This document shows, piece by piece, positions 1 to 35,603 of a stretch of 35,603 bases of DNA. Source of the stretch: Bacteroidia bacterium (GTDB taxonomy: Bacteria > Bacteroidota > Bacteroidia > M30B66). The DNA is taken from the NCBI GenBank assembly GCA_019695235.1, contig JAIBAI010000032.1, positions 1-35,603 of the forward strand, given 5' to 3'. The notes under the pieces are model-generated. The model worked only from the letters and a program-made list of their open reading frames with translations. It was not told the origin of the DNA and made no database searches. The number at the start of each line of letters is the position of its first letter. Position 1 is the stretch's first letter. Made by a program: the position numbers and the translations under genes.

Positions 1-1106
1 TCACCCATATCGGCAAAAGCGGCAATATTTCTTACATTGGTTGTAGCATAAGTTCGGTTGGTAATATACACTTCAACGCGGGTAACATTAAATGGAGAAG
101 TCACATTGGGCAGACTTGCCATCGAACGGTCGTACTGGTCTTTGAAAAACTGCGAAAGGAAATAATGCCGGTTGGCATCGTAGTTGGCTGCTGAGATGTC
201 AATAGGTGTAGTTTGTGCCCCGCCCTGAACGGTTATACTTTTACGGTCGCCCTGCTGCTGCGAAACGATAGTAGTGGCGGTGAGTTTGCCAAACTTCAGC
301 TTGGTCTTAATACCCATCAGGCTTTGGCTTCCGGTTATCAATGAACCGGTAAGGGGCAGGTTCACGTTTCCGGCTTCCACAAGCTGAACAATCTCATCCT
401 CTTTTCCTTCGTATTTCAGGTTTACCTTGTTATCGAAAGAGAAGCCTGTTTCAGTATTGTAATTGGTTTGCAACTGTATTTTGTCGCCGATTTTCCCAAC
501 CACATTCATCTGAATTTTCTGCTGAAAATTAAAGGCACCTACTTTTTGCTGCCGGATGGGCAAAGCAGGATTTTGGGTACGCATGAAATTTCCACCAAAA
601 ATCAGCTCTGCCGAGCCTTGCGGACGGATATCAATTGGGCCGATTTTATCTCCAAGCTCACCGGGAATGTTGATACGCGGCTGGAAACTCTTCTTCTTCC
701 CTTTGTCATCAGAAGCCATCCGGTCGCGCCAGTTCTTTAATAAAGCCTTTTTGAACTCTTCCTCCTGGTATTCCTCAAGGGTCATGTATGAAGGCGGACG
801 GTAGTTCATATTACCAATGGTTTGCTTTACATCGTACTCATTGGTTTCAGGGTTTAGCTCTATGGTGGTTTTGATATTATCCGGATCCTTCAGGTAGAAT
901 TTACTCTTATGAAGGTTGAGACGGTCAGTTTGCTCCTCGGTAAAAGGATAACGCAAGCTGTCTTTTTTGCTTGTATCAGCCGCAACTGCTAAGAATGGAG
1001 AGGCAATGGTTTCTGTATTATACGTAGTACCCTTACTGCTCCAAATAGCTGTAAGCATAAGCACCGGTACAAGAATCCCAATAAACAGTTTATTGTATGT
1101 TTTCAA
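1..1106 (-). CDS. sprA: SprA, N-terminal part (type IX secretion outer-membrane translocon), partial
   Basis: The reverse strand reads openly from a TTG at 1106 to the window edge, about 368 codons. The start gives a signal-peptide-like N-terminus (MKTYNKLFIGILVPVLMLTA). Later segments include SFQPRINIPGELGDKIGPID and RVEVYITNRTYATTNVRNIA, which I recognise from SprA/SOV. SprA is the very large outer-membrane beta-barrel that forms the type IX secretion channel, needed for protein export and gliding. The codon directly before the TTG is a TGA stop, so the alternatives are TTG or an internal ATG 16 codons later that would cut the signal peptide; I prefer TTG. It follows ruvA with 35 bases between them and is probably co-transcribed. 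Most of the protein lies outside the window. The two secreted proteins with sorting-type C-termini in this window are likely clients. Confidence 0.9.
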   Translation of the reverse strand, partial: MKTYNKLFIGILVPVLMLTAIWSSKGTTYNTETIASPFLAVAADTSKKDSLRYPFTEEQTDRLNLHKSKFYLKDPDNIKTTIELNPETNEYDVKQTIGNMNYRPPSYMTLEEYQEEEFKKALLKNWRDRMASDDKGKKKSFQPRINIPGELGDKIGPIDIRPQGSAELIFGGNFMRTQNPALPIRQQKVGAFNFQQKIQMNVVGKIGDKIQLQTNYNTETGFSFDNKVNLKYEGKEDEIVQLVEAGNVNLPLTGSLITGSQSLMGIKTKLKFGKLTATTIVSQQQGDRKSITVQGGAQTTPIDISAANYDANRHYFLSQFFKDQYDRSMASLPNVTSPFNVTRVEVYITNRTYATTNVRNIAAFADMG

Positions 1107-1141
1107 TCACCAACAACTTTTACAGACCGGAGTACTATACG

Positions 1142-1726
1142 TTAAAGAATTTTTAGGGTTCTTTTGATAATTTCCTCAATACTTACGTCAGCTTCAGAAG
1201 AAGATAAGACTTTATCAAGTGCTTTTTCTGACTGGTTACGAGGAAAGCCCAAAAGAGTCAGTGCAGTTAACGCTTCCATACGCGGGGTATTGTGTAGACC
1301 GGAAAATATTTCTGCACCGATAGGTTCTTTGTCAAATTTCCCTTTGAGGTCAATAATAATTCTTTGAGCGGTTTTTTCACCGATTCCTTTAACATTTCTG
1401 AAGGTGTTAGCATTTCCGGTCATTACTGCCTGGGCAATTTCGTCAGAGCTGAGCGAAGATAAAATCACCCTTGCTGTTGAAGCTCCTATACCTGAAACAT
1501 TTATCAACAATCTGAAAGTTTCTCTTTCTGCCTTGTTTGCAAAGCCATACAAGGTGTGTGCATCTTCCCTGACTACCAAATGTGTATAGAGCATGCAAAT
1601 ATCAGACTTGTGGAGTTGCGAAAATGTTTGCAATGAAATGTGCAGTAAATAGCCAACACCTGAGCATTCAATCACTGCATAGGTGGGTGTTTTCTCGGCC
1701 AAACGGCCACTAATATACTCGTACAT
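1142..1726 (-). CDS. ruvA: Holliday junction branch migration protein RuvA
   Basis: RuvA binds four-way DNA junctions as a tetramer and directs the RuvB motor in branch migration. The 194-residue product starts MYEYISGRL, typical of RuvA, and is of normal length. It has the N-terminal OB fold (about 1-62), two helix-hairpin-helix motifs (INVSGIGASTARVIL near 75-90 and VKGIGEKTAQRIIIDLKGK near 108-127) and a C-terminal domain that would contact RuvB (about 145-194). The open frame continues upstream to 1861, but those 45 extra residues do not resemble RuvA and would overlap the divergent regulator at 1847, so the ATG at 1726 was chosen. sprA follows 35 bases downstream. From memory, the ruvA-sprA order also occurs in flavobacteria. 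Confidence 0.96.
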   Translation of the reverse strand: MYEYISGRLAEKTPTYAVIECSGVGYLLHISLQTFSQLHKSDICMLYTHLVVREDAHTLYGFANKAERETFRLLINVSGIGASTARVILSSLSSDEIAQAVMTGNANTFRNVKGIGEKTAQRIIIDLKGKFDKEPIGAEIFSGLHNTPRMEALTALTLLGFPRNQSEKALDKVLSSSEADVSIEEIIKRTLKIL

Positions 1727-1834
1727 GCTTTCCAGACCAGCCGGCAAATTAACAGAAAATTTCCGGCTTAATACCGCCCTGTTTTGAACACTGTATAAAC
1801 AATCGCCGGGGCCTGTTACCTGCCGGCAAATGCC

Positions 1835-1842
1835 CATATTTG
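1835..1842 (+). promoter_or_regulatory. -7 promoter box of the Crp/Fnr gene
   Basis: CATATTTG matches the Bacteroidota -7 consensus TAnnTTTG at all fixed positions but the first. It ends 4 bases before the ATG at 1847, so transcription would begin at or beside the start codon. No clear -33 TTTG lies 19-21 bases upstream. A TGTTACC at 1814-1820 recurs upstream of the sulfur genes and may be an autoregulatory half-site. Confidence 0.4.
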
Positions 1843-1846
1843 CAAC

Positions 1847-2509
1847 ATGATTGCAGCACAAACTTTAGAAGATTGGAAGAAGCTGTTTGAAACATCTTCC
1901 GTTCCGGCTACTATTCAACAAGACGGATTCTCAAAAACTTTTCCGGCAGGCGAAGTGATTTTAAAGGAAGAAAGTTATATACGCGCCGTACCAATGGTGA
2001 TTACCGGAGTTATTCAGGTGCTGCGCACCGACGATGAAGGCCGGGAAATCCTTTTATATGAAATCCGCCCGGGCGAAAGCTGTATCATGTCATTTCTGGG
2101 CGGGCTTCACCATGAAACCAGCAAAGTAAGGGCAGTGGCAGTAGAAGATACCGAAGTGATTTTTATTCCGGCCGATAAAATTTCCCAGGTGCTTAAAGAG
2201 TCACCGCAAATGCTCGATTATGTGTTTCGCCTTTACCATAAACGCTTTGAAGAACTTCTCGAAATGGTGAATGCGGTAGCATTTAAAAAGGTTGACGAAC
2301 GTTTGATGGCCTTGTTGCTGAAAAAAGCAGCACAAAATCAACTCAACGAAATTCAAATTACCCACGAGAAATTAGCCAATGAGCTGGGAACGGCCAGGGT
2401 AGTGGTATCACGACTGCTAAAACAGTTTGAAGCAGCCGGGAAAGTAGCACTCGGACGAAACCGGATTACTGTTTTGAAAAATGCCGGCCCTGGATGGATA
2501 AGTCATTAA
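1847..2509 (+). CDS. Crp/Fnr family transcriptional regulator
   Basis: The 220-residue protein has the two-domain Crp/Fnr plan. A cyclic-nucleotide-binding-type beta-roll (about 25-135) contains FPAGEVILKEE and LLYEIRPGESC. A long dimer helix follows, and then a winged helix-turn-helix (about 165-212) with ITHEKLANELGTARVVVSRL as the recognition region. There is no N-terminal four-cysteine iron-sulfur signature as in Fnr, so the ligand cannot be inferred; redox or sulfur sensing is a guess from context. It is divergent from ruvA and upstream, after one intervening gene, of a persulfide-oxidation cluster. Regulators of this type commonly accompany such clusters in Bacteroidota, so it is the likely activator. 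The start ATG lies just after a TTTG promoter box. Confidence 0.9.
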   Translation: MIAAQTLEDWKKLFETSSVPATIQQDGFSKTFPAGEVILKEESYIRAVPMVITGVIQVLRTDDEGREILLYEIRPGESCIMSFLGGLHHETSKVRAVAVEDTEVIFIPADKISQVLKESPQMLDYVFRLYHKRFEELLEMVNAVAFKKVDERLMALLLKKAAQNQLNEIQITHEKLANELGTARVVVSRLLKQFEAAGKVALGRNRITVLKNAGPGWISH

Positions 2510-2515
2510 AATTTA

Positions 2516-2538
2516 GATATTTGAATAGAAAATATTCA
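2516..2538 (+). promoter_or_regulatory. Promoter box and inverted repeat before the delta-60 gene
   Basis: GATATTTG at 2516-2523 resembles the TAnnTTTG -7 box with one mismatch. It overlaps a perfect inverted repeat, TGAATA/TATTCA with a 5-base spacer, at 2522-2538. The repeat lies over the expected transcription start, 7 bases before the ATG at 2546. It may be an operator or a weak AT-rich hairpin; there is no U-tract to suggest a terminator for the preceding regulator gene. Confidence 0.3.
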
Positions 2539-2545
2539 GACTCAA

Positions 2546-4688
2546 ATGAAAATGATTCATGACATTAGACACACAAAGTATTGGGGCAATTTCTTGATTT
2601 TATTGATGATGGTAGCTACCTTCCCAAGCATAGCACAGGAAGGTGGTAATGACAATTCGTTTAGTCCGCAACCTGGTATAAACGGATGGGGAGGAAGTGC
2701 AGTTGAAACTATTGCACTACAAACCGATGGGAAAATAATTATCGCCGGAGAGTTTGATGCATATAATTTGACCAGCCGCCCGCGGATAGCACGTCTACAT
2801 ACAGATGCTGCGCTTGATACTTCGTTTAATCCCGGAACTGGGGCCAATGGCACCATTCAGTCGTGTCTGGTACAGCATGATGGGAAAATTCTAATTGCCG
2901 GTGATTTCACACATTATAACGGACATCCTGCGCCGCGATTAGCAAGACTCCTTGCCCGGCGGTGCTATTGACACTACATTTAATCCCGGGCTGGGTGCAG
3001 ATGGCAAAATATGGATGATGGTTTTACAAAAAGACCAGAAGATTCTGCTTGTTGGGCAGTTCAATAAGCTTAACGGAGTGGATGTAAACACCATTGCCCG
3101 ATTAAACCCCAACGGTAGCCTTGATACTACTTTCAATACAGGAGCTGGTGCCAACGGCGCCAGTAGAAGCTCTTATGCCGTTGCATTGCAGCAGGATGGC
3201 CGGATTTACGTAGGTGGTTCATTTACGCAGTTCGGTGGCAAGCCTGCCAATTGTATTGCAAGGCTTTACCCAGATGGGAGGCTTGACTCAACTTTTAAAT
3301 CAAACCCGGGCATCAGCGAACCTACCGGCTCGATTGTAGTTTTATCTGTATTTGCAATTGCTCCATTGCCCGAAGGGAAAGTATTGATTGGTGGCTGCTT
3401 TTCTAAGCTTGACGGGGTGAATCGCAAGGGCCTCGCACGGGTTGACTCAACCGGAGGGCTTGATGTATCTTTTGACCCGGGTAGCGGACTGGGCGGTACA
3501 AACGACCCGTACACACATAGAATTTTGGTGCAACGTGACGGTCGTATTTTGCTTGCGGGGCGCTTTGGAACGTATAATAATGCAAGCAGGAGCCGGGTGG
3601 TACGCATCAATGAAAATGGCGCTTTAGATGCCAGCTTTAACCCCGGTACCGGCGCCGGAAATGCTGATTGTAACAGCCGGGCCATTGCACTGCAATGTGA
3701 CGGCAACCTGATTGTAGGAGGAAATTTTACTACCTATAACCAATCGCCAAGAAACGGTATTGTTCGGGTACTCAACGCCGATACAGTTGCACTACAGGTA
3801 CAGGCAAATGCCTCAGCATCTGCTATCTGTGCCGGTGATTCTCTTACGCTTACAGGCAGCGGGATGGCTGATTATTTCGAATGGGACCAAGGGGTGCTGG
3901 ATGGAGTCGCCTTTGTACCATCTGCAAGTGCAACATACAGATTACGTGGGCAATTCGGGGTGTGTTATGCCGACACTTTGCTGTCTGTTGATGTACATGC
4001 ATTGCCGGAAGTTGGCATCAATACTTCTAAAGATACAGTTTGCAAAGGCGAGTCGCTTGTTTTAACTGGTACAGGTGCAATGCTCTACACATGGGAACCT
4101 TCTATTGAAAATGGTATTGCTTTTGCCCCTGATTCAACCGCCACCTATACCGTAACAGGTACTGATAGTAATGCATGTAGCAGGCATGCAAGTATCAGAG
4201 TGCCAGTTGTAAAGGTGAACACAGAAGTGATAAATGTTGATTCAGGGCTTAAGGCAGTGAATGAGCAAGCCACCTACCAATGGATAGATTGTGGAAATCA
4301 AAATCAGTATGTGATGGGAGCCACTTCACAAATATTTTCTCCAGAGGTTTCGGGCAGCTATGCTGTAGAACTTAAAGAAAGCGGTTGCATTGACCGCTCT
4401 GAATGTTTCTATGCTACCGCTTTGCCTGCTGAACCTGCAGATAAAGAGGCGCTTGCATTTTCCTTGGTTCCCAATCCGGCAAGAAATATTTGTCTTGTAA
4501 GGTCAGAAAAGGCTATGATGGGTAGCGAGATAATAGTAATTACGATTTCAGGTCAGGTTGTGAAAATGCAGAAAGTTCAAAATGCAAAATCGTTTGAACT
4601 GGATATTGCTGATTTGCCTGAAGGTTTTTATTTTGTTGAAGTTACGTCAGGATACCAGCGTTCTGTACAAAAACTATTGATTCAATAA
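2546..4688 (+). pseudogene. Secreted delta-60 repeat protein with T9SS sorting domain, frameshifted
   Basis: Two overlapping reading frames form one gene of about 713 codons. The first part (2546-2971) has a signal peptide ending near PSIAQ and one and a half delta-60 repeats. It then runs to a TGA after an extra base in CTC-C-TTG (2948-2954). Skipping C2951 restores an uninterrupted frame to 4688 and a perfect repeat junction, ARL-LPGGAIDTTFNPG, matching ARLNPNGSLDTTFNTG in the next repeat. Seven delta-60 repeats can be counted, each with a D-G-K/R-I-x-x-x-G-x-F and LDxxFN core; these probably form a beta-propeller. Two Ig-like cysteine-containing segments follow, and a C-terminal sorting domain (from about LVPNPARN to KLLIQ) targets the protein to the type IX system. 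It lies between the regulator and the sulfur genes but has no obvious sulfur role. The shift could be a real mutation or a sequencing error. Confidence 0.82.
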
Positions 4689-4702
4689 ATTCAATTGCTC
4701 TA

Positions 4703-4748
4703 TTGCAACTAATGTTACCAACGAATTTTACAAAGTTGCAGACCTTTG
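4703..4748 (+). promoter_or_regulatory. Candidate Crp/Fnr operator and promoter of the sulfur cluster
   Basis: An imperfect inverted repeat, TTGCAAC-TAAT-GTTACCA (4703-4720), has the two-arm, 4-base-spacer form typical of Crp/Fnr sites. A -7-like box GACCTTTG lies at 4741-4748. If transcription starts about 7 bases after the box, the operator centre falls near -42, the usual position for a class II Crp-type activator. No -33 match is visible, consistent with activator dependence. This is inferred from spacing and symmetry only. Confidence 0.35.
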
Positions 4749-4769
4749 CATAAATTTAATCTCAATACT

Positions 4770-4979
4770 ATGAAAACAAATATGGGCTCTATTGACAGGA
4801 TAGCAAGAATTATTGCAGCTATCATCATTGCGGTGCTTTATTTCACCGGACAGATAACCGGTATCGCTGCTGTTATTTTGTTGATTCTTGCAACAATTTT
4901 CATCGTAACGGGTTTTATTAGTTTTTGCCCTTTGTATAGTTTATTCGGAATTCAAACAAAACCCAAAAAGAAAGCATAA
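4770..4979 (+). CDS. YgaP-like (DUF2892) small membrane protein
   Basis: The 69-residue protein starts MKTNMGSIDRIARIIAAIII and has two hydrophobic helices (about 9-30 and 32-52) ending in FCPLYSLFGI and a lysine-rich tail. This is the pattern of the DUF2892/YgaP transmembrane domain, often fused to or beside rhodanese domains. Its biochemical role is unknown; membrane anchoring or transport in sulfur metabolism is inferred from context. A TTG at 4746 would add eight residues but overlaps the promoter box, so the ATG at 4770 was chosen. The stop codon directly abuts the ATG of the next gene (TAA-ATG), indicating one transcript. Confidence 0.85.
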   Translation: MKTNMGSIDRIARIIAAIIIAVLYFTGQITGIAAVILLILATIFIVTGFISFCPLYSLFGIQTKPKKKA

Positions 4980-5351
4980 ATGGAAGGATATCAGTTACTT
5001 ATACTGGCATTAATAGGTCTGCTTGCTGGCGTACTGAGCGGTTTATTAGGCATTGGAGGCGCTATCATAATAATACCGGCGCTGGTTTTTATGCTGGGAT
5101 ATACACAACAAGCGGCTCAGGGCACTACACTGCTGATGATGGTATTACCTGTTGGGGCGCTGGCTGCCTGGCAGTATTATCAGGAAGGGCATGTAAACCT
5201 GAAAGCTGCCGGAGTGATGGCACTTTTGTTTTTTCTGGGAGGCTTCCTGGGGGCTAAAATGGCAGTGATGGTTCCTCAGGAACTTTTGAAAAAGGGCTTT
5301 GCTGTATTTCTCGTATTTCTGGGAATAAAAATGCTTTTTTTTAGCAAGTAA
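4980..5351 (+). CDS. TauE/SafE-type sulfite exporter, half-size
   Basis: The 123-residue protein has about four predicted transmembrane helices and the family's N-terminal signature GLLAGVLSGLLGIGGAIIIIP (residues 13-33). TauE/SafE proteins move sulfite or related sulfur anions across the inner membrane. Full-length members are about 250 residues with two such halves; this is one half and would presumably work as a dimer. The gene begins immediately after the stop of the DUF2892-like gene and is followed by a persulfide dioxygenase gene, whose product is sulfite. Export of that sulfite is the natural inference. There is no sign of truncation, since start, helices and stop are all in order. 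Confidence 0.88.
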   Translation: MEGYQLLILALIGLLAGVLSGLLGIGGAIIIIPALVFMLGYTQQAAQGTTLLMMVLPVGALAAWQYYQEGHVNLKAAGVMALLFFLGGFLGAKMAVMVPQELLKKGFAVFLVFLGIKMLFFSK

Positions 5352-5361
5352 TTTTTTACCA

Positions 5362-5408
5362 TTGTAACTTTTGTAACCGTTAAGTACCTGTCAAATAACC
5401 GAAATTTG
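5362..5408 (+). promoter_or_regulatory. Candidate promoter and regulator site before the persulfide dioxygenase gene
   Basis: Two TTGTAAC repeats (5362-5368 and 5371-5377, where the second reads TTGTAACC) and a 9-base TAACCGTTA palindrome (5374-5382) precede a -7-like box GAAATTTG at 5401-5408. The box ends 20 bases before the ATG at 5429. Both this box and the one at 4741 read GAnnTTTGCA. The site resembles the inverted repeat before the DUF2892-like gene and may be a second target of the same Crp/Fnr regulator. Confidence 0.33.
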
Positions 5409-5428
5409 CACATCCATTTTAAAAGAAC

Positions 5429-6853
5429 ATGAAAATAGAACAATTATACACCGGCTGCCTTGCACACGGAGCCTATTACATCGGTAGTAACGGCGAAGCA
5501 GCCATTATTGACCCGTTGCGCGACACGCAGCCCTACGTTGAAATGGCAAAAGAACGTGGCGAAAAAATCAAATATATTTTTCAAACACACTTCCATGCTG
5601 ATTTTGTAAGCGGCCACATGGATCTCGCACGTAAAACAGGTGCCCAAATTATTTATGGCCCCACACAAATGAATACCGGTTATGAAATTCTGTCAGCCGC
5701 TGATGGTCAGGAGTTTGCTATTGGAAAAACCAGGGTGAAACTTATCCATACGCCGGGTCATACACTTGAAAGCAGTTGTTACCTGTTGCATGATGAAAAT
5801 GGCAAAGCCACAGCATTGTTTTCAGGTGATACATTGTTTATTGGCGATGTTGGCCGGCCAGATCTTGCCCAGCATGTTATTGCCGACTTAACTGAAGAAA
5901 AACTCGCAGGGCTGCTCTACGATTCATTGCACAATAAAATCATGCCGCTTGCAGACGATATTATTGTGTACCCCGGGCATGGCGCCGGAAGTGCTTGTGG
6001 TAAAAAAATGAGCTCAGAAACGCAAGATACCCTGGGAAATCAAAAAAGAAATAATTACGCATTGCAACCCGGATTGTCAAAGGAAGCTTTTATCAAAGAG
6101 TTATTGCATGGTTTAACTACCCCGCCCGGTTATTTCCCTGAAAATGTGATGATGAACATCAAGGGATACGACTTATTTGATGAGGTGCTGAAAAAAGGGC
6201 TTCAGGCATATTCGCCGGATGAGTTTGAGGTGATTCTTGCTGAAACAGGTGCCCTGCTGATTGATACAAGGGCCGCCGGAACTTTTGCGAAGGGTTTTGT
6301 TCCAGGAAGCGTTAACATTGGCATTGACGGTAGCTTTGCAGTTTGGGTGGGAACACTGGTGAAAGATATCAGACAAAAGATTGTTATCATCACCGAACAG
6401 GGCAGAGAAGAGGAAGTTGTTACACGCCTGGCACGTGTGGGGTACGATCAGTGTATTGGCTACCTTAAAGGTGGTTTTGAAGCGTGGAAACAAGCCGGTA
6501 AAAACACTGACACCATTGAGTCAATTTCAGCAGATACTTTCGCACAGCTTTATGAGCAAAATTTGAACATACCTGTGCTTGATGTGCGTAAGAAAAGTGA
6601 GTTTGATTCAGAGCATATCGAAGGGGCACTCAACACACCCCTTGATTATATTGAACAGGCACTGCCGCTAATTGATACCAATAGCACCATGTATGTGCAT
6701 TGCGCAGCAGGATACCGTTCGATGGCTTTTGTTTCGATACTGCGTGCAAAAGGTTTTAATAATCTTGTAGATGTGGCAGGAGGCTTCAAAGCCATTAAAG
6801 CTACCGGTAAGTTTAAAACAAGTGAATTTGTAGTGCCGACTACTGATTTGTAA
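5429..6853 (+). CDS. Persulfide dioxygenase fused to two rhodanese domains
   Basis: The 474-residue protein has an N-terminal metallo-beta-lactamase fold (about 1-245) of the ETHE1-like persulfide dioxygenase type. Metal-ligand candidates are H54, H56 and D58 in THFHADFVSGH, H111 in TPGHT, D134 in SGDTLF and H184 in YPGHG. These enzymes oxidise glutathione-type or other low-molecular-weight persulfide with oxygen to sulfite. Two rhodanese domains follow. The first (about 260-358) has TEQGRE where the catalytic cysteine loop should be, so it is probably inactive. The second (about 365-460) keeps the loop CAAGYRS, with C425 as the sulfur carrier. The gene heads a tight run with the DUF6132-like, rhodanese and thioredoxin genes. 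The active rhodanese could deliver persulfide to the dioxygenase site or form thiosulfate from sulfite. Confidence 0.93.
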   Translation: MKIEQLYTGCLAHGAYYIGSNGEAAIIDPLRDTQPYVEMAKERGEKIKYIFQTHFHADFVSGHMDLARKTGAQIIYGPTQMNTGYEILSAADGQEFAIGKTRVKLIHTPGHTLESSCYLLHDENGKATALFSGDTLFIGDVGRPDLAQHVIADLTEEKLAGLLYDSLHNKIMPLADDIIVYPGHGAGSACGKKMSSETQDTLGNQKRNNYALQPGLSKEAFIKELLHGLTTPPGYFPENVMMNIKGYDLFDEVLKKGLQAYSPDEFEVILAETGALLIDTRAAGTFAKGFVPGSVNIGIDGSFAVWVGTLVKDIRQKIVIITEQGREEEVVTRLARVGYDQCIGYLKGGFEAWKQAGKNTDTIESISADTFAQLYEQNLNIPVLDVRKKSEFDSEHIEGALNTPLDYIEQALPLIDTNSTMYVHCAAGYRSMAFVSILRAKGFNNLVDVAGGFKAIKATGKFKTSEFVVPTTDL

Positions 6854-6856
6854 ACA

Positions 6857-7093
6857 ATGAAAAATTTCATATTCACATACAGGCTGCTTCTTTCAGGGCT
6901 GGCCCTGGGAGGTATTGCCGGATATTTGTACTACATTTTTGTAGGGTGTAACAGTGGTTCATGCGCTATTACTTCAAATCCCCTGAACAGTACCATTTAT
7001 GGTGCACTAATGGGTGCACTCCTTTTAGATGCTTTCAGGAAAAAGGAAACACAAATAAATCAAACAAACCAGACCGACCATGATAAAAATTGA
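6857..7093 (+). CDS. DUF6132-like small membrane protein
   Basis: The 78-residue protein has two hydrophobic segments (about 9-27 and 48-62) separated by a short loop with two cysteines in GCNSGSCAITSNP. This matches what I recall of DUF6132 proteins, which sit beside rhodanese genes in Bacteroidota. The CNSGSC pair is conspicuous and could bind metal or carry sulfur, but no function is established from the sequence. The start ATG is 3 bases after the dioxygenase stop codon, and the last 14 bases overlap the next rhodanese gene, so translation is probably coupled. Confidence 0.78.
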   Translation: MKNFIFTYRLLLSGLALGGIAGYLYYIFVGCNSGSCAITSNPLNSTIYGALMGALLLDAFRKKETQINQTNQTDHDKN

Positions 7094-7349
7094 TGAAAAC
7101 ACATCCATTGTAGATGTAAGAATGCCTGTCGAGTTTATGTCAGGCCACGTTGAAGGAAGTAAGAACATTCCTTTGCAGGTTATTGCAAATCACCTTGATG
7201 AACTGAGGGCTTTACCCCAACCATTGGTGCTTTGTTGTGCCAGTGGTAACAGAAGCGGACAGGCAGCGGCCTTCCTGAAAAGCCAGGGTATCGAATGTGA
7301 AAATGGCGGCAGTTGGTTCGATGTACAGTTTGCAAAGTTTCAATCTTAA
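7080..7349 (+). CDS. Single-domain rhodanese-like sulfurtransferase
   Basis: The 89-residue protein is one rhodanese domain: SIVDVRMPVEFMSGHVEGS at the N-terminus, the active-site loop CCASGNRSG (C53 the likely persulfide carrier) and a C-terminal NGGSW motif. The fold is a short GlpE-like form. It would pass sulfane sulfur between small thiols and the other proteins of the cluster. The start overlaps the end of the DUF6132-like gene by 14 bases, and a second, similar rhodanese gene follows 10 bases after its stop. Confidence 0.92.
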   Translation: MIKIDENTSIVDVRMPVEFMSGHVEGSKNIPLQVIANHLDELRALPQPLVLCCASGNRSGQAAAFLKSQGIECENGGSWFDVQFAKFQS

Positions 7350-7359
7350 TCTCTTTTTC

Positions 7360-7674
7360 ATGTTATCTTTTTTTCAAAACCTTTTTAAACCCGCACCAAA
7401 ACCTGATTTTGCTGCTCTAATCGCGGCAGGTGCACAAATAATTGATGTACGTACCAAAGGCGAATTCCAAGGCGGGCATCTGAAACGTTCACAGAATATA
7501 CCCTTACAAAGTTTGCAAACACAGTTAGGCAAAGTAAAAAAAGACAAACCGGTCATCGTTTGTTGCGCATCGGGTATGCGTAGTGCCTCGGCAGCCCGCC
7601 TGCTAAAAAGTAACGGATTTTCTGAAGTATATAATGCCGGGGGCTGGACAGCTTTACGCCAATACGAAAAGTAA
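7360..7674 (+). CDS. Single-domain rhodanese-like sulfurtransferase, second copy
   Basis: This 104-residue rhodanese domain has IIDVRTKGEFQGGHLKRSQN and the active loop CCASGMRS, with C69 as likely carrier. It ends VYNAGGWTALRQY. A short amphipathic N-terminal segment, MLSFFQNLFKP, precedes the domain and may associate with the membrane. The frame is open upstream to 7297, but those codons lie inside the previous rhodanese gene, so the ATG at 7360 was chosen. The loop and the DVR/GGH segments resemble the preceding gene, so the pair may be an old duplication. The thioredoxin gene follows after 9 bases. Confidence 0.92.
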   Translation: MLSFFQNLFKPAPKPDFAALIAAGAQIIDVRTKGEFQGGHLKRSQNIPLQSLQTQLGKVKKDKPVIVCCASGMRSASAARLLKSNGFSEVYNAGGWTALRQYEK

Positions 7675-7683
7675 TAAAAGACA

Positions 7684-7980
7684 ATGGCAACCTTTAATGA
7701 AATCATTCAGTCTGACGTGCCTGTATTGGTTGACTTCTCAGCCGAATGGTGCGGGCCATGCAAAATGATGGGGCCCATTTTACACGACCTCAAATCAAAG
7801 ATGGGCGATCAGGTGAAAATTGTGAAAATTGATGTGGATAGAAACCCCGCACTGGCATCCAATTTCAAGGTACAGGGTGTGCCAACACTGATGCTATTCA
7901 CTCAGGGTAACCTGCGCTGGCGCCAAAGCGGCGTTGTGCAATCAACAGAGCTTGAGCGAATTATCCGACAAAATGCCTGA
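7684..7980 (+). CDS. Thioredoxin
   Basis: The 98-residue thioredoxin fold is of normal size. It has the active site AEWCGPCKMM (C23 and C26), the conserved aspartate in VLVDFSAEW and the cis-proline loop VQGVPTLMLF. It is the last gene of the sulfur run. It would reduce persulfides or disulfides formed on the rhodaneses, so its role is probably local recycling rather than the cell's general thioredoxin; that is inferred from position. No U-tract terminator is visible on the plus strand directly downstream. Confidence 0.95.
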   Translation: MATFNEIIQSDVPVLVDFSAEWCGPCKMMGPILHDLKSKMGDQVKIVKIDVDRNPALASNFKVQGVPTLMLFTQGNLRWRQSGVVQSTELERIIRQNA

Positions 7981-8024
7981 GTTGAACTCCTAAAAACGTT
8001 TATACACGTTTCAAACGCTAATTG

Positions 8025-8057
8025 AAAAAAATTCTGCCTGATATTTATCAGCAGAAT
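8025..8057 (-). terminator. Hairpin with U-tract on the minus strand, overlapping a plus-strand start codon
   Basis: ATTCTGCCTGAT (8031-8042) pairs with ATCAGCAGAAT (8047-8057) around an ATTT loop, with one bulged C. Read on the minus strand, the stem is followed by seven Ts (8031-8025), which is the form of an intrinsic terminator. It would end the transcript of the response-regulator operon, whose last stop codon is at 8435. On the plus strand the same hairpin includes the first two bases of the ATG at 8056 and could mask that start. Confidence 0.5.
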
Positions 8058-8418
8058 GTCACTTAGCACCCCATATCACTTTACTGAATCACGCCTATGG
8101 CAAAAGGCGATGGATATGGCAATTGGAGTAAATCATGTGATGCGCTCGTTTCCAGAAAAAGAACGTCAAACAGGAGGAATCTGTTGTCCTTTATTGGAAG
8201 CTGCAATATGCGTATCCGCCCGTATTGCAGAAAGTCATCAGCCATTTATGCGCAACAGTAATGAATTATTGCAACAGGCAAATTTTCATTTAACTGCAAC
8301 TGAACAATTAATTGTACTTGCCCAGATGCAGGGGTATCTTAGTTATACTGAATGGGATAGAATGCATGACATTTGCCTGGAGTTGCGGGGCTTAATTTTT
8401 CAGGAAATGCATGCGTAA
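8056..8418 (+). CDS. Four-helix-bundle protein (S23/intervening-sequence family)
   Basis: The 120-residue protein shows the layout of the small four-helix-bundle family first known from ORFs in 23S rRNA intervening sequences. It has SRLWQKAMDMAIGVNHVMRSFPEKER near the N-terminus, a central helix with SARIAESH in the place of the usual SNIAEG, and two long C-terminal helices. The family's function is unknown; relatives include the accessory protein of diversity-generating retroelements. No rRNA, reverse transcriptase or template repeat is present here, so it is a stand-alone member. Its ATG is part of a strong hairpin, and it converges with the response-regulator gene, with 16 bases between the stop codons. 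Confidence 0.72.
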   Translation: MSLSTPYHFTESRLWQKAMDMAIGVNHVMRSFPEKERQTGGICCPLLEAAICVSARIAESHQPFMRNSNELLQQANFHLTATEQLIVLAQMQGYLSYTEWDRMHDICLELRGLIFQEMHA

Positions 8419-8434
8419 TGCTACACGATAGAAA

Positions 8435-9175
8435 TTAAATGCCCAAAGCCTGTTTTAATCGAATATTCCCGCTTCGTGATAAAGGGATGCGTGTATTGTT
8501 TGTTAGAATAGCCTGAAACTGCTCTTTTGCTGCAGGTTCTATTCGGGTTAAGGCTGCCAGACGAATGATGTACGAGCGATGCACTCTTACAAAACCGACT
8601 TTCTCCAGTTGATTTTCTAAGGTCTGAAGTGTCTGTTTTTTAAGAAACATCCCCTTTGAGGTGTGAAGCTTTATATAATCATCGTAGGCTTCAATAAAAA
8701 ATATATCGCTTAATGGTATAATGGTGATTTCTGTCCCATTCTTTACTACAATCCGCTCCTGCTCTGCTGTTTCACGAACAACTTGTTTAAGTGCATCCAA
8801 TTGCCCATTTGCCGCACCCTGGGCTTTGCCTTCTCTGAACTTTGTCAATGCTTTTAACAACCGTTCTTCTGAGAATGGCTTGAGTAGATAGTCAACAGCT
8901 GAGGCTTCAAAAGCACGCAACGCATATTCATCAAATGCTGTAACAAAAATGGTAGCTGGCGGCTCATCAATTAACTCAAGTAACTCAAACCCGTTTATGC
9001 GTGGCATCTGTATATCTAAAAACATGAGTTCAGGCTTCTCTCTTTTTATTGCTTTTAATGCTTCAAAACCATTCTCGCATTCGGCAATAATCTGAATATC
9101 CGGATAGCTGCTCAGGTAGTCGCGCAGTATTTGACGGGCGAGTGCTTCGTCGTCAATGATGATTGCCTTTATCAT
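8435..9175 (-). CDS. LytTR-family response regulator
   Basis: The 246-residue protein has a receiver domain (about 1-120) with acidic residues D8 and D9, phosphoacceptor D54 in FLDIQMP, T79 and K99 in LLKPF. A LytTR DNA-binding domain (about 140-243) contains FIEAYDDYIKLHT and FVRVHRSYI. LytTR regulators bind direct repeats through beta strands rather than a helix-turn-helix. The ATG overlaps the TGA of the sensor kinase gene by 4 bases, so the two are translationally coupled and form a LytS/LytR-type pair. The targets cannot be read from this window; the LiaF-like gene at the head of the operon suggests an envelope-related signal. Confidence 0.95.
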   Translation of the reverse strand: MIKAIIIDDEALARQILRDYLSSYPDIQIIAECENGFEALKAIKREKPELMFLDIQMPRINGFELLELIDEPPATIFVTAFDEYALRAFEASAVDYLLKPFSEERLLKALTKFREGKAQGAANGQLDALKQVVRETAEQERIVVKNGTEITIIPLSDIFFIEAYDDYIKLHTSKGMFLKKQTLQTLENQLEKVGFVRVHRSYIIRLAALTRIEPAAKEQFQAILTNNTRIPLSRSGNIRLKQALGI

Positions 9176-10185
9176 GTGTTTTGGGGTATAAGAAGGCTGA
9201 TGGTAAAATGCTGTTGACCAATATTTGTTTGCACAAGCTCAGGCCGCCCATATAAAAGATGCATACGTTTTTTTACTGATTCAAGTCCGAAGCCTGCACC
9301 AGGAGCAGCGCCTTCATCCTGGCGAAATGGATTACTAATGCTTACCTGAAGCATCTGATTTTCAAGGGTTGAAACAACTTTAATCAGCACTGATTCAGTT
9401 GTGCCATACAAGCCGTATTTAACAGCATTTTCAATAAGTGGTTGTAGTACAAGGGCCGGCAGGCGTAACTGCATGGTGTCGGCTGAACAGAGAAACTCAA
9501 CCTGAAGCCTGCCTGCAAAACGAACCTGTTCAATCGCAAGATATAATTTAATTTGTTCAAGTTCTTCTTCTAAACTGATAAGGTGTCCGGGGTCTTTTCG
9601 TAGGGTGCCCCTGAGAAATTCAGCAAGAAGATGTATCATTTTCTGCGCTGCTTTAGGGTCATGCTCAACAAGGGCGCTGATTGAATTAAGACTGTTGAAT
9701 AAAAAATGTGGCTGAAGCTGCAAACGCAAACCAGCAAGTTCAGCATTTTTCGACAAGGCATCTAATTCAGTTTTGCGCTGCTGTGCCGACAATTGCTCCT
9801 TTTCTTTTGACCAAATAAGGCTTACATAAGCCAAAAGGTTGAGGAGCATAAAAAGACTGAGAAAAACAAGTCCGGTATATGCCGGGGGAGTATCCGGGCT
9901 TGTATAGTTCAGGCTGCTGAAAAACCGGTACAATAGTAATATCAGCAACGATAGTAGCGCATTTGCAGCAAGAACACCTGAAATATTTCGCACACTTGGG
10001 CGGTAATACATCTGTATGGTGCCACTCACCCAAACGCCAACTGCGAACAATATTGAAAAAATACCAGCATCAATTAAAGCATAACCAATAGGCATACCAA
10101 CGCTGTAGAGATAACTGCTGTGGCCAACAAACCAAAGCAACATCAGTAAGAGAGCAGAAGTAAGTATACGTGCCCTTGTGACCAT
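9172..10185 (-). CDS. LytS-type sensor histidine kinase
   Basis: The 337-residue protein has four hydrophobic segments (about 9-25, 35-55, 70-88 and 106-125) and a short linker helix. The His_kinase motif LQPHFLFNSLNSI follows, with the phosphorylated histidine at H160. A HATPase_c domain contains the N box LQPLIENAVKYG and the G box GAGFGLESVKKRM. It lacks a large extracellular sensor, so the membrane helices themselves or a partner, such as the LiaF-like protein of the same operon, may receive the signal. Its stop overlaps the regulator's start by 4 bases, and it starts 6 bases after the DUF4288 gene. Confidence 0.94.
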   Translation of the reverse strand: MVTRARILTSALLLMLLWFVGHSSYLYSVGMPIGYALIDAGIFSILFAVGVWVSGTIQMYYRPSVRNISGVLAANALLSLLILLLYRFFSSLNYTSPDTPPAYTGLVFLSLFMLLNLLAYVSLIWSKEKEQLSAQQRKTELDALSKNAELAGLRLQLQPHFLFNSLNSISALVEHDPKAAQKMIHLLAEFLRGTLRKDPGHLISLEEELEQIKLYLAIEQVRFAGRLQVEFLCSADTMQLRLPALVLQPLIENAVKYGLYGTTESVLIKVVSTLENQMLQVSISNPFRQDEGAAPGAGFGLESVKKRMHLLYGRPELVQTNIGQQHFTISLLIPQNT

Positions 10186-10191
10186 AGTTGA

Positions 10192-10542
10192 CTATGCAGC
10201 GCTTAACTTGCGGATATATTGTTCAAGGTGTGAAATCTTCAGTCGGATATAAGGCTCGAATTCAGGGTCCTGCCCGGGTTCTACAATTTTTGAATCAAGT
10301 AAACTGCCATTTGGCTGTAGGTTTACCTCTGAAATATCTGCAACACCCATAAAATTCCAGTGAACCGAATGGGCTTCTTTATGAGCGCCGTGAAACTCTT
10401 CATTTAACCCGGCCTGCTTAGCAAACTGATAAGCTTCTGCTAAGCTGCAAGCCTCGAATAGGCGTATCTGAGCCTCAAAAGATGAATTCTCTTTTGGGTC
10501 AATTTTGATTTGAAATACCAGGTGTGCAATGTAATAACTCAT
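10192..10542 (-). CDS. DUF4288 domain protein
   Basis: The 116-residue protein starts MSYYIAHLVFQI and continues with an acidic mixed alpha/beta sequence that includes EACSLAEAYQFAKQAG and a C-terminal helix. This fits the DUF4288 family, small cytosolic proteins of unknown function. There is no signal peptide or membrane segment. It is embedded in a regulatory operon: its ATG overlaps the stop of the LiaF-like gene by one base (TAATG), and the kinase gene starts 6 bases after its stop. A role in the signalling pathway is possible but is only an inference from position. Confidence 0.75.
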   Translation of the reverse strand: MSYYIAHLVFQIKIDPKENSSFEAQIRLFEACSLAEAYQFAKQAGLNEEFHGAHKEAHSVHWNFMGVADISEVNLQPNGSLLDSKIVEPGQDPEFEPYIRLKISHLEQYIRKLSAA

Positions 10543-11348
10543 TATGCCGGATAGCTTACAATTTCAATACCTCCGAAGGCAACTGTTCCTTTGAGAGTCA
10601 ATATCTTGGTTGGGTCGTTGGGTACTGATGAACGTTCGCGCTTGTCGTCGGTGCCGCCTATTACGGTAACAAGTTCCGGGCGAAGCGTCCAGTGATTAGG
10701 AATAACTAACTGGGTGCCACCAAAAACCTGCGTGATTTCAAGAACCACAGGTTGTTCAATCTCTGCCTGACTCAGGTCAATTTCTGCTCCGCCAAAAATG
10801 GTAGTAATTTCGCCCCCTTTGAATTGCTTGGAGATTACTTTTTTTTTAGTTGCACCAAAGATGGTTGTGGTACCTAAATAAGCATCCTGATCATTTGCTT
10901 GAAGATCTTGTTCCGGATAATTAGAACCAGACCCACTAAATGGCTCTGAAAAGCGACCATAAGTGTGGCGCCTTTTATCACGCCTATTACGACATGAGTT
11001 GTCGCATCTGCCGCGCCCAAACATATATGTCACACCAATAAAGATAATTAACAAGGGCCAGAAGTAGGCTCCTATTGAAAGGCTTGGGATAAGTTCCTCC
11101 ACAAGGAAAAAAGAACCAATCAATATCAGAATTAAACCACTTGGCTTACGGAATGCATTTTTTGCCAGAAAAAATACGCCCAGGGTGATTAAAAACATCT
11201 GCCATGAAAATAACCAATAGGGCAGAGGTACGCCCATTGAGCGCATGAGCAGCATTGTTCCTGCGGCGATGATTACCAAACCACCTAAGATATTCCCTCC
11301 TGAAAATGATCTGTTTAGAGGCTTATCGCCAGAATCTGTATTTTCCAT
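10542..11348 (-). CDS. LiaF-like membrane protein
   Basis: The 268-residue protein has four hydrophobic helices in its first half (about 22-40, 47-66, 72-90 and 94-113). A charged linker rich in arginine and including CDNSCRNRR follows, and then a beta-rich C-terminal domain with repeated TTIFGGAEI and TQVFGGTQL segments. The last part resembles the C-terminal domain of LiaF, the inhibitor in cell-envelope stress signalling. In that system LiaF holds the sensor kinase inactive, and this gene is first in an operon with a LytS/LytTR pair, so a similar partner role is plausible. The open frame continues to 11411, but the ATG at 11348 fits the promoter box at 11367-11374 and was chosen. Confidence 0.85.
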   Translation of the reverse strand: MENTDSGDKPLNRSFSGGNILGGLVIIAAGTMLLMRSMGVPLPYWLFSWQMFLITLGVFFLAKNAFRKPSGLILILIGSFFLVEELIPSLSIGAYFWPLLIIFIGVTYMFGRGRCDNSCRNRRDKRRHTYGRFSEPFSGSGSNYPEQDLQANDQDAYLGTTTIFGATKKKVISKQFKGGEITTIFGGAEIDLSQAEIEQPVVLEITQVFGGTQLVIPNHWTLRPELVTVIGGTDDKRERSSVPNDPTKILTLKGTVAFGGIEIVSYPA

Positions 11349-11366
11349 GTGAATCAAATTGTTAGG

Positions 11367-11397
11367 CAAACCTATTATATCTTGCGCAGGCTGGAAA
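11367..11397 (-). promoter_or_regulatory. Promoter of the LiaF-like/kinase/regulator operon
   Basis: Read on the minus strand, TTTC (11397-11394), 19 bases, then TAGGTTTG (11374-11367) match the Bacteroidota -33/-7 pattern TTTG-N19-TAnnTTTG, with one mismatch in the -33 box. The predicted start is about 10 bases before the ATG at 11348. A second TAnnTTTG, TACGTTTG, occurs about 40 bases further upstream and may be an alternative. Confidence 0.6.
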
Positions 11398-11440
11398 CAA
11401 AAAATAGGCAAACGTACACCGGTAGTAGGTGAATGGCGTT

Positions 11441-13384
11441 TTATTTGCCGGTAATCACAAATTCTGTACGGCGGTTCAATGCCCTGCCAGCCTCCTGTGA
11501 GTTGTCGGCCACTGGTTTTGAAGCACCGAAGCCTTTGGCACTCAGGCGTGAGGCAGCAATGCCTGATTGAATTAATATGTCAAATACTTTTTTTGCCCGG
11601 TTCTCCGAAAGTAACAAATTGGCTTTTGGGTCTCCGATATTATCGGTATGACCATGAATAGCAATCTTAACAGTTGGGTTTTCTTTGAGAAATCCGGCAA
11701 GTTCCTTGATGATATAAACGGTTTGCTGAGTCAGTTCAAAAGAGTTGGTTTCGAAGTTGATATTGTTAATCTTATAGGGTGTCCCCACCTTTATCTCTTT
11801 CACTTCAAGGTCTATCTGCTTTGGTTTGCTCAGGCTGCTATCACTGGTACTCAGGTATTGACTGGTAAATGCTTTGCCTTCTTGTTTTACGGTAAGGATA
11901 TGGTCTTCATTAAAGGCCATCACTGCTACGTATTTTCCGGTGAGTGAGTCAACATCAATGGTTGTAACCTCATCTGTTTTTACATTTTTTATTTCTACCC
12001 TGGCTTCGGTAACAGCGTTGTTGTTTTCGTCTTTTATTTCACCTTTAAAGAAAAGTACCCGTTCAGGACGTGCCTCTTTATAAAGTTCAAACGAATAAAT
12101 ATCCCAGCCTCCGGCACCCTTGAGCTTGTCGGATGCAAAATAGCCGGTTTTCCCATCGGTACTGACAAAAAATCCAAGGTCATCTTTTTCTGAATTTATG
12201 GGATAACCAAGATTTTTAGGGGCCTTCCAATTGCCTTTTTCTTCAAGTTTCGACATAAAGATGTCATAAGCACCAAATCCCATCAAACCATCAGATGAAA
12301 AATAAAGTGTTTGGCCATCAGAATGAAAAAATGGTGATTTCTCACTGCCTGCTGTATTAATGGTCGGACCGAGGTTTTCCGGTGCTCCCCAGTTACCGTC
12401 AGCCTGGCGACTTGTCTTCCATATATCCAGCTCTCCCAAGCCACCTGCCCTGTTGCTTGCAAAGTACAAGGTTTTACCGTCAGCTGACACGGTGGGTTGC
12501 GAATCCCACGAATTAGGGCCGTTCACTAAAGGGCCAAGGCTTTTAATTTCTTGCCATTCGCCCTTTATAAAACTTGAGAAGTAAATATCACAATTGAAAT
12601 TTGTTCCTTCCTGTTTACAAATTGTAAAGAAAATATGTTTGTTATCGGCTGTCAGCGAAGCACCTCCCTCATTTCCGCTTTGGTTGAAAGGATAGGGCAG
12701 GGGGGCACCTTCTGCGAAAAACTGATCGGCTTGTATTTCAGAGAGCGAGAACTTCTCAATTTGTTTTTTTTCCTCTCCGTATGCAGTACGTGAAGTTTGA
12801 TATGTTCTGCGGGTAAAGTAAAGCCCTTCGTTATCAGGCGTAATGATGGGCAGGTACTCATCAGCAGCAGTACTTACTTTTTTGACCGACTGTGGGTTGA
12901 ATGGAACAGGATTTGCAAAGCCTGCGATAAAGAACTTACAGGCAGTAATCATTTCCCTTGCCTCACTTCTTTCAGTTTCTTTACCCTCATTGCTACTAAT
13001 AAATTTCTCAAGAAATGTCTGTGCCTCCTGATATTGCTTATCTCCAAATGCTATACCACCCAGCTTAAGGTAGATTGCCTGATTTAGTTCAGGGCATTGC
13101 TGCACAGCCAGTTTTAAATATGGAGCTGCTTCATTTACCCTGTCGCTACGAAGCAAAATATCACCCATCATGTAATTGGCTCTTCCAAAGTCAGGTTCAA
13201 TTTCCAGGGCTTCTCTTAGCAATCCGCGGGCTTCATTACGGTTGCTTCTTACCTTGTCAATGGCTTCCTGGTATAATTTCCTTGCCTTTTTATTGTCAGG
13301 CAATGGGCAAGGGTCTTCCTGGCCGGATACAGGCAGCACAAGGGCTAAAAACAACTGCAATAATAAGGCAACTGAATTTTTCAA
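11441..13384 (-). CDS. OmpA-family TPR/propeller protein, PorE-like
   Basis: The 647-residue secreted protein has a signal peptide ending near VSGQ. TPR-like helices (about 28-140) include NYMMGDILLRSDRVNEAAPYL. WD40-like PD40 propeller blades (about 170-420) carry repeated ISADG/LYFASNRAGGLGELDIW-type motifs. A small carboxypeptidase-regulatory-like domain (about 435-520) and a C-terminal OmpA peptidoglycan-binding domain (about 540-647, with HGHTDNIGD and NRRTEFV) follow. This order matches PorE, the periplasmic component that ties type IX secretion to peptidoglycan, and the length is similar. PorE is described as a lipoprotein, and no lipobox cysteine is seen here; Bacteroidota also carry several paralogues, so no gene symbol is given. 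It starts 3 bases after the AsmA-like gene. Confidence 0.85.
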   Translation of the reverse strand: MKNSVALLLQLFLALVLPVSGQEDPCPLPDNKKARKLYQEAIDKVRSNRNEARGLLREALEIEPDFGRANYMMGDILLRSDRVNEAAPYLKLAVQQCPELNQAIYLKLGGIAFGDKQYQEAQTFLEKFISSNEGKETERSEAREMITACKFFIAGFANPVPFNPQSVKKVSTAADEYLPIITPDNEGLYFTRRTYQTSRTAYGEEKKQIEKFSLSEIQADQFFAEGAPLPYPFNQSGNEGGASLTADNKHIFFTICKQEGTNFNCDIYFSSFIKGEWQEIKSLGPLVNGPNSWDSQPTVSADGKTLYFASNRAGGLGELDIWKTSRQADGNWGAPENLGPTINTAGSEKSPFFHSDGQTLYFSSDGLMGFGAYDIFMSKLEEKGNWKAPKNLGYPINSEKDDLGFFVSTDGKTGYFASDKLKGAGGWDIYSFELYKEARPERVLFFKGEIKDENNNAVTEARVEIKNVKTDEVTTIDVDSLTGKYVAVMAFNEDHILTVKQEGKAFTSQYLSTSDSSLSKPKQIDLEVKEIKVGTPYKINNINFETNSFELTQQTVYIIKELAGFLKENPTVKIAIHGHTDNIGDPKANLLLSENRAKKVFDILIQSGIAASRLSAKGFGASKPVADNSQEAGRALNRRTEFVITGK

Positions 13385-13387
13385 GAC

Positions 13388-16048
13388 TCAGGGACGTTTT
13401 AGGAATTTATTCAGGTTCTTTTTTGCCTCCTCTTCAGCTTTCTTCTTTGCCTTTTCTTTTTCTTCGTTTATCTTTTTTGTTGCCTCCTGCTTGAGACGTT
13501 CTTTTTCCTTATCAGCTTCTTTCAGCAGTTTGTCTTTCTCAGCCTGAGCGCGCTCTTCAAGCTCCTTCTTTTTTCGGTCTGCCTCTTCCTTTAATTTATC
13601 ACTTGCCTGTTTTTTGAGGTCTTCCATAGCATCGCCGGCTTGTTGTTTAAGGTCGGTCTTGATTTTGGGGTCAGTGAAGGTACCTGTAACTTTAAGGCTC
13701 ACCGGAATGATGTCGGCCAGACCACCTTTGAAACCTTTGGCTTGTGCCTGAGCACTCAGGTTGTTGAGTACCGAATTGGCAGCACCACCAAATTCAGAAC
13801 GTGGAATTTCCATCTGAATTATATAATCAATCGTCTGGTCAAGTCCATTGCTTCCGGCAATTCTGGCTTTGTAATTTCCGATTTTTGTATCAAAAGGCTC
13901 GATAAACAGTTTGCCTTGCCGGATGGCGAACCCTGCTGAAAATTTCTCCATTTGCCACTTCTTGAGCTTGTCAATTTTCAATGCAGCAGCAGTTTGTTTT
14001 ATCATTTCGAAGCCTTCAATGGTCAGTGTACTGGTACTGATTGAACCCGACCCGTTCAAAGTAGGATAAATGAAATTAAACTGCTTATCAGCTTTTGAAG
14101 AAAAATTCAATTTCATACTTGCTGTACCCGTTGTGTTTTGTGCAATGGGTGCCAACTGTTTCAAGGTATTAAATGTCTTTGCAGCATCACGGATATTCAT
14201 GTCCTTTATTTGAAGTGCAAAATCAACAGCAGGCCCTTCTTCTGATTGGGTATTATATGTGCCATTTGCCAGTATACTACCACCAAGCGTGTTCATGTAA
14301 ACGTCTGATAAACTGAGGCTTTGGTCTGCCAGATTTAAAGCACCCTTTACATTGAAAAGCTTCATGTTATCATAAAGCAAGGTGCCAATTTGGGCATTCA
14401 ACCGAAATGCAATATTTTCAGGTACACGTATATAGCTCAATGATTCTTCTGTGCTTTCAGACGTTGATGCTGATGTTGTGCTTTCAGCCATAAATGGGTT
14501 CAAATCAAGCAGGGTACTGTTCATACTAAGCGTACCACTGATAGGCTTGTTGCTGAATATATAAGCCAGATAGTTTTTCAGAGAGCCGCTTGCAGAAATA
14601 TCGCTCTTGCCCATCGTCATTTGGAAACGGCTCAGGTTTATTGCTTCAGGATTGAAGTCCATTTGAGTAGTACTGATTTTCACCTCCTGCGGAAACGCAG
14701 GATCTGAGTAATTGAAGTTGCTCAGTGCCATCTTCCCTTTTGCCTGAAACTGCTGATATTTCTGCTGCTCAATTGCCGACAGCCGGCCTTTGAAGGCTAC
14801 ATCTGCATCCAAAAGTCCGCCCAGTCGGGTATTCTTATCCAGGGGCATGAAATCTTTTACCTTACCCAGTTCAATACGTCCTTTCAAAGAAGCATCTATA
14901 TCAGGATCCGAAACCGGTGTCTTGACTAAAAGGCGCATGTCTACCGGAACCCCAGCTAATTCGGCATGGAATTTTGATACGTCAATGACTGTTCTATCTA
15001 CCTCACCGCCAGGGTTGTTAATGGCTGTTTTTACTTGCAAATTATTGATAGCTCCCGGAAGTGAAGGGTATTGCACCACTCCGTTTTCAATCAATAAATT
15101 CAATGCAAACCCGGGTATGGTTTTTTCGTTGTAAATACCTTTTACAAATCCATTGAACGCAAGTTTCCCCGCTGTTTTTACATCACTAAAGTTATCCGTA
15201 TAAGCACCCGGAACTAATGAGAAAAAGCTTTTCACCTCGTTTTTTAATGCCTCGTATTGAATGTCAATTTTAATGTCATCTTTTGGCATAGCAACATTTC
15301 CGGCAAATTTTAAATGAAGGTCGTTAAGGCTCAATGCATTTTCTTTGAACTCATAAACGGAGTTCTTCAGGTCGAGGCCGAAGCCTGCTTTGTAACCCAG
15401 TTTTACTTTGTGCAGCCATGCTACTCCTTCATATATAAAGCTAAATGCCTCTATCTGTGTCTCAGTCTCTAAATTGGTGAAATCAGCGGTGAAATCACCG
15501 CTTCCTTCATGATTCATTCGTTCGATGAGTACTTTCATGTCTGACTCCCGATCATCGTAAATGATATTGGTGTTTTCAAGTACATACTTTTGAAGTGTTG
15601 CCTTAAAGGTTGATGGTTCTTCCGGAGCGCCCGGTGCAGGTGCCGGCGAAGGTTTGGTGATATCCCAGTTGGCTTTGCCATCTTTTAGAATCTTTAAAAG
15701 GATATTGGCGTCCTTTATTTCTACCGAACGGATGCCAATTTCACTTCCGCGAATGATGCTCATCAGATTGGTTGTTACCTGTATGGATGCTGCTGAAATT
15801 AACGTATCACCTTTAAAGGCATCCTTGCCGGCAATAGAAAGACTGTCGAGCCCGATACTTAAGAAAGGGAAGCTTCTGAAAAGGTTAATATCCAAATCTG
15901 AGAAGTTAAGTGTGGCATTTAAGTTTTCATTTGCCTGCTCTTTTACTAATTGCTCAACCTTTCCTTTAAAAACAAAAGGTAAAATAAACATGGCAAGTAC
16001 TATAACCAATAATAGGATACCGGAAATTTTGAGGAGTTTTTTTAGCAT
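13388..16048 (-). CDS. AsmA-family inner-membrane-anchored protein
   Basis: The 886-residue protein starts with a short positive segment and one transmembrane helix (about 7-28). A long beta-rich region typical of AsmA-like proteins follows, including IGIRSVEIKDANILLKILKDGKANWD near residues 100-130 and an AsmA C-terminal domain around 560-760. Members of this family span the periplasm and are implicated in lipid transport to, and homeostasis of, the outer membrane. The last ~90 residues are almost entirely lysine, glutamate and alanine and should form a long charged coiled coil, ending NKFLKRP. The stop is 3 bases before the PorE-like gene, and aroC precedes it by 18 bases. Confidence 0.85.
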   Translation of the reverse strand: MLKKLLKISGILLLVIVLAMFILPFVFKGKVEQLVKEQANENLNATLNFSDLDINLFRSFPFLSIGLDSLSIAGKDAFKGDTLISAASIQVTTNLMSIIRGSEIGIRSVEIKDANILLKILKDGKANWDITKPSPAPAPGAPEEPSTFKATLQKYVLENTNIIYDDRESDMKVLIERMNHEGSGDFTADFTNLETETQIEAFSFIYEGVAWLHKVKLGYKAGFGLDLKNSVYEFKENALSLNDLHLKFAGNVAMPKDDIKIDIQYEALKNEVKSFFSLVPGAYTDNFSDVKTAGKLAFNGFVKGIYNEKTIPGFALNLLIENGVVQYPSLPGAINNLQVKTAINNPGGEVDRTVIDVSKFHAELAGVPVDMRLLVKTPVSDPDIDASLKGRIELGKVKDFMPLDKNTRLGGLLDADVAFKGRLSAIEQQKYQQFQAKGKMALSNFNYSDPAFPQEVKISTTQMDFNPEAINLSRFQMTMGKSDISASGSLKNYLAYIFSNKPISGTLSMNSTLLDLNPFMAESTTSASTSESTEESLSYIRVPENIAFRLNAQIGTLLYDNMKLFNVKGALNLADQSLSLSDVYMNTLGGSILANGTYNTQSEEGPAVDFALQIKDMNIRDAAKTFNTLKQLAPIAQNTTGTASMKLNFSSKADKQFNFIYPTLNGSGSISTSTLTIEGFEMIKQTAAALKIDKLKKWQMEKFSAGFAIRQGKLFIEPFDTKIGNYKARIAGSNGLDQTIDYIIQMEIPRSEFGGAANSVLNNLSAQAQAKGFKGGLADIIPVSLKVTGTFTDPKIKTDLKQQAGDAMEDLKKQASDKLKEEADRKKKELEERAQAEKDKLLKEADKEKERLKQEATKKINEEKEKAKKKAEEEAKKNLNKFLKRP

Positions 16049-16066
16049 TGTAATTTTATTAAAACC

Positions 16067-17152
16067 TTAAAGGGTGTTATTTATTGTTCTTTGTTTTAAA
16101 AGATGATCTGCAATTACCAGTGCTGCCATTGCTTCAACAATGGGCACTGCTCTTGGAACCACGCAAGAGTCATGCCGTCCTTTTACTGCCAGCGCTACAT
16201 TTTCACCATCCTTATTTACAGTTTGTTGTGGCTTTAATACCGTTGCTACCGGTTTGAAAGCAACATTAAAATAGATGTCTTCACCATTTGAAATTCCTCC
16301 CTGAATACCACCACTACGGTTACTTAGGGTATGAATCCGGCCTCCTTCACCCGAAAAAATATCGTTGTGTTCGGTACCCTTCATTGCACATCCGGCAAAC
16401 CCGCTGCCATATTCAAAACCTTTTACTGCATTGATACTGAGCATTGCCTTACCTAAGTCGGCATGCAGCTTATCAAATACAGGTTCTCCCAGCCCGGGTG
16501 GCACCCCTTTTATTACGCCCGTGATGACACCTCCCGTAGTATCGCCTTCTTTTTTAAGACGTAAAATATAGGCTTCCATTTCAGCCGCACTTTCTGAATG
16601 CGGACAACGCACCAAATTGCTGTCAATGAGTGCTGGTTGTACCTGATTATACGCCAATGGCATTTGAATGGGGCCTACAGCAGAAACATAGGCAAAAATC
16701 TCAATGCCTTGTGTTTTAAGATATTGCATGGCAATACTTCCGGCAACAACACGACAGGCAGTTTCGCGTGCACTTGAACGTCCACCGCCCCTGTGGTCTC
16801 TTATGCCAAACTTCTGATCAAAGGTGTAATCAGCATGCGAAGGGCGGTAGTTCTGCTCAAGTTCACGGTAATCGCCTGAACGCTGGTCCTCATTTTGCAA
16901 CTGAAAACCAATTGGTGTGCCGGTAGTTACATTGCCGAGCAGCCCTGAAAGAAACTGAACGGTATCACTTTCTTTTCTTCCGGTGGTGATTCTGCTTTGT
17001 CCGGGTTTGCGTCTGTCTAACTGGTGCTGAATAGCATCCAGGTCTAAAACCAGTGATGGGGGACAGCCGTCAACAATGCCTCCTATTGCCGGTCCGTGCG
17101 ATTCGCCAAATGTATGCAGCCTGAAAAGGTTGCCAAAAGTACTTCCTGCCAT
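16067..17152 (-). CDS. aroC: Chorismate synthase
   Basis: AroC converts 5-enolpyruvylshikimate-3-phosphate to chorismate with reduced FMN, the last common step of aromatic amino acid synthesis. The 361-residue product has normal length and the family signatures: [20 protein letters not shown] near the N-terminus, [29 protein letters not shown] in the middle (about 103-131) and [14 protein letters not shown] near residue 280. It is complete. It is divergent from the PBP4-like gene (34 bases between the starts) and lies upstream of the AsmA-like gene on the same strand. A TATTTTTG box ends 5 bases before the ATG. Confidence 0.97.
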
Positions 17153-17157
17153 GGCTG

Positions 17158-17165
17158 CAAAAATA
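17158..17165 (-). promoter_or_regulatory. -7 promoter box of aroC
   Basis: On the minus strand TATTTTTG matches TAnnTTTG exactly and ends 5 bases before the ATG at 17152, so the mRNA would have almost no leader. No convincing -33 TTTG is seen 19-21 bases upstream. Confidence 0.4.
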
Positions 17166-17186
17166 GGGGTTGTGGCTTAATTGACG

Positions 17187-18653
17187 ATGAAAACTTACTT
17201 TTGGGGCATGCGTTTGAAACTCATAGGTTTAATTTTATGTGCTTGCATTGTCAGGCCGCTGTTTTCACAAGAAATTGTTTCTGAAAATGCACAGGCACTT
17301 GAACGTTTCAGGCATGATTTACAGCAACTCAAACAGCTGCGTGGCCTTGAAGGGGCATCAGTGGCATGGAGTTTTCGCAGGCTTGCAGATGCTAAGGAGC
17401 TTGAAGCATACAATGCCGGACAAATGTTGCTGCCTGCCTCCACCATTAAGGTGTACACAAGTATTGCTGCCCTTGATGTATTGGGGCCGGATTACCGGTA
17501 TGAAACACAGCTTATTATGGCTGGTGAGTTACATGGAAACAGGTTGGCTGGTGATTTTGTGCTCAAAGGCTCCGGCGACCCTTCAAGCGGGCATCTTGAC
17601 CAACAGGTGCTCACAGCGCTAAGCAAAGGCATTGCTCAAGCCGGAATAGAAAAAGTTCGGGGAAAACTGCTTGCTGACCCTTGGGCTTTGCCCTATAACT
17701 ACGCTGCAATACCACGCGACCGTACCTGGGAAGATATGGCTAATTATTTTGGCAGCGGGGTGTATGGACTCAACTGGAGCAATAACAGCCTGGCAATCAG
17801 GTTCAAAAGCAGCACACCAGCAGCTGTAACAATGGAGCAACCTGATTCAATTGCATGGGAAGGTAAGATTTCTAATCTGGTGGTGCCCGGAATAACCGAC
17901 GATATTTATTTCTTTCCCCAACCTTTCTCGGGCGACATACAGGTGGCAGGCACGCTTTCGTCAAAGAATCCGGCACGTAGTGAACGAATGGCACTACCTC
18001 ATCCACCGCTTCAATTTGTAAGTTGTCTTCATGACACCCTAAAGCAACACGATATTCGGGTGAAAAAAGGTTTTGAGGTACTTGACACAGCTTACCAATT
18101 ACAGAAAGGCGATTCGGTTTTGGTAAAGTATTTCTCTGCACCGCTGGGCACATTGCTTAAAGAGGTGAACCAGAAGAGCAATAATTTATATGCAGAAGCA
18201 ATTGCCCGCACCACTGGCTTAAAACTCGGATCCGATGGAACAGCTGAAGATGCATGCCGTAAAATCAGACAGCACCTTGTAATAAGAAAACTGGCAGCAG
18301 ATACCTTGTTCGAGCTTCGCGAAGGCAGCGGTTTAGGCCGTAGAAACTTAGTTACTGCCGGAGGAATGACGCAATTGTTACAGATAGCAAGCACCCGGCA
18401 ATGGTTTGCTGATTTTGAGGCCAGCCTCGCAACTCCTGGCAATCAAGGTACTTTGCGTTCATTTAAAACTATAAAAGGACTTAAAGCGAAAACAGGCAGC
18501 TTAACAGGCGTTAGAGCCTATACCGGCTATTTTGAAGACCAAAGCGGACAGCGTATTGCCTTTGCAATTATTCTTAACAATTACCTGGACGGCTCACTTA
18601 TAAAATCTCAGGTGGAGAAAGTGCTTGAAAGTGCTTCAAGGTGCGTATTTTAA
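17187..18653 (+). CDS. dacB: D-alanyl-D-alanine carboxypeptidase/endopeptidase, PBP4 (DacB) type
   Basis: The 488-residue periplasmic serine peptidase trims or cuts peptide cross-links in peptidoglycan. All three penicillin-binding motifs are present: S85-T-I-K88 in LPASTIKVY, SNN in VNQKSNNLYAEA, and KTG in GLKAKTGSLTG. The long insertion between the first and second motifs is typical of the class C PBP4 family. A signal peptide (RLKLIGLILCACIVRPLFSQ) is present with either the ATG at 17187 or the one at 17208. The first is used here; a TTG at 17181 is also in frame. The gene is divergent from aroC and converges on the giant secreted-protein gene. Confidence 0.93.
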   Translation: MKTYFWGMRLKLIGLILCACIVRPLFSQEIVSENAQALERFRHDLQQLKQLRGLEGASVAWSFRRLADAKELEAYNAGQMLLPASTIKVYTSIAALDVLGPDYRYETQLIMAGELHGNRLAGDFVLKGSGDPSSGHLDQQVLTALSKGIAQAGIEKVRGKLLADPWALPYNYAAIPRDRTWEDMANYFGSGVYGLNWSNNSLAIRFKSSTPAAVTMEQPDSIAWEGKISNLVVPGITDDIYFFPQPFSGDIQVAGTLSSKNPARSERMALPHPPLQFVSCLHDTLKQHDIRVKKGFEVLDTAYQLQKGDSVLVKYFSAPLGTLLKEVNQKSNNLYAEAIARTTGLKLGSDGTAEDACRKIRQHLVIRKLAADTLFELREGSGLGRRNLVTAGGMTQLLQIASTRQWFADFEASLATPGNQGTLRSFKTIKGLKAKTGSLTGVRAYTGYFEDQSGQRIAFAIILNNYLDGSLIKSQVEKVLESASRCVF

Positions 18654-18693
18654 AATTAAAGCAGGTACTTGCGAATGCTGTGTTGAAACTGCT

Positions 18694-18712
18694 TGGTGTT
18701 AACGTAACACCA
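18694..18712. terminator. Stem-loop between convergent genes
   Basis: TGGTGTTA (18694-18701) pairs perfectly with TAACACCA (18705-18712) around a 3-base loop. It lies 40 bases after the PBP4-like stop and spans the TAA of the giant gene, which reads out of the stem on the minus strand. It has no U-tract on either side, so termination is possible but unproven; protection of 3' ends is an alternative. Confidence 0.35.
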
Positions 18713-21700
18713 GCACCCGTCCCCTTTGTATTCCGGCCCTGCCATCGTATGATAAATAGGTAACAACATAGGTGTACACGTCGTTTTCGACAATTTTACC
18801 CATGTAAGAGCCGTCCCAACTTGCATCAAAGGCATCACTGAAATAAACCATCTCACCAAATCGGTTAAAAATTTTCAATTCAAGAGAGCCTACACCGTAA
18901 TGAATAACCTTGAATTCGTCGTTTTTACCGTCTTTGTTGGGGGTAAACGTATTGGGCAGGTAAATGCCAAATTCACGGTAAATGCCTACCATCATCGTGT
19001 CAAGAACCGGGCAGCCATACATGTCCTGAATCTGTACATAAACCTCACTCGGGTCGAAGAAAACACCATAGGTGTTTTGACAGGTGTCGCATGCCAGTTC
19101 AACCATAGAAACCCAATGGTAGGCGGTGCCACCAATTACATAGGCCAATGCTGTGTCTCCGGCAAATACACTTGTGTCAGGAGAAATTTGAAGGGTAGTG
19201 TCTAACCTGACAATATAGCTGACCTTTGCTGAATCAATCCCACAGCGGTTTTGTGCAGTAAGAAGTGTATGGTAGTCGCCATATTCTGGGTAACATCTTT
19301 CAAAAGTAGGCATGTTTACTGTTGGCCCAATGGTCATATTGTTCCAGAACCACCTTTCTGCACGTTGGGTAATGGCTTCAAAGGTGTAACAATCGTTAAT
19401 ACAGGGGTTCTCAGGAGGAGCAATGATTGTAGCTGTAGGCTTCTCAAGTGTTTTAAGCAAAAGGGTATCCCGGGCAAAACAAGCTTCGAAATTGATTTCA
19501 AGGGCATATAATCCTGAATCTCTGGTAGTTATGAATGTGCTGTCGCTGCCGTCAGACCAAAGGTATTTAGCCAAGGGATGAACCACTGGTTGCAATAAAA
19601 GCGAATCTCCCAGGCAGATGGTAGTATCATTCCCCAGGCTAAACGACAGGTCAAGGCTGTCAATGATAATGGTATCAGCGAAAAAGCAACCCAGCGAGTC
19701 AACAATCAACTCATAAGAACCAGGCGAGAAAATACGAAGCGTATCGGCAGTACTGTTATCGTTCCACTGAAAACTACTTACACCACTAATGCCCGACCTG
19801 ATTACATACCCGTTGGCCAAACACATACTGGTATCGTTGCCCAGGTCAAACGAGTAGCTTAACTCGCTAACATGGGTGCTGTCAGTTAAAACACAGCGCC
19901 CAAGCGTGGCTTTGAGGTAATAGGTGCCGGTGTCGCCAATAAACCTGTTTAGCGTAAAAGCACCATCTAACCATTGGTGGCTTGCTGCGGTACTGATAAG
20001 CGGGTTCAGTTGAACAGTCTGACCCGGGCAGTAAAATGTGTCAGGGGGCAGGTCGAGTTCAAGCGGTATGAATGAAAGGTGCACCGAATCACTGAATATG
20101 CATCCGCCAAGGTCTAAGGTCAGGGTATAACCACCCGTTTGTGTTGCGTATATTTGTGATTCAATTTCACCTGTGTTCCAGCTATAGGTGGCACCCGTAA
20201 TGTTTGTTGATAGCAGAAGGGTGTCGCCGATACAGGTAACACGGTCGTTACCAAGGTTTACGGGATTACCAGTTCTGCTAAGGCTGATATGTTTTACAGC
20301 TTCTACTGTGTCGTTGTTTACCGGATTGATTACCAGTAGTTTAACATCAAATTCGCCTCCATCTGGCGGGAATTCAACCGAAGGGTCTTTTTCATTGCTT
20401 ATTCCTCCGGGGAAATCAAAATCCCATAAATAGCGCAGGTCGGAGCCTGCTGTAGAATAATTGGTGAAGAATATGCTATCGCCATCGCAACTGGGTCTGT
20501 ACAAGAAGTCAGCATTGATTAAGAAAGGGTTGAACGGACTGCAATTGATATCGGTATTGGTGGTAACAGTGTACCTGAATGCCAAAGTACCGACGGCGGT
20601 ATTGGGGTAAACAACCTGGATGTAAAAGGCCCCCATATTGCTATTAATGCATGAGATGCTATTGTTGATAAATGCGTTGTTTGCACATTCCTGACCAACA
20701 ATCATGGTTGAACAGCTACTACCATAGAATAAGCGGTAACGTACATTGCCTGAATTGCCATAATTGCTGAGGTTCGACAGGTTTAGCTGGAAGAGTACGT
20801 CAACCACATCCGAGCCAGTATATTCAAACCTGAACCAGGTGGAGTAATATCCGGCAGGACCGGGCAAGCAGCCCATATTGCTGCCATCTTCACCGAAGCT
20901 ACCGCCAATGGTATTGCAATAAATCAGCGTTTGTGCATTGTACACTCCGGAGCTATTTGCCTCAGTTGCAATGGCATAGGCGCAATCATCTCCGGCATAA
21001 GCTTCTGAAACAAGCACCGGGCGTACAATAGAGGTTTCTCCCGGTGAACAGGTAGCGATATGTACAAAATAAGTTCCGGCCGGAATACAAAAAGAAAGCC
21101 AGTCGAAACCATCCTTGTTTACAATAGAAAGATAGGGTATTTCGGTAAAACCCGTGCTAAGTACAGAGTCGGCCGCATTGTTTTGTGAAAAGAGCCTGAT
21201 ACCTGCGCCTGCGGTGCCTCCGCCTGATTTTTCCAATCTTATTCTGACAACAGATTGCTCACCGGAAACAAATTTATACCAAAGTGATTTCTTAGTGCTC
21301 AGACAGCCTGTATTGTAATTTAAGTCGGCTGCATCGGTTGTAGCGCAGGTAAGGTCGCCCCATGCACCGGTAACCTGGGTATTCAAAGGCAGGCTGTTGC
21401 CGGGATAGGGAGGTGACTGTTGGCCTGAACCGATTTCATTTGCGGTACTGTAATAATCATAAGGCACCACACCGGGGCTATTGTCGAAGAATACCACTGG
21501 TCGTACAATGGAGGTATCCTGAGGGGAGCATGTTGATATGATGATGTAGTATTCACCTGCCGGAAGACAATAGTTAAACCATGTGCCGGAAGCAGAAGCG
21601 GATGTAAATCCGGCAGGTATGTATTCCATACCGCTCCCCAGCAGGGTATCGCCTGGGGTTATTTGCCTGAAAACCTGGGTGTACAATGCCGTCATTGGGA

Positions 21701-24700
21701 TGCCCACCCGGTCGAGGCGGTATTTGAAAAGACCCCGGCGGTCAATTTTCACCTTGTACCAAAGTGTTTTCTTTGTGTTGGTGCATCCCAGGTTGTAGTC
21801 TTTATCGGCATTATCGTTGGTAGCACATGTTAAGTCGCCCCATGCCCCGTTATGCTCGGTATTAGCAGTAATAGGGGAGGTGTTGTAGGGTGGGCCTACC
21901 TGGTTAAAGCCCACTTGATTGGCTGTACTTACGTGGTCATAAGGGGTGTAGCCGGCATCCGGCTCGAAATAAAACAAAGGCCGCAGAACAGTTGTGTCGT
22001 TCTGGTCACAGGTAGAAATTAGCAGGTAGTACTCACCTGCACCCAAACAGAAATTCTGCCACAGTGCTGTATCAGGTAGCGAAGTAAATGTTGGAGGTAT
22101 AACGGTCAGATGGGTTCCCAGAATTGAATCTCCGGCAATCGCCTGACGCAGCAATACAGAACGAATTTGTGAGCCGGGCAGGCTGTCACGGCCTTCTAAG
22201 CGGTAACGTAAAACACCCCGCTGCCCGATATTTATTTTATACCAAACAGTTTTCTTCTCAAGTGTGCAACCAAGGTTATAGGCTTCGTCGGAAGTGTCAG
22301 CAGTGGCACATGAAAGGTCAGACCATTCGCCCTGATGTGTTAGGTTGGGTGCAACCGGATTCGTATTATAGGGGGGAGCGGTTTCGTTGTAGCCCACCTG
22401 GTTGGCATTTGAGTAAAAGTCGTAGGTGGCACTTGAGCCGAAAATGGGCAAGGGTTTGAACTTCACCTGTACATCAATTTGCATCACAGGCAGGGTTTGA
22501 CCTTCATTCAAATCAACCAACACAAAATACCTTCGTTTGATTGTATCAGCAACACACTGGTCTGATTTAAAGCTAAAGCCTGTAACTGGTTGGGCAAGGC
22601 AAGGGGGCAATGGCCATTCGGGCAGGTTGTCGTTAATGAAAGTAAGGCCGGATGCCAGGGTGGAATCTAATTCTCCGGTACTCAGCAAAGTAGGCAAATC
22701 AGGATTCCCGTCGGCATCAGAACGATAAATAGCAAAGGGGGGTATTGCAGTGCGTGTACCATCGTAAAGAGAGGTGAGATTACGTACTCTCACGCTTACA
22801 TCACCCTTGCCCTGAATAACAAAAGAGTACCATAAGTTGCGCCGAACAGCGCCATTGATAGTGTACACATTGTTCGTCTGATCTGGATAAACAGGCGGGT
22901 AGTTTGAGCCCGAACAATTTATTGCAGGGTCACTTGGGGCACTTCCGGTGGTACAGAAATAAAAATCGTTACTCGGCTGCAGGCTGGGGTCAATAGGATG
23001 TACATCACCGATTTTACCTGTCTGAAAAGTGTCAGCAGGCGCAATAAGACCGAAATCATAAGCAGTTGCTGCATAATCGAAGCGTGAAATGCCTACCGAA
23101 TCAACTTGAATAACGGGGGTAACACTGTGACAATCCTGTGCGTCTTCGGCATACACAACCAGGGTATAAGCACCGGGCTGCAAGCGACATACCACCAGGG
23201 TACCAGTAGTATTCGAGCAGGGAATCAACGGGCTGGTAGAAGGAAACAGCATTGAATCTATTCGTACATCCAGTGGATAGACTTCTCTTTTAAATGCACC
23301 TGTTCCGGAAATACGCACATTCATTTCTTCGCCGATTTTGAAGACGAAATAGGAGGTACGTACTGTATTTGCACAACCGATAATTGGGTGAGATGAGAAG
23401 GGGGTGTCTTTTGGTTGCCTGAAATTTTCAGTGCAGAGCGTATAACTTTTACCTCTGGCGCTGATGGCATCTGTTCCGGCGTTGTTCAGAAAGATAGTCT
23501 GGTCGTTGTTGCCAACGCAAGCTTTGTAAGGTCGGTTAAACAGCGGACCTGGTGTAACCGTGGTATCAATGGTGACGGTAATTCGTGTGGGTTGATTCAA
23601 TGAATTGCCAGCATTGTAGGGGTCGCGTGAGTTGGCGTAATCCTGTCCGGAGCCATAGCTAACGATGGTGTACCAGCCAGCTGGCATCAGGTTGCATGTA
23701 GGGGTGGCAAAGCTTCCGTTAAAGCAAGTGGAGCCTGCATCAGCAGCAGAACCTAAACTACCAATTCCGGCAGAAGCCTGACCTTTGAAAATCCTGAAAG
23801 TTGAAAACTGATAGAACTGTTCATTTATAATTACACGCGCATCCTGGCTTAGGTAGAACTCGCGGTAAATTAGCTTGTTACTGTTGTTGCAAGGGGTGTT
23901 CCCTGCGATGTTTGCCGGATTAGAGCGACAAGTGAAGGTGTCAGTCAGTGAAGTCTTTGAAAGGTTCTGTGCAATGACATCACCCAGGTTCTCGGCATTT
24001 GCGGGGTTCCAAAAGCGGGTATTGCGTTTCGACCAGCGGCTGTTTGGCTGGTTAAACATGCCTGATTCGTTGTTGGTTGCAAAGGTGGCCAGGGTGTATT
24101 CGCCCGGTACTAAACAGTAGCGCATGGCGCCTGCGGTGTCGTTGTTATTGTTGTAAACTGCGCAGTTTGATAAAGGTGTAAGGCCAGTAAAACGGTCGGG
24201 CCAAAGCCAGGTATTCTGGGCTTTGGTTAAGTCGCTTGCACTTCCTGAGTATAATACCGAACGGGCATTTTGGTTGCGTGCTGGTTTGTCGTAAATCACA
24301 TTACCTAAAACCACCATACCGCTGTCGCTAATGGTAAATTCGCGGTACTTCGCCCGGTCAATAGAAGGTTTGCAGTTAAAAGCGGCAGGTAAAACCGACT
24401 TCACACAGGGAAATGTGGTGGGTTGAGCCAGATGCAACACATTGTTCTGCAATGGATTACCATTGTTGAGAGAATCAACATCATTTAGTAGCGATAGGGC
24501 AAAATCATTATTACCAGCCGGGGTGACATACAGGTTCAGGTTTACTTTTCGTCCAAACTGCGACTGGCAGGTAAAAGGATTGTTATCATCATATTTGCCC
24601 AGTAACTGGATGCTGTATTTCCCGGCGGGCATACAGGTAAGCGAATAAGTACCATTGCTGCTGGTGACTGCAGCACCGTAAAGGCCGGCTGGATGGTTTA

Positions 24701-25985
24701 GGTTGGCACAATCGTTATCAGGTTGTTGGTTGTACACCCGGATGCCCATGCCGTGGTTAGTGGTGGAGCAGGCGGCAGATTGTACATCAACAGTAAAGGT
24801 GACGTTTGAAGGTTGGTCGAGCTCAAAAGTAAACCAGGTGGTCAGATGGTATCTATTGCCTGAAAGTACCACCTGATTGGCCGGGTTCACAGTACCACAC
24901 TGAATAGAATCATCACTTAGCTGCGATTCACAAGAAAAATAATCGCTTTTGCTTATTGAGGCATTTCCGCCCACCGGTGGACTAATCAGGCCGAAGGTAT
25001 TTAGCGGGCTAAAGCCGGTTTCCTGCGGAATTGCAGCTTGTGTTACACCCTCACCCAATTCGTACAAAAGCAAACGCGACACTGTATTCTCGCGGTAATC
25101 GCCCAAGACTTGTATTGAGTAGGTTGTATTAGGTTTAAATAGCTCACAAGGGATGATGTTGATGTCGTTTTTATTGTGCTCTGAACAACCATAAATTTCT
25201 GAAATACCGCTTATTCCGGCAGTGGCAACGTCGCCCTCATAAATGCGAATTACGTAGCGCCTTGTAACATTGCTTAAAGAAAAGGCAAAAAGGTCAATAT
25301 GGTTGTCGGTTTGAAAGGTGCTCCATGCGCTTTTGGTATAGTTAAGGTAATTTCCTCCTATCGCCTGACACAATTCATCAACAGTTTCGATACTTAGGCA
25401 ATTCCAGTTGATGTTTGTGCCAGCGGTGTCTTTTAAAACACTCAACTGCGTGGGAAATCCGCTTTGATCGTACAATTCAGATTCGGGCGAGTTGGAGAGC
25501 AGTTCAACAAAAATATTTCCGGCGGCGCTACTTCTGGCCAAAACCTGAATGGAGTAGGTGCCCTGATCAAGGCAAATGTTTTCTGAGTAGCTTGACAGAC
25601 TGAACAGGGGGGTGAAGGTGGCCATGTCACCTGCCTGAGGCAAGCCGGGAGTGCCTTGGTATATCACAAAACCCACGTCGTTGCTTTGCATCACTTCAGG
25701 GGTTTGCAATATCCGAACCCTGATTTTTCGGGAGGTTGGAATGGTAAAGCGAAACCAGACAGTTTTGTTGTAAACCGGATTTAAAAGATACTCGCCGGCC
25801 TGAGAGGTAGCAGCGGTTATAGTAACGGTATCACTATAAAAAGTACCAAACTGGTAATTATCAGCACCGAGCATAATATCAGCACGTGCGGCATATTGGT
25901 TGTTAGCAGGTTGTGAAAAACTTGCAAGCGCTGAAAGCAGGAACAGGACAAACAAGACCAAACCGGGTATGTTTCGAGGCCTCAT
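18699..25985 (-). CDS. Giant secreted multi-domain protein with gliding-motility-type C-terminal domain
   Basis: The 2428-residue product starts with a signal peptide (LVLFVLFLLSALASFSQ). The first ~1180 residues are a series of cysteine-containing beta-sandwich modules with the recurring pattern W-F-x-F...A-G-x-Y-S-I-x-V/L, similar to pre-peptidase C-terminal-like domains. Three tandem repeats of ~160 residues follow (about 1185-1662), each with YD-x3-TANQ/E, GAWGDLTCAT, N-x-GC and K-K-x-x-WYK. Next come another such module, a PKD domain (about 1825-1905, with YLWDFDFPGG) and four or five short Ig-like segments with LGNDxxxC. The end (about 2345-2428) is a CHU_C-type domain, YLPNTFTPNKDGKNDEF to RGRVLVLR, which directs type IX export. 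The role is probably adhesion or surface coating; no enzyme motif is seen. A TTG at 25994 would add three residues. Confidence 0.88.
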   Translation of the reverse strand: MRPRNIPGLVLFVLFLLSALASFSQPANNQYAARADIMLGADNYQFGTFYSDTVTITAATSQAGEYLLNPVYNKTVWFRFTIPTSRKIRVRILQTPEVMQSNDVGFVIYQGTPGLPQAGDMATFTPLFSLSSYSENICLDQGTYSIQVLARSSAAGNIFVELLSNSPESELYDQSGFPTQLSVLKDTAGTNINWNCLSIETVDELCQAIGGNYLNYTKSAWSTFQTDNHIDLFAFSLSNVTRRYVIRIYEGDVATAGISGISEIYGCSEHNKNDINIIPCELFKPNTTYSIQVLGDYRENTVSRLLLYELGEGVTQAAIPQETGFSPLNTFGLISPPVGGNASISKSDYFSCESQLSDDSIQCGTVNPANQVVLSGNRYHLTTWFTFELDQPSNVTFTVDVQSAACSTTNHGMGIRVYNQQPDNDCANLNHPAGLYGAAVTSSNGTYSLTCMPAGKYSIQLLGKYDDNNPFTCQSQFGRKVNLNLYVTPAGNNDFALSLLNDVDSLNNGNPLQNNVLHLAQPTTFPCVKSVLPAAFNCKPSIDRAKYREFTISDSGMVVLGNVIYDKPARNQNARSVLYSGSASDLTKAQNTWLWPDRFTGLTPLSNCAVYNNNNDTAGAMRYCLVPGEYTLATFATNNESGMFNQPNSRWSKRNTRFWNPANAENLGDVIAQNLSKTSLTDTFTCRSNPANIAGNTPCNNSNKLIYREFYLSQDARVIINEQFYQFSTFRIFKGQASAGIGSLGSAADAGSTCFNGSFATPTCNLMPAGWYTIVSYGSGQDYANSRDPYNAGNSLNQPTRITVTIDTTVTPGPLFNRPYKACVGNNDQTIFLNNAGTDAISARGKSYTLCTENFRQPKDTPFSSHPIIGCANTVRTSYFVFKIGEEMNVRISGTGAFKREVYPLDVRIDSMLFPSTSPLIPCSNTTGTLVVCRLQPGAYTLVVYAEDAQDCHSVTPVIQVDSVGISRFDYAATAYDFGLIAPADTFQTGKIGDVHPIDPSLQPSNDFYFCTTGSAPSDPAINCSGSNYPPVYPDQTNNVYTINGAVRRNLWYSFVIQGKGDVSVRVRNLTSLYDGTRTAIPPFAIYRSDADGNPDLPTLLSTGELDSTLASGLTFINDNLPEWPLPPCLAQPVTGFSFKSDQCVADTIKRRYFVLVDLNEGQTLPVMQIDVQVKFKPLPIFGSSATYDFYSNANQVGYNETAPPYNTNPVAPNLTHQGEWSDLSCATADTSDEAYNLGCTLEKKTVWYKINIGQRGVLRYRLEGRDSLPGSQIRSVLLRQAIAGDSILGTHLTVIPPTFTSLPDTALWQNFCLGAGEYYLLISTCDQNDTTVLRPLFYFEPDAGYTPYDHVSTANQVGFNQVGPPYNTSPITANTEHNGAWGDLTCATNDNADKDYNLGCTNTKKTLWYKVKIDRRGLFKYRLDRVGIPMTALYTQVFRQITPGDTLLGSGMEYIPAGFTSASASGTWFNYCLPAGEYYIIISTCSPQDTSIVRPVVFFDNSPGVVPYDYYSTANEIGSGQQSPPYPGNSLPLNTQVTGAWGDLTCATTDAADLNYNTGCLSTKKSLWYKFVSGEQSVVRIRLEKSGGGTAGAGIRLFSQNNAADSVLSTGFTEIPYLSIVNKDGFDWLSFCIPAGTYFVHIATCSPGETSIVRPVLVSEAYAGDDCAYAIATEANSSGVYNAQTLIYCNTIGGSFGEDGSNMGCLPGPAGYYSTWFRFEYTGSDVVDVLFQLNLSNLSNYGNSGNVRYRLFYGSSCSTMIVGQECANNAFINNSISCINSNMGAFYIQVVYPNTAVGTLAFRYTVTTNTDINCSPFNPFLINADFLYRPSCDGDSIFFTNYSTAGSDLRYLWDFDFPGGISNEKDPSVEFPPDGGEFDVKLLVINPVNNDTVEAVKHISLSRTGNPVNLGNDRVTCIGDTLLLSTNITGATYSWNTGEIESQIYATQTGGYTLTLDLGGCIFSDSVHLSFIPLELDLPPDTFYCPGQTVQLNPLISTAASHQWLDGAFTLNRFIGDTGTYYLKATLGRCVLTDSTHVSELSYSFDLGNDTSMCLANGYVIRSGISGVSSFQWNDNSTADTLRIFSPGSYELIVDSLGCFFADTIIIDSLDLSFSLGNDTTICLGDSLLLQPVVHPLAKYLWSDGSDSTFITTRDSGLYALEINFEACFARDTLLLKTLEKPTATIIAPPENPCINDCYTFEAITQRAERWFWNNMTIGPTVNMPTFERCYPEYGDYHTLLTAQNRCGIDSAKVSYIVRLDTTLQISPDTSVFAGDTALAYVIGGTAYHWVSMVELACDTCQNTYGVFFDPSEVYVQIQDMYGCPVLDTMMVGIYREFGIYLPNTFTPNKDGKNDEFKVIHYGVGSLELKIFNRFGEMVYFSDAFDASWDGSYMGKIVENDVYTYVVTYLSYDGRAGIQRGRVLVLR
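21000..22440 (-). repeat. Three tandem ~480-base repeats inside the giant gene
   Basis: Repeat units lie at about 21945-22440, 21465-21944 and 21000-21464, with a period near 480 bases. Shared protein landmarks are ANQ/E-I/VG, PPY, W-x-DL-x-CAT, YN-x-GC, KK-x-x-WYK, AGEYY/TYF, and ISTC or IATC followed by VRP. The first two copies are closest; the third has drifted more. They appear to be internally duplicated adhesion-type modules. Boundaries are approximate. Confidence 0.75.
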
Positions 25986-26159
25986 TGTCAGCAATGAATC
26001 GTTAGGTTATTGTTAAACACGCAATATAGCACTTTCTCCGGCCGTGTTTTAACGTTAGTTTTCACTATACGAAGTTAATGAAAAATGATGAAAAACCAAA
26101 ATAAGATTTGCCGGATGGTTTGATTCTCAGTTTTTTATGAAAGTATTTTTTCTGAAAGG
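25986..26159. other. Intergenic gap upstream of the giant gene
   Basis: This 174-base AT-rich stretch separates the giant gene from the glycosyltransferase gene on the same strand. A weak TATATTG lies near 26023-26029 on the minus strand and could be part of a -7 box for the giant gene. I see no hairpin with a U-tract after the glycosyltransferase stop and no small ORF with recognisable features. Confidence 0.4.
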
Positions 26160-27041
26160 CTAGTATTTTAAGGCAATAGCATTCTGAGAACGTTTGGTTT
26201 TAACGTAAGGTTTTAACAGTTTTCGTTCCTGATACACCCGAGGCAAAGCTTTGTAAAACATGAAATGTGCCGAAATAACTGCAATGAAATAAAGTGGCCC
26301 CTTTGTAAACAACAGTTTTATAGCATAAAGGCCATCAAAACACATTCGGATAAAAATAGTCGTAAAAAGCTCTTTTTTTGGAAGGTTTCTGGCAAGTAGC
26401 ATAAGGCTATTGCATAGCGTTAATGCTGTTTCATGCCAATGATCCTGAGTAGGGTGGGGCACTGAAAGGTACACTGTTGAAGCCGGCTGTACCTTTATTT
26501 TGTATCCGGCATGCTGCATTCTCCAGCACAAATCAATATCGCCGAACTGTTGAAATAATTGCCTGTTAAAGCCACCAAGCTGTTTCAACACAGCTGTTCG
26601 TACGATCATACATTGGCGGCTTGCCCAGAAAATTTCACCAATTGTATCATATTGGCCGGTATCGGTTTCCTGAAAAGCAAAATTACTGCCTCTGAAATAG
26701 GGGTATGCCCAGCGATCAAGAAGTCCGCCGGCAGCACCAACAGAGGCAAATTTGTTGCTTTGTGCATCCGTTAAAATCTTTGGCTGGATGGCGGCTATTT
26801 GTGTATCAGCCTTAAATAGCTCAATAATTGGCAGGAGCCAGTTTTTACTCAGTAGCACATCCGAAGATATCAGTCCTGTGAGTTCAGTTTCAATACTCAT
26901 TAACAGGGCATTGAATTCAGTAAAGTTTTCCTGATTGGTATTGGCGACTACTATCCGGCAATTGGGTGAATAATGTTGAGCTGTGGTGATGATTTCAGGA
27001 GCAAGCGCAGAACTTGCCTGAAGAACAAGGGTAATTTTCAC
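26160..27041 (-). CDS. Divergent glycosyltransferase family 2 protein
   Basis: The 293-residue protein resembles the GT2 subfamily with FASVGAAGGLLDRWAYPYFRG and the late motif QQFGDIDLCWRMQHAGYKI (about 163-181), and has a hydrophobic C-terminal segment near 240-262. GT2 enzymes transfer sugars from nucleotide donors to envelope lipids or polysaccharides. The N-terminus is unusually short and lacks the normal nucleotide-binding start (ILNWNG, then VVDNxS). The usual NSDVE metal site is reduced to SSDVLLSKNW, so activity is uncertain. The start is GTG, overlapping the stop of the acyltransferase gene by 4 bases, which fixes the start and shows coupling. Confidence 0.82.
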   Translation of the reverse strand: MKITLVLQASSALAPEIITTAQHYSPNCRIVVANTNQENFTEFNALLMSIETELTGLISSDVLLSKNWLLPIIELFKADTQIAAIQPKILTDAQSNKFASVGAAGGLLDRWAYPYFRGSNFAFQETDTGQYDTIGEIFWASRQCMIVRTAVLKQLGGFNRQLFQQFGDIDLCWRMQHAGYKIKVQPASTVYLSVPHPTQDHWHETALTLCNSLMLLARNLPKKELFTTIFIRMCFDGLYAIKLLFTKGPLYFIAVISAHFMFYKALPRVYQERKLLKPYVKTKRSQNAIALKY

Positions 27042-27901
27042 GATGGTTTTTTATGTTTCCAGCGTTTATGTGACCAAAGCCAGGGGGCAGGGTCGTCAAT
27101 GATTTGGTTTTCAAGCGCACGAATATGTTTCTCACTAATCTCAAACTCGGGTACCAAAGCAGGTTCTTTGCAAAGTTCTTCAACATACACACTGTACTGC
27201 CCTCTGGCGGTTCTTCTCATCCTGAGAAAAACCACCACACTGTTGGTAAGCCGGGCAATACGCTCCGGACCTAAAAACACAGCTGTTTCCTGGTTCAGGA
27301 AAGAAGTCCAGTAAGCATTGTCGGGATTCGGAGCCTGGTCGGCAATAAGATAGGAAAGCGTAGGTATAGGTGAGGATTGAATTTCACGGAAGGCTTTTTT
27401 TATGGGTACCAGATCAGAACCGTTCATGCTGCGCACCCTGAACATGAGTCGGTCAACTGTTTGGTTCGAAAGGGGCTTATATACGGCAATCACCCTGAAA
27501 GGCACCAGTGCTTTGAGGCCGGTACCCAGCCATTCCCAGTTGCCGTAGTGGCCTCCAACGGCAATAACAGAGCGCCCCTGCCGGAAGTGATTTTCTAAGA
27601 CTTCTTTGTTTACAAGCCGGATGTGTTTTGGAAGATAAGCAGGGTCGAGCCGTAATAGTTTAACAGTTTCAAACATGGTTTCTAAAAATATCCGGTAAAA
27701 ACGACTGGCAATTGCATTGATTTCATCATCGGGTTTTTCCGGAAATGCATTTTTCAGGTTTTCCAATACCACCTCTTTACGATAGCGAATAACATGGTTG
27801 AATATGAATGCGGTGAAGCGTGCCAGGAAGTATAAAAACCAAAGCGGGAGGGAGGCAAGCAGGTACCCTGAAATGCGCAACAAAAAATAGCTGAAGCTCA
27901 C
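27038..27901 (-). CDS. Lysophospholipid acyltransferase (LpxL/HtrB-like)
   Basis: The 287-residue protein has an N-terminal hydrophobic segment (about 5-32) and the LpxL/HtrB acyltransferase signature VGGHYGNWEWLGTGL (about 116-130), with the catalytic H-x4-E arrangement. SYLIADQAPNPDNAYW near 190-205 is also typical. The family transfers acyl chains to lipid A or related lipids at the inner membrane. The start is GTG in a GTGA overlap with the GWxTD gene, and its stop overlaps the GT2 gene in the same way, so the three are co-translated. The acceptor lipid is not known. Confidence 0.88.
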   Translation of the reverse strand: MSFSYFLLRISGYLLASLPLWFLYFLARFTAFIFNHVIRYRKEVVLENLKNAFPEKPDDEINAIASRFYRIFLETMFETVKLLRLDPAYLPKHIRLVNKEVLENHFRQGRSVIAVGGHYGNWEWLGTGLKALVPFRVIAVYKPLSNQTVDRLMFRVRSMNGSDLVPIKKAFREIQSSPIPTLSYLIADQAPNPDNAYWTSFLNQETAVFLGPERIARLTNSVVVFLRMRRTARGQYSVYVEELCKEPALVPEFEISEKHIRALENQIIDDPAPWLWSHKRWKHKKPS

Positions 27902-29370
27902 CTCGGACTTTGATAATTCTGTTGAATCTGGGTGCCAAAATGCCCGGCTGGTGAGGTAGCATCAATGTCATTGGTTTGTGAATCACGTTTTACCAATAAT
28001 AGCTGCCACTGATCGTTCATGATTTCACCTAAGGCATCTGAATGAATCAGGGTGTAATCATTGGTTACCAGGTCGGGATTGTAAAACACAAAACGGCGGT
28101 TGCTTTGACGACCAATCTTGTAATATTGCCAAATTTCATAGGGGTAAGCGCTGGGTTCGTGTTGGCTTACAACACGGTTGTCAGGCGCACCATATTGAAG
28201 ATATACACGTCCTCTATCAGTATCATAACCACGACGAATTGATGTACTGAATTGCTTGTTTACCTTTTGTAGTTCAATGTGATACTTTAGCCATGCAGCG
28301 CCCGGATCGGCTGGATTGCGGTTTTGCCAAAAGGTAAAAAAGAACTGCTGCATCATCTGCAGGTCGCCGGTCGAAATAAGATTAGATGCAAATGTCTTTT
28401 CCTGATGCGACGAAATAGCATGCAGGCCTTTGATATAATCAGCCAGCGTGTCTTTACTCCTGATATTTTCTGCAAAACTACCGAGGATATTAGCCTTGCT
28501 TACATCGTCGAGCGATATTTGCATACCCGGATTGCTGCGATAAAATGCCTGTTTGCCTTTTGCAAGAAGAATATTTTCATGATTTCTGGCCTCAACAATG
28601 AGCTGGTAATTGCCACTGGGCAGGCGTTCGATGTTGAATTCGTGCATGAGAATACCAACCTCTGAAGCTGTATAGCGCTTAAAGCCGCTATAATGTTCAA
28701 GAGTTGTACCCTGCTGGTCTTCAATCATATAGCGCACCAAGTAACGTTGCCCGCTTCCCAGATTTGCCAAAGTGTTATAAATCTCGGTATAAAAAATCAG
28801 TTGGTTTTCTTCCGGTGCATAATAGTCAACCAGATGTGGAACAAGGTCAAAACCACCCTTTGTCAGCTTGCCCGGTTTTTCAGGTTTGGTGTATGATTCA
28901 ACTAATTGGATACCTGAAAACGCAACCGCATCGGTTTGTAAAATATGCAGGCTGTCTTGTGCATTGACGGGCGGAGTACCTGCTACCAGGTCGCTTACTG
29001 CTAACTCAATTTGATAGGCTCCCGTATCGAGTGGAATGCGTTGTTGGTCAATAAAATTAAAGCTCCGGCCTAAAGAATCGTCAGTTTCAGGGCTCAGCAA
29101 GGTATAGCGGTCGGCAAAGATGCCTTTGCCGCCCTTGCTGATGGCGAGCATTACTTCTACCTCTGACTGGTATTTGCCATTTTGAATTTTTCGGTAGCGA
29201 ACGGTATTGCCTCTTACCATCAGATAGGTTTCCACATAAGGTTTTTCACCGTTAAGCAGAAAATTTCTTGTATTAAAAACAGCCTGTACCTTGTGTTGGG
29301 CGCAAAGCTTTGAAGACGCTGGCAGCAGTGCAAACAGCAATAATACTTTTAAAAATGACAGCCTACGCAT
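27898..29370 (-). CDS. GWxTD domain secreted protein
   Basis: The 490-residue protein has a signal peptide (VLLLFALLPASSKLCA, cleavage about 24-25) and a C-terminal region with RRGYDTDRGRVYLQYGAPDNRV (about 380-401). This is the motif that gives the GWxTD family its name, with Y in place of W. The first 300 residues are beta-rich, with SGNYQLIVEARN-type segments resembling Ig-like domains. GWxTD proteins are common in Bacteroidota, and their function is unknown. It is the first gene of a coupled trio with an acyltransferase and a glycosyltransferase, suggesting work on an envelope lipid or glycan. A TACCTTTG promoter box ends 7 bases before the ATG. Confidence 0.87.
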   Translation of the reverse strand: MRRLSFLKVLLLFALLPASSKLCAQHKVQAVFNTRNFLLNGEKPYVETYLMVRGNTVRYRKIQNGKYQSEVEVMLAISKGGKGIFADRYTLLSPETDDSLGRSFNFIDQQRIPLDTGAYQIELAVSDLVAGTPPVNAQDSLHILQTDAVAFSGIQLVESYTKPEKPGKLTKGGFDLVPHLVDYYAPEENQLIFYTEIYNTLANLGSGQRYLVRYMIEDQQGTTLEHYSGFKRYTASEVGILMHEFNIERLPSGNYQLIVEARNHENILLAKGKQAFYRSNPGMQISLDDVSKANILGSFAENIRSKDTLADYIKGLHAISSHQEKTFASNLISTGDLQMMQQFFFTFWQNRNPADPGAAWLKYHIELQKVNKQFSTSIRRGYDTDRGRVYLQYGAPDNRVVSQHEPSAYPYEIWQYYKIGRQSNRRFVFYNPDLVTNDYTLIHSDALGEIMNDQWQLLLVKRDSQTNDIDATSPAGHFGTQIQQNYQSPR

Positions 29371-29377
29371 GTTAAAG

Positions 29378-29385
29378 CAAAGGTA
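29378..29385 (-). promoter_or_regulatory. -7 promoter box of the GWxTD operon
   Basis: On the minus strand TACCTTTG matches TAnnTTTG exactly and ends 7 bases before the ATG at 29370. A T-rich ATTTTTG lies 16-20 bases upstream and can act as the -33 box. The transcript would start within a few bases of the start codon. Confidence 0.5.
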
Positions 29386-29434
29386 TTTAATTTTAGGCAG
29401 GCAAAAATCATTCCCTAAATGTAATTTTGAATAT

Positions 29435-30919
29435 TTAGTCAGGTTTAAAAGAACGGGTAGCGTTCACGGCCTGAAGCCAGCGATTGTGTAGGTTTTGGCG
29501 TTTTTCTGCATTGATTTGGGGGCTGAAATGTTTATTTATTTGGCGGATGCTTGCGGCTTCTTCTTTGTTTTTCCAGATTCCGGCGGCGATTCCGGCCAGC
29601 ATGGCAGCCCCGGTAGCAGTGGTTTCGAGGTTGGCAGGTCTTTCAATTTGAACATTGTTAAGGTTACTTTGAAACTGCATGAGTAGGTCGCTGGCACTTG
29701 CGCCGCCGTCAACACGCAGGGTTTTCAATTCAATTCCGGAAATCTCCTGCATCAGGTCGAATACATCTTTTGATTGAAATGCCATCGCTTCAAGGGCGGC
29801 ACGCACGATATGACCGGCTTCTGTACCGGCACTGATACCCAAGAATGTGGCTCTTGCTGAAGGATCCCACCAGGGGGCTCCAAGCCCGTTAAATGCCGGA
29901 ACGAAACATACCCCTCCGTTGTCGTTAACCGACATTGCCAGGTTTGCGATATCGGCATTTGATTTAAACAGGTGCAGACTGTCGCGCAGCCACTTCAGGG
30001 CAGCACCGGCGGTAAACACACTGCCTTCAAGGGCATAACATATTTCATTGTTGATTTGCCAGGCGATGGTGCTGAGCAGACCATTCTCAGCAGGTACAGG
30101 GGTTTTACCTGTATTCATCAGCATAAAACATCCGGTTCCGTAGGTGTTTTTTGCCTCACCCGGTTGAAAACAAGCCTGACCGAACAAAGCTGCCTGCTGG
30201 TCGCCGGCTATACCGCAAATAGGGATAGATGCACCCAGTATTTCAGCTTTGGTATGCGCAAAATAACCGGAGCTGGGGAGTACCTGTGGCAGCATGGTGG
30301 CAGGTATCCTGAAAAGGGCAAGTAATTCTTCATCCCAGCGTAAATGGTGAATGTTGAACAGCATGGTTCGGGAAGCATTGCTCACATCGGTGGCATGGAG
30401 GCCTGTGAGTTGCCATAAAATCCATGCATCAACTGTGCCGAATAATAAATCGCCCGATTCTGCCTGCTGGCGTATTTCGGTGCTGTGGTCTAATATCCAG
30501 CTAATTTTACTGGCTGAGAAATAGGCATCCGGGATAAGTCCGGTTTTTTGCCTGATAATTTCACTTTTGTGCAGCCTGGTAAGTTCTTCGATATAAGTGG
30601 CTGATTGGCGGCTTTGCCAAACGATGGCCGGATACACAGGTTTGCCTGAGTGTTTATTCCACACGATGCTGGTTTCGCGTTGGTTAGTGATGCCGATGCC
30701 GGCGATTTCACTAAGCTGAACCCCTGATAGCTGAATACATTCATTGCAGGTTTTCAGTACTGACTGCCAGATTTCAAAAGGGTCTTGTTCAACCCAGCCC
30801 GGTTGTGGGTATGATTGGTTGATTTCATGTTGTGCTAGGGCGCGAATTTCACCCTGTTGATCGAACAGCAAGGCCCTGGTACTACTGGTTCCCTGGTCAA
30901 TAGCAAGTACGTATGGCAT
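29435..30919 (-). CDS. glpK: Glycerol kinase
   Basis: GlpK phosphorylates glycerol to sn-glycerol 3-phosphate with ATP, feeding phospholipid synthesis or glycolysis. The 494-residue product is full length. It begins YVLAIDQGTSSTRALLFD (the FGGY N-terminal ATPase motif) and contains GWVEQDPFEIW, GITNQRETSIVW, the GTVDAWILWQLTG segment and GGVCFVPAFNGLGAPWWDP (about 344-362). The second FGGY signature region with LRVDGGASASDLLMQFQ is near 412-428. No glpF or glpD gene is adjacent. The stop is 64 bases before the GWxTD start, a gap that holds the GWxTD promoter. Confidence 0.97.
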   Translation of the reverse strand: MPYVLAIDQGTSSTRALLFDQQGEIRALAQHEINQSYPQPGWVEQDPFEIWQSVLKTCNECIQLSGVQLSEIAGIGITNQRETSIVWNKHSGKPVYPAIVWQSRQSATYIEELTRLHKSEIIRQKTGLIPDAYFSASKISWILDHSTEIRQQAESGDLLFGTVDAWILWQLTGLHATDVSNASRTMLFNIHHLRWDEELLALFRIPATMLPQVLPSSGYFAHTKAEILGASIPICGIAGDQQAALFGQACFQPGEAKNTYGTGCFMLMNTGKTPVPAENGLLSTIAWQINNEICYALEGSVFTAGAALKWLRDSLHLFKSNADIANLAMSVNDNGGVCFVPAFNGLGAPWWDPSARATFLGISAGTEAGHIVRAALEAMAFQSKDVFDLMQEISGIELKTLRVDGGASASDLLMQFQSNLNNVQIERPANLETTATGAAMLAGIAAGIWKNKEEAASIRQINKHFSPQINAEKRQNLHNRWLQAVNATRSFKPD

Positions 30920-30923
30920 GGGC

Positions 30924-30931
30924 CTAAAGTA
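30924..30931 (-). promoter_or_regulatory. -7-like box of glpK
   Basis: On the minus strand TACTTTAG matches TAnnTTTG except for one base and ends 4 bases before the ATG at 30919. The placement is like that of the boxes before the regulator, aroC and zinc-ribbon genes. No clear -33 box was found. Confidence 0.3.
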
Positions 30932-31091
30932 GTTAATTAAATAGAATTGTCAGGCTTGAGATGGTGGATTTCGATTTTGAAAAATAGCCATTTTATTGAT
31001 GCTTTCTTGGTGGGTGCTGTAAAGTTTCAATGGCATTTTGCAAGCTTAAATCTTTCTGTAAAATGTTACATTTTTTAATTGCATCTCTGAT

Positions 31092-31099
31092 TAAATTTG
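31092..31099 (+). promoter_or_regulatory. -7 promoter box of the zinc-ribbon gene
   Basis: TAAATTTG matches TAnnTTTG exactly and ends 4 bases before the ATG at 31104, again predicting an almost leaderless mRNA. The 184-base gap to glpK is otherwise AT-rich, with no further structure that I can support. Confidence 0.45.
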
Positions 31100-31103
31100 C
31101 CCC

Positions 31104-31388
31104 ATGAACTCCCGAAGGCAGGTAAGGTGTAACGGTTGCAAACAGTGGAATTTCACTGAGGATACGCAAGGCCAATGTTTACATTGTGGCAATGAGTTAT
31201 TTCCGAAGAGCAAGGCAGATGAAGAAAGCCTTCTGCGCCGTCAGCAAGCCTGGAACCTAAATATTGTTATTCACCCTGATGATTCGCTTTTGGTGCGCAT
31301 GGTGAAAAAAGTTGCAAATGTGGTTCAGTTGGTTTTTCTGGCAATTATCAGCTTCATTATGTGGCTTATTGCCATGAGTCCGGGATGA
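31104..31388 (+). CDS. Zinc-ribbon small membrane protein
   Basis: The 94-residue protein begins with a CxxC-x12-CxxC zinc ribbon (C9, C12, C25 and C28, in VRCNGCKQW and CLHCGNELF). A charged linker and one hydrophobic helix (about 71-90) end the protein. The ribbon would face the cytoplasm if the helix is an anchor. I recognise no function; Bacteroidota carry similar uncharacterised proteins. Its TGA overlaps the ATG of the next gene by 4 bases (ATGA), so the two are translated as a pair. Confidence 0.78.
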   Translation: MNSRRQVRCNGCKQWNFTEDTQGQCLHCGNELFPKSKADEESLLRRQQAWNLNIVIHPDDSLLVRMVKKVANVVQLVFLAIISFIMWLIAMSPG

Positions 31389-31756
31389 TGATACGCCGTT
31401 TTTCACATTGGCTGTTTGTCATCTTTGGTGCAGTGTATCTGGTGAATCGTTTATGGTTGAGACCAAGCGGCTTTGCTTTCGTAGATTTTTACCTTAATGA
31501 CCTGCTCTGTATGCCACTTGTTTTGTATTGTACAAGAATTTGCATGGTACTGATTTACAGCGCACCCAATTTGCATATTCCGGTCAAATATATTGTCGTT
31601 GCAACTTTTTATCTGGGATGGGTGTTTGAGTGGCTGCTTCCGGCCTGGTCGCCCCGGTACACTGCCGACCCGTTTGACTTGTTGATGTATATATTTGGCG
31701 CCTTGTTGTTTCTGTTTTGGCAGAGGTTATTTGTGCAAAAGCTACAGGCTGGATAG
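31385..31756 (+). CDS. Small four-helix membrane protein
   Basis: The 123-residue protein is very hydrophobic, with about four membrane helices (about 6-24, 32-50, 64-82 and 96-113) and FYLNDLLCMPLVL in the second. Bacteroidota homologues are, from memory, sometimes labelled magnesium-citrate secondary transporter, but nothing in a protein this small shows transport, so I give no such name. The ATG at 31385 overlaps the stop of the zinc-ribbon gene by 4 bases. The function of the pair is unknown. Confidence 0.72.
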   Translation: MMIRRFSHWLFVIFGAVYLVNRLWLRPSGFAFVDFYLNDLLCMPLVLYCTRICMVLIYSAPNLHIPVKYIVVATFYLGWVFEWLLPAWSPRYTADPFDLLMYIFGALLFLFWQRLFVQKLQAG

Positions 31757-31814
31757 TAAGGATAATATTGCTGGCATGCCTAAAAATATTCAGATAACAA
31801 TATAAAAAAATGAG

Positions 31815-31847
31815 GATAAAATTTTATCTTTGACCTATCAGATAAAA
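31815..31847 (+). promoter_or_regulatory. Nested GATAAAA palindromes over the SIR2 gene's -7 box
   Basis: GATAAAATTTTATC (31815-31828) is a perfect 14-base palindrome. Its right half is also the left arm of a perfect inverted repeat, TTTTATCT/AGATAAAA (31822-31829 and 31840-31847), with a 10-base spacer. TATCTTTG (31825-31832) in the middle matches the -7 box TAnnTTTG. Three GATAAAA half-sites therefore surround a promoter element 116 bases before the SIR2-like ATG. This is the arrangement of an operator that blocks transcription, although a hairpin or AT-rich chance symmetry is possible. Confidence 0.45.
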
Positions 31848-31947
31848 GATGTGGAGTAGCATTGTCAAACAATGGTAGTTCGTTTCAGGATTTTCTAATT
31901 GCCTGAATCCTGAATAGACTGTTACTATTACCTCACCGCCCAATGTG

Positions 31948-33093
31948 ATGAAAGCTGTATTGTTATTAGGCTCTGGCTTTTCTAGCCCTGCAGGATATAA
32001 AATGGTTCCTGAAATAAACAATGAATTCTTAACCAACCAAAAAATTCGAAATCCAGACAATTATGGTTGTGATGGTGCTGAGTTCTGGTATATCGGAAAG
32101 CCTTCCCCAAATCGTGAGATTTACCGATGGCGTGTACAACCATCTCTTCATTATTTGTTTAGTTGTATTGACAAATATGCTTCTGTCAGTCTATTTGACT
32201 ACGAGTGGTTTTACCAATATTTTTTAGATAATGAGCACCTGGAACTACCGGACGATAATACTTACCAGAACTGTCTCACCTTATACAAGCTAATTGCCAA
32301 AGAACTAATTGCAGAACGCAATAAGCCATGCATGGAATCACATTACACGGGCTTTATAGATTTTTGCAAGGAGTTACATCAAGAAATGGTTGACGTAACT
32401 ATTGCAACATTTAATCATGATAGCTTGTTGGAGTCATTGTTTTCAAAGAATGACATACCTTACTCAGATGGCTTTTCATTTGAAGGAAGTAAAATATTTG
32501 CTTCCAGTGAATATTTGAATGGCAAGAACTATGACAAAGCCTTAGAAAACAATAAAGTAAGAGAATTCAACGGTCAATTTGGCACAGATTCAGTTAAAGT
32601 AATTCATCTTCACGGGGCTTTTGACCATTTGCGATTGCATCAAGCGGTTGACAGTACCAATCTAAATTCCTTTTGGATAAAAAAGTCAGAACTACCTGAA
32701 AGCACTTATTACAGTAGAAATCTTTATATATTGAACCTTGAAACGAATCAATTTAAACATCAGCCGTTTTATTCTTCAAACGATTTTTTAGTTGGAAAGA
32801 ATATAAAAGATAAAAATTTATTAGGAGATATGAATTACCAACGATGCCTTGAGCTCTTTAAAAGTTCCTTGCAAGCTGCAACTCACTTATTATCAATTGG
32901 ATTCAGCTTCGGAGATGACCATATTGTAAGCTATATTAATGAATATTGCGGTAAGGATGTGGCAATTTCTCTATTTGGAAAAAGAGATATGTCTACGGTC
33001 CTTCATTCAAAATTTTCACCGATGCTTATCAAAGAGCACCTTGGTGAGATTGACTTTAAGAAGGTTAAAAATGGCATATTGCCTATCGTGTAA
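31948..33093 (+). CDS. SIR2-like NAD-binding protein (candidate defence gene)
   Basis: The 381-residue protein has the SIR2-like core in order: LLLGSGFSSPAG at residues 5-16, TFNHDSLLES at 154-163 (N156 and D158), IHLHGAFD at 219-226 with candidate catalytic H222, and LLSIGFSFGDDHI at 314-326. SIR2-like domains of this type act in several antiphage systems by destroying NAD+ when infection is sensed. No additional sensor domain, membrane segment or HerA-type partner is seen, so it appears to be a single-gene unit. The gene is visibly richer in A and T than the genes to its left, suggesting transfer. A GTG at 31945 is also in frame; the ATG at 31948 was chosen. It converges with the M48/hsdR pair. 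Confidence 0.83.
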   Translation: MKAVLLLGSGFSSPAGYKMVPEINNEFLTNQKIRNPDNYGCDGAEFWYIGKPSPNREIYRWRVQPSLHYLFSCIDKYASVSLFDYEWFYQYFLDNEHLELPDDNTYQNCLTLYKLIAKELIAERNKPCMESHYTGFIDFCKELHQEMVDVTIATFNHDSLLESLFSKNDIPYSDGFSFEGSKIFASSEYLNGKNYDKALENNKVREFNGQFGTDSVKVIHLHGAFDHLRLHQAVDSTNLNSFWIKKSELPESTYYSRNLYILNLETNQFKHQPFYSSNDFLVGKNIKDKNLLGDMNYQRCLELFKSSLQAATHLLSIGFSFGDDHIVSYINEYCGKDVAISLFGKRDMSTVLHSKFSPMLIKEHLGEIDFKKVKNGILPIV

Positions 33094-33159
33094 TATAGGA
33101 CCGTAGTACTTATAAATTTTTTTGATTTTGAGGCTACTTCATCTGATTGTGGCTTGTTC

Positions 33160-33843
33160 TCATAATGACATTTTTACTCCATTCCTTTTTAACCAATCTT
33201 CATGTTCACGATAATTGGGCATTTTCTTGTCTAATTCATTCCAAAATTCAGGTGAGTGATTTGGATGCTTTAAATGAACCATTTCGTGGGTAATGATGTA
33301 GTCCAGCACCGAAACAGGTGCCATGATACATTTCCAGTGAAAATTTAGTCCGTTTTTAGGTGTCCATGATGCCCAACGGTTTTGAAGTTCCAAAACTTTG
33401 ATGGCTGTTGGTTTCGTTTGAAATTTTTCTTCTATCAGTTTAATTCGTTCCTGAATTTTTTGAAGTCCCTTTGCACGATAGAAATCCTTAAAAACCTTTT
33501 CCGCTTTAGGTAAATACTTTTTGTCAAGGTGAAAGAAGCCGCCTGAAATTTTCAATGGCACATCTTGATTCTCGGTTAGTTGTAATCGGTAGTTTCTGCC
33601 CAAATAAAGAAAGGATTGCCCATTAACATATTCACGTTTTACTTTGCCTTGATTAAGTTCTTTCCATTTAGCCAGTTTCTGAAATATCTGATACTCTTTT
33701 GCTTTTACAGCAGCTTCTATTTTCTCATCGCTGGCTGTAAGCGGGGCAAGCACTTTTACCGAACCGTTTCGTTCAATGAAAATGCTTACCGTTTTTCTCC
33801 TTTCGGTTTTTTCAATATCAATATTTATGCTGTCTAACTTCAT
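33160..33843 (-). CDS. SprT/YgjP-type M48-like metallopeptidase
   Basis: The 227-residue protein has the zinc-binding HEMVH motif (H186, E187, H190) in ITHEMVHLKHPNHSPEFW, preceded by LQNRWASWTPKNGLNFHWK. That is the signature of the YgjP/DUF45 metallopeptidase family. The ATG overlaps the hsdR stop by 4 bases (ATGA), so it is made from the same mRNA as the restriction subunit. Genes of this kind often accompany type I restriction systems. Its substrate is unknown; processing or turnover of the restriction complex is one possibility. No signal peptide is present. Confidence 0.9.
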   Translation of the reverse strand: MKLDSINIDIEKTERRKTVSIFIERNGSVKVLAPLTASDEKIEAAVKAKEYQIFQKLAKWKELNQGKVKREYVNGQSFLYLGRNYRLQLTENQDVPLKISGGFFHLDKKYLPKAEKVFKDFYRAKGLQKIQERIKLIEEKFQTKPTAIKVLELQNRWASWTPKNGLNFHWKCIMAPVSVLDYIITHEMVHLKHPNHSPEFWNELDKKMPNYREHEDWLKRNGVKMSL

Positions 33844-35603
33844 CTTAATTCTGCTTCACGGTTTTTAGCCAACTTCAAAAGTTCTGTTGTCAATTCTGCC
33901 GCTTTTCCAGTCAATCCGTTGATTCTTGAATAATAAATTTCATCTTCTATTCGACCAGAAATCAAACGCTGTTCTGCCGGTTTATTCCAGAAATTATTTA
34001 TCTGTGCTGTTTCTTTCAGAATGAGTATCAAAGTATGTGACAATTCCTTTGTTTTCTCAATCTCTTTTTCATCTTCGGTAGGCAATGCAGATTTCAGAAT
34101 TTCATAAAATGGTGCTTCAACAACTGAAACGCCTTCGGTTTCAACCTTTCTTCCTTCTGCCATTTCTTCTCGTAACCCTTCAAGCTGCTTTACTATTTCC
34201 TCCCAATTCTCTTTGTAAGAATTCAATATCGTTTCAAGTCGGTCTTTGAATCGGTTGTATAGTGTTGGGTCTTTTTCAAGATTTACCTTGATGTGCCAGC
34301 GAATGGCGTGTTCCATTTCAGAAGCCTTCGATTTTGGCGTTTTGTTCAGGTAATCAACCTTGGTTTTGAACTCATCTGAAAGAATAGAAACCTGTTGAAC
34401 TTTTGTGTCAATTCCCAAAGAATACAAATGTTTGTCAATTAGCTGGCGGACTTTCTGTGAAGCCCATTTCAAGTCCATTGTTTCGTCTTTGTAGCGGTCT
34501 TTGATTCTCCATAGCAAGTAACCCAATCGTTTCGCAATTACCCAATATTCGCCACCTGCTTGTGTATTGAAAAGCAAGTCCAAACTATCGAAAAAGCTTT
34601 TAGAATAGGTAAGTAATTCGGCTCTGAACTTTATATTCTTGGCTTGCTCTATACAACTTTCTGCAAACTCAAATTCGGCTGTTGGGTCTGTAAATTTCTG
34701 ATTCAGGAAGTTTTCAATTTCGTTTAGATTATTCTCTGTAAACAGATTCAATACCCTTTTATAGCGGGCTTCCAAAACAGGAATTTCTTTGTTGATGTCA
34801 CGGAACACATTCAGGAAGTGCTGTGCTTTTTCTTTGTCCTTGTCGGTATAAATTCCTAAGGCTTGCTGCAAATGTTTAGTGATTCCGATATAGTCAACAA
34901 TAAGCCCAAAGGTTTTTCCCTTTTTGGTTCTGTTTACTCTTGTTATGGCTTGGAACAAGTCATGTTCTCTCATGATTTTATCTAAATACATCACCTGCTC
35001 AACGGGTGCATCAAAGCCTGTCAGCAGCCTGTCGCAAACGCATAAAATTCCAATGCCTGATTCCGGCTTTTTGTATTGTCCGCCTTCTTCCTGCGAGTAA
35101 TCAAAATCCTTTTTAAAACTGTTTACGGCATCCCAATCTTTTGCTTCATTTCTTGCCTTGCTGATGTAACCGGGTTCATTATTGCCCATGCCCGAAACAA
35201 CAGCAGCCACTTTCAAAAATTCCAGTTGCTTAATGCGATCATCATCTCTTTCTCCATCCGGCAACGCCTTCAATGCAGCAATCTTGTTTTTAATGGCTGT
35301 TTCCAATTCATACTTGTATCGAACGGCTGCCACAATGCTTGAAGCCACTACTTGTGCTTTAAAGCCATTCACCAAAATATCGGTGTAATAGTGTTCTACA
35401 ATGTCTTTGGCTATTTCAGCAATGCGGTCTTTACTTTCGAGATAGGCAATAAATGAACCGTAACGCCTTTGAATTTCTTCTCTTTCTTCCTGTGTTCTTT
35501 TTTGAAACAAGTCTTCAAACTCGGTATCAAAGAGTTCTTTATCATCTATTTTATCGTTTGATACTTTTCCAATATACTTTATTTCAACGGTGGCTCTGTC
35601 GGC
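33840..35603 (-). CDS. hsdR: Type I restriction enzyme R subunit (HsdR), C-terminal part, partial
   Basis: The frame is open from the window's right edge to a TGA at 33840, giving 587 residues of the C-terminal part. The second RecA-like helicase domain is visible, with DRLLTGFDAPVEQVMYLDK (motif V region) and DLFQAITRVNRT (motif VI). The helical C-terminal region that contacts the methylase core follows. HsdR cuts DNA after ATP-driven translocation when bound to HsdM and HsdS. The N-terminal nuclease and the first helicase half, and any hsdM and hsdS genes, lie beyond the window, so completeness of the system cannot be judged. A TTG at 35510 is internal and not a start. Confidence 0.92.
   Translation of the reverse strand, partial: ADRATVEIKYIGKVSNDKIDDKELFDTEFEDLFQKRTQEEREEIQRRYGSFIAYLESKDRIAEIAKDIVEHYYTDILVNGFKAQVVASSIVAAVRYKYELETAIKNKIAALKALPDGERDDDRIKQLEFLKVAAVVSGMGNNEPGYISKARNEAKDWDAVNSFKKDFDYSQEEGGQYKKPESGIGILCVCDRLLTGFDAPVEQVMYLDKIMREHDLFQAITRVNRTKKGKTFGLIVDYIGITKHLQQALGIYTDKDKEKAQHFLNVFRDINKEIPVLEARYKRVLNLFTENNLNEIENFLNQKFTDPTAEFEFAESCIEQAKNIKFRAELLTYSKSFFDSLDLLFNTQAGGEYWVIAKRLGYLLWRIKDRYKDETMDLKWASQKVRQLIDKHLYSLGIDTKVQQVSILSDEFKTKVDYLNKTPKSKASEMEHAIRWHIKVNLEKDPTLYNRFKDRLETILNSYKENWEEIVKQLEGLREEMAEGRKVETEGVSVVEAPFYEILKSALPTEDEKEIEKTKELSHTLILILKETAQINNFWNKPAEQRLISGRIEDEIYYSRINGLTGKAAELTTELLKLAKNREAELR

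Follow-up and report, generated by a model that had tools for sequence, protein, structure and literature searches.

A stand-alone SIR2_2-class protein with an NHD motif as a candidate NADase effector beside a type I restriction locus in a Bacteroidia genome

Introduction

SIR2 effectors of known defence systems either have a partner (HerA, pAgo, ThsB) or carry a fused sensor (DSR, Avs5). Here we describe a SIR2-like protein of 381 residues from a Bacteroidia bacterium with neither feature visible. The window analysed, 35,603 nucleotides, comprises the entire contig C35; the genome (2.83 Mb) is assembled in 116 contigs.

The SIR2 subunit of SIR2-HerA/Nezha (PDB 8yhx, 8w9l, 8sub, 8uae, 8j4u) has the same full-length single-domain fold, Asn/His pocket and length class as our protein, which nevertheless lacks a HerA partner, has NHD for NYD, is only about 15–19% identical and falls in a separate clade. 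DSR1/DSR2 and ThsA, both anti-phage NADase effectors, share with it a SIR2_2 domain and equivalent catalytic residues. DSR2, however, has a large C-terminal sensor region, whereas the SIR2 fold fills the 381-aa chain of our protein, and ThsA has a C-terminal SLOG domain, for which our protein has no Pfam match, its SIR2 match reaching the C-terminus. No TIR match of the Thoeris ThsB kind was found by Pfam in the adjoining genes. The SIR2 folds of SPARSA SIR2-APAZ and Kongming KomC match our protein at Z about 14.5–15, but APAZ/pAgo or other Kom partner genes are absent from the window. The SIRim/SIR2_2 class, which includes the vertebrate FAM118A/B proteins, belongs to the same Pfam class and lacks the zinc module (PMC12700824), a kinship at class level only; our protein fits its sequence features (domain score, GxGxS loop, catalytic Asn and His, no zinc module). 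Canonical sirtuin deacylases, in contrast, have a zinc ribbon with two CxxC pairs. Because the defining features of SIR2-HerA, DSR, Thoeris and sirtuins are not found in it, we regard the protein as an NHD-clade, stand-alone form of the known SIR2 defence effectors.

Results

An intact gene for a divergent SIR2_2 protein

The gene occupies positions 31948..33093 of the forward strand as an intact ORF free of frameshifts and internal stops. Its start codon is ATG 31948, with an in-frame GTG one codon upstream. We annotate the product as a SIR2_2 (SIR2-like) protein and stand-alone candidate NADase effector on the basis of Pfam PF13289, PADLOC SIR2 models and AlphaFold; by Pfam and AlphaFold a single SIR2-like domain spans the whole chain. 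Pfam SIR2_2 was matched at residues 151–332 with 28.9 bits against a curated cut-off of 24.5, and 18 PADLOC models of SIR2 type matched the protein (best 1.1e-10), which puts the SIR2 assignment above chance. Since an NCBIfam search returned no family and phmmer with the single protein found no match in PDB, it should be viewed as a divergent SIR2_2 member. Searches for Rfam families and tRNAs gave no match. A promoter-like TAnnTTTG site at 31825–31832 carries no weight, the pattern being no more frequent in the window than expected by chance.

The catalytic motif is NHD throughout the clade

The first-pass annotation had recognised the core SIR2 motifs and proposed N156 and H222 as catalytic, and both residues turned out to be invariant in the clade. 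The Rossmann NAD-binding loop G8-S-G10-F-S12 (31969..31983, +) has G8, G10, F11 and S12 invariant in 43–46 clade members. The catalytic Asn motif N156-H157-D158 (32413..32421, +), a clade-specific NHD for NYD, and the catalytic His motif H222-G223 (32611..32616, +) are invariant as well. They are followed by a clade-conserved core segment, D279-FLVGKNI-K287 (32782..32808, +), with F280, G283 and K287 invariant or nearly so, and by the C-terminal Rossmann motif of SIR2_2, G318-FSFG-D323 (32899..32916, +), with G318 and D323 96% conserved. The full invariant set in an alignment of 46 sequences comprises G8, G10, F11, S12, Y85, E86, N156, H157, D158, G175, L221, H222, G223, F280 and G283; a second alignment confirmed it and added K287.

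The catalytic counterparts are N133-Y134-D135 in DSR2 and N112-Y113-D114 in ThsA, and those of H222 are DSR2 H171 and ThsA H152 (PMC11263360). The middle residue of the Asn motif is the point of departure. All clade members have His there, whereas Tyr occupies the position in DSR2, ThsA and the majority of other SIR2-like proteins sampled; in a few of the more distant ones it is Ile, Phe or Trp. Apparent 'SFNYE' or 'TFNYE' matches in our residue census lie elsewhere in the protein, and alignment gives NHD in those proteins too. Judged from the alignments, NHD for NYD is a marked, clade-wide change. The Y134A substitution reduces the activity of DSR2 (PMC11263360), which counts against an active NADase here, although His could substitute for Tyr in the motif.

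The predicted structure is closest to the SIR2 subunit of SIR2-HerA

Two AlphaFold models of the protein agree with each other (pLDDT 80.3 and 82.1, pTM 0.84). Compared with known SIR2 defence proteins, a check that the earlier annotation had proposed, the model is matched best and over its full length by SIR2 subunits of SIR2-HerA (Z 17–22, 275–294 residues, 3.2–4.3 Å), the top match having Z 22.0 at 3.2 Å over 279 residues. Matches to SIRT5, ThsA, DSR2, KomC and SPARSA are lower (Z 14–15), as are those to CobB and SIRT2, and a viral structure library gave weak sirtuin-type matches only. A profile of the clade run against PDB sequences was confident only for SIR2 chains of SIR2-HerA (8.4e-15 to 1.8e-9), with KomC-like chains reaching only about 0.006.

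The middle of the protein (residues 165–215 and 225–300) had been described as resembling no familiar domain. This does not hold for the region as a whole, as the SIR2-HerA match covers the entire chain and residues 276–300 belong to the conserved core; residues 181–215 and 227–275 are variable and may form contact or sensing surfaces.

A sparse, mostly Bacteroidota clade

No relative exceeds about 30% identity over the length of the protein. Profile searches recovered 44 loci from named genomes, nearly all of them Bacteroidota, and Pfam SIR2_2 was matched at 1e-3 by 35 of the 43 clade members. The distribution is sporadic: among 395 genomes sampled across the phylum Bacteroidota, four (the source genome being one) have a clear full-length member, and a protein search gave no match in any other genome of the same family. 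Phage, plasmid and IMG/VR collections yielded no close homologues, and relaxed plasmid matches were weak. Two further candidates (L004 and L009) were discarded as chance matches; judged by eye, they are a repeat-type protein and a glycine-dehydrogenase-like region.

In the tree, the protein lies inside a group of 48 rows (support 99/94), apart from SIR2-HerA-like sequences. The rows closest to it are L054, G420 and G467, with weak support (91/69); the protein's own branch is long (2.05), and it is at most 29% identical to any relative. The protein is a member of a little-described, mostly Bacteroidota NHD branch of a well-known SIR2 enzyme class.

The gene lies at the edge of a defence island

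To the left of the SIR2 gene lie glpK (29435–30919, –) and two small host genes (31104..31756, +), which delimit the island on the left and stand outside the system. This glpK-small94-small131 block is kept in 5 of 7 fetched regions from the same family, and there it is followed by other genes, with no SIR2 or restriction-modification (R-M) homologue; the SIR2 and R-M genes therefore look inserted after 31756. We did not find in the source genome the transporter-like protein that comes next after the host block in relatives, and a helicase further along in relatives is split here over two other contigs.

To the right, and convergent to the SIR2 gene, are genes for a YgjP-like metallopeptidase (33160..33843, –; Pfam PF01863, 184.8 bits) and the type I restriction subunit HsdR (33840..35603, –; Pfam PF22679 and PF11867, NCBIfam TIGR00348, partial, PADLOC REase_I 1.1e-36). 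Only the C-terminal part of hsdR is present, as the contig ends inside it, 2.5 kb from the SIR2 gene. The YgjP gene and the end of hsdR share 4 bases, and the two genes apparently form one operon. The type I restriction locus reported beside the gene is thus real. Another contig (C73, 4.3 kb) has the gene order AbiEi-AbiEii-hsdM-hsdS, with hsdS truncated, and probably continues the island at the other end of YgjP-hsdR, a join that we infer. The AbiEi/AbiEii pair there (L043, G000:C73, 2097–3724) is directly upstream of hsdM.

G+C content is 0.348 at 32001–33000 versus about 0.43–0.50 across 27–31 kb on the left. The gene is indeed richer in A and T than its left neighbours, as first noted, but because hsdR and YgjP on the right also have 0.36–0.40, low G+C characterises the island as a whole.

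Neighbourhoods of relatives

For 42 loci we collected the flanking genes, at most two per side. The 148 neighbour proteins matched 210 PADLOC families against 35 for 128 proteins from arbitrary regions; PADLOC models are redundant and the control matches are mostly housekeeping look-alikes (DndA/IscS, RecD), so the difference is an indication and no test. Defence genes look commoner beside relatives than beside random genes. Relatives adjoin type III Mod/Res (G107), McrBC-type (G470) and PLD-helicase plus IIG methylase (G467) genes, as well as type I R-M genes, and an N6 DNA methylase was found at three neighbours. Many relatives, on the other hand, have no recognisable defence gene (R-M or Abi) within two genes. 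An association of homologues with defence islands, raised at the outset as a matter for neighbourhood statistics, is thus favoured by the counts and weakened by the many loci without a defence gene.

Discussion

We consider it fairly probable that the protein is a single-protein, latent NAD+ hydrolase of the SIR2_2 class that would act by phage-triggered NAD+ depletion and abortive infection, in the manner of SIR2-HerA, DSR2 and ThsA. The enzyme would be kept inactive in healthy cells, and phage infection would activate it, probably by way of an altered oligomeric state or a bound phage component; the active form would then deplete NAD+ and halt the infected cell. Sensing would be placed in the helical inserts or on the variable 181–215 and 227–275 surfaces. 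The NADase reaction, the phage trigger and self-sufficiency are all things that we infer, with unequal backing: catalysis is well supported by homology, phage triggering moderately, from the island setting, and one-gene defence is a plausible hypothesis.

The proposal of a single-gene defence system was made on first reading of the locus. In its favour, the gene stands alone, its active site is intact, it lies in a restriction/abortive-infection island and its structural kin are proven anti-phage NADases. The absence of usual partners and extra domains was also borne out, with no HerA, Argonaute or ThsB visible. The clade, however, is not uniformly single-gene, since some members have an operon partner: a recurrent partner occurs in 12 of 44 loci, –3 to 64 bp from the SIR2 gene, while most relatives stand alone.

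These partners bear on a reading that we find rather unlikely yet worth weighing, in which the protein would supply the NADase effector of a two-component system, with the sensor or activator encoded in trans or in unassembled island sequence. HerA, pAgo and ThsB serve other SIR2 effectors, and the single-domain SIR2 of SIR2-HerA, which has the same fold, works with its partner. A trypsin-like protease (five loci), a small 'SPSDV' protein (three) and a second SIR2-like gene (five) adjoin SIR2 genes of the clade, and the contig ends inside hsdR. Against this, our SIR2 gene has no co-directional downstream neighbour and runs convergent to the R-M operon, and most relatives have no conserved partner. 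The sole HerA-type (DUF87) match in the source genome is weak and lies outside the window, on contig C23; in the 38 relative genomes searched, with contig identity judged from coordinates and lengths, no such match could be located next to the SIR2 gene.

It is improbable that the gene is a decaying or inactive copy whose ORF is intact but whose catalysis is lost. The suspicion arises from the long branch and from six substitutions at sites where the clade shows little or no variation: P18K, L155F, K220H, S224A, Y319F and N327V. Two of these, K220H and S224A, surround the His motif, and N327V falls just after G318-FSFG-D323, at an Asn invariant in relatives. Because of these departures the activity may be altered. 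N156, D158, H222 and the G-x-G-x-S loop are nevertheless intact, the frame is undisturbed, and AlphaFold folds the protein with good confidence.

We give little credence to a role as a NADase toxin that guards the adjacent type I R-M/AbiE island and fires on inhibition of restriction, with no direct phage sensing. The SIR2 gene does directly adjoin the hsdR-YgjP operon on its 3′ side, and relatives occur beside type III, IIG, McrBC-type and type I systems. This very variety of R-M types, together with the lack of R-M within two genes of most relatives, makes a specific coupling unlikely, and islands gather defence genes without functional coupling.

A housekeeping role as a canonical sirtuin-like deacylase, suggested by the sirtuin Rossmann fold and the SIRT5, CobB and SIRT2 matches, is highly improbable, as both sequence and structure are nearer to the SIR2_2 defence class, the occurrence is sporadic, and the seven Cys residues include no CxxC-type pair, so that the protein is without the zinc module of deacylases. 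That module is required for deacetylation and is missing from SIR2_2 proteins (PMC12700824), and by its residues the protein is probably a NADase rather than a deacetylase.

If the single-protein NAD+ hydrolase reading is true, a one-domain, phage-sensing SIR2 would rank with the smallest of these systems and give a clean model for how SIR2 NADases are restrained and then activated. For the clade as a whole we offer a broader view only tentatively, and with more doubt than belief: a distinct NHD clade in which one domain of ~380–420 aa would serve as both sensor and NAD-consuming effector, with partners added in some lineages, and in which the His may alter the reaction or its products. The question that the clade raises is whether a His in place of DSR2 Tyr134 changes the chemistry.

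Additional observations

A trypsin-like protease gene is found directly upstream of the SIR2 relative, co-directional and at –3 to 64 bp, in five loci from different Bacteroidota families (L056:8341-9945, L061:8018-9865, L064:720-1811, L072:1028-2221, L080:8760-9914); several copies have a signal-peptide-like start. We came across no trypsin-SIR2 defence pair in the literature searched. The 'SPSDV' small protein (start 'RIIKVVIASPSDVV...' or similar) is encoded 5–18 bp downstream of the SIR2 relative in three loci (L060:11232-11783, L072:3548-4123, L083:3270-3830). By eye it resembles DUF4062, a group of TIR-like NADases (Swarozyc, PMC13174449), but there is no Pfam match at 1e-4, and we assign it to no family. 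The second, divergent SIR2-like gene adjoins the SIR2 relative at L055:11187-11780, L058:11187-12473, L070:11187-12473, L063:1570-2775 and L086:8834-9973. Unrelated to the SIR2 finding, positions 18699–25994 of the window encode a repeat-rich, probably secreted protein of 2431 aa with a gliding-type C-terminal domain ('NTFTPNKDGKNDEFKV').
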